From Bacteroidota bacterium (GTDB taxonomy: Bacteria; Bacteroidota; Bacteroidia; B-17B0; Aurantibacillaceae): a DNA stretch of 61,098 bases. A program made the translations under genes and the position numbers. Where the stretch lies: contig JAJONO010000029.1 in assembly GCA_021323535.1 (NCBI GenBank), positions 1-61,098 on the forward strand, read 5' to 3'. Below are positions 1 to 61,098 of the stretch, piece by piece; position 1 is the stretch's first letter, and each line of letters begins with the position of its first letter. Under the pieces are notes generated by a model. It saw only the letters and a list, made by a program, of their open reading frames with translations. It had not been told where the DNA came from and did no database searches.

Positions 1-1992
1 GAACGATGAAGGACCGCTCCATGTATACGTTACACCCGAGCCTGGGTTACCAACTAAGTTTTGTGCCGTGTTTGTACAATTCAATACAGTTGGCGCATTG
101 ATGGATGCAGAAGGCGCCGTTGTATTTTGTGTTACGCTGGTGTTAGCTGTAGATGTACAACCGTTAAATGTAGAAGTTACAGTTAAGTTGTAAGTTCCGC
201 CAAGAGTAATATTCGGACTTCCATTCGTGGAAGTAAATCCTGAAGGTCCTGTCCAGTTATAAGTTACTCCTGAACCCGGATTACCAACAAGATTCTGGGA
301 AGTGGTGTTACAATTTAAAACAGAAGGAGCATTGATAGAAGCGCCAGGCGCCGTTGTGTTTTGTGTAACATTCACAGCACCTGTAGTTGCACAGCCCGAA
401 GTCTGGTCGGTAACAGTATAATTATAAGTTCCGCCTTGATTTACAGTAACCGAACTTGTAGTACTGCCGCCTGTGACTCCCGGCCCTGTGGTTATAAATC
501 CGGCGGGAGAAGTTGTGGTGGCTAATCCGATTTGTGTTGTGACGTTGGTACAATTTAAACTTCCTGTTGGCGCAGCGCTTACTGAAGGAAGCGGATTAAA
601 AGTAACGACGCGTGTTAATGTATAGCTGCAAAGCGCGCCTTGTGACGGTGTTACGGCTACTGTATAAGTTCCTGATGAACTTACAGTAACGCTTTGAGAT
701 GTTGAGCCTGTAACCCCCGGACCCGTCCATAAATAAGTTCCGCCTGCTACCGCAGGAGCTGTTAATGTTACGTTGGTTCCAACGCAAGGTGATACGCTGG
801 TAGTATTAATATCGGCATTATCGCAAATGGCATCCACGTAGGCCCATCCCATGTGACCGCCATTGGAACATCCCGCCGCCACAAAGCGGATTTTTACGTT
901 TGAACCAATATAGGGAGTTAAATTAATACTGTTAGATGTCCAGCCTTTGTAATAAAGTAAACTTCCATCGTAGGTATTTACAAAACCAGAATTGGTAAAT
1001 CCTGCAGGAGGTACGCCGGCCGCGGCCTGAACGTAATATTGCGTACAGCTTGATAAAACCACACCGGCAGTATTAGTAACGAAAACGTGAAAATAAGGTT
1101 GTTGTCCGTTAGGGTGACCACCATCATTTAAAACCACTGCGAAATCGAAAGAAAGGAGCGAATTAGCGGCCGATACAGTGATTGTTTTTTCGAGATACTC
1201 ACCGTTAGCTGGTCCCCAGTAGTTCCATTTCTGGCTCGCACACAGGTATCCGTCGCCATCATCGGTATTAATATCAAAACCACCGAGACGTACCGAATAC
1301 AATCCGCCATTAGGATCTTTTCCAGGGAAGCCCCCTACAGGATCGTTTCCGTAGGCTGATGTGATCATGTTAATATCGGCGCAACCGTAAATGTTTTGGT
1401 TTGTTGAAGTAACTGCAACAGTAAGAGCGCTGGCAGGAACTGTTAAAGGATTGTTTGAGTTGGCATTATAACCACTCACCCCAGTCCAGCCTGTAAATAC
1501 GCCATCTTCAAAATCTATGTTGTTACACAAGCTTGGCATCATTAACTTACCGCCGGTATTCGGAATCTGAGGATACGATGAGTTATTGTTCGGAGTAGAA
1601 ATATTGTATTTTCCTTTCACATACGTAACCTGTTGACGCAGCATATGAGCCTTGAATTCCGACAGCATTTTACATCCATCATTCAGCGCTTGCTGACGGG
1701 CAGTATTAAAATCAAAACCCGCTAAAGAATCTCCAGCAAAAAAAGTACATTTACTTTTCAGGTCCTGATCAGACAATGAGCTCACAGGTGTTCCAGTAAT
1801 TTTATGCGCGTGTCCTGCAGGCGAAATCATTCCGCGCAAGGCGTTCGGATTAGAGCCGTGAGTACGACCGTGACGCTCACCCCATATTTTTTCGTGAAGA
1901 GCTTTGTAAGGATCGCCTGTTGTTTGCTGGCTGAATAATTTAGGCTGAATAACAAGAACAAAAGGCAAAAAGAATAAATAAAACTTTTTCAT
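1..1992 (-). CDS. Secreted multidomain Ig/PKD-like repeat protein (C-terminus beyond window)
   Basis: An open frame of 664 codons starts at the ATG at 1992 and runs off the left edge without a stop. It opens with a signal peptide (MKKFYLFFLPFVLVIQP, cleaved near SQQ). Residues about 158-385 look like a jelly-roll/MAM-type domain (FEDGVFTGWTGV near the start, HMGWAYVDAICD near the end). Ig/PKD-like modules follow, each with a conserved C...TYxWxGP pattern. The last two complete modules are about 80 residues, share the phrase QNLVGNPGSGVTY and are joined by a Thr-rich linker (VTQNTTAP). Such proteins in Bacteroidota normally end in a T9SS sorting domain or a gliding-associated domain, which would lie outside the window. 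Likely a cell-surface or secreted adhesin-like protein; no enzyme motif is visible in the part shown. Confidence 0.85.
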   Translation of the reverse strand, partial: MKKFYLFFLPFVLVIQPKLFSQQTTGDPYKALHEKIWGERHGRTHGSNPNALRGMISPAGHAHKITGTPVSSLSDQDLKSKCTFFAGDSLAGFDFNTARQQALNDGCKMLSEFKAHMLRQQVTYVKGKYNISTPNNNSSYPQIPNTGGKLMMPSLCNNIDFEDGVFTGWTGVSGYNANSNNPLTVPASALTVAVTSTNQNIYGCADINMITSAYGNDPVGGFPGKDPNGGLYSVRLGGFDINTDDGDGYLCASQKWNYWGPANGEYLEKTITVSAANSLLSFDFAVVLNDGGHPNGQQPYFHVFVTNTAGVVLSSCTQYYVQAAAGVPPAGFTNSGFVNTYDGSLLYYKGWTSNSINLTPYIGSNVKIRFVAAGCSNGGHMGWAYVDAICDNADINTTSVSPCVGTNVTLTAPAVAGGTYLWTGPGVTGSTSQSVTVSSSGTYTVAVTPSQGALCSYTLTRVVTFNPLPSVSAAPTGSLNCTNVTTQIGLATTTSPAGFITTGPGVTGGSTTSSVTVNQGGTYNYTVTDQTSGCATTGAVNVTQNTTAPGASINAPSVLNCNTTSQNLVGNPGSGVTYNWTGPSGFTSTNGSPNITLGGTYNLTVTSTFNGCTSTANTSVTQNTTAPSASINAPTVLNCTNTAQNLVGNPGSGVTYTWSGPSSF

Positions 1993-2123
1993 ATCTAAAT
2001 CTCGAATCCAACGAAGATAACATAATTATCAACATTATCTAATGAAATTAACATTTCGGCATTATTAAAAGGATTTAGAAATTAACTAAAATCATTCAGA
2101 AAATAACGATTTTCGACGAAATT

Positions 2124-3380
2124 CTACCGAAGTATGAATTTTCTTAAAAGATTAAGCGCGGTATTTGCTGTCATCACAATATTTCTTTGCCTGTGATCGC
2201 CAAACTGAAATTTCATAGCAAGTACTTTTTTTCTGCTGGCAACAGCGATCCAAACAAGTCCCACCGGCTTGTCGGGTGTGCCTCCCGATGGACCCGCAAT
2301 TCCAGAAACAGCAATAGAAAAATCGCTGTCGAATTTTTTAAGCACATTAGCTGCGAGTTGTTCCACACATTCTTTACTTACTGCGCCGGCTGTTTCGAAT
2401 GTTTTTTCATCTACCTGGAGCAGCTCGTGTTTTGCCGTATTCGTATAAGGAACAATGCCCCCCTTAAAAATTTCTGAGGCGCCCGAAAGCGAAGTGATCA
2501 AGGAAGAAATATACCCGCCCGTACAACTTTCGGCGAGAGACAAAGTCTGTTTACGTTCGCGTAACAATTCACTTACTATTTTCTCCAGTGTTGGCATTTC
2601 TTCTCCGTAGTTCTCGAAACCGTAAATGTAGTTTTCTATTAAAGGCACAAGAGTTTTTACTTCAGTATCTACACGAGATTTTAATTCCGTTAGGTCTTTT
2701 CCTTCAGCAGAAAGCCTAAGTCTCACAATTCCCGGCTGAGGTAAATAAGCTAATTTTATTTTTTTTACAGCCAGATCATCTTCCCATTTTTCAATGATCT
2801 CAGCAATCACGCTTTCTCCTACTCCTTGAGTAAGAACTGTTTTGTGATAAATATTCGGAAGATCGTTTTCTGTTCTCAGCTTCGGTAAAACCAGGTCCGT
2901 CATCATGGCCTTCATTTCATAAGGAACTCCTGGCATGCTGATAAAAACGGTGTTGTTTTTTTTCATCCACATTCCGGGAGCGGTTCCGTTCGCGTTTCTT
3001 ATAACTGTGCATCCCTTTGGCACCAAGGCCTGCTGACGATTGACGTCATTTATTTCGCGGTTACGTTTTATAAAAAAGGAAGTTACATGTTCAAGTACCT
3101 CAGTATTCATTTCCAGCTCTGCATCAAAAAATTCAGCAAAAGTTTTTTTGGTAATGTCGTCTTTCGTAGGCCCCAATCCTCCTGTAATAAAAACCACATC
3201 GGCGCGTTTCGAAGCCGCGTTTAACGATTCAAGAATGGCGCTTTCTTCATCGGCCACACTTGCCATATGAACCACGCGTATACCACACAGGTTAAGCTGC
3301 TGGGCAATCCACACACTGTTCGTATTGGTAATTTGTCCTATCAGAATTTCATCGCCTATAGTAAGAATCTCCGCTTTCAT
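2124..3380 (-). CDS. cinA: CinA: competence/damage-inducible protein A, NMN deamidase
   Basis: A 418-residue protein of the usual CinA length. The N-terminal half is a MoCF/MoaB-like nucleotide-binding domain (MKAEILTIGDEILIG, then GGLGPTKDDITK). The C-terminal half is the nicotinamide-nucleotide amidase domain (SLAESCTGGYISSLITSLSG and AVSGIAGPSGG). The family deamidates nicotinamide mononucleotide to nicotinate mononucleotide in NAD salvage in the cytoplasm; some members also act as ADP-ribose pyrophosphatases. Both domains look complete. The gene is divergent from the DUF4197 gene, with about 70 bp between the starts. No recA or other competence gene is adjacent, so the historical competence name says little here. 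Confidence 0.95.
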   Translation of the reverse strand: MKAEILTIGDEILIGQITNTNSVWIAQQLNLCGIRVVHMASVADEESAILESLNAASKRADVVFITGGLGPTKDDITKKTFAEFFDAELEMNTEVLEHVTSFFIKRNREINDVNRQQALVPKGCTVIRNANGTAPGMWMKKNNTVFISMPGVPYEMKAMMTDLVLPKLRTENDLPNIYHKTVLTQGVGESVIAEIIEKWEDDLAVKKIKLAYLPQPGIVRLRLSAEGKDLTELKSRVDTEVKTLVPLIENYIYGFENYGEEMPTLEKIVSELLRERKQTLSLAESCTGGYISSLITSLSGASEIFKGGIVPYTNTAKHELLQVDEKTFETAGAVSKECVEQLAANVLKKFDSDFSIAVSGIAGPSGGTPDKPVGLVWIAVASRKKVLAMKFQFGDHRQRNIVMTANTALNLLRKFILR

Positions 3381-3420
3381 TTAATAACATTAATTGTAAA
3401 AAAAGATTCGCATATTCGCT

Positions 3421-3428
3421 TATCTTTG
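3421..3428 (+). promoter_or_regulatory. Candidate -7 promoter element (TATCTTTG)
   Basis: The sequence matches the Bacteroidota housekeeping -7 consensus TAnnTTTG exactly and lies 25 bp before the ATG of the DUF4197 gene. A TTG at 3394-3396 is slightly too far upstream to be an ideal -33 box. Confidence 0.45.
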
Positions 3429-3452
3429 AAACAAATTTATTGATTAAATACA

Positions 3453-4214
3453 ATGAAACAGATTTTTTTATTAATAGCGCTTTTTTCTTTTTCAGTTGCA
3501 AATTCTCAAACCCTTGCCGAAAAACTGAAACGGAAAAAGGATAGTCTCGAAAAAGTAGCTAAAGAAAAAGCTAACGCCGTTATCAGCGGAACTACTGCTC
3601 CCAAACTTACCAATGAAGAAGTTATCCAGGGTTTGCGCGAAGCGTTGACGGTTGGAACGAACAGCGCCTCATCGCTTGCAAGTAAGGCCGATGGCTATTT
3701 AAAAAACCCACGTTTATTTATTCCATGGCCCGAAGAAGCGAAAGACATGAAAGCGAAACTTCTTAAAATGGGTATGAAGAAAAAGATCGACGATTTTGAA
3801 ACGAGTCTTAACCGCGCCGCTGAAGAAGCCGCCAAAAACGCCGCTCCGGTTTTTATTGACGCGATCAAAAACATGAGTCTTGCCGATGGTTTCGCGATCT
3901 TAAAAAGCCATGACACCGCGGCGACAAATTATTTAAGAAAAACAACATATTCTCCGCTCGAAGAAAAATTTTTACCAATTGTAAAAGAAGCCATCAACAA
4001 AGTTAAAGTAACAAGTTACTGGAAACCTCTAGCAACGAGCTATAACAAATTACCGGGAGTGAAAAAACAAAATCCCGACCTGGATAAATACGTTACCAAC
4101 AAAGCCATTAATGGTTTAATGATTCTTATTGCTGATGAAGAAGTAAAGATCAGGAAAGATCCGATGGCAAGGGTAAACGATATTCTCAAGAAGGTTTTTG
4201 GAAGTAAGGAATAA
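3453..4214 (+). CDS. DUF4197 family exported protein
   Basis: A 253-residue protein with a signal peptide (MKQIFLLIALFSFSVANS, cleavage near NSQT), so probably periplasmic. The rest reads as an all-helical DUF4197 protein: EVIQGLREALTVGTNSA near residue 55, a lysine/alanine-rich helix (ETSLNRAAEEAAKNAAP) in the middle, and the C-terminal block KAINGLMILIADEE. The family is widespread in Gram-negative bacteria but has no established biochemical role, so none is assigned. It stands alone, with an exact TAnnTTTG promoter element upstream and repeat-like DNA downstream. Confidence 0.8.
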   Translation: MKQIFLLIALFSFSVANSQTLAEKLKRKKDSLEKVAKEKANAVISGTTAPKLTNEEVIQGLREALTVGTNSASSLASKADGYLKNPRLFIPWPEEAKDMKAKLLKMGMKKKIDDFETSLNRAAEEAAKNAAPVFIDAIKNMSLADGFAILKSHDTAATNYLRKTTYSPLEEKFLPIVKEAINKVKVTSYWKPLATSYNKLPGVKKQNPDLDKYVTNKAINGLMILIADEEVKIRKDPMARVNDILKKVFGSKE

Positions 4215-4221
4215 CCGAATT

Positions 4222-4335
4222 ATATCTGTGTTTTAATAACTCACACAGATTCCGCTGATGTCGCAGATACTGATGTTAGTCTGTGTTTGTTATTTTAAAA
4301 TAAGATTAGCGTTCATTCGCGAATTTCGTGTCACT
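4222..4335. repeat. Degenerate intergenic repeats of the CACAGATT and TTCGCGAATTT types
   Basis: The spacer between two convergent genes holds an ATCTGTGT / ACACAGAT pair (4224-4231, 4243-4250), a further TCTGTGT at 4280-4286, and then a TTCGCGAATTTCGTG block near 4315-4329. Similar words recur in spacers at 24.5, 27.7, 33.8 and 51.3 kb. They look like decayed copies of short palindromic elements common in Bacteroidota spacers. Confidence 0.5.
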
Positions 4336-4358
4336 CTTTATGCGATTCAATTCATGCT

Positions 4359-5225
4359 TTAAAATTCAAGATAAGGCAGAAGCTTTTTATAAGCTGCTTC
4401 ATCTGTTATTATCTCTTTGAGATTATCTTCATTGATAGTTCCTTTTCGTCGTTTATTACAAATATCTTTTGTGAGTTCGTAACTCAGATAAGGATGTTTA
4501 TTGATGACCTTAAAATCATTTTTGTTTAAATCCAGTTTCTGTACATGCGATGAATTTACTGTGATCTGCAATTTTATTTTTTCATACATCTCCTGGGTAA
4601 AGCCGTAAACTTCTTTGAGTTGTTCAGGATGAATAAATCCCCCGAGCATGCTTCGGTATTTTAAAATGCGTTTGGCAAAACCCGGACCAATACCATTAAT
4701 TTCTAATAACTGCAGGCTGTCTGCTGAGTTCAGCTCTACGATTTTGAAAATCTTTTGAGTTTTCTTTTCGAATGTATGAGAATTATCATTGTGAGATTCG
4801 CGGCTTTTGTTTTCAATTACTATATACGGTTCCAGACGGGCGTATAATTTATCACTAATGCCAAATACTTTTTTAAGATCTTCTTTTTTACGGAACCGGA
4901 ACCCTTTCTCCCTGAACTTAATAAGAATACCTGCTGTTTTTTCTTTGAGTCCAAGTTCCAGTAATTGATTTTTGCTGATGCTATTTGGATCAAAGGCAAA
5001 TAATTTTCCTTTGCTATAAGAATAGTTCTCTTTTCGGTGATTCTGTAAATTCCTGGCAGCGCTGTCGGTTCTGTGTTCAATCAAAGGAAGATCTTTTACA
5101 ACAATTTCACCGGGAGAAATAAAATATGGATAAACGATGCGAACTGTAAACAAAGCGGTACAAATGAAACAAAGTACGAGCAATCCTCTTCGCTGTTGTT
5201 TATTAAAACCGAAGTAGTTATTAAT
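4359..5225 (-). CDS. Membrane-anchored helix-hairpin-helix (ComEA-like) protein, probable ATT start
   Basis: An N-terminal membrane helix (LLVLCFICTALFTVRIVY) is followed by helix-hairpin-helix motifs. Two are clear: FDPNSISKNQLLELGLKEKT near residue 80 and ELNSADSLQLLEINGIGPGF near residue 165, plus degenerate C-terminal copies. Such motifs bind DNA non-specifically, and related ComEA proteins handle DNA at the envelope; the role here is inferred. The first conventional start, a TTG at 5183, falls inside the membrane helix. The frame is open upstream to 5306 and encodes the basic segment a family N-terminus needs (NNYFGFNKQQRRG). It contains no ATG, GTG or TTG, so I place the start at the ATT at 5225 (288 residues). 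An ATT at 5240 is an alternative. Confidence 0.75.
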   Translation of the reverse strand: MNNYFGFNKQQRRGLLVLCFICTALFTVRIVYPYFISPGEIVVKDLPLIEHRTDSAARNLQNHRKENYSYSKGKLFAFDPNSISKNQLLELGLKEKTAGILIKFREKGFRFRKKEDLKKVFGISDKLYARLEPYIVIENKSRESHNDNSHTFEKKTQKIFKIVELNSADSLQLLEINGIGPGFAKRILKYRSMLGGFIHPEQLKEVYGFTQEMYEKIKLQITVNSSHVQKLDLNKNDFKVINKHPYLSYELTKDICNKRRKGTINEDNLKEIITDEAAYKKLLPYLEF

Positions 5226-5339
5226 GACAGAGCGGATAATTTCGTTTTGTGGCGAAAGTAAGCGAAAGTAAGATCTGAGATTATTTGAATTAACGAATAG
5301 ATCTGTTCATTTAATAAGCCGGATGTTTCACTAGAATTA

Positions 5340-5390
5340 AACCACAAAGGCGCACTAAACAATCACAAAGGTCTGTGTCACTTTGTGGTT
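5340..5390. repeat. ACCACAAAG inverted repeat at the permease 3' end
   Basis: The arms AACCACAAAG (5340-5349) and CTTTGTGGTT (5381-5390) are perfectly complementary, with further CACAAAG words between them. This is a spacer palindrome of a kind common in Bacteroidota. The right arm supplies the last codons of the permease gene, so the element reaches into coding sequence. It may fold as a 3' hairpin on that transcript. Confidence 0.6.
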
Positions 5391-6814
5391 AAATCAGTAT
5401 TTCCTTTCCTCTTATTAAAAATAAAGAACACAGGAATGCCCAGGCACATAATGAGTAATCCCCATCCTGTGTTTTGCGGTTTGAAAACAAGAAGGTCGAT
5501 ACAAATAGTTAGTGTAATAAGAATATAAAGCGCGGGAATTATCGGGTAACCAAAAGCTTTATAGGGACGAATTGCATTCGGTTCTTTTTTACGGAAATAA
5601 AATAAGGTAGAGATGGTAATAATGTAAAACACGAGAGAGGCAAAGGTGCAATAATCCAGCAGTGAGCCATACGATCCGCTCAGGCAAAGCACAGAAGCCC
5701 AGAATGCCTGGATCCACAAAGCTTTTGAAGGCACCTGGAATTTATTAAGATGCGCCGCTGATTTAAAAAACAGATCCTGGTTGGCCATGGATTGAAATAA
5801 TCTTGCGCCCGCGAGGATCAAACCATTGTTGCAACCGAATGTTGAAATGATAATAAGCACGGCCATCACGTACGACGATAAATTTCCGAATACAGCACTC
5901 AATGCCGCGGTTCCAACTCTGTCGTTTTGCGCATAGGCAATTCCTCTTTCAACCACTGTTGTTCCTTCAGGATTTCCGAGAGCAGGGAGCAACATAAAGT
6001 AGGCCACGTTGGCAAGAATATAAAGAAGAGTGACAAGCAATACGCCGATCATTAATCCAAGTGGAATGTTTTTTTGTGGCTGTTTAATTTCTCCTGCAAT
6101 GAACGTGACATTGTTCCAGGCGTCGCTGCTGAATAACGAGCCTATCAAAGCAACGCCAATAGCGCCGAACAAAGCGCTGAATCCCGTTTCGCCACTCGCG
6201 TCTCCTGAAAAAGGAAGTTTAATATTTTCTCCCCAGTAATTGAACTCCGATCCAATAATAAATCCTATAGCAATCACACCAAGAAGCGCAAGAATTTTAG
6301 CGCTGGTAAAAACACGCTGGATAATTTTTCCATTGTTAATTCCGCGCGTATTCAAAAAAGTAAGAAAGAGGATGGAAGCAATGCCGAGCAGTTGAGTAGT
6401 AGAAATTGTAAACTTTCCGCCGGCTACCGAAAGAACAATATTTTGTTCATCAAAGAACGGAATAAGCACGCCTACAAATCGGGCAAACGCTACTGCAACG
6501 GCGGCAATTACACCGGTTTGAATAACAGTGAAAACCGTCCACCCGTAAACAAAGGCCGTTAATTTTCCGTAGGCCCTTTTCAGGTAAATAAACTGGCCGC
6601 CTGCGTCGGGTATCATTCCTGCCAGTTCGCCATAACTTAGCGCCGCAAATAAAGTAATTACACCGCTCAGGATCCAGCAAAAAAGAACAAGGAGCGGCGA
6701 TCCAAGCACGCGCATCATATCGGCGCTTACAATAAAGATACCCGAGCCAATCATGCTGCCGGAAACAAGCATTACTGTATCAAACAGGTTAAGGGTTCTT
6801 TTGGGTTCGCTCAT
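5378..6814 (-). CDS. APC-family amino acid permease
   Basis: A 478-residue, strongly hydrophobic protein with about twelve membrane segments. It begins with the APC superfamily signature LNLFDTVMLVSGSMIGSGIF in helix 1, continues with YGELAGMIPDAGGQFIYLKR in helix 2, and has the helix 6/8 region of LAT/SteT-like exchangers. It should sit in the inner membrane and move amino acids by symport or exchange; the substrate cannot be read from sequence. The C-terminus ends in a basic tail (FNKRKGN). The last few codons lie inside a palindromic repeat. It is divergent from the 6871 gene. Confidence 0.9.
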   Translation of the reverse strand: MSEPKRTLNLFDTVMLVSGSMIGSGIFIVSADMMRVLGSPLLVLFCWILSGVITLFAALSYGELAGMIPDAGGQFIYLKRAYGKLTAFVYGWTVFTVIQTGVIAAVAVAFARFVGVLIPFFDEQNIVLSVAGGKFTISTTQLLGIASILFLTFLNTRGINNGKIIQRVFTSAKILALLGVIAIGFIIGSEFNYWGENIKLPFSGDASGETGFSALFGAIGVALIGSLFSSDAWNNVTFIAGEIKQPQKNIPLGLMIGVLLVTLLYILANVAYFMLLPALGNPEGTTVVERGIAYAQNDRVGTAALSAVFGNLSSYVMAVLIIISTFGCNNGLILAGARLFQSMANQDLFFKSAAHLNKFQVPSKALWIQAFWASVLCLSGSYGSLLDYCTFASLVFYIITISTLFYFRKKEPNAIRPYKAFGYPIIPALYILITLTICIDLLVFKPQNTGWGLLIMCLGIPVFFIFNKRKGNTDLTTK

Positions 6815-6844
6815 AATTTTATTTCAGGGGAGGCTAAAGATAAT

Positions 6845-6852
6845 TAAATTTG
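6845..6852 (+). promoter_or_regulatory. Candidate -7 promoter element (TAAATTTG)
   Basis: An exact TAnnTTTG match 19 bp before the ATG at 6871. A near match on the other strand (TATCTTTA, 6835-6842) could serve the divergent permease gene, so the 57-bp spacer may hold two overlapping promoters. Confidence 0.4.
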
Positions 6853-6870
6853 CAAACTTAATTCCGGCTA

Positions 6871-7428
6871 ATGAAGGTAATCGGCGAACGCCTGAGCATA
6901 TTAAAAAGAGACGATGTTTTAAGCATTGTCATTTTGCCGGTAACGGATAAAAAGAAACAAGGCTTAATGTTTCTGTGGCTCTTTGCCTGGACGGTTTGTG
7001 GCCTTACTGTACTTGTAAATTATCCCCGTTTCCAGGATCAGAACACCCGCCTTTTTGTGATAGTATATTTATCTTTCTGGCTGTATTACGAAGTTAAAAT
7101 TGCCCGTGCTTTTACATGGAAGAAGTTTGGACGGGAAAAAATCTGGATTAAGGACGGAACCCTGCATTATCAGAAAGAGATTGGTAAACGTGGAAAGATA
7201 AAAGAGTATGATCTGGAACTTGTAAACGATCTTAAAACTGTGGATATTAACGAAGGAAATTTTTTCGATTTCATCAACCAGAGTTTCTGGATTAAAGGTG
7301 GGGAGCGGCTCGAGTTATCCTGCCAGGCAAAAGTGGTACGTTTTGGAATGCAACTCACCGATAAAGAAGCCAAAACGGTTCTCAACGAACTTTCACAGTT
7401 CATTTTAAAAACTTTAGACAAAAAGTAG
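6871..7428 (+). CDS. Small membrane protein of unknown function
   Basis: 185 residues. Two adjacent hydrophobic segments (about residues 33-50, LMFLWLFAWTVCGLTVLV, and 62-72, LFVIVYLSFWLYY) form a hairpin. A C-terminal soluble part of roughly 110 residues alternates charged and aromatic residues (REKIWIKDGTLHYQKEIGKR) and looks like a PH-like beta domain. This is the layout of small inner-membrane proteins with a cytoplasmic PH-like domain, but I cannot name the family and assign no function. It reads divergently from the permease and towards the metalloprotease, with its own -7 element. Confidence 0.7.
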   Translation: MKVIGERLSILKRDDVLSIVILPVTDKKKQGLMFLWLFAWTVCGLTVLVNYPRFQDQNTRLFVIVYLSFWLYYEVKIARAFTWKKFGREKIWIKDGTLHYQKEIGKRGKIKEYDLELVNDLKTVDINEGNFFDFINQSFWIKGGERLELSCQAKVVRFGMQLTDKEAKTVLNELSQFILKTLDKK

Positions 7429-7447
7429 GTATTCAGGTAGTTACCTG

Positions 7448-7477
7448 TTTGTTTTAACATTTTTTGTATGTATATTG
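7448..7477 (+). promoter_or_regulatory. Promoter for the M43 metalloprotease gene
   Basis: TTTG (7448-7451) and TATATTG (7471-7477) are separated by 19 bp, close to the Bacteroidota consensus TTTG-N19-TAnnTTTG (one T short). The start codon at 7523 lies about 45 bp downstream. The position also argues against the in-frame TTG at 7475 as a translation start. Confidence 0.55.
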
Positions 7478-7522
7478 CATATAGAAAACCCTTTTAAACT
7501 TTTCATACAAAACAAACAACAC

Positions 7523-10500
7523 ATGAAAAAAATTTTATGTTTGGGATTTATTGCGCTTGCAATGTTCGCGAATGCACAGGTAACATCTAAATCGCAAATA
7601 ACAACACAACAGCGTTGCGGTACGCCTGAACCGCCACAGGGATTTGAAAACTGGATTCAATCACTTCCGCCGATTAATAATGCCAATCAGGTCGGAAAGA
7701 ACACTCAGTCGCAATCATCCACCATGTCTGTGTTTAATATTCCAGTGGTTGTTCACGTTATTCATAATAATGAAGCGGTTAATACTATAGGTGCCACCAG
7801 TGGGGGAAACCTTAATGCCGCTCAGATTCAGGATCAGATCAATATTTTAAATGAAGATTATAATGGACTAAATCCGGATACGGCAAATATTCCTACAGTT
7901 TTTAAACCTTACCTCGGAAAATTTCAATTTAATTTTTGTCTTGCTGTTGTTAATCCTACCGGAGGTATTATGGCTGAACCGGGAATTGACCGTGTTAATC
8001 GTCAGACAGCAGGATTTACAGCTCCGCCATGGAACACAACTTATATTACCAATACAATTAAACCGGCCACTATCTGGAACACCAGTAAATACATGAACAT
8101 GTGGGTGTGTTCCATCAGCGGAGGTATTTTAGGATATGCAACCTGGCCGGCCCAGGGAACCACTGGTCTTAGCGGTATTCCTACTCCTTCTGGCACTGCG
8201 ACCAGCGATGGGCTTGTCATGTTGAACACTGCTTTCGGAAGTATTGGAACAGCAGTAAGTGGCGCCCCATACAATTTGGGAAGAACAGCAGTTCACGAAA
8301 TTGGTCACTGGTTAGGATTGCGCCATATCTGGGGTGATGCAACCTGCGGTAATGATTTTTGTAACGATACTCCTCCGGCACAAACCAGCAATTTTAATTG
8401 CCCTACACATCCTTACAAATTAGGAACCTGCGCAGGAAACACAACGGGGGAAATGACCATGAACTACATGGATTACACCAACGATGCCTGTATGTATATG
8501 TTTACCGCCGACCAGAAAAACCGTGCGCAATTGGTTATGACCAATTCACCTAACCGTTCTCCATTATTAACGTCTACTGTTTGTAATCTTCCTTCTATTG
8601 GAAACGATATTGGAATACAATATGTGGTGTCTCCAACCTATTCGCAGGTAGTAACCTGTTCAAATTCTATAACCCCTATCGTAAAATTATTTAACTATGG
8701 TTCAACAACCATTTCAAGCGCAACATTGAGTTATAAAGTGGACGCAGGAGCAACTCAGACGGTAGCCTGGGCAGGAAGTCTGGCTCCATCCACTTCTGTA
8801 AACGTTACTATGCCTGTGGTATCCAATCTTACCAATGGTGCGCACGTGTATAGTGTTAATATAGGCAGTCCTAACGGCGGTACCGATATGAACTCATCCA
8901 ACAACTACAACGCGCAGAACTTTAGCATTTCAGGATCGTTTACATTAAGCACAGCGGCTAGTCCGGGTACAGTGTGTGCGGGCTCAAGCGCAACGCTCAC
9001 CGGCGGTGGTTCGGCAACAACTTATTCATGGAACCCCGGAGCAATCGTTGGTGCAAATGCAACTGTTACTCCTGCTTCAGCTACCATATATACATTAACC
9101 GGAAAAACAGGGACCTGTGTAAATACAAAAACCATACAGGTATCCGTTAATCCTTCACCTACTGTTACTGTGAATTCATCAACATTATGTGGGGGAGGAA
9201 CGGCTACACTTACAGCCACCGGAGCAACTACTTATTCCTGGAATACAGGAGCCACTACCGCGGTAATTAATCCTTCACCGGCCTCTTTAACCGTTTATAC
9301 TGTAACGGGAACATCGTCGGGATGTACCAATGTAAAAACAGCTACTGTAACAGTAAATACAAGTCCTACCGTAACAGTAAACTCGGCAACTGTGTGTTCG
9401 GGAACATCGGCCACACTTACAGCCATTGGGGCAGGTACGTATTCATGGAACACCGGGGCAACAACAGCCGTTCTTAATCCAACACCGGCATCAACAACAG
9501 TTTATACCGTAACGGGAACATCGTCGGGATGTACCAATGTAAAAACAGCTACAGTAACTGTAAACACAACGCCAACAGTAACAGTTAACTCTGCAACGAT
9601 CTGTTCAGGAACTTCAGCAACATTAACTGCAACCGGAGCTACAACTTATTCATGGAACACAGGCGCAACTACTGCGGTTCTGAATCCTTCTCCTGTTTCC
9701 TTAACTGTTTATACAGTAACAGGAACATCAGCCGTAGGAAACTGCAAGAACATAAAAACAGCTACCGTAACAGTTAATACATCGCCAACAGTAACGGTTA
9801 ATTCGTCAACTGTATGTGCGGGTACCGCGGCTACATTAACAGCAATTGGCGCAACTACGTATTCGTGGAACACAGGCGCTACAACGGCGGTTTTAAATCC
9901 TACGCCGGCAGCTCTTACTGTTTATACAGTTACAGGCACCAGCGGAATTTGTACCAATGTAAAAACAGCAACCGTAACAGTAAATGCAAATCCTACTGTA
10001 ACTGTTAACTCGGCTACTATCTGCTCGGGAACATCGGCTACTTTAACGGCCACAGGCGCCAGTACCTATTCCTGGAACACGGGGGCTACAACAGCTGTGA
10101 TTAATCCTTCTCCGGGTTCAACAACCCAGTATACAATTACAGGAACCGCCGCCAATGGCTGTAAAAATATAAAAACGTCTACCGTAACGGTTAATATAAC
10201 TCCAACAGTTAACGTAAGTTCTTTTACGGTTTGTCCGGGAGGAAGCGCAACACTTACAGCAAGTGGGGCAGCAACTTACTCTTGGAACACCGGTTCAACA
10301 GTTAACCCGTTAATTGTAACACCGGCTTCTACAACGGCGTATACTGTAACCGGAACATCGGCTGTAGGAAACTGTAAGAATGCTAAAACAACTACGGTAA
10401 CTATTGGTTCTGCTTTATCAGTTAACGTTTCTTCATCGGTTCAAACTATCTGTTCGGGAAATTCTGCAACTATCAGTGCAAGCGGAGCAACCAACTACAC

Positions 10501-11341
10501 CTGGAACCCGGGCGGAATGACAGGAAACAGTATCATCGTTAATCCTGCTGCTAATACAGTTTACAACGTGGTAGGAGTAACAGGAGCCTGCTCAGGAACA
10601 AATACATCGAATGTAAATGTGAGTGCAAACCCAACATTGACAGTTGCACAAAACAATGTGCTTTGTAACGGACAAGCGAACGGAACAGCTACAATGGTTG
10701 TTACGGGCGGAGCCACTCCGTATACTTATACATGGTCCCCTACCGGCGGAACAGCTTCAACAGAATCAGGTCTTGCTGTTGGAAATTATACAGCCAGTGC
10801 AACAACAACTGCCGGATGTAATGCAACCGCAACATTTACAATTACACAACCTTCAGTATTAAATTCTTCCGCAACATATACCGATGCAACCTGCGGAAGC
10901 TGTGCCGACGGATCGGCTTCGGCTTTAGCAACAGGTGGCGCGGGTGGCCCATATACTTATTCGTGGTCTCCTAGCGGTGGAAACGCTGCAACCGCTACCG
11001 GATTACTGCCTGGATGTTATACTGTAACAGTTGCCGACATGAACAACTGTACTTCAACCTCAACAACCTGCGTAGGATTCGTTACAGGAATTAAAAACAA
11101 TACTTCTGTTTCTTCGTTCAATATTTACCCTAATCCAACAACCGGACAAGTGAGTATTGAATTTGGAACTGTTGGAGAAAGAACTGTTGAGGTGATAGAT
11201 GTTACAGGAAGAATTATTGCTAATGAGAAAACTGCAAACGCTTCATTACAACTAAACTTAAGTAATTACAGTAACGCTGTTTACTATCTTGTAATTAAAG
11301 AAGCGAATGGTGTGAGCCGATTTAAAATTGTGAAACAATAG
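7523..11341 (+). CDS. Secreted M43 (pappalysin-like) metalloprotease with Ig-like repeats and T9SS sorting domain
   Basis: From the ATG at 7523 the protein has 1272 residues. A signal peptide (MKKILCLGFIALAMFANAQ) is followed by a pro-segment and a metzincin catalytic domain. The zinc motif HEIGHWLGLRH lies at about residues 258-268 and the Met-turn NYMDY near 314, both intact, so it should be an active zinc protease of the M43 cytophagalysin type. After a beta-sandwich linker come six tandem Ig-like modules of about 70 residues (nt 9148-10410), then a related seventh. SprB-like modules (VLCNGQANGTATM..., SWSPSGG) follow, and last a type A T9SS sorting domain (IYPNPTTGQVSIEF to FKIVKQ). The protein should be exported by Sec, then by the Por system, and anchored or released at the surface. 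The stop is followed by a strong bidirectional terminator. Confidence 0.95.
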   Translation: MKKILCLGFIALAMFANAQVTSKSQITTQQRCGTPEPPQGFENWIQSLPPINNANQVGKNTQSQSSTMSVFNIPVVVHVIHNNEAVNTIGATSGGNLNAAQIQDQINILNEDYNGLNPDTANIPTVFKPYLGKFQFNFCLAVVNPTGGIMAEPGIDRVNRQTAGFTAPPWNTTYITNTIKPATIWNTSKYMNMWVCSISGGILGYATWPAQGTTGLSGIPTPSGTATSDGLVMLNTAFGSIGTAVSGAPYNLGRTAVHEIGHWLGLRHIWGDATCGNDFCNDTPPAQTSNFNCPTHPYKLGTCAGNTTGEMTMNYMDYTNDACMYMFTADQKNRAQLVMTNSPNRSPLLTSTVCNLPSIGNDIGIQYVVSPTYSQVVTCSNSITPIVKLFNYGSTTISSATLSYKVDAGATQTVAWAGSLAPSTSVNVTMPVVSNLTNGAHVYSVNIGSPNGGTDMNSSNNYNAQNFSISGSFTLSTAASPGTVCAGSSATLTGGGSATTYSWNPGAIVGANATVTPASATIYTLTGKTGTCVNTKTIQVSVNPSPTVTVNSSTLCGGGTATLTATGATTYSWNTGATTAVINPSPASLTVYTVTGTSSGCTNVKTATVTVNTSPTVTVNSATVCSGTSATLTAIGAGTYSWNTGATTAVLNPTPASTTVYTVTGTSSGCTNVKTATVTVNTTPTVTVNSATICSGTSATLTATGATTYSWNTGATTAVLNPSPVSLTVYTVTGTSAVGNCKNIKTATVTVNTSPTVTVNSSTVCAGTAATLTAIGATTYSWNTGATTAVLNPTPAALTVYTVTGTSGICTNVKTATVTVNANPTVTVNSATICSGTSATLTATGASTYSWNTGATTAVINPSPGSTTQYTITGTAANGCKNIKTSTVTVNITPTVNVSSFTVCPGGSATLTASGAATYSWNTGSTVNPLIVTPASTTAYTVTGTSAVGNCKNAKTTTVTIGSALSVNVSSSVQTICSGNSATISASGATNYTWNPGGMTGNSIIVNPAANTVYNVVGVTGACSGTNTSNVNVSANPTLTVAQNNVLCNGQANGTATMVVTGGATPYTYTWSPTGGTASTESGLAVGNYTASATTTAGCNATATFTITQPSVLNSSATYTDATCGSCADGSASALATGGAGGPYTYSWSPSGGNAATATGLLPGCYTVTVADMNNCTSTSTTCVGFVTGIKNNTSVSSFNIYPNPTTGQVSIEFGTVGERTVEVIDVTGRIIANEKTANASLQLNLSNYSNAVYYLVIKEANGVSRFKIVKQ
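9148..10410 (+). repeat. Six tandem ~210-bp repeats coding for Ig-like modules
   Basis: Each unit begins with a PTVTVNSxTxCxG phrase; starts are near 9154, 9362, 9571, 9781, 9991 and 10201, a period of 207-213 bp. Protein identity between units is very high (TYSWNTGATTAV recurs), while synonymous positions differ, so most copies are not very recent duplications. Confidence 0.85.
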
Positions 11342-11386
11342 AACTTTAACTGTTTAAGTTTGCAATTTAAACAAGCTTAAAAATTA

Positions 11387-11426
11387 AAACCCTGAAGCAG
11401 ATCAAAGATCGATTCAGGGTTTTTTT
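11387..11426. terminator. Bidirectional intrinsic terminator, CAAAG-core hairpin family
   Basis: The stem AAACCCTGAA / TTCAGGGTTT encloses a second small stem GATC-AAA-GATC. A T-run follows on the plus strand (11420-11426) and an A-rich run precedes it, so it can end transcription from both the metalloprotease and the convergent DUF4349 gene. It is related in sequence to the hairpins at 56025 and 12434. Confidence 0.85.
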
Positions 11427-11442
11427 ATTGGTCTGCCTTTTA

Positions 11443-12388
11443 CTATTGATCAATCCTGTTAATGATTGCGTGTTTTTTCGTGTAGTGCAACACAATCTTT
11501 TTAATAGCAAAGAACAGAACAAAGAGAACAAGGAACAGTCCCCAGAAATTGGTGAAGAAAAGCAGCGCGCCTTTTAAGATTTCAAATCCGTTCATGAAGG
11601 CCGTGCTGATTTTTTCTCCGAATGAAGGTTCATAAGGATCAACTGTGGGAGAAACAGCAACGATTTCAGAAGTACGGTTCTGTGCCTGGTAAAGATCAAG
11701 AACAACAGTACTGTAATTTACCTGGTCGATGAGGCCATAAGAATCAATACTTTTCTCATCGTCGGTTACGTGCGCTAATTTCGCATCCTTTGTATCCACT
11801 TTGTTCTGAACGCGTTTTTTATAAGCGTTGTAGCGGTTTTCGGCAAGTTTGTTAGCGTATAATTTTAATTTAACGTCATTTGCTTTAATGGTACGTACAT
11901 CAACATTAACAGCAAGGTTGGTAATTTCAGAAAGCACAGAATCCAGTTCTTCATTGGGAACGCGCAGAATAATGTTACTTATACTTGTAAAGTATCTTAC
12001 TTCGAGAAGCGAATCTTTTTTAGCTAAGTTCGCTGTTGGTGATATAACCACCGGCAAGCGAAGCGATCTGTTCAATTTTTCGTGTACTTGATAAAACATC
12101 TTTTACTTTGAATTTCATATTGGCTGTACGGATGAAATTATGAGTGATGCCATTAATAGTTTCGGTTGTTACTGATGGCGCATAAGAAGAAACAGAATCG
12201 GCCAGGACCTTTTCTTTTTCAATATAGGAAGAAGGCGCTTCCTTCACATCCGCTCTTTCTTCTCTTGATGCGCCACAGGCTACCATGAACAAAACAGGAA
12301 CAACTATAAAGAGCGATTTTATAAGCAAGGATGTTCTACGTCCGCCACCCACCTTGTGAGCACCGGAACAATTTTTTAAACTGTTCAT
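11443..12388 (-). pseudogene. DUF4349 lipoprotein gene split by a frameshift
   Basis: The ATG at 12388 opens a protein with a lipoprotein signal ending in the lipobox MVAC. DUF4349 then begins (TANMKFKVKDVLSST, QIASLAGGYITNSELS) and stops at a TAA at 12020-12022. The rest of the domain continues in the +1 frame (KKDSLLEVRYFTS, ILRVPNEELDSVLSEITNLA), with a coiled-coil-like segment and a C-terminal membrane helix (FWGLFLVLFVLFFAIKKIVL), ending at 11443. Joined, the two halves give one normal family member (DUF4349, helical region, C-terminal membrane anchor). The break is beside a run of six A on the coding strand. It may be a real mutation, an assembly or read error, or recoding. The second half also has its own ATG at 12099. 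Confidence 0.8.
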
Positions 12389-12433
12389 TGGATTGATTTT
12401 ATTATTTATCCGCCTGACAAAAAAAGGTAACCC

Positions 12434-12461
12434 CCTGGAGCAAAACAAAGTTTGCTTCAGG
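12434..12461. repeat. Hairpin of the CAAAG-core family (third copy)
   Basis: CCTGGAGCAAA (12434-12444) pairs with TTTGCTTCAGG (12451-12461), leaving the loop ACAAAG. Length and core match the terminator hairpins at 11387 and 56025, but no T-run follows. It lies between holA (upstream) and the DUF4349 gene. Confidence 0.6.
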
Positions 12462-12559
12462 ATTTCAGCGAAGAGAAAATTTAATACTTAGAGTTAAAAA
12501 AGGTAACCCGGTAATTTTTTGTAAAATTTGTAACAGGTTGTGGCCAGTGGTAACTACTT

Positions 12560-12607
12560 GCTTCGCCAAAGTGCTAAATGAATTTCTCCACTGAACTTTG
12601 GCGAAGC
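12560..12607. repeat. Dispersed 22-nt-loop stem-loop element, copy 1
   Basis: Perfect 13-bp arms GCTTCGCCAAAGT (12560-12572) and ACTTTGGCGAAGC (12595-12607) flank a 22-nt loop containing GAATTTC and ending in ACTGA. It begins 8 nt past the holA stop codon. A second copy with the same loop length lies at 39823-39882. Confidence 0.75.
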
Positions 12608-12615
12608 AGGGAGTA

Positions 12616-13680
12616 TCAATGCAGAATCTTAAACACCAATTCCTTGAGCAACTCCCCATTATCAATACCGCTGTTATCAACGCCTTTTGATTTGAGATCG
12701 CATTCCTTCAGGTGCGCGAAGATCTGTTTGAGTTTTGCTGTTGGATACATGGCAGCGGCTCTTGCATACCCGTCTACGAAGTATGGATTTACACCCAGGG
12801 CCTGCGCCGCGGCGAACTTGCTTTTATCAGGAAGGAAATGAAAACGTAATATCTTACTGAAATATCCAAATAAAGAACTTACTGTCATTACCAGGGGATG
12901 CTCTTTTTCATTGGAAGCAAAATACATAATGATGCGATTGGCTTTCAATATATCTTTTTTAGAAAGCGCGTCCTGCAACTCGAACACATTGTATTCTTTG
13001 CTGATTCCGATGTTGTTTTGAATAAGATCGGTTGTAATTTCTTCACCGGGCTTTAAATTGATAACGAGCTTCTGTATTTCATTGGAAATTTTGCTGAGGT
13101 CGTTGCCAAGAAATTCGGCCATTAAAAAAGAGGCTTTAGGACCAATGGTATATTTTATCTCTTTTACATGATTGTTGATCCATTCCGGAACCTGGTTATC
13201 GTAAAGTTTTGGCGCTTCAAAATAAACGGCGTTTTTTTGCAGGCTTTTTGCAATGGCACTTCTCTTATCAATGGTTTTGTATTTGTAACAGAAAACAAGA
13301 ATGCTGGTTGGTTGCGGATTGTTAATGTAAGCCAGTAATTGCTGTGAGGCCGATGATGATGAAGATTTTGAAGAGGAACCTTCATCGTCGCCCCCGGCGC
13401 TTTTATTCAGTTCCTTTAAATTCTGAGCTTCTTTTACAATCACCACCTGGTGTTCGCTCATCATTGGAAATTGTTTCGCCAGTCCGAGTATGCTAACAAG
13501 ATCCGTATCTTTTCCATACACTACATTCTGGTTAAATTCACGGTCGGCCTCATCTAACACATTCTCTTCAATGTAATCAGAGATCTGGTCGATGTAATAC
13601 GTTTCTTCCCCGCTCAGGAAATAAATTGGTTTGTAAATTTTACGTTTAAGATCGAGTAATATCTGTTCGGCAGCTTTCAT
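12616..13680 (-). CDS. holA: DNA polymerase III delta subunit
   Basis: 354 residues, the usual HolA length. The start MKAAEQILLDLKRKIYKPIY is followed by FLSGEETYYIDQISDYIEEN, the typical opening of the delta AAA-like domain 1. Further matches are SEHQVVIVKEAQNLKEL and EYNVFELQDALSKKDILKA, the latter in the collar region. Delta opens the beta sliding-clamp ring in the replication clamp loader. Residues 105-120 hold a Ser-rich stretch (GSSSKSSSSSAS), which is probably a loop. The gene lies 5 bp downstream of the histidine kinase gene on the same strand and is followed by a conserved stem-loop. Confidence 0.9.
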   Translation of the reverse strand: MKAAEQILLDLKRKIYKPIYFLSGEETYYIDQISDYIEENVLDEADREFNQNVVYGKDTDLVSILGLAKQFPMMSEHQVVIVKEAQNLKELNKSAGGDDEGSSSKSSSSSASQQLLAYINNPQPTSILVFCYKYKTIDKRSAIAKSLQKNAVYFEAPKLYDNQVPEWINNHVKEIKYTIGPKASFLMAEFLGNDLSKISNEIQKLVINLKPGEEITTDLIQNNIGISKEYNVFELQDALSKKDILKANRIIMYFASNEKEHPLVMTVSSLFGYFSKILRFHFLPDKSKFAAAQALGVNPYFVDGYARAAAMYPTAKLKQIFAHLKECDLKSKGVDNSGIDNGELLKELVFKILH

Positions 13681-13685
13681 TTTCG

Positions 13686-15689
13686 CTACACAAATAACTT
13701 ATTTTTTGGGATATTTAAAACAAAACTTGTTCCATTTTTACTCTCAATTATCAGCTTGGCGTCAAGTTGCTCAGAGAGAATATAGATAAGATCCATTCCC
13801 ATCGATTTTCTTTCCATCGTATCAAAATTTTCGGGCAGGCCAATACCATTATCACGCACGTTAAGGACAAAATAATGTTCATCTTCCCTAAGACTTACTT
13901 TCACCTCGCCACGGTCTTTTCCCTGGAAGGCGTGCTTGTAGGCATTGGTCAACAGTTCGTTGATCAGGAGTCCGAGTGGAATGGCATTGTCAATATTGAT
14001 CTTCTCTTTGTTTGAAACAATATCAGTAGATAAACGAATATTGGATGCGGGAAGACTTGCTTCAATTTGACGTACAAGATTAAGCACGTACTCTCCAATA
14101 AGAATGCTGGACAAATTATCATTCTGATAAAGCATCTGGTGGGTAAGGGCAATGGAATCAATGCGCTGTTTGGCTTCGCGGAGAATTTCTTCGGAAACCG
14201 TTCCTTCTTCTTTCCCGATCTGAAGGCTAAGCATACTTGTAATGATCTGCAGATTATTTTTTACACGGTGATGAATTTCGCGGATGAGAACCTCTTTTTC
14301 TTTAAGCGATTGTTCGATCTGGGAATTCTGAGTGTTTATTTTTTCGTTGGTGATGGATAGTTCTTTCTCGCGGTTTTTGGTATACTGGTTATTGAGGATG
14401 AGGAAAATAATAATTACAAGAAGAAAAAGTATTCCCGCGAAGGAATAGGCCCTGAACGTTTTTTGCTGGGCCTCAATTAATTTTTTTTGTTCAATGATGC
14501 GTGTTTTTTCTTTCAGTTCCTGTTCTTTTTGTTCGATCTTAAAAGCAATTTCGGTGTTGGCAATGCTTTGCTCTTTTTCCATCAGCGAAACACTGTCGCG
14601 CAGATTAAAGAATTTTTCGTAACTCTCATTAGATGTTTTATAATCACCGGCCGCGTGATGAAACCTTGATTTGAGCAGGAAGTAATTCATACGCAGTGTA
14701 ATATCCTTAAGATCGCTACTTACCATCATATACACCGAGTCGAGGTATTTTTTAGCAACGGGAACATTGTTAAGCTTAATATAGCACTCTACCATTAAAT
14801 TATAACTGTTGAGCACGCTTTCCATTTTGTCGTTTTTCCTGCTGTAATAAATATCTTCCTGGATAAGCGGAATGGTTTTTTGAATATCACCATCATTGTA
14901 ATAACTCAATCCAAGATTCCCTTTTGCAAGTCCGCGTATAAAATCGTAGTGTTTTTTTCTTTCGGGTGGATATTTTTTTACATCTACCAATGAAACTATT
15001 TTTTCGAAATAAGGAGCGGCGCTGTCCGATTTGGATTGTTTGTTATAATACACGCCAATGTTATTATAAAAACTCATCAGTTTATCGGTATCATGTGCCA
15101 TGTTTTCAGTGAGCCATTCGCTTCGTCTTGCAGCTATGGCCTGGTCCATGAAACCAAGCGCGGCGTATAACCCGCTTTTATAAATACCATAAGTAATGTT
15201 TACAGAATCGCTTTTACGTGGCCACAACTCTTCCATTTTTGTGTTTACTTCATAGGCTTTTATAAAATTGCGGATCTTCATAAATGAGCTTTTAAGAATG
15301 GAATAACACATTAACGAATCATTAATATTGGAAGCGTGGTTTTGTAAACTGTTTTCGGCAAGAAATACAGCCTTGGCGTAATTTTTTTTAGATTGTTCAA
15401 GATTCGCTTCGATCACATCAAACAAAAAACGCATTTCGCCATTCGCGGCTTTGTAATACACGGTGCGTTTAATGTGCTCAAGGGTATCTTTAATATTGGG
15501 GTAAACAATAGCAAGTTCTCCGGAACTTAACTCAGTTACCATTTTTACTTTTTTCTTACTGCTGGCTTTCGCAAAATCGGAGTAAAATTTTTCGTACTTT
15601 CTATCAGGTGGAAATTCAGATTTTTTTTGCGCGTTAGTAAACACATAAAAAAATACAAATATCAGCAGATATAGATTTTTAATTTTCAA
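13686..15689 (-). CDS. TPR sensor histidine kinase (HisKA_2 type)
   Basis: 667 residues. A signal peptide (MKIKNLYLLIFVFFYVFTNA) precedes about 380 residues of TPR-like helices in the periplasm. A membrane helix follows near 417-437 (AGILFLLVIIIFLIL), then a short coiled coil and the HisKA_2 phosphoacceptor segment (IREIHHRVKNNLQIITSMLS, His near 473). The HATPase domain has N-box NELLTNAYKHAF and G-box VRDNGIGLP. These hybrid TPR kinases are common in Bacteroidota. No response regulator is adjacent, so the partner is elsewhere. Signal unknown. It probably shares a transcript with holA (5 bp gap). Confidence 0.9.
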   Translation of the reverse strand: MKIKNLYLLIFVFFYVFTNAQKKSEFPPDRKYEKFYSDFAKASSKKKVKMVTELSSGELAIVYPNIKDTLEHIKRTVYYKAANGEMRFLFDVIEANLEQSKKNYAKAVFLAENSLQNHASNINDSLMCYSILKSSFMKIRNFIKAYEVNTKMEELWPRKSDSVNITYGIYKSGLYAALGFMDQAIAARRSEWLTENMAHDTDKLMSFYNNIGVYYNKQSKSDSAAPYFEKIVSLVDVKKYPPERKKHYDFIRGLAKGNLGLSYYNDGDIQKTIPLIQEDIYYSRKNDKMESVLNSYNLMVECYIKLNNVPVAKKYLDSVYMMVSSDLKDITLRMNYFLLKSRFHHAAGDYKTSNESYEKFFNLRDSVSLMEKEQSIANTEIAFKIEQKEQELKEKTRIIEQKKLIEAQQKTFRAYSFAGILFLLVIIIFLILNNQYTKNREKELSITNEKINTQNSQIEQSLKEKEVLIREIHHRVKNNLQIITSMLSLQIGKEEGTVSEEILREAKQRIDSIALTHQMLYQNDNLSSILIGEYVLNLVRQIEASLPASNIRLSTDIVSNKEKINIDNAIPLGLLINELLTNAYKHAFQGKDRGEVKVSLREDEHYFVLNVRDNGIGLPENFDTMERKSMGMDLIYILSEQLDAKLIIESKNGTSFVLNIPKNKLFV

Positions 15690-15912
15690 TTTATCCTGTC
15701 CATGTCACTATCAATCTATTGAATATAGGCCAGGTAAAGATGAAGTTTTTAATGGGGCAGTAAAATTACACAAAACAAAATGATTATCAAGGCAGTTTCG
15801 CTGGGAAGTCTATAATGAATCGATTTAAATTCCTAAAATGGGTTTAGGCAGCCGTACATCGCCAGAATTCAGTGAAGAAATTTGTGCGGCACTTTGCCTA
15901 TGTCCTTATGCA

Positions 15913-17454
15913 TCAACCCGCCCATCCGTCCCGGTCCAGGCTCCTGTATTGAATGGCTTCAGCAATATGGTTGGTTTCTATGCTCTGAGAGTTATCAAGA
16001 TCGGCAATAGTACGCGCTACTTTTAAAATTCTGTCGTAGGCCCGTGCGCTTAATCCCAGTTTTTCCATAGCGTTTTTAAGAAGTGCGTTTCCGGCTTCAT
16101 TGAGTTTGCAATGCGTTTTTAAATCCGAAGTACGCATCTGTGCGTTGCAATGAATCTGTTTTTCATTTTTAAAACGTTCGCTTTGAATAAGCCTCGCTTT
16201 TATTACACGCTCACGAATTTGTTTGCTGTTTTCGGTGACTTGTTCACGGCTTAGTTCACTGAAGGGAACAGGGGTTACTTCCACGTGAAGATCAATTCTA
16301 TCTAACAACGGACCACTGATCTTGTTAAGATATTTTTGTACAATTCCCGGTGCGCACACGCATTCTTTTTCGGGATGATTGTAAAAACCGCAAGGGCACG
16401 GATTCATGCTTGCCACCAGCATAAAACTTGCCGGATAATCTACACTGAATTTTGCACGGCTGATGCTTACCACTCTGTCTTCTAACGGTTGGCGCATAAC
16501 CTCAAGCACTGTGCGTTTAAATTCAGGAAGCTCGTCAAGAAACAAAACACCATTGTGCGCAAGGCTTATCTCTCCGGGCTGGGGATTATTTCCTCCTCCT
16601 ACAAGAGCCACATCACTAATGGTGTGGTGCGGACTGCGAAACGGACGTTGCTTTACCAGACCGGTTCCGCTTCTCGCTGTTTTACCGGCGACACTATGAA
16701 TTTTTGTGGTTTCCAATGCTTCTTCAATAGTTAAGGGAGGGAGAATGCTCGGAAGACGTTTGCTTAGCATTGTTTTTCCTGCGCCGGGTGGCCCAATGAG
16801 AATGGCATTATGCCCACCTGCAGCAGCAATTTCTAAAGCCCGTTTAATATTTTCCTGTCCTTTTACATCGGCAAAATCAAATTCAATTGTTTCAGATTCA
16901 TTGAGAAAAGCCGTGCTTAAATCAACGGTAGCTCTTTGTAAAATTGATTTTTCATTAAAGAAATCGATCACTTCTCCGAGCGTATTTGCTTCGAGTACCT
17001 CTAAGCCCTCAACTACAGCGGCTTCCGGAGCATTTGCCTTAGGAAGGATAATTCCCCTGAACCCATCGTGTTTCGCTTTTATGGCTATAGGAAGCGCGCC
17101 GCGTATTGGCCGTATTTCGCCGTCCAGCGCGAGTTCTCCCATAATGGCATAATCCGAAATGGCTGGAGAAACGATCATTGCTCCGGCGGCGAGTATACCC
17201 ATCGCAATTGTTAAATCATAAGCCGAGCCTTCTTTGCGTATATCGGCAGGAGCCATATTTACCGTAATGAGTTTCCCGGGAATTTTGAAGCCAAATTGTT
17301 TAAGAGCAGTGTCGATACGCTGCTGGCTCTCTTTTACAGCGCTATCAGGGAGACCTACCAAATAAAAATTAACTCCTGTTCCAATATTTACTTCTACGGT
17401 GACTTTAGTAGCATTTATTCCCTGCACCGCGTATCCATACGTTTTTACCAGCAT
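15913..17454 (-). CDS. comM: YifB/ComM family Mg-chelatase-like AAA+ ATPase
   Basis: From the ATG at 17454 ([20 protein letters not shown]) the protein is 513 residues, the usual YifB/ComM length. Domains in order: an N-terminal Lon-protease-like fold ([18 protein letters not shown]), the AAA+ core with Walker [11 protein letters not shown] and Walker [12 protein letters not shown], four cysteines (CPCG ... CVCA) and the C-terminal Mg_chelatase_C region. In naturally competent bacteria ComM is a helicase that promotes branch migration of incoming DNA; elsewhere the role is less clear. Ten more upstream codons are possible but do not fit the family start. Confidence 0.92.
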
Positions 17455-17489
17455 GCGGCAAATAAACAAAATTTTTACAGGCAATAATT

Positions 17490-17519
17490 TTTGATTTAAT
17501 GAGTTTTTTTGTAGGTTTG
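17490..17519 (+). promoter_or_regulatory. Promoter for the small secreted protein at 17550
   Basis: TTTG (17490-17493) and TAGGTTTG (17512-17519) are spaced by 18 bp, a near-ideal match to TTTG-N19-TAnnTTTG, 30 bp before the ATG. Confidence 0.6.
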
Positions 17520-17549
17520 ATTTTCTTATAAATTATAAACCCCAGAGGA

Positions 17550-17984
17550 ATGAAAAAACTACTACTATCTGCCAGCTTATTGTGTTCGTTACAGTTTTAT
17601 TCTCAGGAAAAAACCACGGAGCTTAACTGTTATAACAAATGGGCGGCGAAATTTGAAGACAGAGGCGCGGAAGATGTAAAAGACGGGGTTTATGAAGATG
17701 TGATCATTACCAACCGCCAGGGCTCCAAAGCCACCTGCCATAATGGAAAAGCCGAAGTAAAGAGCGGAAAAGTAATTCGTTTTTACATCCTTTTAAGTGA
17801 TGGTTCACACGAGGAAGTAAAAAAAACCTGGAAGAACAAATCCAATGAAAATGTGACAGTTGTGGGGGGAATCAGCAAGAGTATGATCACTGTTCACGGC
17901 GAACTCATCAACATCCTTTGGCCAAACAAAATAAAACCTAAAAAAGCCAAGCCTACCACGGCTCCTGAACCAACCGACGATTGA
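17550..17984 (+). CDS. Small secreted protein of unknown function
   Basis: 144 residues. A signal peptide (MKKLLLSASLLCSLQFYS, cleavage before QEK) is followed by a soluble, beta-rich domain with two cysteines (NCYNKWAAKF and ATCHNGKAEV) that could form a disulphide. The tail is Lys/Pro-rich (KPKKAKPTTAPEP). No family is recognised. It has a strong candidate promoter of its own and precedes the haem genes by 61 bp. No functional link to them is evident. Confidence 0.75.
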   Translation: MKKLLLSASLLCSLQFYSQEKTTELNCYNKWAAKFEDRGAEDVKDGVYEDVIITNRQGSKATCHNGKAEVKSGKVIRFYILLSDGSHEEVKKTWKNKSNENVTVVGGISKSMITVHGELINILWPNKIKPKKAKPTTAPEPTDD

Positions 17985-18045
17985 TCTTTTATGACAATCC
18001 AATGACAAATTAATCCCAAAAAAGTACCATCTTTGCGGTATTATT

Positions 18046-19278
18046 TTGGATACTTTTAAGGTCATATCATTTACCCACAAAAATTTACCGCTCGAACTAC
18101 TTGGTAAACTTCATTTAAGCCCCGAAGAACAAACAACACTGCTCGGCGCTTTAAAGATCAATTTCGAACTGGACGAACTCATGTACCTGAGCACTTGCAA
18201 TAGGGTAGAATTACTTGTAAACACAAATTCAGAAATTAGCAGGGTTTTAATAAAGGAACTTTGTCTTTTTATTAATAGCCGCCTCACCAATTTTGATGTA
18301 GATACCCTCACCGAAAACGCAGAGGTGTATTATGAAATGGATGGCGTGGAACACGTTCTTAAAGTAGCTTCATCACTCGATTCACTCGTAGTGGGAGAAA
18401 GAGAAATTATTACACAGGTTCGCAAGGCCTACGATTTCTGCAACATGCTTGGTTTAACAAGAGACTTTTTAAGACTGCTCGTTAAACAAACCATCGAAAC
18501 TGCTAAAGAAGTTTATACCAATACCGACATTGCACGTAATCCTGTTTCTGTTGTGTCGCTCGCGTACCGCAAACTGCGTGAACAGGGAATGAGAACCGAT
18601 TCGCGCATTGTATTTGTTGGCAGCGGCGAAACCAATGCGGCCATGGCCAACTATCTTCAGAAGCATAAATTCGCCAATTTTACTGTGTTTAACAGAACAT
18701 TGGAGAATGCTGAGAAGCTTGCAAAAGTATTGAAAGGTAAAGCGCTTCCTCTTACCGAACTTACAAATTTCGATAAAGGCTTTGATGTGCTTGTAGTTTG
18801 CACATCTTCGAACAAACATGTGATCACGAAAGAGGTTTTTGAAAAACTGAACCAGGGAGAAATATCTAAAAAAATTATTATTGATCTGAGTCTTCCTTCT
18901 AATGTGGATGAAACAATTTTAGAAACCAATAAAAAAATTGTTCTTATCAATATTAATTCATTGAAAGAACAGGCCGAGACAAACATGCAGCTTCGCAAAA
19001 AAGAAGTTGATAAATGTGAGCAGATCATTCGCTCAAAAGCGGAAGAGTTTAACTGGTTGCATAAAGAGAGACGGATTGAACTGGCTTTTGGAGAAATTCC
19101 TAAACAGGTAAAAGCGATTAAAGAACTTGCAATTAACGAAGTATTCGTAAAAGAAATAAATTCCCTCGACGACCAAAGCAAAGAGGTTCTGGATAAAGTA
19201 CTGGCATACGTTGAAAAAAAATATAACGCGGTAGCAATAAAAACCGCCAAAAACGTATTGCTGAACTCAAAGGATTAG
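18046..19278 (+). CDS. hemA: Glutamyl-tRNA reductase
   Basis: 410 residues. It catalyses the NADPH-dependent reduction of glutamyl-tRNA to glutamate-1-semialdehyde, the first step of the C5 route to haem. The catalytic cysteine is in LSTCNRVELLV, followed by SLDSLVVGEREI and the NADPH-binding segment IVFVGSGETNAAMANYL. A C-terminal dimerisation domain (LAYVEKKYNAVAIKTAKNVL) completes it. The start is a TTG at 18046 (DTFKVISFTHKNLP follows); no ATG exists near the family N-terminus. A -7-like CATCTTTG lies at 18028-18035. First gene of a haem cluster with hemCD and hemB. Confidence 0.95.
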   Translation: MDTFKVISFTHKNLPLELLGKLHLSPEEQTTLLGALKINFELDELMYLSTCNRVELLVNTNSEISRVLIKELCLFINSRLTNFDVDTLTENAEVYYEMDGVEHVLKVASSLDSLVVGEREIITQVRKAYDFCNMLGLTRDFLRLLVKQTIETAKEVYTNTDIARNPVSVVSLAYRKLREQGMRTDSRIVFVGSGETNAAMANYLQKHKFANFTVFNRTLENAEKLAKVLKGKALPLTELTNFDKGFDVLVVCTSSNKHVITKEVFEKLNQGEISKKIIIDLSLPSNVDETILETNKKIVLININSLKEQAETNMQLRKKEVDKCEQIIRSKAEEFNWLHKERRIELAFGEIPKQVKAIKELAINEVFVKEINSLDDQSKEVLDKVLAYVEKKYNAVAIKTAKNVLLNSKD

Positions 19279-19327
19279 TGAAGCTCTTGCAAATATAGCT
19301 TTTAAGGTTTTTCTTCGTCCTTTTATT

Positions 19328-19393
19328 CAGCTCATCGTTGCTTTTCTTGTCAAGAGGTCGCTGAGCTATTGACTACGAAAAGCGTCTCGACCT
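19328..19393 (+). other. Interleaved complementary segments between hemA and hemCD
   Basis: Three short words and their complements occur in the order A-B-C-A'-B'-C': AGCTCA (19329) with TGAGCT (19362), GCTTTTC (19340) with GAAAAGC (19377), and AGGTCG (19355) with CGACCT (19388). Not all can pair as nested stems. The region could form alternative or knotted structures, or be a decayed repeat. Confidence 0.3.
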
Positions 19394-19405
19394 AAATAAA
19401 AATAC

Positions 19406-19434
19406 TTGAAACACCTTTTAAAAATCTATCTTTG
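19406..19434 (+). promoter_or_regulatory. Promoter for hemCD
   Basis: TTG (19406-19408) and an exact -7 match TATCTTTG (19427-19434) are spaced by 18 bp, 29 bp before the hemCD GTG start. This implies the hemCD-ompA-hemB-aroK run can be transcribed apart from hemA. Confidence 0.6.
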
Positions 19435-19463
19435 CAATAGCTTCTATTACTTAAATTTAATTT

Positions 19464-21047
19464 GTGGACAAAACAATTATTATAGGCACCCGTGGCAGTG
19501 AACTTGCTTTATGGCAGGCCAATTACACTAAAACGCTTCTCGAAGAAAAAGGACATAAAGTAGAACTAAAAATAATTTCTACCGAAGGAGACCGTACACA
19601 ACAATGGAACACTTCGTTTGATAAACTCGAAGGAAAAGGATTTTTTACCAAGGAACTGGAAGAAGCTTTGCTGAAAAAAGAAATTGATCTCGCCGTCCAC
19701 TCTCATAAAGACCTGCCGACAGAAAGTCCTTATGGCTTACTGGTAGCAGGTGTTTCCAAACGTGAAGATCCTTCTGATATTTTATTGATACGAGAAGAGA
19801 GCGTTGACGATAACCAGAAATGGAGCCTGAAAAAAAATGCCATCGTTGGAACTTCTTCTGCAAGAAGAAAATCACAACTCCTGGCGTTTCGTGGCGATGT
19901 AGAACTTAAAGACCTTCGTGGCAACGTTCCAACGCGCATTAAAAAATTACGCGATGGAGAATACGACGCCATTCTTATTGCAACCGCGGGAGTAGAGCGC
20001 CTGGAATTAGATCTGGATGATCTTCACTGTGAAAAACTAAATCCCGAAGAGTTTGTCCCGGCACCCGCGCAAGGGGTTTTGGCCTGGCAGATAAGAGAAG
20101 AAGATGATGCATTACTTTCTATCATTGATACTATCAGCGACTTTGACGTACTCATAAAAATAAATATTGAGAGAAGAATTTTAAATCTATTTGACGGAGG
20201 TTGTCAGCTACCGTTAGGCGCTTATTGCGAAACAGAAAGTGATGATGAAGACCGTTTAAGGTTTAAAGTATGGACAAGCGTAGCGGCCGCCTGGGATAAA
20301 CAACCGAAGCAATTGTATTTTCAGACACTTAATACAGACGGTTTTGCCGATGAGATCGTTGACAAAATAAATGCCATCAAGCCAAGAAAAGTTTTCATTA
20401 CAAAAACATTCCGCGAAAACGATTATCTCTCCAATGCCCTGACAAAACTCGGATTTGAAGTAGAGGGAAAAAGTCTGATCGAGTTCAAAGAAATTAAAAT
20501 TAAAGAACTGCCGAAAACGGAATGGATCTTTTTCAGCAGTAAACACGCTGTGAAATATTTTTTCTCACAAAAACCAAAACTCGATAAAGTAAAATTTGGT
20601 TGTGTTGGAACTTCTACCAGCGCTGAACTCAGAGCTCATGGTCATCGCGCCGATTTTATAGGACAAAGTACCGATACAAAACTCGTAGGAAAACAATTCG
20701 CCGCGAAAGTGGGAAGCTCGAAAGTGTTATTCCCAATAGCGAAAGACAGTATGCAAAGCATACAATGGCAAATGCCGAAGCGCGATAATGTGATCAACTT
20801 AAATGTTTATACTACATTAAAACACAGCGTTGAGGTAAAACCCGAAACAGAGATCGTAGTGTTTACCAGTCCGAGTAACGTAGAGGCCTATTTCGAAAAG
20901 AACAAATGGCAGCCTCATCAGAAAGCCGTGGCTATGGGAGATGCAACAGCAAGTTCACTCATAAAAATCGCAAAAATAAAAGACGCTGTAAAACCAATCA
21001 GCTTTGATGATCTGGGATTGGTACAATCGATATTAGGAATCAGTTGA
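19464..21047 (+). CDS. hemC: HemC-HemD fusion: hydroxymethylbilane synthase / uroporphyrinogen-III synthase
   Basis: 527 residues, GTG start. Residues 1 to about 305 are porphobilinogen deaminase (GTRGSELALWQANY, DLAVHSHKDLPTE, AIVGTSSARRKSQLLA). The dipyrromethane-cofactor cysteine lies in GGCQLPLGAYC. Residues about 308-527 are a HemD-type uroporphyrinogen-III synthase (RKVFITKTFRENDYLSNALT, WIFFSSKHAVKYFF, VVFTSPSNVEAYF). One polypeptide thus makes and closes the linear tetrapyrrole, which is otherwise unstable and cyclises to the wrong isomer. Fused HemCD proteins are known in some Bacteroidota. The last codons overlap the next gene by 4 nt. Confidence 0.93.
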   Translation: MDKTIIIGTRGSELALWQANYTKTLLEEKGHKVELKIISTEGDRTQQWNTSFDKLEGKGFFTKELEEALLKKEIDLAVHSHKDLPTESPYGLLVAGVSKREDPSDILLIREESVDDNQKWSLKKNAIVGTSSARRKSQLLAFRGDVELKDLRGNVPTRIKKLRDGEYDAILIATAGVERLELDLDDLHCEKLNPEEFVPAPAQGVLAWQIREEDDALLSIIDTISDFDVLIKINIERRILNLFDGGCQLPLGAYCETESDDEDRLRFKVWTSVAAAWDKQPKQLYFQTLNTDGFADEIVDKINAIKPRKVFITKTFRENDYLSNALTKLGFEVEGKSLIEFKEIKIKELPKTEWIFFSSKHAVKYFFSQKPKLDKVKFGCVGTSTSAELRAHGHRADFIGQSTDTKLVGKQFAAKVGSSKVLFPIAKDSMQSIQWQMPKRDNVINLNVYTTLKHSVEVKPETEIVVFTSPSNVEAYFEKNKWQPHQKAVAMGDATASSLIKIAKIKDAVKPISFDDLGLVQSILGIS

Positions 21048-22018
21048 AAAAAAGTATTACATATCTTTTCTTAATGATTGCTTTTAGCGGTTATTCACAA
21101 AATGAATGTATTACTGATTTATTGGAAAGCGCAAATAATTTCAGGTGGAAGCAAGAGCCAATTAAAGTACAGAGCGACTCCATTCTTCACATTGGAAAAA
21201 TTTATCAGATCCCGGAGTTGTTATTTGTATTGGGAGGCTCAGAAATTCTTCCGCAGACGGGCGATTCTATAAGGAAAATAGCGATGCTCATTCGTAAAAA
21301 TCCGGATAAACTATTTGAGATTGCGGCGCATACCGACACGAGAGGGAATCCTGATCAGAATCTGAAACTTTCAAACGACAAGGCAAAGAAGGTGTATGAT
21401 CATCTTATAAATTCGTTTAGCATTGATCCGGAAAACTTAAGATATAAAGGATATGGTTCAACGCAGATTTTATATAAGAACGATTCTAAGACTAAACATG
21501 AAGTAGAGCCTCTCAAAAAAAAGAATCGCCGGGTTGAATTGAGGGTTATTAAAAGGAAAGATTTTGTTGATCAGAAAAAGTTCGATAAGGAATTCATAAC
21601 ATATTCAAAGAAGACAAAATCTATCAGGGAAGTCGATGGTCAGTTGCCTGTTGTTATAAGAACTCCGGAAGTTCAATTTTATATGCATGGAGGTTGTTCT
21701 ACGGACTCTATTAAGGCTACCGCCAATTTTATCCGAAAGCATCCAGAATGGTATTTTCAGATTACATCCCATACCGATACACGAGGAAAAGCAGCTTCAA
21801 ATTATACGCTTTCCATTGCAAGAGCAAAATATATATATAATTACATGGTGGAGCAGGAGAAAATCGATTCCTGTCAGATTACATACGCTGGTTACGGACC
21901 AAAATATTTCCTTGTAAGCAATGAGGAAATAAAAAAGGCAAAAACTCCTCAGGAAAAGGAAGAACTTCATCAAAAGAATCGCAGAACCGAATTAATCGTA
22001 TTAGGAAAACGAAATTAA
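21044..22018 (+). CDS. Periplasmic protein with two OmpA-C domains
   Basis: 324 residues, TTG start overlapping the hemCD stop. The signal peptide (MKKSITYLFLMIAFSGYS) leads directly to one OmpA C-terminal peptidoglycan-binding domain (FEIAAHTDTRGNPDQNLKLS ... KKKNRRVELRVI). A second follows (FQITSHTDTRGKAASNYTLS ... HQKNRRTELIVL). Each has the Asp/Arg pair that binds diaminopimelate. No beta barrel and no lipobox are present, so it is a soluble periplasmic protein that could bridge two peptidoglycan sites. Its place between hemCD and hemB is unexplained. Confidence 0.85.
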   Translation: MKKSITYLFLMIAFSGYSQNECITDLLESANNFRWKQEPIKVQSDSILHIGKIYQIPELLFVLGGSEILPQTGDSIRKIAMLIRKNPDKLFEIAAHTDTRGNPDQNLKLSNDKAKKVYDHLINSFSIDPENLRYKGYGSTQILYKNDSKTKHEVEPLKKKNRRVELRVIKRKDFVDQKKFDKEFITYSKKTKSIREVDGQLPVVIRTPEVQFYMHGGCSTDSIKATANFIRKHPEWYFQITSHTDTRGKAASNYTLSIARAKYIYNYMVEQEKIDSCQITYAGYGPKYFLVSNEEIKKAKTPQEKEELHQKNRRTELIVLGKRN

Positions 22019-22023
22019 ATTAT

Positions 22024-23004
22024 ATGGCACAAATAACACACCGTCCGAGAAGAAATCGTAAAAACGCAGCTATACGAAACGCTGTTCAGGAAAACTGGCT
22101 AACTGTTAACGACCTTATTTTTCCGATGTTTCTCACCGAGGGAAAAAACAAAAAATCAGAGATCAATTCCATGCCCGGCATTTACCGCCTGAGCACCGAT
22201 CTGCTTTTAAAAGAAATTGAAAGTTGTATGAAGTTGGGATTAACTACATTTTGTCTTTTCCCGAGCATCAGCGATAAACTAAAAGATAAAAAAGCGACTG
22301 AAGGTTTAAACAGGAAAGGTTTATATCCTTCGGCTATCCGTGAAATTAAAAAACGTTTTCCGGAAGCGGTTATCATGACCGACGTAGCCATGGATCCATA
22401 TAGCAGCGACGGACACGATGGGTTTGTGAAAGACGGAAAAATCCTTAACGACGAAACACTCGATATTCTCGCAAAAATGGCCATCGTTCAGGCAGAAGCA
22501 GGAGCCGATATAATTGGTCCGAGTGACATGATGGATGGAAGAGTAGGTATTATTCGTGACTCACTTGATGAAGAAGGATTTACCGATGTTTCTATTATGA
22601 GTTACACTGCAAAATACGCGAGCGGATTTTATGGCCCCTTTCGCGATGCCTTAGACAGCGCTCCAAAATTTGGCGATAAGAAAACTTACCAGATGAATCC
22701 TGCCAACACCAAGGAAGCTTTATTGGAAGCGGACCTCGACATGAACGAAGGCGCCGATTTCTTAATGGTGAAACCTGCACTCAGCTACCTGGATGTGATC
22801 AAATCGCTGAATGATAATTTTAATCTCCCCATTGCCGCTTATAATGTAAGTGGCGAATATGCTATGGTAAAAGCGGCGGCACAAAAAAAATGGATTGATG
22901 GGGACAAGGTTCGCGACGAAATCCTATTAAGCATCAAACGCGCCGGCGCCTCAGTTATTCTTACTTATTTCGCGAAAGAAGTGGCACAGTCTCTGAAAAA
23001 ATAA
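22024..23004 (+). CDS. hemB: Delta-aminolevulinic acid dehydratase (porphobilinogen synthase)
   Basis: 326 residues. It condenses two molecules of 5-aminolevulinate into porphobilinogen. Both active-site lysines are visible, in SYTAKYASGFYGPFRDA and in FLMVKPALSYLDVI (Schiff base). The zinc-binding cysteine cluster of animal and yeast enzymes is replaced by DVAMDPYSSDGHDG, the signature of the zinc-independent, Mg/K-stimulated class. It lies 5 bp downstream of the double-OmpA gene and is directly followed by aroK. Confidence 0.96.
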   Translation: MAQITHRPRRNRKNAAIRNAVQENWLTVNDLIFPMFLTEGKNKKSEINSMPGIYRLSTDLLLKEIESCMKLGLTTFCLFPSISDKLKDKKATEGLNRKGLYPSAIREIKKRFPEAVIMTDVAMDPYSSDGHDGFVKDGKILNDETLDILAKMAIVQAEAGADIIGPSDMMDGRVGIIRDSLDEEGFTDVSIMSYTAKYASGFYGPFRDALDSAPKFGDKKTYQMNPANTKEALLEADLDMNEGADFLMVKPALSYLDVIKSLNDNFNLPIAAYNVSGEYAMVKAAAQKKWIDGDKVRDEILLSIKRAGASVILTYFAKEVAQSLKK

Positions 23005-23526
23005 TTGAAAGCCGGTCAACATATTTTTCTTTGTGGTTTCATGGGTTGCGGAAAATCTACTCATGGAAAAAAGATCGCCGGTCTTCTTAAAATGTCTTTT
23101 GTAGATCTCGACGCGTATATTCAGAAAAAGGAAAGTAAAACGGTGCAGTTCATTTTTGATAATGAAGGCGAAAATGAATTCAGGAGACTGGAAACAAAAT
23201 ACCTGAACGAAATCGTGAATGAAAAAAAAGAACAGGTGATTTCATTGGGAGGAGGTACAGTGTGTTACAACGATAATCTTTCTCTTATTAAAAAGAATGG
23301 GGTCCTCATTTATATTGAAATGTCACCGGCGGCATTGGCATCACGTCTCGAAAAATCGAAACAGAAGCGGCCTTTATTAAAAAATGTTTTGTCATCTGAA
23401 TTAGAATCGTTCATTGAAAAAAAGCTCCAAGAACGGAATCAATTTTATAAACAGGCTCATATCATAGTAAAAGGCATTGATCTTAACCATCTTCAATTAC
23501 ACCAGTTGCTGATTGACTACAAGTAA
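23005..23526 (+). CDS. aroK: Shikimate kinase
   Basis: 173 residues. The TTG start immediately follows the hemB stop. Walker A is GFMGCGKSTHGKKIA, the shikimate-binding Asp lies in FVDLDAYIQ, the FRRLE motif is present and SLGGGTVC is the substrate loop. It phosphorylates shikimate in chorismate synthesis, using ATP, in the cytoplasm. Coupling with hemB is positional; no biochemical link is obvious. The next gene starts inside its last 14 nt. Confidence 0.92.
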   Translation: MKAGQHIFLCGFMGCGKSTHGKKIAGLLKMSFVDLDAYIQKKESKTVQFIFDNEGENEFRRLETKYLNEIVNEKKEQVISLGGGTVCYNDNLSLIKKNGVLIYIEMSPAALASRLEKSKQKRPLLKNVLSSELESFIEKKLQERNQFYKQAHIIVKGIDLNHLQLHQLLIDYK

Positions 23527-24448
23527 AAAAATAATTTCAACGGGATTATTTTTCCTCTTATGTTTTACTGAAGTAAGATCGCAGGAACTTGTTTACAATA
23601 ATTCTAATTTTGGATTTAACATAGGAGCCAACATCGCTTTCGGCACACATTTTCAGCGATTCGGAATGAATTTTAGTTTTTTCTACGTCAATAAATTTAT
23701 CCAGGCAAACACTGAAGCGAGAATTTATCTGAACTTTAAAAACCTTGGTCCACCAACACTTCATAGAGAACTTGTTCTTGCACAAGGACTCGTTCTGGGA
23801 TACGGCGCAAAACAAAACTTTTTTAATCCGTTCATTAATTCTGTTTCCAATCAAACGGGGCATAAAAATAGTGTTGGATATTCTTATAATGCTTACTTCA
23901 ACACAATTAAAACAAAACAGCAAACGGGTATTATTAATTTTCAATTCGGGTCCATTTCTTTCGTAATAGAAAATGATATCCTTGCGAAACCGTTACTCGA
24001 CCGCTTTAGAACTGGCGCGTTCCTGCTACAATATCAACATGAAGATAAATTTCAGGCGGCGATAAACTGCACGATGTGGACCGGCTCCATGGGAAAATGC
24101 ATTAACGACAATCCCCGTTGTCGCGCCAATTGTTATATCGATACTACAGGAAGCACCTATGCTAATTATTCACACGGCTTGTTAAGCGCGCAATTTAAAT
24201 ACAACATTGGTCTTTCTCAGAATGTGCAGACTAACATTGGTATTGATGCCGAACAGGTGAGATACGCTATTCAGAATAAGGTCATTCATGATCTGAATTT
24301 CCTGCCTAAGAAGTGGCCGAAGAGAATTAATTGTCACATACCGATGCTGGATGACAAAGGAAATCAATATTTATTTCAGCCAGATCAGAAAATAAAAAAG
24401 AAGGAACTCTATTGGAACATTTTCAGTAACGCGAATTTGTTTTATTAA
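23513..24448 (+). CDS. Secreted protein resembling the polymorphic toxin type 23 family
   Basis: 311 residues, TTG start overlapping aroK. A signal peptide (KKIISTGLFFLLCFTEVRS) is followed by an aromatic- and Asn-rich, beta-strand-like chain (FGFNIGANIAFGTHFQRFGM, RFRTGAFLLQYQHEDKFQ) and a conserved C-terminal block (NFLPKKWPKRINCHIPM). I recall this pattern from Bacteroidota proteins annotated as toxin type 23 domain proteins, but no toxin activity is evident from sequence. The alternating pattern would equally suit an outer-membrane beta barrel. No immunity gene is adjacent. Function unassigned. Confidence 0.6.
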   Translation: MTTSKKIISTGLFFLLCFTEVRSQELVYNNSNFGFNIGANIAFGTHFQRFGMNFSFFYVNKFIQANTEARIYLNFKNLGPPTLHRELVLAQGLVLGYGAKQNFFNPFINSVSNQTGHKNSVGYSYNAYFNTIKTKQQTGIINFQFGSISFVIENDILAKPLLDRFRTGAFLLQYQHEDKFQAAINCTMWTGSMGKCINDNPRCRANCYIDTTGSTYANYSHGLLSAQFKYNIGLSQNVQTNIGIDAEQVRYAIQNKVIHDLNFLPKKWPKRINCHIPMLDDKGNQYLFQPDQKIKKKELYWNIFSNANLFY

Positions 24449-24459
24449 CCATTTTTTTT

Positions 24460-24561
24460 AGCTACAGATTCCACAGATTTTCAAGATGTACTCCCAATAA
24501 AAAATCCCGAAATTAATCCGGGATCTTTCATTTGAGGTTAAATCTGCGAGAATCTGTGGCT
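24460..24561. repeat. CACAGATT-type inverted repeat flanking a terminator
   Basis: AGCTACAGATTC (24460-24471) pairs, with one wobble, with GAATCTGTGGCT (24550-24561). The right arm contains part of the stop codon of the T9SS gene at 24560. Related words occur at 33763-33823 and 51263-51298. Confidence 0.6.
24498..24525 (-). terminator. Intrinsic terminator for the T9SS cargo gene
   Basis: On the minus strand a stem of ATCCCG / CGGGAT with a 9-nt loop is followed by a run of T (plus-strand A 24498-24504), 35 nt after the stop codon of the 24560 gene. Confidence 0.7.
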
Positions 24562-25591
24562 ACTCTAAAATAAGTTTCTGAGTCCCTTCCTGTTTATTTC
24601 CTTTTAATTTAAGATAATAAACGCCGGATGATAAAGTACCGAGATCAACATCATCATAATATAAACCAGGAGCGCGTTCTCCGATAGTTACTTCTTTCAC
24701 TATTTGTCCGAGTACGTTATAAACAGTGAGATTGTAATTTTCAGACGTGGTTAACACATAATGTAAATTGATCTTTTTCTCAGAGGCGGGATTTGGATAG
24801 ATAGAGAAGTTAGCATGCAGATCTCTTTCTTTAACACTTTGCAAAACGTTGTTGCTTACTTTGCCTGATTTCTGATATACAACTACCGTGTTGGTATTAT
24901 TGCTTACTGTTGAAGAGCTCTGGCTCAGCAACGACCATTTACTGGAAGAGTTGAGGTAAACGTAATCAACTGCATTGATGGTTTGCGTAAAGCTTGAATT
25001 GATAGTTTGCACCATTTTATTTTCAAGTTTGATACGTAACACATTCGGAAAACTATTTCCCGGAGTGTTCAACGTTCCTGTTGCATCGCCTGTAGTAGTT
25101 ACGGAGCCTACAGCGCTAACGTTGGTGGTTGAGAATGTGTAACTGGTAGAATAAGTATCGGTGCTGATGTTACCATAGGTGAATGGAAGAGTCGCGAAAG
25201 TTAAAGGGTTCTGATAAATAGCAGTAACACTCGGATTGGAGAATCCGTAAATGGTTATTCCTGAACTGGTATACCCGGCCATTGTATAGTCCACACCGTT
25301 TTCAGTTTGTGCCATGTTTACTGCAGCAGGAAAAACAGTTGCGTTTGGCGCTGATGAAGGTGCAACATAACTATTAGACATTACCGCTACTGAAGGAACA
25401 AGAGCTATTCCTGTATAGTTCCAGATTTGGGAAACACCTCCGGGTCCACCTGCAGGGAGACTTGCAGTATCAAGTTGCCAGGTTTGCTCAATATCTCCTA
25501 TAATGGGATTCTGAGCAGATGTAACTGTGTACTGTGCCTTTACCGAAAGGCCAAATACGGTTGAAAGAACTAAAACGTAAAGTTTTTTCAT
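24560..25591 (-). CDS. T9SS-secreted protein of unknown function
   Basis: 343 residues. A signal peptide (MKKLYVLVLSTVFGLSVKAQ) is followed by about 230 Thr/Ser/Asn-rich residues of beta-sandwich character without enzyme motifs. A type A T9SS sorting domain closes it: FSIYPNPASEKKINLHY, LTVYNVLGQIVKEV and GVYYLKLKG. The protein should cross the outer membrane through the Por system and be anchored or released. Clear -7 element upstream and terminator downstream, so it is probably monocistronic. Confidence 0.88.
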   Translation of the reverse strand: MKKLYVLVLSTVFGLSVKAQYTVTSAQNPIIGDIEQTWQLDTASLPAGGPGGVSQIWNYTGIALVPSVAVMSNSYVAPSSAPNATVFPAAVNMAQTENGVDYTMAGYTSSGITIYGFSNPSVTAIYQNPLTFATLPFTYGNISTDTYSTSYTFSTTNVSAVGSVTTTGDATGTLNTPGNSFPNVLRIKLENKMVQTINSSFTQTINAVDYVYLNSSSKWSLLSQSSSTVSNNTNTVVVYQKSGKVSNNVLQSVKERDLHANFSIYPNPASEKKINLHYVLTTSENYNLTVYNVLGQIVKEVTIGERAPGLYYDDVDLGTLSSGVYYLKLKGNKQEGTQKLILE

Positions 25592-25617
25592 GTGGTTTTG
25601 GTTTAATTGGTTAATAA

Positions 25618-25625
25618 CAAATTTA
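25618..25625 (-). promoter_or_regulatory. Candidate -7 element (TAAATTTG) for the T9SS cargo gene
   Basis: An exact TAnnTTTG match on the minus strand, 27 bp before the ATG at 25591. No good -33 box is seen. Confidence 0.4.
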
Positions 25626-25786
25626 TCCCAGAATAGAGTCCTTTTCAGCGGCCCTGTTTTGAGATTTGAAGTATTAGACGTTGAAAAGTGTTCGTGGTTT
25701 AAACATAAAAAACATTTTTTGGGACAGATTTAACATCTGTTATGACGTTACCTATTTAATCGAAAGTATTATGTAAGCAGAATCAA

Positions 25787-25794
25787 TACTTTTG
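25787..25794 (+). promoter_or_regulatory. Candidate -7 element (TACTTTTG) for the DUF2157 operon
   Basis: An exact TAnnTTTG match 36 bp before the ATG at 25830. No TTTG at the ideal upstream spacing. Confidence 0.4.
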
Positions 25795-25829
25795 ATCAAC
25801 CGAAATCATTTCATTTAAAATAAAACAGT

Positions 25830-27119
25830 ATGAGTATTTTAAAGGAACTGGATGAATTAATAGGCGCTGAGGTTGTAACCACAGAAACTGCCGAAAAAAT
25901 CCGCGATTATTATAAACTAAAAAGCAAACACTCAGGAAACAAATTCTTTGTAGTGTTTGGAATACTGGGCGCCATTTTAGTCGGACTTGGACTCATTTTA
26001 ATTATCGCACACAACTGGGACGATCTTTCAAAAGGAACAAAAGTGTTCTTCGCTTATGCGCCTCTTGTCATTGCCCAATTGTTCTGTGCATTTACTCTCT
26101 GGAGAAAACCTGATAGCACTTCATGGAAAGAAGCTTCTTCCGCGTTTCTTTTCTGCGCTGTTGGAGCAAGTATTTCATTGGTTAGCCAGGTTTATAACAT
26201 TCATGGCGATCTTCCGAAATTTCTAATGATATGGATGATGTTATGTCTGCCGGTTGTTTACCTTATGAAATCATCCATGGCTTCATTACTTTACATTGCA
26301 GGTGTAAGTTATTATTGCTGGGAAAGTAACCGGTTTTTTCACTGGGATCACCATGAATCCTATAACTATTGGTGGATGTTGCTATTAATAGTGCCACATT
26401 ACTATCTCCTGGTTAAGAACAAACGTAACAGTAATTTCACTGTGTTTCACAACTGGGTCGTTCCTATTTCGTTGACTGTTTGCTTGGGTTCTGTGGCTAA
26501 TCATGCGGATAACATCATGTACATTTCTTATATGTGCCTGTTCGGTTTCTTTTATATTCTGGGCACATCACCTGCCTTTACAGCAATGAAGCGGAATGTA
26601 AATGGCTACCTCGTTATCGGATCTTTAGGCACTACACAAATACTTTTGAATTTAAGCTTCAACCATTTCTGGACAAGAATGGTCGAATGGCATTCGGGAC
26701 TTACTAATTGGGAAAATTCGCCCGAACTCTACTCTGCAATTATTATTGGTACCCTTGCACTTGGGTTGCTGGTTTATCTGAACAGAAATGGCATTAACGA
26801 ATTTCATCCTATGAAAATACTGTTCCTGATTTTTGTTCCTGTTTTTATTATTGGAGTCAATTCTCATTATACCGCTATGGCAATTATAAATGCCCTTGTA
26901 CTTGCTGCAGGATTGTTTACAATCTGGAACGGTGTGCGTAACGATCATCTGGGCGTTCTTAATTACGGACTTCTTACAATAACAGCACTTATCATTTGCC
27001 GTTTTTTCGACAGTCACATGAGTTTTATAATAAGAGGAATTTTGTTTGTGCTTGTTGGAGTTGGTTTCTTCGTGACAAATTATTTAATGCTTAGGAAACG
27101 TAAACAGATGTCATCATGA
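25830..27119 (+). CDS. DUF2157 multi-pass membrane protein
   Basis: 429 residues. A cytoplasmic N-terminal helical segment (ELDELIGAEVVTTETAEKIR) precedes the DUF2157 core starting at VVFGILGAILVGLGLILIIA. It has about ten to twelve membrane helices in all and ends in LRKRKQM. The family is unassigned but almost always sits beside a GDYXXLXY protein, as here, where the two genes overlap by 4 nt. That suggests a two-component inner-membrane complex. No function is claimed. Confidence 0.85.
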   Translation: MSILKELDELIGAEVVTTETAEKIRDYYKLKSKHSGNKFFVVFGILGAILVGLGLILIIAHNWDDLSKGTKVFFAYAPLVIAQLFCAFTLWRKPDSTSWKEASSAFLFCAVGASISLVSQVYNIHGDLPKFLMIWMMLCLPVVYLMKSSMASLLYIAGVSYYCWESNRFFHWDHHESYNYWWMLLLIVPHYYLLVKNKRNSNFTVFHNWVVPISLTVCLGSVANHADNIMYISYMCLFGFFYILGTSPAFTAMKRNVNGYLVIGSLGTTQILLNLSFNHFWTRMVEWHSGLTNWENSPELYSAIIIGTLALGLLVYLNRNGINEFHPMKILFLIFVPVFIIGVNSHYTAMAIINALVLAAGLFTIWNGVRNDHLGVLNYGLLTITALIICRFFDSHMSFIIRGILFVLVGVGFFVTNYLMLRKRKQMSS

Positions 27120-27670
27120 AAAAATTAGTAATAGCTTTATTCGTACTGGTTTGCCTGGTGCAATTAGCAGTACCTTCAAAAATGATCATGGACCAGGAAA
27201 ATGTTTTACAAGCTGGAAAAGAATATAAATTCCGTACAGCCCCTGTTGATCCTTATGATCCCTTTCGTGGAAAATATGTGACCTTATCATTCGAAGCAAA
27301 CCGTTATACTCTTGCCAACGATACAACCTGGGAAAAGGCTCAGGATGTATATGTTTTATTAGGAACTGATAGCGCCGGCTACGCAATCATATCTGAAGTA
27401 AGGCATGAAGCGCCTACAGAAACCGGGGTGGATTATGTTCTCGCTAAAGTAAACTCCGCATATTCGGATCAGTTGAACATCGATTATCCTTTCGAACGTT
27501 TTTACATGGAAGAAAACAAAGCACCTGAAGCTGAAAAACGATATCGGGAAGCTAATCGCCGGAACAACACACAACAGGAGGCTTATGCTGTAGTGTATGT
27601 GAAAGAAGGTGAAGCTGCGTTAAAAGATGTGATGATTGATGGAGTTTCGTTGAGAGATTTGGCAAAATAA
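27116..27670 (+). CDS. GDYXXLXY-family membrane-anchored protein
   Basis: 184 residues. An N-terminal membrane anchor or uncleaved signal (KLVIALFVLVCLVQLAV) is followed by the family core VDPYDPFRGKYVTLSFEA, in which the name-giving GDYXXLXY motif reads GKYVTLSF. RFYMEENKAPEAEKRYREAN matches the conserved middle, and AYAVVYVKEGEAALKDVMID the C-terminal block. The ATG overlaps the DUF2157 stop codon (ATGA), so translation is coupled. Function unknown. Confidence 0.85.
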   Translation: MKKLVIALFVLVCLVQLAVPSKMIMDQENVLQAGKEYKFRTAPVDPYDPFRGKYVTLSFEANRYTLANDTTWEKAQDVYVLLGTDSAGYAIISEVRHEAPTETGVDYVLAKVNSAYSDQLNIDYPFERFYMEENKAPEAEKRYREANRRNNTQQEAYAVVYVKEGEAALKDVMIDGVSLRDLAK

Positions 27671-27674
27671 CCAG

Positions 27675-27748
27675 ACCTAATTTCACGAATTAACGCAAAT
27701 CAGGATGAAATAAGTCTGTGCCTCATTTGCGAAAACTCGCGGAATTGG
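27675..27748. repeat. Degenerate TTTCACGAATT / TTTGCGAAA spacer repeat
   Basis: The spacer between convergent genes holds AATTTCACGAATTAACGC (27679 on) and ATTTGCGAAAACTCGCGGA (27726 on), in partial inverse relation. Similar words occur near 4315. It looks like a decayed palindromic element. Confidence 0.4.
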
Positions 27749-27757
27749 CGTCAAAAA

Positions 27758-29572
27758 TCATAGACTAAACCTCAGAATTTTCTTCTCCGTCTCGGCATCC
27801 ACCTTCAACTCGGGAGCATGATGCGGTTTCTTTCTCGCGTCAATGATCATTGGTCCGGTACAACCCCAATGCTTGTTTTCTGTGAATTCTCCAACACCGT
27901 AAATATCATGGCTGGGATTGCTCCTCGTGTAAGTCACCCACACATAATCGTTAATGCTTTTGCTATTGGCGATGAAATTAAAATCATTAAAAATCACGAT
28001 TTGAACTATTCCTGAAAATTCTCCAATGTTAGATTGAATGTATTCTGATAATTTTTTTATTTCAGATTTTGCATTATCGTAAGAAGTGAATTCTGTTAGC
28101 TCAATTCCAACAACACCTTCCATTAAAATAACTCCTTTTGAAATGAAGCCTGCGCTATATAAGCTTGGAGGAACAGTTGTAGAAAGTTCTCTGAGCTTAT
28201 CGCCATAAGCAGCTACAATGACTTTGCTTCCTTCATTAATATTATTACCGCTATAATCAAGTGTATCAATAGTTGTTTTGGTAATGAAATGCAGATCTCT
28301 TTTTAAATCTATTCTTTCAAAAACATACTTAAAGAAATCTTTTACATCGTGACAATTAATTTCTTTTTTGTCATCAGTGCTGATGAATAAATATTTAGCG
28401 AGACTTAATTGTCCTGTTCCTAAAATACGGCTCGCCTGCGTCAAAATTTCGGCGGGACGTTTGGTTTTTAAATACGGTGTGTAACGTTCACTTCCCACCG
28501 CTAACAAAAGAGGATGAACTCCTGCTGCGTCCACAGCGTGAACTTCTTTTACTCCCGGAATTTCGTGAGGAATAGCAGTACCGCTTAATTCATGAATTAA
28601 CCCCCCAAAGGCTGTGTCTTCTTGCGGAGGTCGTCCCACAACAGTAAATGGCCAGATGGCATTTTCTTTGGCGTATACTTTATGAACGCGCATTAAAGGA
28701 AAATCGTGAGTGAGACTGTAATAACCGAGATGATCACCGAACGGCCCTTCCGGTTTATTTTCATTGGGATATACTTCTCCGGTAATCACAAAATCGGCGT
28801 CCAGAGAAATACAATAACCATCTTGATAAGCATAACGAAATCTTCTTCCTCCTAAAGCGCCGGCAAAAGTTAATTCGCTTATTCCTTCCGGTAGTGGCAT
28901 AACCGCAGCAAGCGTATGACTCGGCGGACCACCAACAAAAATGCTCACCTTTAGCGGAACATTTTTTTTGTTCGTTTTATTCTGGTGAATTCCAATTCCT
29001 CTATGAAGCTGATAGTGTAAACCAATTTCTTTATTAAGTTCGTAATTGTTTCCTGAAAGCTGTATGCGGTACATACCAACATTGGAAGCCATCACTCCCG
29101 GCTTATCAATATCTTCTGAATACACTTGCGGAAGCGTTACAAAAGCGCCGCCATCCATTGGCCAATGTTTGATAAGAGGAAGATCAGAAATTTTTATTTC
29201 TTTAAATCCAGCTGAAGAAAACGAACTTTTTTTTGGCAATGCTTTTAATGCGGCCAGACCTGTAGATAAATATTTGAAAGGCTTGCGGAGAGCAGTAACA
29301 GGATCGTTTCGTAATTGAACCAACTGTTGCATGACTTCAAAGCGATCACGGAACATGAACTTACTTCTTTCCAAAGTTCCGAATAAATTACTTACCGCCT
29401 GAAACTTTGAACCTTTTACTTTTTCGAAGAGAATAGCTTTTCCACCCTGTGCATGAACCTTTAAATGAATGGCGGCCATTTCAAGATCTGGGTCAACTTC
29501 TTCTTTAATACGAATAAGATGTCCGTGTTTCTCGAGATCGTCAATACATTCTTTTAAATTGCGGTAGCCCAT
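27758..29572 (-). CDS. ubiD: UbiD-family prenylated-FMN decarboxylase
   Basis: 604 residues, within the UbiD range. N-terminal GYRNLKECIDDLEKHGHLIR is typical. SIFVGGPPSHTLAAVMPLPE, NKPEGPFGDHLGYYS (with the conserved Glu) and GRPPQEDTAFGG lie in the prFMN/substrate region. The family removes carboxyl groups from aromatic or unsaturated acids using prenyl-FMN made by UbiX, which is not in the window. In Bacteroidota a UbiD homologue often serves menaquinone synthesis; the substrate here is not determined. Its start is 1 nt past the end of the amidohydrolase gene, giving a three-gene operon. Confidence 0.88.
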   Translation of the reverse strand: MGYRNLKECIDDLEKHGHLIRIKEEVDPDLEMAAIHLKVHAQGGKAILFEKVKGSKFQAVSNLFGTLERSKFMFRDRFEVMQQLVQLRNDPVTALRKPFKYLSTGLAALKALPKKSSFSSAGFKEIKISDLPLIKHWPMDGGAFVTLPQVYSEDIDKPGVMASNVGMYRIQLSGNNYELNKEIGLHYQLHRGIGIHQNKTNKKNVPLKVSIFVGGPPSHTLAAVMPLPEGISELTFAGALGGRRFRYAYQDGYCISLDADFVITGEVYPNENKPEGPFGDHLGYYSLTHDFPLMRVHKVYAKENAIWPFTVVGRPPQEDTAFGGLIHELSGTAIPHEIPGVKEVHAVDAAGVHPLLLAVGSERYTPYLKTKRPAEILTQASRILGTGQLSLAKYLFISTDDKKEINCHDVKDFFKYVFERIDLKRDLHFITKTTIDTLDYSGNNINEGSKVIVAAYGDKLRELSTTVPPSLYSAGFISKGVILMEGVVGIELTEFTSYDNAKSEIKKLSEYIQSNIGEFSGIVQIVIFNDFNFIANSKSINDYVWVTYTRSNPSHDIYGVGEFTENKHWGCTGPMIIDARKKPHHAPELKVDAETEKKILRFSL

Positions 29573-29573
29573 A

Positions 29574-31415
29574 TTATTTTTTGTAGACCTGTTCTCCTGC
29601 GATGTAAGTGGAGATAACTTTTATGTTCAGGATTTTATCTTCCGCGCAGTTCATCAGATCAGTATCCAAAATTACGAAATCGGCCCATTTCCCCTTCGTT
29701 AAACTTCCTTTTTCTTTTTCTTCAAAATTGGAATAAGCGGCCCAGATGGTCATGCCTTTTAAAGTTTCTTCCCTGGTAAGAGCATTTTCCATCTGGTATC
29801 CTCTAGTCGGAAATCCTTGTGCCACTGCTGAAGCTGAAGGCGGCACGCGGTTGGCATCCTTACGATACACAGCGGCGTAAAATGTTTTGAAAGGGGAAAT
29901 ATCTTCAACAGGAAAATCGGTTCCGAGTGCAATCCAGCCATGCGCCTTCAAGAGATCTTTAAATGCATACGCGGTTTTTACTCTTTCCTTACCTAAACGT
30001 TTGTCGGCCCAATACATATCGCTGGTGGCATGTGTAGGCTGGACAGAAGGCACAAAATATTTTCCGTATTGTTTCAGGTCTTCTTTGCTGATGATTTGTG
30101 TGTGTTCAATTCTCCAACGCATGTCCAATGAATCGATAAATTTTAATCCTGATTTTTCAATTGCGGGTTTAAGAAGACTCATCGTTTTTAACATGGATTC
30201 TTTCTCAGCTGCTTTTCCTTCGTAAATTTCAAGAATGGCTCTCACTGCTGAATCACCAATGCAATGTGTGTTCATTTGAAAGCCTAACATGTACATTGTA
30301 TCCGCCATTTTTCTGAAATAATCAATAGTGTTTAACATAAATCCGTTCCAGCCTGCTTTATCCGAATAATCTGTAAGTAAACAAGCGCCTCTCGAACCAA
30401 GAGCACCATCGCCATAAAACTTAAAGGAGCGGACATTTAATTTATCTGTTTTGTAGGGACCGGTCTTAATATAATGATCAAGGTTTTCCCTGGTTGGAGT
30501 AAGCATGGCGTAAACACGCATTTTGAGTTCGTTCTTTTTTTGAAGCTCGTCGATCACATCTATTACTTTTTTCTCGAGGCCAGCGTCGTCAATCGTTGTT
30601 AATCCAACCGCGAGACAATTTTTCTGAGCATTCAACAATGCACGCGCAATTTGTTCTTTCGATGCCTGAGGAATTTTTGTTTCTACAAGATCAACTGCGT
30701 TATCAACCAGAATACCTGTTGGCTCCCAGTATCTGCAATTATTGCCGCAGGCGCTTATTTTTGGAAGAACTGTCCACGAAGCATCTCTCCCTCTGGAATT
30801 CTGTATTTCTCCTCCGGAAATTTTTGTCTGATCGTTTATTCCTGCTAGTTGTAATGCTTTTTTATTGGCAAGAGCCGCATGTCCATCAATACGTTTTAAA
30901 AATACCGGCCTGTCTGGAAAAAGTGAATCGAGTTTTTTTCTGTCCGGAAATTCTTTTACATCCCAATCGTTCTGATCCCATCCTCTTCCAATGATCCATT
31001 GTTCTGCTCTGGCGGAACTATCAGTTTTTGAAATTTCTTTCGACAGATCGTGTTCTTTTGCAAAGGCCGTAGTTTTTTCAATTACTTCGGCGAGAGATTT
31101 TGTTCCAACAAGATCCACTTCATTCAATCCTTTGCCATACCCGTAAAAATGACAATGCGCGTCAATGAATCCCGGGAAGATAGAATTTCCTTCGGCATCT
31201 TTTTTTTCTTTTGAAGTATAACGCTCAAGAATTTCTTCATCGCTGTTTACGGCAAGAATTTTTCCGTCCTTAATTGCCATTGCCTGCTGAACAGAAAAAA
31301 TAGAATCTACAGTATAAATTTTAGCGTTAAAAATAATAAAGTCTGCTTCCAGTTTTGGATCAGAACAGGAAAAAAGTCCCGCTACGCAGAATAATATGAT
31401 GAGTTTCTTTAAAAT
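29574..31415 (-). CDS. Amidohydrolase (YtcJ-like) lipoprotein, probable ATT start
   Basis: 613 residues if started at the ATT at 31415. Reading from there gives MLKKLIILFCVAGLFSC, a textbook lipoprotein signal. EADFIIFNAKIYTVDS follows, the first beta strands of the amidohydrolase composite domain. The catalytic barrel shows the metal motif GFIDAHCHFYGYG and ends near ALGTDFPVEDISPF. The first ATG in frame (31280) would delete the signal and these strands, and there is no ATG, GTG or TTG upstream of it. The ATT overlaps the stop codon of the DUF4421 gene. YtcJ-type enzymes hydrolyse amide or ester bonds of unknown substrates; this one should face the periplasm. Confidence 0.85.
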   Translation of the reverse strand: MLKKLIILFCVAGLFSCSDPKLEADFIIFNAKIYTVDSIFSVQQAMAIKDGKILAVNSDEEILERYTSKEKKDAEGNSIFPGFIDAHCHFYGYGKGLNEVDLVGTKSLAEVIEKTTAFAKEHDLSKEISKTDSSARAEQWIIGRGWDQNDWDVKEFPDRKKLDSLFPDRPVFLKRIDGHAALANKKALQLAGINDQTKISGGEIQNSRGRDASWTVLPKISACGNNCRYWEPTGILVDNAVDLVETKIPQASKEQIARALLNAQKNCLAVGLTTIDDAGLEKKVIDVIDELQKKNELKMRVYAMLTPTRENLDHYIKTGPYKTDKLNVRSFKFYGDGALGSRGACLLTDYSDKAGWNGFMLNTIDYFRKMADTMYMLGFQMNTHCIGDSAVRAILEIYEGKAAEKESMLKTMSLLKPAIEKSGLKFIDSLDMRWRIEHTQIISKEDLKQYGKYFVPSVQPTHATSDMYWADKRLGKERVKTAYAFKDLLKAHGWIALGTDFPVEDISPFKTFYAAVYRKDANRVPPSASAVAQGFPTRGYQMENALTREETLKGMTIWAAYSNFEEKEKGSLTKGKWADFVILDTDLMNCAEDKILNIKVISTYIAGEQVYKK

Positions 31416-32509
31416 ACTTTATAGACTTTTGTTTGCTGAAACTTCTGATAAAATTTTGGAGTGCCTGTATGAAAGCGCCACCCGAAAGTAAAATTACCTG
31501 TTATGGAATTTGATCTGAAATCAATGATCTTAGGACTGCTGTACAAATTGTAATCGTTAGAGTAAGAACCAAGAATATAACAGCGTTTAAGATTTAATCC
31601 AAAAGACAAACGTCCCGTTCCGCTCCAGGAAATATAAGAGAGATGACGTGAACTGTTTCCTAAATCATAATGGCGCCATTGCTGCTCGGGACCAAGAGTG
31701 AAATATGCGCTGGCAAACCAGGCTTTGAATAATACAAGCGTACCAGCCGCGCCAAAATTCATACCTATATTTGTAGATTGAAATCCTTTTAATCCGCCAT
31801 AATCGTTGAAGAGAGGGCGAGCTTTCATAGGAATAACAGAGCTGTCGCTCTTGAGAGTATAAACATTAAAACTGGCCCCAATGATCCAGGTGAAGGCACT
31901 CTTCAGTTGACGATAGTTACAACCGAATCCTGATTTGTATGAAAATTTTTCAAAATTCGTAAAGTACATGGCGCGCGAACTGAACAGGCTGCTTTTAAGA
32001 TTTGGAAGTAAGTAATAATCGCCTGTTTTTTTGAATGTCGTGTCAAAATTTCCGGTGCTTGAATTATAAAACCCAGTAAACCTTCTGTAATAACTTTCCG
32101 ATACCCAGCGATTATCACCAAAGTTAAATCCGATATTGAATGTTTTAGTATACCCTTTTTTCGCGCTTTCGCTTTGAGGCGAACTTCTTGTTCCGAACGA
32201 AATCTGGAACTTATCATAATTAAACACAATACCACTGTTCAATTGCGATTCGGCTACGTAAACATGCGATGATAAACCGAGTGTATCTTTATTGATGAGT
32301 TGCTTGAATTCATTACTAAAATTTCGGTACTGCTGATAAATTCCAACGATCAGGACATAATCAAACTTCTGGTATCTGGTAGTATCCCAGTTTCTTACAG
32401 GGCCCTTTTTTGCTGTGGTATCTGCAACCGCTGTAGTAGAATCGGTGCGGGTCTGGCCCCTTGAAAGCGCCGTAAATAAAATGAAAACTATTATGAAGCA
32501 ATTACGCAT
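31409..32509 (-). CDS. DUF4421 family outer-membrane-type protein
   Basis: 366 residues. The signal peptide (MRNCFIIVFILFTALSRG) is followed by RNWDTTRYQKFDYVLIVGIY and then alternating aromatic/polar strands (FQISFGTRSSP, NFTFGWRFHTGTPKFYQK), consistent with a beta barrel. It matches the DUF4421 pattern of Bacteroidota; no function is established. It is the first gene of the tight operon with the amidohydrolase lipoprotein (7-nt overlap) and UbiD, so a shared envelope or import role is possible. Confidence 0.75.
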   Translation of the reverse strand: MRNCFIIVFILFTALSRGQTRTDSTTAVADTTAKKGPVRNWDTTRYQKFDYVLIVGIYQQYRNFSNEFKQLINKDTLGLSSHVYVAESQLNSGIVFNYDKFQISFGTRSSPQSESAKKGYTKTFNIGFNFGDNRWVSESYYRRFTGFYNSSTGNFDTTFKKTGDYYLLPNLKSSLFSSRAMYFTNFEKFSYKSGFGCNYRQLKSAFTWIIGASFNVYTLKSDSSVIPMKARPLFNDYGGLKGFQSTNIGMNFGAAGTLVLFKAWFASAYFTLGPEQQWRHYDLGNSSRHLSYISWSGTGRLSFGLNLKRCYILGSYSNDYNLYSSPKIIDFRSNSITGNFTFGWRFHTGTPKFYQKFQQTKVYKVF

Positions 32510-32517
32510 GTTTTTAA

Positions 32518-32525
32518 TAGCTTTG
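32518..32525 (+). promoter_or_regulatory. Candidate -7 element (TAGCTTTG) for mscS
   Basis: An exact TAnnTTTG match 21 bp before the ATG at 32547. No clear -33 box. Confidence 0.4.
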
Positions 32526-32546
32526 TGAAGGTAAAAAAATTTTCTT

Positions 32547-33431
32547 ATGTTTTATTTTTTAGATACAACTGCAGGAGTAAAAAGTCTGATTCCGAATGTA
32601 AAAGAAAAGATTGCCGAACATCATTCCCGTCTCAGCGATTGGTTTGACAGTTTTGTGAACAGCCTGGCGGAGTATACACCGAAAGTAATTGCAGCCATTA
32701 TTGTTCTTCTGATTGGGCTCTGGGTCGTGAAACGCATCGCTATTCTCGCCGAAAAAGCCATGATAAAAAAGGAACTGGAGATCAGTCTCCGTACCTTCCT
32801 GAAAAGCCTTCTAAGCATTGGATTAAAGATCATTCTTATTGTTACTGTAGCAGGAATGATGGGAATAGGAACCGCCAGTTTCGTGACCATTCTCGGTGCC
32901 GCCAGTCTCGCTATTGGCCTGGCTCTACAAGGGTCACTCTCCAATTTTGCAGGAGGCGTGCTTATCCTCATTTTTAAACCCTTTAAAGTTGGCGATAGCA
33001 TTGAAGCGCAGGGACAAACCGGTGAAGTAAAAGAGATTCAGATCTTCAACACTATTTTATTGACAGGCGATCATAAAACAGTAATTCTTCCGAATGGACC
33101 CTTATCGAATGGAACCATTGTTAACACGACACGCTTCGGAAATCTTCGTACCGAAATTGCATTGATGGTGAGTAATGATAATAGCATTGACAAAGTGAAG
33201 GAAGTGATTCATAATGTTCTTGATGCCAATGAAAAAGTGATCAAAGATATTGAACCCGGAATTTTTATTGGTAAAGTGGCCGATGGCTCAGTGGCTGTAA
33301 CGGTTCGTCCGTATTGTTTGCCGGGGGATACGGCCCAGGTTACAAGTGAATTGTATTACCAGATTTATAAAGCTTTTGAGACTCATAAAATAAAACTTCC
33401 CCCTACCATACGTATCGTAAGCACCAATTAA
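32547..33431 (+). CDS. mscS: Small-conductance mechanosensitive channel (MscS)
   Basis: 294 residues. Three membrane segments: VIAAIIVLLIGLWVVK, SIGLKIILIVTVAGMMG and the pore helix ASFVTILGAASLAIGLALQG, with the Gly/Ala packing pattern of MscS TM3. LSNFAGGVLILIFKPFKVGD and the cytoplasmic beta/alpha-beta domain (ILPNGPLSNGTIVN) follow. It opens under membrane tension to release solutes during hypo-osmotic shock. The MazG gene starts 1 nt after its stop. Confidence 0.94.
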   Translation: MFYFLDTTAGVKSLIPNVKEKIAEHHSRLSDWFDSFVNSLAEYTPKVIAAIIVLLIGLWVVKRIAILAEKAMIKKELEISLRTFLKSLLSIGLKIILIVTVAGMMGIGTASFVTILGAASLAIGLALQGSLSNFAGGVLILIFKPFKVGDSIEAQGQTGEVKEIQIFNTILLTGDHKTVILPNGPLSNGTIVNTTRFGNLRTEIALMVSNDNSIDKVKEVIHNVLDANEKVIKDIEPGIFIGKVADGSVAVTVRPYCLPGDTAQVTSELYYQIYKAFETHKIKLPPTIRIVSTN

Positions 33432-33432
33432 C

Positions 33433-33759
33433 ATGGAAATTTCGGAAGCACAGAAACTTGTTGACCAATGGATAAAGCAATACGGCATTCGTTATTTTAA
33501 CGAACTCACCAATACAGCTATGCTCATGGAAGAAGTTGGCGAGGTGGCCAGGATCATGGCGCGCCGCTACGGAGAACAGAGCGAGAAAGAAAGTGATAAA
33601 GCAAAGAAACTGGATGACGAACTTGCTGATGTTTTGTTCGTGCTCATCTGCATTGCTAACCAAACCGGAATTGATTTAGACGAAGCCTTAAAAAAGAATC
33701 TCGATAAAAAAACGAAGAGAGATAGTACGAGGCATTTGGATAATGATAAATTGAAATAA
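33433..33759 (+). CDS. Short MazG-type nucleotide pyrophosphohydrolase
   Basis: 108 residues, the single-domain MazG-like size. The metal-binding motif is visible as EEVGEVARIMARRYG and DDELADVLFVLICIAN (EExxE ... DExxD). Such enzymes hydrolyse (d)NTPs to monophosphates and pyrophosphate, often as house-cleaning enzymes. Co-transcription with mscS is suggested by the 1-nt gap. Confidence 0.88.
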   Translation: MEISEAQKLVDQWIKQYGIRYFNELTNTAMLMEEVGEVARIMARRYGEQSEKESDKAKKLDDELADVLFVLICIANQTGIDLDEALKKNLDKKTKRDSTRHLDNDKLK

Positions 33760-33762
33760 AAG

Positions 33763-33823
33763 AGCCGCAGATTCCACAGATTTACACAGATAAATCTGCG
33801 AAAATCAGCGCTAATCTGCGGCT
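33763..33823. repeat. CAGATT-type nested inverted repeat
   Basis: Outer arms AGCCGCAGATT (33763-33773) and AATCTGCGGCT (33813-33823) pair perfectly. Inner arms CAGATTT (33777-33783) and AAATCTG (33793-33799) also pair. It lies between convergent genes and can fold as a long hairpin. Related to the element at 24460. Confidence 0.7.
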
Positions 33824-33840
33824 AAAAAAATAGAATATCT

Positions 33841-34851
33841 TTAATTATTATTCCCTAAAACTTTTAAAAGCTCATCTAACTTCGGAGTAAGAATAATCTC
33901 AGTCCTTCTGTTTTTCTTACGCGCTTCAGGCGTTTTTGCAGGATCTAAGGGAAAGAATTCGCCACGACCCGCTGCTGTAATTCTATGAGAATCTATTTTA
34001 GCGTTTGATAAAAGAATTTTTGTAACCGAAGTGGCACGGATCACACTCAGATCCCAGTTGTCTTTAATTTCGCCGGCGCCCTTCATAGGCACATCGTCGG
34101 TATGACCTTCTACCATCACGTTGATGTCGGTACTGCTTTCCAATACTTTCGCTACATTTTTAAGGGCCTCAACACCGCGCGCTTCCACGTTGGTTTTTCC
34201 GCTGGCGAAGAGAAGACTTTCATCCATACTCACATATACTTTTCCGTTCTTCTGGGTTACTGTTAAACCCTTTCCTTCAAAATTAAGAAGCGCATCGCTG
34301 AGTTTCTTTTTAAGATCGGCTGCGGCCTGATCTTTTTTACGGAGAATATCTTCAAGTTCTGCAACACGTGCTTCGCGTGATTTTAACTGGGCAGCCAATT
34401 CGTCCAGTTCGGCTTTCTGTTTTAAAAGTTTTGCTTCAAGCGCTTTGAGCTCGTCTTCTTTTTTCAATAAGGCTTCTTTGGTGAGCTGAAGATCGCCGCT
34501 GAGTTTAGCATTATCGCTGGCGCTTCCTGCCAAGAGCTTATTGAGACGATCCATTAAAGATTGATTCAACTGATCGAGCTTGTCGTATTTCGAAGTCAGG
34601 TTACGGTAGTTACTTCCAATAATGGTAGTATCGCGTTTAAGACCAATGTTTTCTTTTTCGTTTTTGGTCATCTGCTCTTTTAATTCCGCGAGCTTCACTT
34701 CATTTTCCTGGGCCGATTTTTTCAGAGCAGCTAATTCAGTATCGCAGGCTTTATATTTGTCATTCAGCTCATCATATTTTCTGGCCGGATAACATGAAGT
34801 TAAAATAACGGCGCATACAAGCGCAAGTGATAAATAGTAATTTTTAATCAT
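33841..34851 (-). CDS. OmpA-family lipoprotein with long coiled coil
   Basis: From the ATG at 34851 the protein is 336 residues. A lipoprotein signal ends in VILTSC. Residues about 30-195 are heptad-rich coiled coil (KLAELKEQMTKNEKENIGLK, LKALEAKLLKQKAELDELAA). The C-terminal OmpA peptidoglycan-binding domain follows (VMVEGHTDDVPMKG, ARKKNRRTEIIL). Layout and motif resemble the MotB/OmpA-like lipoproteins that tie the outer membrane to peptidoglycan. A TTG six codons upstream is a weaker start, since the signal begins at MIKNYYLSLALV. Confidence 0.9.
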   Translation of the reverse strand: MIKNYYLSLALVCAVILTSCYPARKYDELNDKYKACDTELAALKKSAQENEVKLAELKEQMTKNEKENIGLKRDTTIIGSNYRNLTSKYDKLDQLNQSLMDRLNKLLAGSASDNAKLSGDLQLTKEALLKKEDELKALEAKLLKQKAELDELAAQLKSREARVAELEDILRKKDQAAADLKKKLSDALLNFEGKGLTVTQKNGKVYVSMDESLLFASGKTNVEARGVEALKNVAKVLESSTDINVMVEGHTDDVPMKGAGEIKDNWDLSVIRATSVTKILLSNAKIDSHRITAAGRGEFFPLDPAKTPEARKKNRRTEIILTPKLDELLKVLGNNN

Positions 34852-34931
34852 GTTTAAATTTAGTTCCAATTTTTGAATTACCGAATTATTTCAATACCTG
34901 TTTTTAACAAGGTAATTGTTCACAAAATAGC

Positions 34932-34939
34932 TATCTTTG
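34932..34939 (+). promoter_or_regulatory. Candidate -7 element (TATCTTTG) for acs
   Basis: An exact TAnnTTTG match 67 bp before the acs ATG, implying a 5' leader of about 60 nt. The nearest TTG upstream (34916) is closer than ideal. Confidence 0.45.
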
Positions 34940-35006
34940 ATTCACCCGGATCCTGTTTCCATAACCTGTTTTCATTGGAGGATCCTTCATATCAAAGGCT
35001 AAACCT

Positions 35007-36896
35007 ATGCAGATAAAGAACCTGGAAGAATATAATATAGCTTACGAAGAAAGTGTTAAAGATCCTGAAAGATTCTGGGCTTCGGTGGCGGAACATTTTG
35101 AATGGCAGAAGAAATGGGACAAGGTCCTTGAATGGAACTTTACGAGCCCCGATATAAAATGGTTCATTAACGGAAAACTGAATATCACGGAGAATTGCAT
35201 CGATCGTCATCTTGCCACCAAGGCCAGAGATGTTGCTTTTTACTTCGAAGAAAACGAGATCGGAAAACCTGTTCGTGAAATCACGTATCAGAAACTGCAC
35301 GATGAAGTGTGTCGCCTCGCCAACGTTTTAAAAAGTTTTGGCGTTAAAAAGGGCGACCGCGTTTGCATTTATTTACCAATGATTCCTGAAGCGGTGTACG
35401 CTTTACTGGCCTGCGCCCGTATTGGTGCGGTTCACTCGGTGGTGTTTGGGGGATTCAGCGCCCAGTCTATCAAGGATCGCATTAACGACAGCAGCTGCAA
35501 AGTAGTTCTTACCAGTGATGGAGCATACCGTGGCAATAAGCAGATTCCGATGAAAGCAACCGTGGATGAAGCTCTCGTAGATTGTCCTTCTGTAACCAAC
35601 GTGCTCGTTTATAAACGTATCAATGGAAAAGTGAACATGTTAAACGGACGCGATCATGATTGGGAGACCGAAGTAAAAAAACAGGAAACGGTTTGCACCG
35701 CAGAAATTATGGACAGTGAAGATCCGCTTTTCATTCTTTATACTTCAGGAAGCACCGGGAAACCAAAAGGTGTTGTGCATACTTGTGGGGGATACATGGT
35801 TTACACCTGCTACAGTTTTCTAAATGTGTTTCAATACGAGCCCGGACAAATTTACTGGTGCACCGCCGATGTGGGCTGGATCACCGGGCACTCTTACATT
35901 ACTTACGGTCCGCTTCTTGCCGGAGCAACCTCTGTTATTTTCGAGGGTGTTCCAAATTATCCAGATGCCGGAAGATTCTGGAACGTAGTCGACAAAATTA
36001 AGGTAAACGTGTTTTATACGGCTCCAACTGCTATTCGAGCCTTGGAGGCTGCTGGTTTGGACTTCGTGAAACCACATAGTTTAAGCTCGCTTAAAGTTCT
36101 TGGGAGCGTTGGGGAACCTATTAATGAGGAAGCCTGGCAGTGGTACCATAAAAATATTGGAAAAGAAAAATGTCCCATCGTTGATACCTGGTGGCAAACC
36201 GAAACAGGAGGAATTTTAATTTCTCCCCTGGCAAATATTACAAAAACAAAACCGGGATTCGCTACGCTGCCTTTACCGGGCGTTCAGCCTGTATTGGTAG
36301 ATGACAAAGGAAAAATTATTGAAGGAAATGGAGTGGAAGGGAACCTTTGTATTAAGTTTCCGTGGCCGTCTATTATCAGAACTACTTATGGCGATCACGA
36401 ACGTTGTAGGCAAACCTATTTCGCAACCTACAGTAATTTATATTTTACCGGTGATGGCTGTAAACGCGATGAAGACGGTTATTACAGAATTACAGGTCGC
36501 GTCGACGATGTGATAAACGTAAGCGGCCACCGTATCGGAACTGCTGAAGTAGAAAGCGCCATCAACGAATGTGAAGAAGTGGTGGAATCTGCTGTTGTGG
36601 GTTATCCTCACGATATCAAAGGGCAAGGCATCTACGCGTATTGCATTGTGCCAAAAAGTTCACGGTCACATGATGAAATAAGAAAAGAAATTTTAAATAC
36701 AGTCAACAAAATTATTGGTCCGATTGCGAAGCCTGATAAAATTCAGATCGTAAACGGATTACCGAAAACACGAAGCGGAAAAATCATGCGACGCATTCTC
36801 AGAAAAGTTGCAGAGGGCGATGTAAGCAATCTCGGAGATACATCTACGTTGCTTGACCCTGCAGTTGTAGAAGAAATTGTGAAAGGAAAGATTTAA
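35007..36896 (+). CDS. acs: Acetyl-CoA synthetase
   Basis: 629 residues, near the usual Acs length. ERFWASVAEHFEWQKKWDKV is the typical N-terminus. The P-loop-like adenylation motif is LYTSGSTGKPKGVVHTCGGY, followed by CTADVGWITGHSYITYGPL and DTWWQTETGG. The regulatory acetylation lysine sits in PKTRSGKIMRR. It activates acetate with ATP and CoA to acetyl-CoA in the cytoplasm. The methyltransferase gene follows after 4 bp. Confidence 0.96.
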   Translation: MQIKNLEEYNIAYEESVKDPERFWASVAEHFEWQKKWDKVLEWNFTSPDIKWFINGKLNITENCIDRHLATKARDVAFYFEENEIGKPVREITYQKLHDEVCRLANVLKSFGVKKGDRVCIYLPMIPEAVYALLACARIGAVHSVVFGGFSAQSIKDRINDSSCKVVLTSDGAYRGNKQIPMKATVDEALVDCPSVTNVLVYKRINGKVNMLNGRDHDWETEVKKQETVCTAEIMDSEDPLFILYTSGSTGKPKGVVHTCGGYMVYTCYSFLNVFQYEPGQIYWCTADVGWITGHSYITYGPLLAGATSVIFEGVPNYPDAGRFWNVVDKIKVNVFYTAPTAIRALEAAGLDFVKPHSLSSLKVLGSVGEPINEEAWQWYHKNIGKEKCPIVDTWWQTETGGILISPLANITKTKPGFATLPLPGVQPVLVDDKGKIIEGNGVEGNLCIKFPWPSIIRTTYGDHERCRQTYFATYSNLYFTGDGCKRDEDGYYRITGRVDDVINVSGHRIGTAEVESAINECEEVVESAVVGYPHDIKGQGIYAYCIVPKSSRSHDEIRKEILNTVNKIIGPIAKPDKIQIVNGLPKTRSGKIMRRILRKVAEGDVSNLGDTSTLLDPAVVEEIVKGKI

Positions 36897-36900
36897 GAGA

Positions 36901-37389
36901 ATGTTCAATTACAGTTATTACAATTCACCGGTTGGAGATTTAGAAATACGTTACGATGAGCATTTCATCTACGCGTTTTTATTCCGGAACGAAGGCTATT
37001 CAAAAAAAGAAGAAGGTCCGCAGACAAAACTGATCATGGAGGCGCATCACCAACTACAGGCTTATTTCGACGGAACACTGAAACAATTTAACCTCCCATT
37101 GCAATTTGAAGGAACCGATTTTCAGAAGAAAGTATGGACTGAACTTACTAAAATTGATTTTGGAAAAACCATTTCTTATCTCCAGATGGCCAGGCAACTT
37201 GGCGATGAGAAAAGCATACGGGCGGCTGCTTCTGCCAACGGTAAAAACCCTTTTGCCATAGTAGTACCCTGCCACCGCGTCATTGGAACTGATGGTAGCC
37301 TCACTGGCTATGCCGGCGAATTATGGCGCAAACAGTGGCTCCTCGACCATGAGGCGAAGACCTCCGGGACGTACCTGAAGTTGTTTTGA
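36901..37389 (+). CDS. ogt: Methylated-DNA-protein cysteine methyltransferase
   Basis: 162 residues, the Ogt size. A short N-terminal domain (SPVGDLEIRYDEHFIYAFLF) precedes the DNA-binding/catalytic domain FQKKVWTELTKIDFGKTISY. The acceptor cysteine is in IVVPCHRVIG, followed by GSLTGYAGELWRKQWLLDHE. It repairs O6-alkylguanine by irreversible transfer of the alkyl group to that cysteine. Probably co-transcribed with acs (4-bp gap), though no metabolic link is evident. Confidence 0.95.
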   Translation: MFNYSYYNSPVGDLEIRYDEHFIYAFLFRNEGYSKKEEGPQTKLIMEAHHQLQAYFDGTLKQFNLPLQFEGTDFQKKVWTELTKIDFGKTISYLQMARQLGDEKSIRAAASANGKNPFAIVVPCHRVIGTDGSLTGYAGELWRKQWLLDHEAKTSGTYLKLF

Positions 37390-37419
37390 TCACTTCTTAA
37401 GATAAGCTATCACAACAGG

Positions 37420-37532
37420 AACTGTTATCCTGACGAAGGAAGGATCTGTTTTTTTACTACCTCAAAAGCCCAGATCCCTCGTGCCTCCTTCGGACGCTGA
37501 AGCTTTAGCGAAGGCGCTGCGGGATGACAGTT
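37420..37532. repeat. Long imperfect palindromic spacer element
   Basis: Outer arms AACTGTTATCC (37420-37430) and GGATGACAGTT pair with one mismatch. Inner pairs are CGAAGGA (37434) with TCCTTCG (37486) and GGATCTG (37442) with CAGATCC (37471). The pattern is a cruciform-like spacer element of a type seen repeatedly in Bacteroidota genomes. It lies between the ogt and RSH genes. Confidence 0.65.
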
Positions 37533-37615
37533 AGTATTATAAGGATTCAAAAACCACTTTTAAATCTCCTTTCAAATCCTTAACTTAAAGGTCTCAATCC
37601 CGAGACTGTCCTGTT

Positions 37616-39820
37616 ATGCAAATTGATTTAGAAGCGGAACGTAAAGAAATCTTAAACCGCTATAAACTTTTAATTAAAGCCTGTAAACGTCGCCTCGAAA
37701 AAGGTGATAAGGAAACCGTGCGTAAAGCTTTTGAGGTTGCTGTTGAAGCACACAAAGAAATGCGCCGTAAAAGTGGAGAACCTTATATTTATCACCCGAT
37801 CGCGGTGGCGCAGATCTGTGCAGAAGAGATCGGACTTGGTTCAACCGGAATTGTTTGCGCGTTACTTCACGATACGGTAGAAGACACCGATCTTACACTC
37901 GAAGACATTCGCGGTTTGTTCGGGGAAAAAGTATCCCAGATCATTAACGGACTTACAAAAATTTCGGGTGTAATAGATAATACATCGTCTATTCAGGCAG
38001 AAAATTTCAGGAAAGTTCTCCTCACCATGAGCGAGGATATTCGCGTGATCCTCATCAAACTTGCCGATCGTCTTCATAATATGCGCACGCTGGAGCATAT
38101 GAAACGCGACAAGCAAATCAAAATCGCGAGTGAAACCCTGTTCCTGTACGCGCCGCTTGCTCACAGGCTCGGATTAAACACTATTAAAACAGAACTCGAG
38201 GACCTTGGATTAAAATATACAGATTCGGAAGCGTATTACGATATTGCTGTAAAACTCAAAGAAACAGAACCGGAAAGAAAGCGTTTCATCCAGAAATTTA
38301 TTGAGCCCTTAAAAGAAATTCTGGTTGAACAGGGATTTAAATTTAAAATATTCGGACGACCAAAATCTATTTTCAGCATTTACAATAAAGTAAAAACAAA
38401 AGGTGTTCTCTTTGAAGAGATCTATGATTTGTTTGCCATCCGCATTGTGATAGATACGCCTTATGATCAGGAAAAATCGGATTGCTGGAAAGTGTATTCG
38501 ATCATCACCGATTTTTATCATCCAAGTCCTGATCGCCTTCGGGATTGGATAAGCACGCCGAAAAGTAACGGGTACGAAAGTCTGCACACCACCGTAATGG
38601 GCCCGGAAGGGAAATGGGTTGAAGTACAGATCCGAACTCTTAGAATGGATGATCTGGCAGAGAATGGTTATGCGGCTCACTGGAAATATAAGGATAGCGC
38701 GGCCGATAAAGAAAGCAAACTTGAAAGCTGGTTATTGCGTATCCGCGAGATGCTCGAAAATCCCGATCCGAACGCTTTGGAATTTATTGATGATTTCAAA
38801 CTCAATCTTTTCAGCGATGAAATTTTTTCTTTCACTCCGAAAGGAGATATGAAAACTTTGCCTGTTGGTGCAACGGCTTTGGATTTTGCATTTGAGATTC
38901 ACACGAAGGTGGGAGAGCATTGCATTGGCGCCAAAGTAAATCATAAATTAGTTCCGTTAAGTCACGAATTAAAAAGTGGCGATCAGGTTGAAATTCTTAC
39001 CAGCAATAAACAAACTCCGAAGGAAGACTGGCTCAATTATGTAATTACCGCGAAAGCGAAATCAAAAATTAAGAATAGCCTCAAGGAACAACGTAAGAAA
39101 GTTGCTGAAGAGGGAAGAGAGATCCTTGAGCGTAAATTCTATAAACATAAAATTGATTTTACCTTACAGAACGTTAACGATTTCTGTCATTTCCTGAAAG
39201 TGCCTTCGTCGCAGGAATTATTTTACCGAGCCGCATTGGGAAATGTTGACGTAAAAGAAATAAAAGCTTTTATTAAGCACAAGGAAAATCCGGTTAAGCC
39301 CCAGCAGAAAAAAGGCGATGCACCCAAACTGGAACAGTTGGTTACCAATGCGCGGGGCAGCAGCAATATGCTGGTAATTGGCGACGACATGCAGAAGCTG
39401 GATTATAAATTATCGCCATGTTGTAACCCGATTCCAGGCGACGATGTGTTTGGATTTATTACCATTAACGAAGGAATTAAAATTCATCGCGTGAATTGCC
39501 CGAACGCGATCAAGCTACTTTCTAACTACGCATATCGTGTTGTAAAAGCAAAATGGATGAACGACCAGATGATCTCTTTCCTTGCCGGAATTAAGATTAT
39601 TGGTACAGATGAAATCGGTTTGGTAAATAACATCACAAAAGTTATTTCGAATGAAAACAACGTGAACATGCGTTCTATTAATTTTGATACGGATGGTGGA
39701 ATGTTCGAAGGAACCATCATGATCTATGTTCACGATACAAAACATTTAAATCATCTCATCGATAATCTCAAAAAAGTAAAAGGGGTTACGAAGATCGAGA
39801 GGATTGATGAGAAGGGATAG
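37616..39820 (+). CDS. relA: Bifunctional RelA/SpoT (RSH) (p)ppGpp synthetase/hydrolase
   Basis: 734 residues, full RSH length. Domains in order: HD hydrolase (YIYHPIAVAQICAEEIGLGS, the metal motif LLHDTVEDTDL); synthetase (FGRPKSIFSIYNKVKTKG, RLRDWISTPKSNGYESLHTT); TGS (IFSFTPKGDMKTLPVGATAL); helical and zinc-finger-like region (CCNPIPGDDVFGFI); and C-terminal ACT domain (NNVNMRSINFDTDGGMFEGT). Both catalytic motifs are intact, so it should make and degrade the stringent-response alarmone. It is bounded by a palindromic element upstream and a stem-loop 2 nt after the stop. Confidence 0.96.
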   Translation: MQIDLEAERKEILNRYKLLIKACKRRLEKGDKETVRKAFEVAVEAHKEMRRKSGEPYIYHPIAVAQICAEEIGLGSTGIVCALLHDTVEDTDLTLEDIRGLFGEKVSQIINGLTKISGVIDNTSSIQAENFRKVLLTMSEDIRVILIKLADRLHNMRTLEHMKRDKQIKIASETLFLYAPLAHRLGLNTIKTELEDLGLKYTDSEAYYDIAVKLKETEPERKRFIQKFIEPLKEILVEQGFKFKIFGRPKSIFSIYNKVKTKGVLFEEIYDLFAIRIVIDTPYDQEKSDCWKVYSIITDFYHPSPDRLRDWISTPKSNGYESLHTTVMGPEGKWVEVQIRTLRMDDLAENGYAAHWKYKDSAADKESKLESWLLRIREMLENPDPNALEFIDDFKLNLFSDEIFSFTPKGDMKTLPVGATALDFAFEIHTKVGEHCIGAKVNHKLVPLSHELKSGDQVEILTSNKQTPKEDWLNYVITAKAKSKIKNSLKEQRKKVAEEGREILERKFYKHKIDFTLQNVNDFCHFLKVPSSQELFYRAALGNVDVKEIKAFIKHKENPVKPQQKKGDAPKLEQLVTNARGSSNMLVIGDDMQKLDYKLSPCCNPIPGDDVFGFITINEGIKIHRVNCPNAIKLLSNYAYRVVKAKWMNDQMISFLAGIKIIGTDEIGLVNNITKVISNENNVNMRSINFDTDGGMFEGTIMIYVHDTKHLNHLIDNLKKVKGVTKIERIDEKG

Positions 39821-39822
39821 TT

Positions 39823-39882
39823 TTACAGACTTCGCCAAAGTGCCACACGAATTTCGTAACTGAACTTTGGCGAAGTCTGTAA
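39823..39882. repeat. Dispersed 22-nt-loop stem-loop element, copy 2
   Basis: A perfect 19-bp stem, TTACAGACTTCGCCAAAGT (39823-39841) with its complement (39864-39882), encloses a 22-nt loop with GAATTTC and a final ACTGA, as in copy 1 at 12560. It fills the whole 65-bp gap between two convergent genes and is probably their shared 3' end structure, though no T-run follows. Confidence 0.8.
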
Positions 39883-39885
39883 GGC

Positions 39886-40443
39886 TTAACTCTTAATCTC
39901 CCTTATCTTTAATTTCTGCGCAGGGTTTCCCTGGTAAATCCAATAAGCTTCAAGACTTTTTGTGGCAACGCTTCCAACAGTGAGTAAACTGTGACTGCCT
40001 AAGCGTACGCCAGGACAAACCGTAGTCTGTGCACCGGCCCAGGCGCCTTCTTCCAGTGTAATTTCCCCAATGAGAAGATCGAATGTAGAGCGTTTATAAT
40101 TGTGGTTTCCGCAAAGCAGCATGGCGCCCTGGGAAACGCAAGAATTATCTTTTAAAGTTACTTTCGCAAGGTTGTCGATCCACACCTGCTCACCGATCCA
40201 GACATGATCTCCTACAACTAATTTCCAGGGATATTTGATGGATACGTGTGGTTTAATGGTAACATCCTTTCCCACTTTTGCTCCGAAAGAACGAAGCAGA
40301 AACCTTTTAAATCCATAGAACGGAAACGACGACTTAAAAAAATACGCGCTGACAAAATACCAGAGCGCTCTCTTAAACAGAGTGCCACCCGGTTTGTACC
40401 AGTCGTTGTTAAACGAAGAAAGATCAGTTTTTAGTTGCGTCAT
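39886..40443 (-). CDS. WcaF-type hexapeptide-repeat acyltransferase
   Basis: 185 residues. An N-terminal amphipathic segment (YKPGGTLFKRALWYFVSAYF) is followed by a left-handed beta-helix with hexapeptide repeats (VTIKPHVSIKYPWKLVVGDH, VWIGEQVWIDNLAKVTLKDN). SQGAMLLCGNHNYKRS carries the probable catalytic His. This is the pattern of WcaF/colanic-acid-type acetyltransferases that O-acetylate polysaccharide sugars. It is the last gene of the minus-strand glycan operon and overlaps the preceding glycosyltransferase by 20 nt. Confidence 0.88.
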   Translation of the reverse strand: MTQLKTDLSSFNNDWYKPGGTLFKRALWYFVSAYFFKSSFPFYGFKRFLLRSFGAKVGKDVTIKPHVSIKYPWKLVVGDHVWIGEQVWIDNLAKVTLKDNSCVSQGAMLLCGNHNYKRSTFDLLIGEITLEEGAWAGAQTTVCPGVRLGSHSLLTVGSVATKSLEAYWIYQGNPAQKLKIREIKS

Positions 40444-41581
40444 TAAATAACTTTTTATACTGTTCTATGCTTTTTCCAATGTTTAATTTTTCGCTAATAT
40501 ACTTAATTGCAGCGTTACTTTTAGCTGTAAATTCTTCATTATTCAATACGGTCAGACTCTTGATCGCATTCACAAATCCTATTTTGTTATCCAGAGAAAC
40601 AGGGAAGCCCGCGTTATTATTTTCAACATCGTTCCAGGGTGTCTGGTCGCTGATGATAACAGGACAGCCGCACAACAGACTTTCTACTATGGAATGCCCG
40701 AAGTTTTCATTAAGTGTAGGAAGAAACAACGCGTGATAAGAAGCGATCATGCTTTGCACCTCATTGAATTGTAGTTCTTGCCGGTACGTCACTTTAATAT
40801 TAGAAGGAAGTGTTTTAATGATCGTTTCACATTCTGCCCAATATTCTCTGTCTTCAATATTACCGTAAATATCATATTCAATATTGAGCCCGTTTTTTAT
40901 AAAAGATAAAACCTCCAGAGCGAAATGCAGATTTTTCACACGCGCCACGCGCGACAAATAAAATAATTTAATGTGATTTTCTTTTTTTGCCTTAGGAACC
41001 TGTACTACAGAACCGGAGTTTACATTTGCGGCAATAGAAACTTCAGCTTTTTTAAATTGCCTGAGTATATCACTTTTTTCCTGCTCGTTGGTGGCGTGAA
41101 AATGAACGTTATTATACCAACCCGCCAATTTAGCTACGGTGAGAAAACCAACTTTTTTCAGCGATTTTAAGCCCATAGCGCCTTTGCTGAGCATACCACG
41201 AGGGGCGAGCAGGAGAGGGGCCTTGATTAAGTTTTTCTTTTTAGCTCGAACAATGGCTATTGAAAAGTCGTAGGACCACAAACTGTTCAGGTAAATAAGG
41301 TCGGGACTGATCTCAGTGATGAGTTTAATAATGTTTGGACCAGTCTGGTTTTCCTTTGAAAAATAATGATAGTGAACATTTTCCCTTTCAAACAATTTGT
41401 TTGGTTCAATGCCGGAATAGGGTTTATCGTTTCCAAGATCCGTATTGGAAGTAACAATGTAAAAATCGAAATGATCTTTGAGTAACGTGACAAGAGAATA
41501 GATGGATCTTACAGGCCCACCGGCTTTCGTTCCAGGTAAATACCAGTCGATGAGAATGACTATTTTTTGTTTTTTACTGAT
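40424..41581 (-). CDS. GT4-family glycosyltransferase, probable ATC start
   Basis: 385 residues if started at the ATC at 41581, giving MSKKQKIVILIDWYLPG, a complete first beta strand and loop of a GT-B fold; AGGPVRSIYSLVTLL follows. The C-terminal half has the GT4 pattern (LFYLSRVARVKNLHFALEVL, PTLNENFGHSIVESLLCGCP). The first conventional start, a TTG at 41395, would remove 62 residues of the N-terminal Rossmann domain. No ATG, GTG or TTG lies between. The ATC overlaps the asnB stop codon region, as expected for a translationally coupled start. It should transfer a sugar to a lipid-linked or polysaccharide acceptor. Confidence 0.85.
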   Translation of the reverse strand: MSKKQKIVILIDWYLPGTKAGGPVRSIYSLVTLLKDHFDFYIVTSNTDLGNDKPYSGIEPNKLFERENVHYHYFSKENQTGPNIIKLITEISPDLIYLNSLWSYDFSIAIVRAKKKNLIKAPLLLAPRGMLSKGAMGLKSLKKVGFLTVAKLAGWYNNVHFHATNEQEKSDILRQFKKAEVSIAANVNSGSVVQVPKAKKENHIKLFYLSRVARVKNLHFALEVLSFIKNGLNIEYDIYGNIEDREYWAECETIIKTLPSNIKVTYRQELQFNEVQSMIASYHALFLPTLNENFGHSIVESLLCGCPVIISDQTPWNDVENNNAGFPVSLDNKIGFVNAIKSLTVLNNEEFTAKSNAAIKYISEKLNIGKSIEQYKKLFNDATKN

Positions 41582-43466
41582 GGCTGATCTTGTTTTGCTT
41601 TAACCAGTTATTAAGAACCACTAAATGCCATACACGGCTCCAGGTAACAGTCGGGTCGTTATTTAAAAAGCGATCCCATAAGTTTTTTACCTGCGTACCG
41701 TGACAAAAATCCATCTGAGCCAATTCGGAAATATTTTTCTCGCAGAAAGATTTCAATTCGTTTTTTAACCAATGAGCCCATGGTAATGTGAATCCCATTT
41801 TAGGACGGTCGATTATTTCTCTTGGAAGAAGGTCGCCCAAACTATCGGTCAGTAATTTTTTAGGCGTGTGTGGAAATTTATGTTCGTCGTTTACACTCAG
41901 GGCAAATTCAACAAGCTTATAATCCAGGAAAGGTTCCCGTACTTCGAGTGCTACGGCCATGCTCATCTGATCAGTGTCGCGAAGTAAAACATTTTGTAAA
42001 TAAGTATTGATCTCTGCAATAGAAACTGCGCTGAGTAAATGATCTTTCTTTTGGGGAACTTCTGAAATTATTTTCTCCATCTGATCAAACGCGTTTGTTT
42101 TTTTTACAAGAGAAGCCAGTTCCGGTTTTGTAAAAACTGTTCTTACGAGAGGATAAGCCGAGTTAAATGTAATTTTTGATTCACTTAACAATTCAGCAAT
42201 TTTATTTCCGCTCACCGAATTTCTTTTTTTCTTTATAATACTTCCTCCCATTTTCCTTGCAAATTGAGGAACAGAATTCAACCAGGCTTTTTTCTTCAAA
42301 TCATCCATTCGTTTGAATACGTCGTAACCGGCAAAGAGTTCATCTCCGCCAATCCCACTTAGCGCCATAGTTATTCCGGCTTGTTTGGTAGCTTTTGAAA
42401 CAATGTATGTGTTGGGGCCATCACCACTTGGGTGATCCATTGCGGCTAATGCTTCCGGTAATTGTTGAAGAAAATTATCAGGAGTTAATTTTATTTCGTG
42501 ATGTTCGGTGTTGAATTTCTGCGCAATGATCTTCGCGTATTTTGATTCGGAGAATTCACTTTCATCAAAATTCACATTAAATGTTCTGATCTTTTCTGAA
42601 CTTACCTTGCTCATTAAACCTACAACGGCGCTGGAATCAATCCCTCCCGATAAAAACGCGCCGAAAGGAACGTCGGCCACTAAACGCTGCTGAACAGAAA
42701 GAGCAAGCAATTCACTTACCCTATCGCAAATTTGCTTGTAGGAAAGTTCTTCGCTGATAGTAGAAGCTGAATTAACCGAGTAGTATTCAGCGACGCTTGC
42801 CTTGTTATCTTTAAATTCGAGATAATGTCCGGGCATGAGCATTTTTATTCCCTTAACGATCGTGTTTGGTGCAAGAACGGTTTGATACATGAAATACTCA
42901 GCGAGTACTTCCTTGTTAAGTGAAAATGTTTTTACTCCCGAATGAAGGATAGGACGGATCTCACTCGAAAACATAAATGCTTCGTCGCCATAATAATAAT
43001 ATAGTGGTTTTACACCAAGACGATCGCGCGCAATGAATGTTTTTTTCTCAACGGTATCATAAATGGCAAAAGCATACATACCGTTAAAGTAACGCAGACA
43101 ATCATTTCCCCAACGAATGTATGCGGCGAGTACAACCTCAGTATCTGAATTTGTTTTAAAAAAGTAGGGAAGTTGTGACGTGCCGTGTTGCGACCTTTGA
43201 AGCTCTAATTTTAAATCGCGGTAATTATAAAGTTCTCCGTTGTAAACAATCACATAACGTTTATCGTTCGAAAAAAAAGGCTGGTTGCTTTCTACACTTA
43301 AATCAATGATTGAGAGGCGTCGGTGACCAAAACACGCGTCATCTGCTCCCCAGGTTCCATCATTATCGGGCCCGCGGTGCGAAAGTGTTTTATTCATTGC
43401 TTTAACAATGCTTTCGCGTTTTTCGGAAGCGAATTTACCAGCTATGATCCCTGTGATGCCGCACAT
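41574..43466 (-). CDS. asnB: Asparagine synthase (glutamine-hydrolysing) AsnB-type amidotransferase
   Basis: 630 residues. The N-terminal class II glutaminase starts at Met-Cys2 (MCGITGIIAG; Cys2 is the nucleophile after Met removal), with SHRGPDNDGTW. The synthetase domain has the PP-loop FGAFLSGGIDSSAVVGLMSK. The C-terminus keeps EVREPFLDYKLVEFAL. It could make asparagine. Its position inside a glycosyltransferase operon fits the AsnB/WbpS-type enzymes that amidate surface-sugar precursors. The two roles cannot be told apart from sequence alone. Confidence 0.9.
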   Translation of the reverse strand: MCGITGIIAGKFASEKRESIVKAMNKTLSHRGPDNDGTWGADDACFGHRRLSIIDLSVESNQPFFSNDKRYVIVYNGELYNYRDLKLELQRSQHGTSQLPYFFKTNSDTEVVLAAYIRWGNDCLRYFNGMYAFAIYDTVEKKTFIARDRLGVKPLYYYYGDEAFMFSSEIRPILHSGVKTFSLNKEVLAEYFMYQTVLAPNTIVKGIKMLMPGHYLEFKDNKASVAEYYSVNSASTISEELSYKQICDRVSELLALSVQQRLVADVPFGAFLSGGIDSSAVVGLMSKVSSEKIRTFNVNFDESEFSESKYAKIIAQKFNTEHHEIKLTPDNFLQQLPEALAAMDHPSGDGPNTYIVSKATKQAGITMALSGIGGDELFAGYDVFKRMDDLKKKAWLNSVPQFARKMGGSIIKKKRNSVSGNKIAELLSESKITFNSAYPLVRTVFTKPELASLVKKTNAFDQMEKIISEVPQKKDHLLSAVSIAEINTYLQNVLLRDTDQMSMAVALEVREPFLDYKLVEFALSVNDEHKFPHTPKKLLTDSLGDLLPREIIDRPKMGFTLPWAHWLKNELKSFCEKNISELAQMDFCHGTQVKNLWDRFLNNDPTVTWSRVWHLVVLNNWLKQNKISHQ

Positions 43467-43467
43467 G

Positions 43468-44430
43468 TTATTTCATATTCACTGAATCAAGAAAACGTTT
43501 GTCCTTTATCATTCGTTTTATTCCTTCTTCAATGGTGATCAGTTTTTTGTTCAGAATTTCTTTCATCTTCGAATTGTCAGGCTGACGACGTGTCATATCC
43601 CCTTCTTTCAAAGGCGGTAAATAAATTATTTTGGAGGAAGAACCTGTCAGTTTTATAACCAGGTTTGCAAGATCCTTGATCGACATTAACTCATCGTTTC
43701 CAACATTGATCACGTCGTTTACCAACAGGCGGTCCTTAAATATTTTGTAGCATACATCTACAGTGTCTTCCACGTACGTGAATGTGCGGGTCTGTGAACC
43801 GTCGCCGTAAAGTGTAATGTCGTTATTTTTCAAAGCTGCTTCCAGGAAACGCGATACAACAAAATCGGTGCTTTGATTTGGACCATATGTGTTGAAGAAA
43901 CGAAATATCGTGTATGATAAATTATATTCCTGCCAGTAACTTCTGAAAAAACATTCGCCTACATTTTTTACCACGGCGTAAGGCACGCGTGAATTAAGAG
44001 GTGTTTTATGTTCGTTCTGCGGAAGTTCCACTGGTTCGCCATACACTTCGGAACTTGAGGCGAAGTAAACATGTTTTACAGAAGAATTCTTTGAAAGAGT
44101 AAGAATATTTTTGATGCCGTCAATATCATTCAGTACGCTTACCGGGTTTTCCTGCGTGCGTTGAACACCAACTACCGCGGCGAAGTGGAACACGTAATCA
44201 AAATTATAAGAATACATTACGCTGGCAATATCCTGGGTGATGTTTACATCGGCCTTAATGAACTTCCAGTTTTTGTTTTCTTCAGAAGGGAGCTTGCTCA
44301 TTAATCCTGTTGAGAGATTATCAACGATGACAACAAAATTATTTTCGTCGCTGATCAGCTTCTCAATAAGCGCGCTTGCAATATTTCCAGCGCCGCCGGT
44401 TACGAGGATCTTATTTTTTTCTGTATTCAT
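43468..44430 (-). CDS. NAD-dependent sugar epimerase/dehydratase
   Basis: From the ATG at 44430 the protein has 320 residues. The Rossmann motif reads LVTGGAGNIASALIEKL (the usual GGAGFIGS with two changes). The catalytic Ser lies in YFASSSEVYGEPVELP and the YxxxK pair in PYAVVKNVGE. It is an extended short-chain dehydrogenase acting on nucleotide sugars, such as a UDP-glucose 4-epimerase or similar; the exact substrate is not readable. It overlaps the upstream glycosyltransferase by 20 nt and precedes asnB by 1 nt. Confidence 0.88.
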   Translation of the reverse strand: MNTEKNKILVTGGAGNIASALIEKLISDENNFVVIVDNLSTGLMSKLPSEENKNWKFIKADVNITQDIASVMYSYNFDYVFHFAAVVGVQRTQENPVSVLNDIDGIKNILTLSKNSSVKHVYFASSSEVYGEPVELPQNEHKTPLNSRVPYAVVKNVGECFFRSYWQEYNLSYTIFRFFNTYGPNQSTDFVVSRFLEAALKNNDITLYGDGSQTRTFTYVEDTVDVCYKIFKDRLLVNDVINVGNDELMSIKDLANLVIKLTGSSSKIIYLPPLKEGDMTRRQPDNSKMKEILNKKLITIEEGIKRMIKDKRFLDSVNMK

Positions 44431-45463
44431 TGTGTATTTCAATTACGGTTTCGGACCATTTTACGGGGGTGATCTTTTGAGCAGTCACATGGCTGTAATC
44501 ACACATTTGCAACAAACTGCGATCATCTAAAGATATTATCTTTTTCAATGCATCCTTCAACTCTTTAACGTTTTCTTTCTGAAACGAAAAGCCGTTCTTT
44601 CCTTCTTCAAGAAAAGTATCTTTTGCGCCTACCTCGTTACTTAGTAAAAGCGGAAAGCCCGCCGCGCCGTATTCCTGAACCACCACGGCCCAGGGTTCGA
44701 ATCGGCTTGGAAGAATAAAAATACCCGTTTGGGCAAGAATAGGTTCAAGGTCCTTGGGCTGCACAAAACCAAAATGCCTGATCTTAGGATGCTGAACAGG
44801 CTCAATGCTTCCGGCGCCAAGGCACCAGAGTTCCCATTCGGAAACATTTTCTTTGTCGAGTTCAATGAATGCCTGCCACAGATCGGTAATTCCTTTAAAG
44901 TCGTAATACCTCCCAACATATAAAAACCGTTTAGGAAAATTGTTTCGCTTTGATTCAATGGTTCTGTCGTAAACCGAATTGAATTTGTTGAGATCGCAGC
45001 AATAAAATCCTCTCTTCGTATTCTTTTCACTGAAGCCAAGTTTCCTTACGTAATTGTATTGGGGCTGGCCCGGAACCCAGGCGTGAGAGAAGCGGTTCTT
45101 TAAAAAGAAGGGGCTCAAAAAAGTAGCGAGTCGTTGTTTCATCGTGCCTTTCCAATGTGTATCGCAGGCAACCACGGTTGGAATTTTTCCGAAATAAGGT
45201 TTTACAAGTTTGAGATAATCCTTGTCGATCCACCCGCTGCAAACAATAATATCAGGCTTGATCTGTGATACAAGTGTAATAAGCTGTTCGAAAGAATAAC
45301 TTTGCTTATCGTAGATTTTTAATTTATCAGAAAACTGAAATCTAAAAGGCGCTTCTTTGTTTACAGGCCAGCGTATGATATGAACTGTTCCGTGAGTTGA
45401 TAATTCTTCGCAGCAGTTAATGAAATAATCGGCCAGTTCGGTATATAAAAACAAAAAATTCAT
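44411..45463 (-). CDS. GT4-family glycosyltransferase
   Basis: 350 residues. N-terminal MNFLFLYTELADYFINCCEE leads into a GT-B N-domain. The C-domain has FLYVGRYYDFKGITDLWQAF (donor site start) and FILPSRFEPWAVVVQEYGAA, where the EX7E-type region matches retaining GT4 enzymes. It should add a sugar during envelope glycan synthesis. Nothing tells donor or acceptor. It lies 17 bp downstream of murB on the same strand. Confidence 0.88.
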   Translation of the reverse strand: MNFLFLYTELADYFINCCEELSTHGTVHIIRWPVNKEAPFRFQFSDKLKIYDKQSYSFEQLITLVSQIKPDIIVCSGWIDKDYLKLVKPYFGKIPTVVACDTHWKGTMKQRLATFLSPFFLKNRFSHAWVPGQPQYNYVRKLGFSEKNTKRGFYCCDLNKFNSVYDRTIESKRNNFPKRFLYVGRYYDFKGITDLWQAFIELDKENVSEWELWCLGAGSIEPVQHPKIRHFGFVQPKDLEPILAQTGIFILPSRFEPWAVVVQEYGAAGFPLLLSNEVGAKDTFLEEGKNGFSFQKENVKELKDALKKIISLDDRSLLQMCDYSHVTAQKITPVKWSETVIEIHNEYRKK

Positions 45464-45480
45464 CCGGGAATGAACGGGGA

Positions 45481-46500
45481 TTAAATGATGTTCACTTCTC
45501 TTTCGAGTGTTACTCCAAATTTATCAAATACTTTCTGCATAACATAACCCGAAAGCTCAAAAACGGCTTTGCCGGTGGCGTGATCTTTATTGATAAGAAC
45601 AAGGGCCTGTTTGGTGTGAACCGCGGCTCCCTTGTGTTCATGGCCCTTCAGTCCGCATTGTTCAATGAGCCACCCAGCAGCGAGTTTAAAATTCCCGGAA
45701 GGAAGGGGATAAGAAACTATTTCAGGAAAATCTCTTTTTAACTGATCGTGTTTTTCTTTAGATATCTCGGGATTTTTGAAAAAACTTCCGGCATTTCCTG
45801 TTTCTGCAGGATCGGGTAATTTACTTTTCCGGATCCGGATCACTGCTTCCGAAACATCTTTTATCGTTGGAAATTTAACACCTGCTGCTTCAAGTTCAGA
45901 AGTGATAGCGCCGTAAGAAACATTCACTTTCGGATTTTTTGTAAGAACATACTCCACCGAAGCGATCAGGTATTTGTCTTTGTACTCCCGCTTGAATACA
46001 CTCTCACGGTAACCGAAATGACACTCTTCTTTCGTAAAAATTCTTTTTTCGGCAGTTACCATATCATAAGCTTCCAATTCCTTGAATACTTCTTTTATCT
46101 CGACGCCATAAGCGCCAATGTTTTGCATTGGACTGGCACCTACGCACCCTGGAATGAGCGATAAGTTTTCTAATCCACAAAAATTTTTGTCAATGCACCA
46201 CATCACAAAGTCGTGCCACACTTCCCCTGCACCCACTTTTACAGTCGCGGTCTCAGCATCTTCACTCACAATTTCCAATCCTTTGAGATTGTTTTTGATC
46301 ACTAGTCCGCTAAAATCTTTCGTAAAAAGAAGGTTGCTCCCGCCGCCAATGATGAGTTTCGCGTTGTTTTTATACGTTTCGGTATTAACAAGCGTTTTAA
46401 ATTCGTCGATTGAATTTATTTCGGTGAAAAAATCACAACTGGCTTCAATGCCAAATGTGTTGAAGGATCTGAGCTTTTGTTTCTCTCTGATGAGTGACAT
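45481..46500 (-). CDS. murB: UDP-N-acetylenolpyruvoylglucosamine reductase
   Basis: From the ATG at 46500 (MSLIREKQKLRSFNTFGI) the protein has 339 residues, a type I MurB. FAD binding is shown by KLIIGGGSNLLFTKDF and GCVGASPMQNIGAYGVE, the tyrosine loop by CHFGYRESVFK and the catalytic Ser by GNAGSFFKNPEI. It reduces enolpyruvyl-UDP-GlcNAc to UDP-MurNAc with NADPH in peptidoglycan synthesis. It heads the minus-strand glycan operon and is divergent from the next glycosyltransferase. Confidence 0.95.
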   Translation of the reverse strand: MSLIREKQKLRSFNTFGIEASCDFFTEINSIDEFKTLVNTETYKNNAKLIIGGGSNLLFTKDFSGLVIKNNLKGLEIVSEDAETATVKVGAGEVWHDFVMWCIDKNFCGLENLSLIPGCVGASPMQNIGAYGVEIKEVFKELEAYDMVTAEKRIFTKEECHFGYRESVFKREYKDKYLIASVEYVLTKNPKVNVSYGAITSELEAAGVKFPTIKDVSEAVIRIRKSKLPDPAETGNAGSFFKNPEISKEKHDQLKRDFPEIVSYPLPSGNFKLAAGWLIEQCGLKGHEHKGAAVHTKQALVLINKDHATGKAVFELSGYVMQKVFDKFGVTLEREVNII

Positions 46501-46539
46501 TGAAAGCAAAATTAAATAATATATTCGGGGTAATATTTC

Positions 46540-46547
46540 TATCTTTA
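46540..46547 (+). promoter_or_regulatory. Candidate -7 element (TATCTTTA)
   Basis: One mismatch to TAnnTTTG. It lies 19 bp before the TTG start at 46566 and supports that start over the GTG at 46494, which is upstream of this element. Confidence 0.35.
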
Positions 46548-46565
46548 GCTCGTTATCAACACACT

Positions 46566-47690
46566 TTGGTTATAAGAAAAAAGATAGCAGTAGTAAGCGT
46601 TATCAACGACCTTGTGACCGACAACCGGGTCAATAAAACCTGCCAGGTACTCATGGAATCGGGATACGAGGTGGTTCTTATAGGGCGCGAACTTCCTGGC
46701 TCTATGGCGCTTCCTCACTGGCCCTTTAAAGCCATCCGTATGAAGTTGTTTTTCATAAAGGGGCCGGCATTTTACTTCTTTTTTAATCTTCGTCTTTTTT
46801 TTAAACTCTGGTCCGCAAAAGCCGATTTATTATTCGCCAACGATCTCGACACTCTGTGGCCCAACTATCTTGTATCTAAATGGAAGAAAATTCCACTGGT
46901 TTACGACAGCCACGAATTGTTCTGCGATGTTCCCGAACTGTTGCATTCGCCTTTTAAAAGAAAGATCTGGCAACGATTGGAGAGAAGGATAGTTCCGAAA
47001 TTAAAAACCTGTATTACGGTAAATCACAGTATTGCGCGCATTTTCGAGGAGAAATACAAAACAAAATTTAATGTGATAAGAAACATTCCCGCTCCGGTGG
47101 AAGTAAAACCCCTCACGAAAAAGGAACTGAATCTGCCTGAGGATAAAAAGATAATCATGTTGCAGGGCGCGGGTATTAATATTGACAGGGGCGCCGAGGA
47201 GCTGGTGGATGCCATGCAATATGTTGAGAATACACTGCTGCTGATCATTGGAGGGGGCGATGTGTGGCCATTACTGGAGGAACGGGCGCGAAGAAACAAT
47301 CTGGAGGGGAAAGTTCGGCTGATTAAAAAAATTCCGAAAGCAGAACTGATAAATTACACGCTTCATGCCGATTTGGGAATAAGCATTGATAAGAATACAA
47401 ATCCGAATTATTACAATAGCCTCCCGAATAAAATTTTCGATTACCTGCAGGCTGGCGTTCCTATTCTTGCCACACGATTGCCGGAAATTGAACGCATCAT
47501 TTCATACTACCAGGTGGGTATTTTCATTGATTCGCACGATCCTAAACACATTGCAGAAACCATTAACCGTTTATTTTCTTCGGCTCTTTTAAACGAATTT
47601 AAAAACAATACGTCCATTGCCGCAAAGGAGCTGAACTGGTCCTCCGAAAAACAAAAATATTTGGAGATTCTGAATCAGGTTTCCCATTAA
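46566..47690 (+). CDS. GT4-family glycosyltransferase
   Basis: 374 residues from the TTG at 46566 (then VIRKKIAVVSVINDLVTDN). An N-terminal GT-B domain (PLVYDSHELFCDVPEL) is followed by the donor-binding C-domain (KKIIMLQGAGINIDRGAEEL, LPNKIFDYLQAGVPILATRL). It resembles glycosyltransferases of surface polysaccharide synthesis. An in-frame GTG at 46494 would add 24 residues but lies before the promoter-like element. An ATA at 46572 (giving MRKKIAVVSVIND) is another possible start. Divergent from murB. Confidence 0.85.
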   Translation: MVIRKKIAVVSVINDLVTDNRVNKTCQVLMESGYEVVLIGRELPGSMALPHWPFKAIRMKLFFIKGPAFYFFFNLRLFFKLWSAKADLLFANDLDTLWPNYLVSKWKKIPLVYDSHELFCDVPELLHSPFKRKIWQRLERRIVPKLKTCITVNHSIARIFEEKYKTKFNVIRNIPAPVEVKPLTKKELNLPEDKKIIMLQGAGINIDRGAEELVDAMQYVENTLLLIIGGGDVWPLLEERARRNNLEGKVRLIKKIPKAELINYTLHADLGISIDKNTNPNYYNSLPNKIFDYLQAGVPILATRLPEIERIISYYQVGIFIDSHDPKHIAETINRLFSSALLNEFKNNTSIAAKELNWSSEKQKYLEILNQVSH

Positions 47691-47718
47691 TTTCCTACTT
47701 TTATAAGACTAAATTACT

Positions 47719-48759
47719 ATGGAATTTTCGGCCCAACAGATCGCGCAAATCCTCAATGGAACAGTTGAAGGAGATAAAGACGCGAAAATAAATAACATCT
47801 CTAAAATTGAAGAGGGCGCCCCCGGAACCATGGCATTCCTGGCCAATCCTAAATACAACAATTATATTTATACAACCGACGCGACCATTGTATTGGTAAA
47901 TAATTCTTTTGTTCTTGATAAGGCAGTAAAATCAACATGTACGCTTGTTCGTGTTGAGAACGCCTACGAATCTTTTGCAAAACTGATGCAGATGTATGAG
48001 CAAATGAAAGGAACAAAGACGGGAATTGAGCAGCCAAGTTTTATTCATGAAACCGCAAAGCTGGGTAAGGATTGTTACGTAGGCGCTTTTGCTTATGTAG
48101 GACAAAATGTAAAGATCGGGAACAACGTAAAATTATATCCTAACGTTTATGTTGGAGATAACTGTGAGATTGACGATAACACCACTTTATTTCCCGGAGT
48201 AAAAGTGTATCACGAATGTAAGATCGGGAAACATTGTATCGTTCATTCGAACACCGTAATTGGTAGCGACGGATTTGGTTTTGCACCGAACACACAAGGT
48301 GAAGTGTTTGAAAAGGTCCCACAGATAGGAAATGTTATTCTTGAAGATCATGTGGAGATTGGTTCTAACAGCTCCATCGACCGCGCTACGATGGGATCTA
48401 CCATTTTACGCAAAGGCGTGAAACTCGATAATCTTGTTCAGATAGCACATAATGTTGAAGTTGGTAACAATACCGTTATCGCGGGATTAACAGGCGTGGC
48501 GGGTTCTACAAAGGTTGGAAAAAATTGTATGATCGCTGCTCAGGTGGGCGTAGTTGGACATATCAGAATTGCCGACGGCGTTAAAATTGCAGGGCAAGCG
48601 GGCGTTGCCACAAGCATTGAAAAAGAAGGAGAAATTGTTCAGGGCTCTCCGGCCTTCAGCATTTCCGATTTCAGAAGAAGTTATGTACTCTTTCGCAGCC
48701 TTCCTAAACTGAACGATAAGATCAACGACCTTACTAAAAAAATAAATTCTCAATCCTAA
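47719..48759 (+). CDS. lpxD: UDP-3-O-(3-hydroxyacyl)glucosamine N-acyltransferase
   Basis: 346 residues. An N-terminal uridine-binding domain ([20 protein letters not shown]) precedes a left-handed beta-helix with many hexapeptide repeats. The catalytic His is in [11 protein letters not shown], and [20 protein letters not shown] is the LpxD signature. It N-acylates UDP-3-O-acyl-glucosamine in lipid A synthesis, so the organism makes lipid A. A TACTTTTA -7-like element precedes it (47697-47704). Its stop overlaps the start of bshB1. Confidence 0.95.
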
Positions 48760-49475
48760 TGAAAGTAGATATTCTTGCTATCGGCGTTCACCCCGACGAT
48801 GTTGAACTTTCATGCAGCGGCACCATTCTTAAGCATATTGCTCTCGGAAAAAAAGCCGGCATTCTTGATCTTACACGTGGCGAACTAGGCACGCGGGGCA
48901 GCGGCGAGCTTCGTACCAAGGAAGCAATGAACGCGGCAAAGATTCAGAATGTAAGTTTCAGAACGCAACTCGATTTTAAAGATGGATTTTTTCAAAGCGA
49001 TGAAACGCATCAGCGAAAAGTAATTGAGCAGATCCGTAAACACCAGCCCGAAATTGTTTTATGTAATGCTGTAAGCGATCGTCATCCAGATCATGGAAGA
49101 GCAGCTAAACTTGTTGCTGATGCCTGTTTTTACAGTGGACTGGCAAAGGTTGAAACAATGCTCGATGGAAAAGCGCAACAGGCGTGGCGACCAAAAGCGG
49201 TGTATCATTACATACAGGATCATTTCATTCATCCTGATTTTGTAGTGGATATTTCTGATGTTATTGAACTAAAGCACAAAGCTATTATGGCCTTTTCGTC
49301 GCAGTTTTACAATCCTGATTCCAAAGAACCGGTAACGCCAATTTCGAGCAAAGAATTTTTAGAACAACTGAACGGGAAGATGTCAATCTGGGGAAGAGCA
49401 ATCAATGTTCCTTATGCCGAAGGATTCACCGTGAACCGTTATCCGGGAGTGAATAATTTATTTGATTTACTGTAA
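48759..49475 (+). CDS. bshB1: Bacillithiol biosynthesis deacetylase BshB1
   Basis: 238 residues. The LmbE-type zinc motif HPDDVELSCSGTI is at the N-terminus, with the third ligand region DRHPDHGRAA. LTRGELGTRGSGELRTKEA is typical of BshB1. The enzyme removes acetyl from GlcNAc-malate in the synthesis of bacillithiol, a low-molecular-weight thiol found in Firmicutes and many Bacteroidota. Its ATG overlaps the lpxD stop (TAATG), so the two are translationally coupled. Confidence 0.9.
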   Translation: MKVDILAIGVHPDDVELSCSGTILKHIALGKKAGILDLTRGELGTRGSGELRTKEAMNAAKIQNVSFRTQLDFKDGFFQSDETHQRKVIEQIRKHQPEIVLCNAVSDRHPDHGRAAKLVADACFYSGLAKVETMLDGKAQQAWRPKAVYHYIQDHFIHPDFVVDISDVIELKHKAIMAFSSQFYNPDSKEPVTPISSKEFLEQLNGKMSIWGRAINVPYAEGFTVNRYPGVNNLFDLL

Positions 49476-49498
49476 ATTATTTTTCGACTAATTAGACT

Positions 49499-50452
49499 TC
49501 AGTTTTTGAACCATTCTTTTAAAGAAAGTGTTTTTTTAACTTCGTGATCAGAAATCATTATTGTTCCATGATCTATTTCATAATTAACTCCTTCAATCTT
49601 TAACTTACCCACTTTCCCCTTTTCAATATCTATGAAAAATAAATTGGTTGAAATGTCGGGAGAAAGACTTTGTTCAACAATCAAAAATGCATCCACGAGC
49701 TTTACTTTTTTAATAGACTCCCATCTTAATTTTTCCGGACCGCCAGTGAGATAAGCATCCGTTACAAAACTCCATGCATATTCCGATTTCTTTTGGATGA
49801 CAACGCCGTGCGAGGTGATATATGCCTTATAAACAGAATTACTATCTGCTGGTCTGAAGAAAGGACCTATCATTAATTGATTCTTATGTATTTTTCCGTT
49901 GTAAGCGACCCAACCTTCATCCTGAGTTTTCCATTTATAAGGTCCTTCTTCGGGATGATACATGCGTTTTAGCAATTCGCCTTTTAACTTCATAGAATAA
50001 TATCCGGGTTCGGAGAGAGGAAATTTTTTCCATTGAGGTGGTGACAGAAAAACTTTTTCAAATGGACCCGAAGCCATTTCCTTTGAAGACATTGTACCAT
50101 CAAGGATCCATTGAAGGGAAGGATCTGCCTGCAGCTTTTTTTCAGGAAGCATTTGCTTTTCGAGAGCATCCAGGAAGCCCTGATTTTCTTTCTTTTTTAA
50201 AGATTGAGGAATGAGAATAACGTTGTTGATCTGACAAAAACAAGCGAAAGTATTAACTTCCACACGCTCTTTGGTTTTACCATTTACAAGGGTGTAGTAA
50301 TAACCTCCAAAACCACTTCCGCCATCGTAAAACCATTTCAGAGAATCTGTACTTCCGTCGCTATTAAAATCCTTTACAATAAATTCTGTCTTTGCTTCCT
50401 GCGAATAAAAACCGAAAGCAATAAATAAAAAGATAAAGGTAAGAAATCGCAT
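49499..50452 (-). CDS. Exported protein of unknown function
   Basis: 317 residues. A signal peptide (MRFLTFIFLFIAFGFYS) is followed by IVKDFNSDGSTDSLKWFYDG, a short Asp/Asn-rich calcium-loop-like motif near residue 28. A WD-like beta-rich body follows without recognisable catalytic residues. It has no T9SS sorting domain at its end (SLKEWFKN), so it should be periplasmic. It starts 2 bp after the end of the alpha/beta hydrolase gene, suggesting one transcript. Confidence 0.7.
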   Translation of the reverse strand: MRFLTFIFLFIAFGFYSQEAKTEFIVKDFNSDGSTDSLKWFYDGGSGFGGYYYTLVNGKTKERVEVNTFACFCQINNVILIPQSLKKKENQGFLDALEKQMLPEKKLQADPSLQWILDGTMSSKEMASGPFEKVFLSPPQWKKFPLSEPGYYSMKLKGELLKRMYHPEEGPYKWKTQDEGWVAYNGKIHKNQLMIGPFFRPADSNSVYKAYITSHGVVIQKKSEYAWSFVTDAYLTGGPEKLRWESIKKVKLVDAFLIVEQSLSPDISTNLFFIDIEKGKVGKLKIEGVNYEIDHGTIMISDHEVKKTLSLKEWFKN

Positions 50453-50454
50453 TC

Positions 50455-51255
50455 TTATGATTTCAAAAACTCAATAATATGTCCGCACACTTCCGGCACA
50501 TATTCCAGGTTAAGCGTATGTCCCGCCAAAGGGATGATCACAAATTTCGAATTTTTAATATTCAGATGAATTTCATTGGCCATGTGCGGAAGAATAAGAA
50601 GATCTTTTTCTCCGTGAATGATCAATGTAGGAGTTGTAATTTTTTTAAGTTCCTGCCTGTAATCTCCTCTTTCTTTTGTGGCACGCATAAGGTTAAGAAT
50701 AGCTTCGGTATTCTGGTTGGCTTCTTTGCGCGCTTCCTTCATGGCTTCAATGGGAATGATAGGGTTATTGAAATAACTTTCGCTTAACACATTCGGGAGC
50801 ATAACATCCAGAAGTAAATTATATCCTCCAACTTCCAGCGCACGCGCCCAGCCTAATCCAATGGCGTCAAAATACGGAGTAGAATGCGCGAAGCTTGAGA
50901 TCAGAATTAATTTGCTTACGCGTTCAGGAAACAACACGGCGAAATGCTGAGCCACCGCGCTTCCGTATGATAAGCCTATTACAATAGGTTTCCGAATGTT
51001 TTCTTTATCAAGAACTTTTGTAATGTCTTTAGCGTGCTGGTCGAATGGGCGCCACTCAGCATTTTTAGAACTTTGTCCCTGGAAAATAAAATCCATCAGA
51101 ACAATTTTGTATTTGTCCTTGAAGTACTGCATCGTAAAAAACCACGACAAGGTAGACTGGGTAAGTCCGTTCAGAAAAATGATGGTTTCACTGGCGTTGG
51201 TATTGCCTTGAATTTCGTAGTAGATGTCGAGATTATCTTCTGTTTTGCAAATCAT
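50455..51255 (-). CDS. Alpha/beta hydrolase
   Basis: 266 residues with a complete catalytic triad: nucleophile Ser in VIGLSYGSAVAQHFA, Asp in HGEKDLLILPH and His in PLAGHTLNLEY. TIIFLNGLTQSTLSWFFTMQ holds the oxyanion loop. Substrate unknown; family members include esterases and C-C hydrolases. Cytoplasmic, with no signal peptide. The fold is confident, the reaction is not. Confidence 0.88.
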   Translation of the reverse strand: MICKTEDNLDIYYEIQGNTNASETIIFLNGLTQSTLSWFFTMQYFKDKYKIVLMDFIFQGQSSKNAEWRPFDQHAKDITKVLDKENIRKPIVIGLSYGSAVAQHFAVLFPERVSKLILISSFAHSTPYFDAIGLGWARALEVGGYNLLLDVMLPNVLSESYFNNPIIPIEAMKEARKEANQNTEAILNLMRATKERGDYRQELKKITTPTLIIHGEKDLLILPHMANEIHLNIKNSKFVIIPLAGHTLNLEYVPEVCGHIIEFLKS

Positions 51256-51262
51256 ATTTTTT

Positions 51263-51298
51263 GAGCCGCGGATTTCACTGATTCACACGGATTTTTTT
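51263..51298. repeat. Partial CAGATT-type spacer repeat
   Basis: The gap between two minus-strand genes carries AGCCGCGGATTTCACTGATT, one arm of the element seen at 33763, followed by ACACGGATTTTTTT. No clear second arm is visible. Confidence 0.4.
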
Positions 51299-51301
51299 AG
51301 A

Positions 51302-52195
51302 TTAGATATAAGTAAGAGAAACTTTATTTTTAGTAACGTTCAGTTTCGCTTTTTTTCCGAAATAAATGGCGCGGTTGTCTTCAAGATGTCCTGCCGGAAA
51401 GTTAAAACACACCGGGTAATTGTATTCTTTTACTGCGTCCATAATAATTTCTTCCGCGGTTTTTCCAAACGGAATAGTATTGTCCTTCATATCCGACATG
51501 CCACCAACGATTAACCCTTTCAGATGTTTGAGTTTGCCGCTTCGCTTCAGTTGCATCATCATACGGTCAATGTGGTATAAGTATTCATCCAGGTCTTCGA
51601 GAAAAAGAATTTTATCTTTTGTGGTAATATCATCTACACTTCCGCTTACGGCATAAAGAATGGAAAGATTTCCGCCAACGATTTCTCCTTCGGCGATTCC
51701 TTTTCTGTTTAGTTCATGCGAAGGAATAGAGTATGAAATTTTTTTTCCGAATAAGGCGTCACGCAATGACAAAGTTGCTTCGCGGCTACGAAGAAACTGG
51801 AAGGCCATTGTTGCGTGAAGCGAAGAAATTTTTAAATTCTTGAGGCGGTTGTGAAGTATGGTAACATCGCTGTACCCAATGAGCCATTTCGGATTTTTCT
51901 GAAATTGTTTAAAGTTAACTTTGTCAATGATTCTAACAGTTCCGTATCCGCCTCCGGTAATTAAAATGGCTCTGGCGGTTTTATGGTCGAGGGCCCATTG
52001 AAGCGATTCGGTGCGCTCTTCGTCGGTTCCTGAAAACTGATTGGAGGCGTTAAAAATGTGAGGGCCGAGTTCGGTTTTTAGTCCCCAGCCGTGTAAAATG
52101 TCAATGGCGGGTTGAATCAATTCAACAGAAGTTTTTCTCGCAGTAGCAATAAGAACAACAGTGTCGCCCTTTTTTAAATAAGAAGGAGAGAGCAT
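51302..52195 (-). CDS. LD-carboxypeptidase (S66 family, LdcA/MccF-like)
   Basis: 297 residues. N-terminal LKKGDTVVLIATARKTSVEL is followed by ARAILITGGGYGTVRIIDKV. The nucleophile Ser lies in WLIGYSDVTILHNRL, and the Glu/His part of the triad in the C-terminal region (FPAGHLEDNRAIYFGKKAKL). S66 enzymes cleave the L-Lys/DAP-D-Ala bond of peptidoglycan tetrapeptides or inactivate microcin C. The usual housekeeping role is murein recycling in the cytoplasm. It ends 2 bp from the preceding gene's coding end on the same strand. Confidence 0.92.
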   Translation of the reverse strand: MLSPSYLKKGDTVVLIATARKTSVELIQPAIDILHGWGLKTELGPHIFNASNQFSGTDEERTESLQWALDHKTARAILITGGGYGTVRIIDKVNFKQFQKNPKWLIGYSDVTILHNRLKNLKISSLHATMAFQFLRSREATLSLRDALFGKKISYSIPSHELNRKGIAEGEIVGGNLSILYAVSGSVDDITTKDKILFLEDLDEYLYHIDRMMMQLKRSGKLKHLKGLIVGGMSDMKDNTIPFGKTAEEIIMDAVKEYNYPVCFNFPAGHLEDNRAIYFGKKAKLNVTKNKVSLTYI

Positions 52196-52197
52196 TT

Positions 52198-52896
52198 TTA
52201 TTGTCGTTTGTTCAGTTTCTTAAGAGCTTTTCGCGCTTTCTTACCCTGTTTTTTCATAGCAGCAGGAACATTTTTTTTGACCTTAGCCTGCAGGGCAATG
52301 TTCTTAAGATTTTGCTTGTATTTTTCGGTCACCGGCTCGTTGTCAACTTTAACATGATACCACAGCTCACCGCTTTTTATGCGATAGATCTGCATTTCAG
52401 AAACTCTGAATTTTTTTGCGATCTGTTTAAATGTAAGTGTGCGATTTGGATCCCAAATCATTTTTTTTACTTCCTTCGCTTTTTTCTCATCAAATATCTT
52501 AGCGGTACCGCTTATAGTAATAGCTTTTGCTTTACGCGCCGATACTGATTTTGGACTATAACTCACATGCATTTTGTGATCATGTGGCGTTACCCATTTT
52601 AAGTTGTCGGCTTTGCAGTTAAGATAATCATGATCTTTGCGTATAACCATGGAATGTTTTCCCGATGGTTGTTTTACAAAGGCCCTGGCTACTTCCTTGT
52701 AAACAAAAATAGCGCGCGATTGACCATTCAGCTTAAAATTATAACGGTGTGCTCCGTTCTGAGGTTTGAAGTTTCTTACTTCTACTTTGTTCTTATCACG
52801 CATCACACCAAACCGTCCCAAACTCGACACGGCATATGGTGTGCCGGGCTTTTTTCCCTTAAAGCTTATCAGCTTCCACATTTCTTTTTTACTCAT
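52198..52896 (-). CDS. NUMOD4/HNH-type DNA-binding protein
   Basis: 232 residues. The N-terminal NUMOD4 motif is MWKLISFKGKKPGTPYAVSS with LGRFGVMRDK. An HNH-like segment follows (YLNCKADNLKWVTPHDHKMH). Then comes a helix-turn-helix (TLTFKQIAKKFRVSEMQIYR) and a very Lys-rich tail. In homing endonucleases these modules bind and cut DNA. Here the usual HHxDG start of the HNH is replaced by RKDHDY, so nuclease activity is doubtful. No intron or intein is nearby. It may be a domesticated DNA-binding protein. Confidence 0.75.
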   Translation of the reverse strand: MSKKEMWKLISFKGKKPGTPYAVSSLGRFGVMRDKNKVEVRNFKPQNGAHRYNFKLNGQSRAIFVYKEVARAFVKQPSGKHSMVIRKDHDYLNCKADNLKWVTPHDHKMHVSYSPKSVSARKAKAITISGTAKIFDEKKAKEVKKMIWDPNRTLTFKQIAKKFRVSEMQIYRIKSGELWYHVKVDNEPVTEKYKQNLKNIALQAKVKKNVPAAMKKQGKKARKALKKLNKRQ

Positions 52897-52916
52897 TTTT
52901 TATAAGTATCTTTACA

Positions 52917-52949
52917 CTAAATTAATAAATAGAGATACAATACACAAAC
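52917..52949 (-). promoter_or_regulatory. Promoter for the NUMOD4 gene
   Basis: On the minus strand TTTG (plus 52946-52949) and TAATTTAG (plus 52917-52924) are spaced by 20 bp, one mismatch from consensus, with the ATG 20 bp beyond. It overlaps the metG leader. Confidence 0.4.
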
Positions 52950-52973
52950 CGCCTGTGGAAAGGTTTGTTTTTT
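52945..52973 (+). promoter_or_regulatory. Hairpin with T-run in the metG leader
   Basis: CAAACC (52945-52950) pairs with GGTTTG (52962-52967), followed by TTTTTT, ending 7 bp before the metG ATG. It has the form of a weak intrinsic terminator or attenuator. A -7-like TATCTTTA at 52907-52914 would place it within the mRNA leader. No known riboswitch core is recognised. Confidence 0.45.
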
Positions 52974-52980
52974 CCCGATT

Positions 52981-55026
52981 ATGAATTCAAAATTTAAAAG
53001 AACTTTAGTTACTGCAGCTTTACCTTACGCGAATGGCCCTGTACACATTGGACACCTGGCGGGCTGCTACCTGCCGGCCGATATATACACACGTTACCTC
53101 AGGAGCTCGGGCCGGGATGTCAAATTCATCTGTGGAAGCGATGAGCATGGCAGCGGCATTACCATAAAGGCCAAAGAAGAGGGAATTACCCCGCAACAGG
53201 TCATTGATAAATACCACAGCATTATGAATGATGCTTTCAGGGATTTTGGTATTTCATTCGATATTTACTCAAGAACTTCAAAGAAAATACATCACGAAAC
53301 CGCTTCCGAATTTTTTAAAACACTCTATAAAAAAGGGAGTTTTACTGAACAGGTCACGGAACAATATTACGACGAAACCGCGAAACAATTTCTGGCCGAC
53401 CGTTACATTGTGGGAACCTGTCCTAAATGTGCGAACCCGAACGCTTATGGCGACCAATGTGAAAAATGCGGAACATCGTTAAACGCTACCGATCTCATTG
53501 AACCGCGTTCTACTCTGAGCGGAAGCAAACCTGTTTTAAAAAGTACAAAGAACTGGTTTTTACCTTTAGATAAATTTCAACCGAAGATCAAAGCGTATCT
53601 CGAAAAACACAGCGACTGGAAACCGACCGTTTATGGGCAGTGTAAAAGCTGGCTCGAAAGTGGCGACGGATTACAGCCACGTGCCATGACGCGCGACCTC
53701 GACTGGGGAATCCCTGTTCCTGTTGAAGGCGCTGATGGAAAAGTACTGTACGTTTGGTTCGACGCCCCGATCGGATATATTTCTGCAACGAAAGAATTAT
53801 TACCCGATACCTGGAAAGATTACTGGCAGAATGAAGAATCAAGACTGATTCATTTTATCGGGAAAGACAATATTGTTTTTCACTGCATCATTTTTCCTTC
53901 CATGTTAATGGAGCATGGCGAATTTGTATTGCCGGATAATGTTCCAGCGAATGAATTTTTAAATCTCGAAGGAAATAAAATCTCTACTTCAAAAAAATGG
54001 GCTGTGTGGCTGCACGAATACCTGCAGGATTTTAAAGACAAGCAGGATGTGCTGCGTTATACACTTTGTGCGAATGCACCTGAGAGTAAAGACAATGATT
54101 TTACGTGGAAAGATTTCCAGACAAAAAACAACAGTGAGCTTGCAGATATTTTAGGAAACTTTGTGAACCGGGTGATCGTACTCACCAATAAAAATTACAA
54201 CGGCATCGTTCCCGAAGCGAAAGAATATACTAAAACCGATCTTCTCGTATTGGATGAAGTTGCCAAGGCCCCTGAAAAAATTGCAGAAGCTTTAGAGAAA
54301 TTCAGATTCAGGGAAGCGCTGGCCGAGATGATGAATCTTGCCCGCATTGGAAATAAGTATCTCGCCGAACAAGAGCCATGGAAACTCATTAAAACAGATG
54401 AGAACAGGGTAAGGACTATCATGAACATATCATTACAGATTGCCGCTAATCTTGCGATTGTATGCGAACCGTTTATTCCATTCACCAGCAAAAAATTGTT
54501 TGAATTGCTAAACCTTTCTCCGCTAAAATGGAGCTCTTCGAGAAACACGAACAATATTGCTTCGGGGCATAAGATCGGCGCCGACAATGCAATTTTATTC
54601 TCAAAGATTGAAGATGCTGAAATTGCTCTACAACTCGAAAAACTGGACAAGAGCAGGGCAAGTATTTCTACAGCGAAGCAAAACCCGCCCATTAAAGCAG
54701 AAACTACGTTCGATGATTTCAATACGATGGATATCCGCGTGGCCACTATAACAGCGGCGGAAGTGGTTCCTAAAACCGATAAACTTCTTAAATTAACGCT
54801 GGATACAGGACTTGATGTGAGGACTGTTGTGAGCGGAATTGCGGTGTATTATAAGCCTGAAAATATCATTGGCCAGAAAGTAATTATGCTTGCAAACTTG
54901 GCGCCACGTAAGATCAAGGGGATAGAAAGTCAGGGCATGATTTTAATGGCAGAGAATAGTAAAGGTGAACTATGTTTTGTTTCTCCAACTAATAAAGAAA
55001 GTGAAAATGGATCGATCGTTAAATAA
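52981..55026 (+). CDS. metG: Methionyl-tRNA synthetase
   Basis: 681 residues. The HIGH motif is in [20 protein letters not shown], the zinc knuckle in [18 protein letters not shown] and the KMSKS equivalent in [21 protein letters not shown]-terminal EMAP/Trbp111 tRNA-binding domain ([37 protein letters not shown]) makes it the dimeric, long form. It charges initiator and elongator tRNA-Met. The next gene begins inside its last codons. Confidence 0.97.
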
Positions 55027-55954
55027 ACTCGTTAGTTTGTTACTTATTATTTTCAGCCTGCCTGTACTGTCTCAGAATAGTACCGGTGGTTCTGTGCCTG
55101 CCAATGTGTCTCATAATCCTGAGGATTATAAAGACCCTAAACAATTTGACAAATTCAGGAAACGCAAAGATGTTGTTGCGGCCTGGCAGGTTAATGAATT
55201 AAAGCAAGGCGCTCTTGTTGTGCGTTTAAAAACCAACAAGACATTGCTTGATGAGCTTAACAAGCAGGGAAAGACCGTACTTGCACTCGAAAAACAAAAA
55301 GAGCAGCATGCTATAAACATGAATACCATTGCGGCGTACAAGGATAAATTTACTTTTTGCAAAGTGTATTTTATTTTCAGCAATAGTTCCGATAGTTTAT
55401 TGAACGGAGCGCGTTCGGGAATATTTGTGGATTCAACATTAAAAGTGGACCCATCGATTACGATGAATGAAAAATTTTATCTTCTTGCCGAAAGAGATTA
55501 CGGTTACAACTCGTCAATAGGTTTCGTGCCTGAAGATTCGGCCAGGAAAGTAATTGAAGTTGGTAACCCGGTGAAAGAAATGGCTATTGTGGTTAAAAAT
55601 AAATACGGGCATCAGTTAAAAGGACCGTTCCCGTATTTTGTAAAGGAGAAAAATTTTATGGATGCAACCTACGATGTTCCTATTAATGTAGAGAAGGACG
55701 CTAACGGAAACGTTACTCTTAACTATACTCCTGACAAAACGTATCTCGCCGATATTAAAGAAAGAAATAAAGGAACAAGGGTGCCTGTAAGAACTACAGG
55801 AAATTCAAAAGCGAAGATCAAAAAGCAATATACTTACGAAAAAATCGCTGAAGTGGTAGATCAGCTGAATGATAATTTTCATCAGTTTTATCAAGGGAAC
55901 GTAAAACCCGATTTAACCAGAATAGATCAGGAAATAAAACAGTTTTTATATTAA
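55007..55954 (+). CDS. Exported protein of unknown function
   Basis: 315 residues from the ATG at 55007, which overlaps the end of metG by 20 nt. The signal peptide ([16 protein letters not shown]) is followed by a mixed alpha/beta protein ([40 protein letters not shown]) with a long C-terminal basic/helical section ([20 protein letters not shown]). An in-frame start at 54965 would add residues inside metG and does not fit a signal peptide. I do not recognise a family. The gene ends before a bidirectional terminator. Confidence 0.75.
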
Positions 55955-55973
55955 TTACGAAAGTAACCATCGT

Positions 55974-56012
55974 GTCAGGGTCGAGCGTAGTCGAGGCCAT
56001 CACGCTCGAAGC
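55974..56012. repeat. TCGAG-type spacer palindrome
   Basis: CGAGCGT (55982-55988) pairs with ACGCTCG (56002-56008). The surrounding GTCAGGGTCGAGCGTAG is like a repeat often found in spacers of Flavobacteriia-like genomes. Just upstream of the terminator at 56025. Confidence 0.45.
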
Positions 56013-56024
56013 GACAAGTATTAA

Positions 56025-56064
56025 AAACCCTGAAGTAGAACAAAGTTCACTTCAGGGTTTTTCG
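56025..56064. terminator. Bidirectional intrinsic terminator, CAAAG-core hairpin family
   Basis: A perfect 12-bp stem, AAACCCTGAAGT (56025-56036) with ACTTCAGGGTTT (56049-56060), and an inner GAAC-AAA-GTTC stem. T-rich on both outer sides. It separates two convergent genes, as its relative at 11387 does. Confidence 0.85.
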
Positions 56065-56066
56065 TT

Positions 56067-58103
56067 TTATTCAATAACAAGCTTTTTGGTAACAATGCCT
56101 TTGTCTGTTTTTATCTTCGCGAAATAAATTCCGGAAGCTCCATTAAATGTAATATCGGGAGAAACAGAAACATGTTGTAGTTGTCCAACACTATTATAGA
56201 TCTCTACTTCTTTTACAACATCATTTCCTTTTACGGCAATGGTGAAAATTCCTTTTGAAGGATTGGGATAGACCACGAAAGCGTTTTCATTCAGCACATT
56301 TTCTTTGATTCCAACAGGAAATTCAGCCGTACCATTCGAGTATAAAGAGTTGTGCGGTGTTCCAACAAAAACGCGGGTGCTCAGGGATGAAAATGAAATG
56401 TTGGTTACATCCGCAAATGCAGGAATGTAGAACAAGGTGCCGGGAACCTGCCAGTTCAATCCGCCGTTTGAAGAAGCGTTAACACCACCTTTATAGCCTG
56501 CCACTACCCAAATGCTTCCTGTAGCAATAGAAAGAATGTTCATGCTCGAAAGACCGGTGTTTCTTGGTGTCCACGACCCTGACACATGTTCAAAAATGCC
56601 ACCGCCATCTGTTCCTGCAAATAGTTGCAACGATGTTACATTTCCAGCCAGTGAAGTTACATTCAAATTACTTAAGCCTGTATTATCGGCGCTCCACGTT
56701 GAGTTATCGGTTGTAACGTATACACCTGTACCATAAGCGCCCAGATACGTTGCTCCGTTGTAAGCAAGCGAAGTAATGTTAAGTCCTGCCGGAAGTCCTG
56801 TCATAGCCACCCAGTTATTAGCACCTTGAGGAGTTGAATAAGTATTTCCATTGGCAGCAGCGCAAACAAGATGTGTGTTGTTGTCAATGATACGTTTTAT
56901 GTTCATGGTCGTTAAACCGTTATTTACGCTTGTCCATGTTTTGCCCGTGTCTGCGCTCATGAATACACCTCCGAACATGGTACCAGCATAAAGTTTCGGC
57001 CCCACAAAAGTGAGGCAATTCACATGAAGACTATCAGTTAATCCGTTGTTTCTGCGAACATAAGTTGTTGCAAGATCGGTGCTCACGTATAATCCTTTGT
57101 TGGTTGCTGCAATGACGAGATTCCCCGAATTATAAATTGCAAAAGCTTCCAGGTTATTAAAACCAGTATTGGATTTACTCCAGCTTATTGAAGAAACCGA
57201 ATTGCTTTTTAATAATCCATCGCTTTGCGTTCCGGCAATGATCTTGTTGTTGTAAATCACAGTAACATTCACACTGTCGGTATAACCCGTGTTGGCAGCG
57301 TTCCATATAACTCCCGAAGAAGGGCTTGTAAAAACTCCGCCATTGGTAGAAGCGAAGATGGTGTTTCCGGAAGCGTAGAGATGGTTGATGATAATGTTTG
57401 ACAAGCCGGTATTCGTTGGTGACCAGTTAATGGAAGATGTAGCGCTTGTAAAAATTCCTGTGTTTGTTCCTGCAAAAATAGTATTTGCAGAAACAACGAG
57501 TGTTTTTACTGAAGTATTAGAGAGCCCTGTGTTCACCGCTGACCATGTACCCCCATTATTTGTGCTTACAAAAACGCCGTTGTTTGTACCAGCGTAAATG
57601 GTAGATCCGTCAATGGCGAAGCAGGTAACTGTCATGCTTGTTAAACCATTGTTTACAGCCGACCAGGTAACACATGAATCGGAACTGATAAAAATTCCGC
57701 CGCCATTTGTTCCTGCAAAAATATTGGAGCCGGATTTAATTAATGAAAGAACATTCGTGTTGGTCAATCCGGTATTGAAAGCTGCCCAGATGGCACCCAT
57801 ATCCGAAGAACGGAAAATTCCTGTAGGAGTAGCGGCAATCACTTTCTTTCCTATGGAAGAAAGATCGTTGATCGTGCTATTCGTAAGGCCGTCGTAATTG
57901 GCATATCTCCACGCTGTGAGAAAACTGTTGGTGCTACGGTAAACGCCGCCGTCGAATGTACCTACGTAGACGAGTGTATCGCAGGTGGTCATACATTTTA
58001 CTTTCCCGCCGTAAGGACCTTTGGTTGTCCAATGCGCGGAAAGAGGTTGTGTTATAAATAAAACTGCTAAAAGCAGCAGACTGTTAAGTAATTTGTGTTT
58101 CAT
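56067..58103 (-). CDS. T9SS-secreted beta-propeller (BNR-like repeat) protein
   Basis: 678 residues. A signal peptide (MKHKLLNSLLLLAVLFITQP) is followed by about a dozen repeats of 40-45 residues with the core NTIFAGTNTGIFTS / TWSAVNTGLSN. These are BNR/sialidase-type Asp-box-like blades like those of Ycf48-type propellers. The end is a type A T9SS sorting domain (FVVYPNPSKGIFTIAVKG, EIYNSVGQLQHV, IYFAKIKTDKGIVTKKLV). It should be exported through the Por system. Propellers of this kind are usually binding or scaffold proteins; no sialidase residues are seen. Confidence 0.9.
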   Translation of the reverse strand: MKHKLLNSLLLLAVLFITQPLSAHWTTKGPYGGKVKCMTTCDTLVYVGTFDGGVYRSTNSFLTAWRYANYDGLTNSTINDLSSIGKKVIAATPTGIFRSSDMGAIWAAFNTGLTNTNVLSLIKSGSNIFAGTNGGGIFISSDSCVTWSAVNNGLTSMTVTCFAIDGSTIYAGTNNGVFVSTNNGGTWSAVNTGLSNTSVKTLVVSANTIFAGTNTGIFTSATSSINWSPTNTGLSNIIINHLYASGNTIFASTNGGVFTSPSSGVIWNAANTGYTDSVNVTVIYNNKIIAGTQSDGLLKSNSVSSISWSKSNTGFNNLEAFAIYNSGNLVIAATNKGLYVSTDLATTYVRRNNGLTDSLHVNCLTFVGPKLYAGTMFGGVFMSADTGKTWTSVNNGLTTMNIKRIIDNNTHLVCAAANGNTYSTPQGANNWVAMTGLPAGLNITSLAYNGATYLGAYGTGVYVTTDNSTWSADNTGLSNLNVTSLAGNVTSLQLFAGTDGGGIFEHVSGSWTPRNTGLSSMNILSIATGSIWVVAGYKGGVNASSNGGLNWQVPGTLFYIPAFADVTNISFSSLSTRVFVGTPHNSLYSNGTAEFPVGIKENVLNENAFVVYPNPSKGIFTIAVKGNDVVKEVEIYNSVGQLQHVSVSPDITFNGASGIYFAKIKTDKGIVTKKLVIE

Positions 58104-58160
58104 AAAAATTTCGAAGGATTAAATAATTAATCGCTGACCTTTATGGTCAGACAGAGCGTA

Positions 58161-58208
58161 TTTATTCCACTGTTACAAATTGTAAATAAAATTCGTTGGT
58201 GGAATAAA
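58161..58208. repeat. Inverted repeat between two minus-strand genes
   Basis: TTTATTCCAC (58161-58170) pairs with GTGGAATAAA (58199-58208). The near-palindrome TTACAAATTGTAA lies in the loop. It follows the 58232 gene and precedes the propeller gene, so it may be a 3' hairpin for the first or an operator for the second. Confidence 0.5.
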
Positions 58209-58231
58209 CAGAATTTAAGTCACTGAAAATT

Positions 58232-58591
58232 TTACCGGGGTGGATGGTAGATCGAAAAAGCGAAAGAAATAATGTTTTTACTTAAAAAGTCAGAGTATGA
58301 TTTTGTAATTACCGGATAAAAAAAAGAGAATGCTGAATCATTCTGGAAAAAAATCTGTACTTCTTTATTTTCTTTTGTGTTTCCACTGTCTTTATCCTTT
58401 TTATCTTCTTCTTCGAGCTTTTCTTTCAGGTGACAGCTTCCCTGGCAACAGTTATCTTCCACATCTTTCTCAACGCAAAGATTTTTTGCAATGTACTCCT
58501 GGTTCATTTCAAACTCAAGTAAAACAATAATTTTATTGATGTTCTGTAAAAGAATGCCGGAAACTGCGAATATGACAAACAGGTATTTCAC
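58232..58591 (-). CDS. Small Cys-rich membrane protein of unknown function
   Basis: 119 residues from the GTG at 58591 (KYLFVIFAVSGILLQNINKI follows). One N-terminal membrane segment precedes MNQEYIAKNLCVEKDVEDNC and the conserved CCQGSCHLKEKLEEEDKK. A charged linker and a C-terminal FFYPVITKSYSDF segment follow. I recall similar small Bacteroidota proteins with the NxCxxxxxxxxxCxGxCxLxxxL pattern, whose cysteines suggest metal binding; no function is established. A TTG four codons upstream falls inside the -7 element at 58601-58608, so the GTG is preferred and the leader would be very short. Confidence 0.7.
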   Translation of the reverse strand: MKYLFVIFAVSGILLQNINKIIVLLEFEMNQEYIAKNLCVEKDVEDNCCQGSCHLKEKLEEEDKKDKDSGNTKENKEVQIFFQNDSAFSFFYPVITKSYSDFLSKNIISFAFSIYHPPR

Positions 58592-58600
58592 TTCTTCATA

Positions 58601-58608
58601 CAAATATA
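58601..58608 (-). promoter_or_regulatory. -7 element (TATATTTG) close to the start codon
   Basis: An exact TAnnTTTG match on the minus strand, only 9 bp from the GTG at 58591. Transcription from it would begin nearly at the start codon. Confidence 0.4.
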
Positions 58609-58658
58609 CGTTTGAAGAGAAGGAAACCCTACGTTAAATTTACCTTGTTTGAGGTATT

Positions 58659-59771
58659 TTAGGCAAGTGCCTCGTTGATTGAGGGAAGTTTTCCGAAGCG
58701 GACAAGCGTTGCAACGTGCGACGACAGCGCTTTTCCGAACGTTTTATTTTCGAGGTAAGGCACACCGTATTCTTCGGCAGTTGCTTTTACAATGTGAGCA
58801 ATTTCAGGGTAATGAACATGACAGATTGTAGGAAAGAGATGATGTTCCACCTGGAAATTTAATCCGCCTACATACCATGAAATTAATTTACTCTCTCTCG
58901 AAAAATTTACTGTGGTATTCATCTGGTGAATGGCCCAGCTGTTTTCTATGCTATGATTTTCATCAGGTAATGGGTGCGTGGTTTCTTCAACGGTGTGCGC
59001 CAATTGGAAAATTACGGTGAGGACAATTCCCGCAATGAACTGCATTAATAAAAAGCCAGTGATAAGTTCAGCGGTAGGGATTCCAAGGGCAAGCGGAAGA
59101 GCAATAATTACCGCGAAGTAACCGATCTTGCTTAAAGCAATTTTAAAAAGGGTGATCCTGTTCTTTTCCTTAGAATCTTTATTAACGCCTTCTTTTGTGT
59201 ATTTGCTGAACTGCACAAAATCTTTTAAAAGTGCCCAGTATAGAGTAAGAATTCCGTAAAATAAAAAAGCGTACACTACCTGGAACTTATGATACCATTT
59301 TACTTCGGTGTGCGGCGAAAAACGAAGAATGAGTTTATCATCTACATCATCATCTACGCCGGCAATATTGGTGTAGGTATGATGAAGCATGTTATGTTGC
59401 AGTTTCCAGTTAAAAACAGATCCGCCCAAAAGATTTAAGGTATGTCCCAACCAGTAATTGGTCTTACTACTTGAAGAATAGGCTCCGTGGTTGGCATCAT
59501 GCATTACGCTCATACCAATGCCTGCAAGTGCAAAGCCTATTACCGACCATAAAGCAAGACTAATTCCAAAAGAAGGTTTAAAAACAAGAATAGCCACAAA
59601 AGGCAAAATATAGGCGGATAAAAGCACGATAGTTTTTATAACCATCTGGCTGTTATAGTGTTTGGAAATATTTTTTTCCTTGAAATAATTGTCAACACGC
59701 TTTCGGAGCTCGGCAAAAAACATGGCCTTATCTTTGTCCTGGGTGCTGAAACGGATAGGGGTAAATGTCAT
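58659..59771 (-). CDS. Membrane fatty-acid desaturase (acyl-CoA/acyl-lipid type)
   Basis: 370 residues from the ATG at 59771. The three histidine boxes of membrane di-iron desaturases are present: HDANHGAYS, NMLHHTYTN and FQVEHHLFPTICHVHYPE (Q for the first H, as in front-end desaturases). Membrane segments flank them (VIKTIVLLSAYILPFVAILV, MQFIAGIVLTVIFQLAHTVE). There is no fused cytochrome b5. It should introduce a double bond into acyl chains in the inner membrane, which raises fluidity. It lies downstream of the cold-shock gene, across a terminator. A TTG at 59798 is a weaker start. Confidence 0.92.
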   Translation of the reverse strand: MTFTPIRFSTQDKDKAMFFAELRKRVDNYFKEKNISKHYNSQMVIKTIVLLSAYILPFVAILVFKPSFGISLALWSVIGFALAGIGMSVMHDANHGAYSSSSKTNYWLGHTLNLLGGSVFNWKLQHNMLHHTYTNIAGVDDDVDDKLILRFSPHTEVKWYHKFQVVYAFLFYGILTLYWALLKDFVQFSKYTKEGVNKDSKEKNRITLFKIALSKIGYFAVIIALPLALGIPTAELITGFLLMQFIAGIVLTVIFQLAHTVEETTHPLPDENHSIENSWAIHQMNTTVNFSRESKLISWYVGGLNFQVEHHLFPTICHVHYPEIAHIVKATAEEYGVPYLENKTFGKALSSHVATLVRFGKLPSINEALA

Positions 59772-59933
59772 TGTAGTGTTTTTTTGGCTTTTTTTCAAGC
59801 AACATTTTGGGCTTAAAAATGATGGTGTAAGATACCTAAAATATTATTTCGTCAGCATTTTCAGACGCCTTTTTAACAAACACGAAAATGTTAACGGGAG
59901 GAAAAACAAAGTAGATTTAAATTTCCTGGAAAC

Positions 59934-59964
59934 AAAAAAGGCCCCCCGATGCGGAGAGCCTTTT
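59934..59964 (-). terminator. Intrinsic terminator after the cold-shock gene
   Basis: On the minus strand AAAAGGC (plus 59958-59964) pairs with GCCTTTT (plus 59936-59942), with a GC-rich inner part and a T-run. It starts 19 nt past the csp stop codon. Confidence 0.8.
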
Positions 59965-59982
59965 AAGAGATAATTGAAAGTC

Positions 59983-60174
59983 CTATTGTGCCAACTGCAC
60001 GTTCACTGCGTTTAATCCTTTTTTACCTTGTTCAACATCGAAAGTTACTTTGTCGTTTTCGCGGATCTGAGCTTTTAAACCAGATACGTGAACGAAGATG
60101 TCTTGTCCATTGTCTTCTTTAATAAAGCCAAAGCCTTTTTCTTCGTTGAAAAATTTTACTGTTCCGTTTTTCAT
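59983..60174 (-). CDS. csp: Cold-shock protein (CspA family)
   Basis: 63 residues, one cold-shock domain. It carries both RNA-binding motifs, KGFGFI (RNP1) and DIFVHV (RNP2), in NGTVKFFNEEKGFGFIKED and NGQDIFVHVSGL. Such proteins melt RNA secondary structure in the cytoplasm and are often induced by cold through their mRNA leader. Here an exact-consensus promoter lies about 190 nt upstream, giving a long 5' leader, and an intrinsic terminator follows. Monocistronic by these signals. Confidence 0.96.
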   Translation of the reverse strand: MKNGTVKFFNEEKGFGFIKEDNGQDIFVHVSGLKAQIRENDKVTFDVEQGKKGLNAVNVQLAQ

Positions 60175-60367
60175 TTTGTTTCGTTTTGTGTCCGGTATTT
60201 TAACCAGACGGTTATTATTTGCGGGATTTTTTAATTAAAGAACACAGGTTTCCCAACCCTGAATTCTTATATGTTATAATGAAATTGTAAAATTATCGAA
60301 TTGCAATTGGGGAGGTTACAAACAGATTGAGATACAATCTTCTATTAGTGTTTTAATGTTATTGGCC

Positions 60368-60398
60368 CAAAGGTAATACTAATTTTAGATTTAACAAA
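60368..60398 (-). promoter_or_regulatory. Exact-consensus promoter for the cold-shock gene
   Basis: On the minus strand TTTG (plus 60395-60398), 19 bp, then TACCTTTG (plus 60368-60375): an exact match to TTTG-N19-TAnnTTTG. The predicted transcript begins near 60361, leaving a leader of about 185-190 nt before the csp ATG. Confidence 0.75.
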
Positions 60399-60425
60399 CG
60401 GGAAACAGCATTTTTTCGAGTCGGG

Positions 60426-60599
60426 CTAAGGTTTCCCGAAGAACCAAGGCCGGAGCCTGCCAGAATAATCCACCAAGTAAATAAGTGTTCCAACACCAAT
60501 TGCAACACCAAATACGAGCCTCAGATTGGGTTCAAACGCGTCATAAAGCAGAAACACCGTATTATCGTTCGCTTCATGGCTAATTTGGATTAACTCCAT
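60426..60599 (-). CDS. Possible 57-residue membrane protein
   Basis: ATG at 60599, TAG at 60426-60428. The peptide has a soluble N-terminal half (SHEANDNTVFLLYDAFEP) and a single membrane-like segment (LRLVFGVAIGVGTLIYLVDY), with a basic end (RLRPWFFGKP). Composition is slightly richer in G+C than the spacer around it. No family is recognised and no good promoter is seen, so it may be a gene remnant. An overlapping plus-strand frame (60547-60711) is equally protein-like. Confidence 0.35.
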   Translation of the reverse strand: MELIQISHEANDNTVFLLYDAFEPNLRLVFGVAIGVGTLIYLVDYSGRLRPWFFGKP

Positions 60600-60770
60600 T
60601 GATCCCGGTCGTTTTGAAGACCTGGCGCATCAAACCCAATTCCCCTGGGAAATTGATGGTTTTACAATTCTAAATGAAAGCTTTTCAGGTGATTCCATGC
60701 CGACTCCCTAGAAGTCGATGTTAATAGATAATGTCACAGCACGAATGATACAAGCGAATATTAAAGTTCT
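60600..60770. other. Spacer without a supported gene
   Basis: Part of the roughly 750-bp stretch between the cold-shock gene and the tRNA. Apart from the short frames described at 60426-60711, I see no gene, promoter or clear structure in this part. Confidence 0.4.
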
Positions 60771-60836
60771 GACCCCAGCGGGGTCATATGTTTGCAGATA
60801 ATGTTATGATGCGAAATGTACGGCCCCTGAGGGGTC
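60771..60836. repeat. Two GACCCC...GGGGTC palindromes
   Basis: GACCCCAGCGGGGTC (60771-60785) and GGCCCCTGAGGGGTC (60822-60836) are short palindromes about 50 bp apart, each followed by an ATGT-containing word (atatgt, gaatgt). They resemble a tandem spacer repeat of Bacteroidota. Confidence 0.5.
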
Positions 60837-60894
60837 GAATGTGCCATGAAGTAGAAGCTTCTTCGGCACTTCGCTTCATGACCTACCATAAAGC

Positions 60895-60926
60895 GAAAAG
60901 CCCTCGGGTAATTCCGAAGGCTTTTC
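60895..60926 (-). terminator. Intrinsic terminator after tRNA-Arg
   Basis: On the minus strand GAAAAGCCTTCGG pairs with CCGAGGGCTTTTC (one mismatch in 13), 8 nt past the tRNA 3' end. Confidence 0.7.
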
Positions 60927-60933
60927 TGCTTTA

Positions 60934-61010
60934 TGGTAGTCCCACTTGGATTCGAACCAAGGGCCGCAGGTTTAGAAAACCTGTGCTCTATCCAGCTGAG
61001 CTATGGGACC
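60934..61010 (-). tRNA. tRNA-Arg (anticodon UCU), CCA encoded
   Basis: A 77-nt cloverleaf on the minus strand. Acceptor GGTCCCA pairs with TGGGACT (G1-T72 wobble). The D-arm is GCTC...GAGC, the anticodon stem CAGGT/ACCTG with loop TTTCTAA (anticodon TCT at 34-36), and the T-arm contains TTCGAATC. The 3' CCA is encoded. It reads AGA codons as arginine. Confidence 0.95.
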
Positions 61011-61098
61011 GCTTTTTAAGGATGGCAAAGGTAAAAAAAAGAATTTATTTCCCACAATTATAATTATTTTAGAGCTTTGCCGTTTTTACTTTCTGAAA

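Follow-up and report, generated by a model that had tools for sequence, protein, structure and literature searches.

Escherichia coli infC starts at AUU and is autoregulated by IF3. The start of Staphylococcus aureus infC is given as AUA and that of E. coli pcnB as AUU, and for S. aureus cvfC1 (AUU) and ccpN (AUA) a non-canonical start conserved in the genus is reported with ribosome-profiling evidence (PMC13009471). In Borrelia burgdorferi, the AUU of pncA is described as overlooked, the protein being longer than annotated (PMC13398362). For stop-start overlapping gene pairs, ATT is named as a codon allowing otherwise impossible -5 overlaps, and the value for ATT in E. coli, relative to ATG, is put at ~0.3% (Hecht 2017, quoted in PMC10666635). 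Bacteroidetes are described as having no Shine-Dalgarno (SD) sequences and as favouring A at -3 (PMC6847099).

The locus studied here lies in a 61,098-nt stretch of DNA (the window) from a Bacteroidota bacterium (genome G000), and order-wide searches took in 87 genomes. On the minus strand, an in-frame TAA is followed by AGT ATT TTA AAG AAA CTC ATC and, further along the amidohydrolase N-terminus, by a hydrophobic stretch and TTT TCC TGT (Table 1). The frame matches the Amidohydro_3 profile (PF07969) with 285.6 bits against a cut-off of 29.7 (E 1.5e-84); at E <=1e-10 only two PDB entries were matched, both uncharacterised metal-dependent hydrolases, and a search of its own genome gave one match. 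A UbiD-family gene lies downstream. The initial annotation had proposed a start at ATT on the grounds that no ATG, GTG or TTG exists between the upstream in-frame stop and 31280, and the sequence bears this out: the first such codon, the ATG at 31280, gives 568 aa, and the reading from ATT gives 613 aa with the ORF intact across 613 codons. The overlap that it described between this ATT (31415-31413) and the preceding gene's stop codon is likewise present, at 7 nt, with the TAA (31411-31409) of a DUF4421 gene on the same strand. No SD sequence is visible in the 36 nt upstream of the ATT, and an A stands at -3. The N-terminus shows a charged n-region, a hydrophobic stretch and a lipobox with its Cys (LKKLIILFCVAGLFSC, by a motif of our own), and the amidohydrolase is thus probably an exported, lipidated lipoprotein.

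Table 1. Features of the window (positions in the window) and the DUF4421/amidohydrolase junction in five genomes
Feature	Position	Strand	Basis or sequence
Amidohydrolase (Amidohydro_3) ORF read from ATT, 613 aa	29574..31415	-	ORF and profile match
Proposed start codon ATT, overlapping upstream stop (-7)	31413..31415	-	sequence
TTA, competing start position; TTG of G029 aligns here	31410..31412	-	alignment
AAG, competing start position; ATG of G003 aligns here	31407..31409	-	alignment
Predicted lipoprotein signal, lipobox L-F-S-C at end	31365..31415	-	motif
First ATG of the frame, conventional caller's start	31278..31280	-	ORF reading
DUF4421 gene (PF14391), ends ...V-Y-K-V-F-stop, overlaps ATT	31409..32509	-	profile and sequence
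Glycosyltransferase, second window gene without canonical start; ATC 41581-41579 proposed	40424..41581	-	
Asparagine-synthase-like gene upstream of glycosyltransferase; stop overlaps ATC by 8 nt	41574..43466	-	
DUF4421/amidohydrolase junction, window (G000)			AAAGTATTTTAAAG
DUF4421/amidohydrolase junction, G016			AAATTATTTTAAAG
DUF4421/amidohydrolase junction, G029			AAATTATTTTGAAA
DUF4421/amidohydrolase junction, G003 (L031 taken as same genome)			AAATTATTTTAATG
DUF4421/amidohydrolase junction, G028			AAATTCATTTAATG

Among the loci examined after the searches of the 87 genomes, DUF4421 directly abuts the amidohydrolase in five genomes. G016, a second species of the genus (~60% identity), has the identical ATT-TTA-AAG junction and no canonical start before the lipobox. 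In the -7 register, any NTG start turns the last upstream codon into TGN (Cys, Trp or stop), which means that no canonical codon fits at this junction without changing the upstream protein's last residue to Cys or Trp; the last residue of 31 DUF4421 proteins is L in 11, F in nine, I in eight, M in two and V in one. Relatives escape by another junction, TAATG in G003 and G028 and TTGA in G029. In the amidohydrolase tree, G016 groups with G029 (99/94) and then with G003 (100/99), G000 lying nearby without a resolved position, and in the DUF4421 tree G000 groups with G014, G023, G036 and G015 (96/92), the row of G016 being only 31% filled. These placements leave two histories for the start-less state: an early origin followed by two replacements, or more than one origin. 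The DUF4421 gene of G016 (L171) has been cut in frame to 113 codons, with both ends kept, and still reaches the overlap; that the reduced gene still runs into the overlap is a hint of coupling, but no proof.

The glycosyltransferase of the window, a second case that the initial annotation did not list alongside the ATT, has 68 start-free codons, its conserved N-terminus included, and its family was matched in 77/87 genomes. Starts were read in the best 30 loci of the family (25 from the genus and five others), 25 of which have a canonical start no more than three codons from the aligned position. Only AUH (AUC, AUU or AUA) is found near the start in 5/25 genus loci and 0/5 others, namely ATC in G000, ATC in G028 (with an ATT two codons earlier), ATC in G029, ATT in G003 and ATA in G023; in G029, an in-frame NTG occurs only >=15 codons upstream, within the upstream gene. 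In the ungapped alignment, these AUH codons stand one codon ahead of a column with TTG in most relatives, a point against the AUH reading. Measured from the upstream stop, these five and the two of the amidohydrolase all fall between -8 and +1 nt.

A third family, the PF04020 holin-family gene, was first met in samples of G001, G003 and G016 and is present in 79/87 genomes; its start was read in 39 of 40 genus members and in 17 hand-chosen genomes of the 39 matched outside the genus. At the start position the genus (n=39) has ATC in 22, ATT in two, ATA in one, CTG in one, ATG in 12 (one of them a codon earlier) and GTG in one. A non-NTG start is therefore present in 26/39 genus genomes (L319, G000:C134, and 25 other genus loci among L306-L334 and L406-L415), and ATG or GTG in 17/17 outside it. 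In the copy of G003, the match to the Pfam profile starts with the residue of the ATC. Across the 25 genomes with an AUH start, ATC occupies 22/25 start positions vs 36/334 at 16 other Ile columns (Fisher p=1.2e-16, a value overstated because the species are related), and one of these other columns is codon-invariant too, with ATA in 25/25. The ATC itself thus looks to be under selection.

The non-NTG holin genes lie <=10 nt from the end of the upstream gene in 14/26 cases and farther away in the other 12/26, so that reinitiation cannot be the sole route. Of those 12, ten show a -7-like box at a distance of 4-5 nt upstream of the start, and G012 and G031 have neither feature. A TAnnTT[TC][AG] box ending 4-5 nt before the start occurs at 16/26 non-NTG, 2/12 canonical genus and 6/17 outside loci, and at 0.007-0.012 per locus in shuffled sequences; the -7 box and the transcription start of F. 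johnsoniae are described as usually 4-5 nt apart (PMC6847099). The box often ends 4 nt before the holin start, as for a leaderless mRNA. With a strict box in four genome samples, no general excess before AUH was seen (3/1128 AUH vs 49/9240 other positions), and the leaderless feature is accordingly at most holin-specific.

Three scans were made for further cases. A coding-potential scan, which is blind to any gene whose next NTG is not far off, recovered the two window genes (amidohydrolase and glycosyltransferase) in G000; a prfB-like ORF and weaker hits were not accepted. In the former (L182:1817-2869, minus strand, G000), coding sequence of 54 codons precedes the first ATG, in line with prfB's programmed frameshift. 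A homology scan flagged nine G000 ORFs of 149 with homologues, two of which, again the amidohydrolase and the glycosyltransferase, were accepted by inspection. In the homologue-vote scan, 37/1408 testable ORFs had no NTG near the voted start: 25 holin, three glycosyltransferase and two amidohydrolase genes, and seven (L055, L107, two in L148, L153, L157 and L275) that were dropped on inspection as antisense or weakly supported. The 1408-ORF set is biased, many loci having been collected for these very genes, and no genome-wide share is derivable from it. Two further loci drew attention. Upstream of L296:7181-8347 (plus strand) and its relatives in G016, G019, G029 and G063, ~15 codons before the TTG are conserved across five genomes; the block was taken as a conserved upstream region, perhaps regulatory, rather than as coding. 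In G016, a Glycosyltransferase-2-like ORF (L290:3720-5681, plus strand) has its conserved N-terminus (QLSVIIVNYNVK) after a CTG, with no NTG for 38 codons.

From these comparisons, we consider it reasonably likely that the amidohydrolase is a lipoprotein gene translated from the ATT at 31415 by reinitiation without an SD sequence, as one case of an AUH habit of the genus. The initial annotation's proposal of ATT is supported: a start there agrees with the start-less second species and by AUH starts elsewhere, and the preference for ATT over its two neighbours is one that we infer from the alignment with M-L-K-N (15 genus loci start in this way where the window reads I-L-K-K), its being the sole near-cognate with a precedent and the AUH habit. 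Initiation could instead take place at an adjacent coupled position, AAG 31409 (-1 overlap) or TTA 31412 (-4 overlap), where G003 has its ATG and G029 its TTG, respectively. Both are ahead of ATT in start context as scored from the genome's own ATG starts, ATT reaching the 16th percentile and TTA and AAG the 53rd in G000 (21st, 41st and 76th, respectively, in G016), and the homologue-start vote lands on TTA (17/41 in G000 and 13/37 in G016); context scores and vote therefore speak against ATT. However, the other two gene families show AUH as their non-canonical codon, with a single CTG, and we know of no precedent for AAG or UUA starts, which leaves these positions as an unlikely alternative.

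A start at the ATG at 31280, the first canonical one, would yield a cytoplasmic enzyme, and length by itself says little here: in 434 kb of G000, 10/299 ORFs of >=150 codons have >=40 codons before the first ATG/GTG/TTG, so that the start-free length alone is weak evidence and the conserved protein encoded there is the unusual part. The stretch had been read as a lipoprotein signal followed by N-terminal strands, and rightly so, as both are common to homologues: most have the signal and the same strands, usually with an ATG directly before the signal. Homologues without the signal that begin at the internal Met were looked for and not found. Between G000 and G016, codons 18-45 show 10, 7 and 15 differences at positions 1, 2 and 3, the third position varying most; in the signal (codons 1-17), where no clear third-position excess is seen, the counts are 4, 8 and 9. 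A motif selected 16 lipoprotein-like ORFs from these 434 kb, and all but the amidohydrolase (15/16) have ATG, GTG or TTG in place; in a 255-kb sample of G016 the figure is 11/12, by a motif that is imperfect in that it did not pick the amidohydrolase of G016 itself. The twelfth (L204:7855-9118, minus strand) is a lipoprotein-like ORF without a canonical start that adjoins a run of A, its start or frame being unclear. With the residues upstream conserved and a product from 31280 that would presumably be without its first strands, translation from this ATG is quite improbable.

An error in sequencing or assembly, or recent loss of the start from a gene in decay, would fit a genome that is likely a metagenome-type assembly and an ATT one base away from ATG. 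Nevertheless, G016 has the identical junction, the ORF is unbroken over 613 codons and many genomes have AUH at further genes; because the junction of G016 is also start-less and AUH starts occur in two further families of the genus, an assembly error is very unlikely, and error and decay together are given hardly any more weight. A -1 frameshift at the DUF4421 end, producing a fusion protein, is barely credible: the amidohydrolase frame is indeed -1 to that of DUF4421 at ...GTA TTT TAA, but by inspection no fitting slippery heptamer lies in the upstream frame, relatives begin the amidohydrolase separately with ATG or TTG, and the signal would be buried within the fusion.

For translation from the ATT, the route may be as follows. 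A ribosome terminating DUF4421 at the TAA would shift back by one base and so bring AUU into the P site, the initiator tRNA would pair imperfectly with it, and the protein would begin with Met; this would be a case of termination-reinitiation. The yield may be low, because ATT is quoted at such a small fraction of ATG in E. coli. In E. coli, SD-less reinitiation, leaderless mRNAs and non-canonical starts are all reported to be inhibited when IF3 is raised, and once RRF is lost, non-canonical codons beyond a stop are said to become usable for initiation (PMC2268962). As a non-canonical start and SD-less reinitiation are both inhibited by IF3, synthesis of the amidohydrolase should be IF3-sensitive. 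Initiation at AUU, the reinitiation route, export and lipidation, and a low, IF3-sensitive yield are all put forward here as a reading of the sequences. IF3 is reported as required for 70S-scanning (PMC9031893), which weakens an explanation by that process.

In the genus, then, AUH codons would serve as starts for a small number of SD-less genes, frequently beside an upstream stop. The infC of G000 (L111, G000:C132, about 2136-1500, minus strand) has an ATC start behind GGAGG, and by reading of 45 infC loci a GGAG-type motif precedes ATC/ATT in 37 and is absent from six, the remaining two loci being truncated. Comparison of the order's genomes gave no explanation of the AUH habit in IF3 or in the anticodon arm of the initiator tRNA: the anticodon-arm pattern is present in 73/87 genomes, G000 included, and the one genus-biased IF3 residue by the filter used is Q at position 124, found in 17/19 genus sequences (L in 19, Q in four and K in three of 26 others). 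We tentatively propose, as a possibility to which we give less than even weight, that AUC, AUU and AUA are a regular, selected class of starts in the genus, placed at SD-less sites where an upstream stop or the mRNA 5' end has pre-placed the ribosome, and that such genes, the amidohydrolase and the glycosyltransferase among them, form with infC (ATC) an IF3-titrated set whose yield would go up when IF3 is scarce; the IF3 link is a proposal. If the genus does initiate at these codons without SD sequences, it would offer a natural system for studying the start-codon strictness of reinitiating or 5'-end-binding ribosomes. Callers limited to ATG, GTG and TTG would lose the export signal of the amidohydrolase and the N-termini of other proteins.

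In the literature searched, in which subscription journals were thinly covered, we recognised no account of recurrent AUC, AUU or AUA starts in a Bacteroidota genus. The likeness of the amidohydrolase to infC and pcnB is the AUH start, which the infC of G000 itself shares as ATC; however, infC has a strong SD (GGAGG), and none is visible upstream of the amidohydrolase. With cvfC1 and ccpN, the genus shares a non-canonical start, here a putative one, conserved among its members, but those two genes are directed by an extended SD, unlike the SD-less amidohydrolase that overlaps the upstream stop. Stop-start overlapping pairs with termination-reinitiation resemble it in that the start overlaps the upstream stop, although the overlap for which ATT is named there is -5 and that of the amidohydrolase is -7. 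B. burgdorferi pncA is, and the amidohydrolase would be, longer than the conventional call by way of AUU, whereas pncA is a single gene, not described in the available text of its report (PMC13398362) as part of a genus-wide set. Single-gene AUU starts are thus already in print (PMC13009471, PMC13398362). Single cases of AUC starts are known too, and by comparison with what those texts describe, a genus-wide set of AUH starts looks new.
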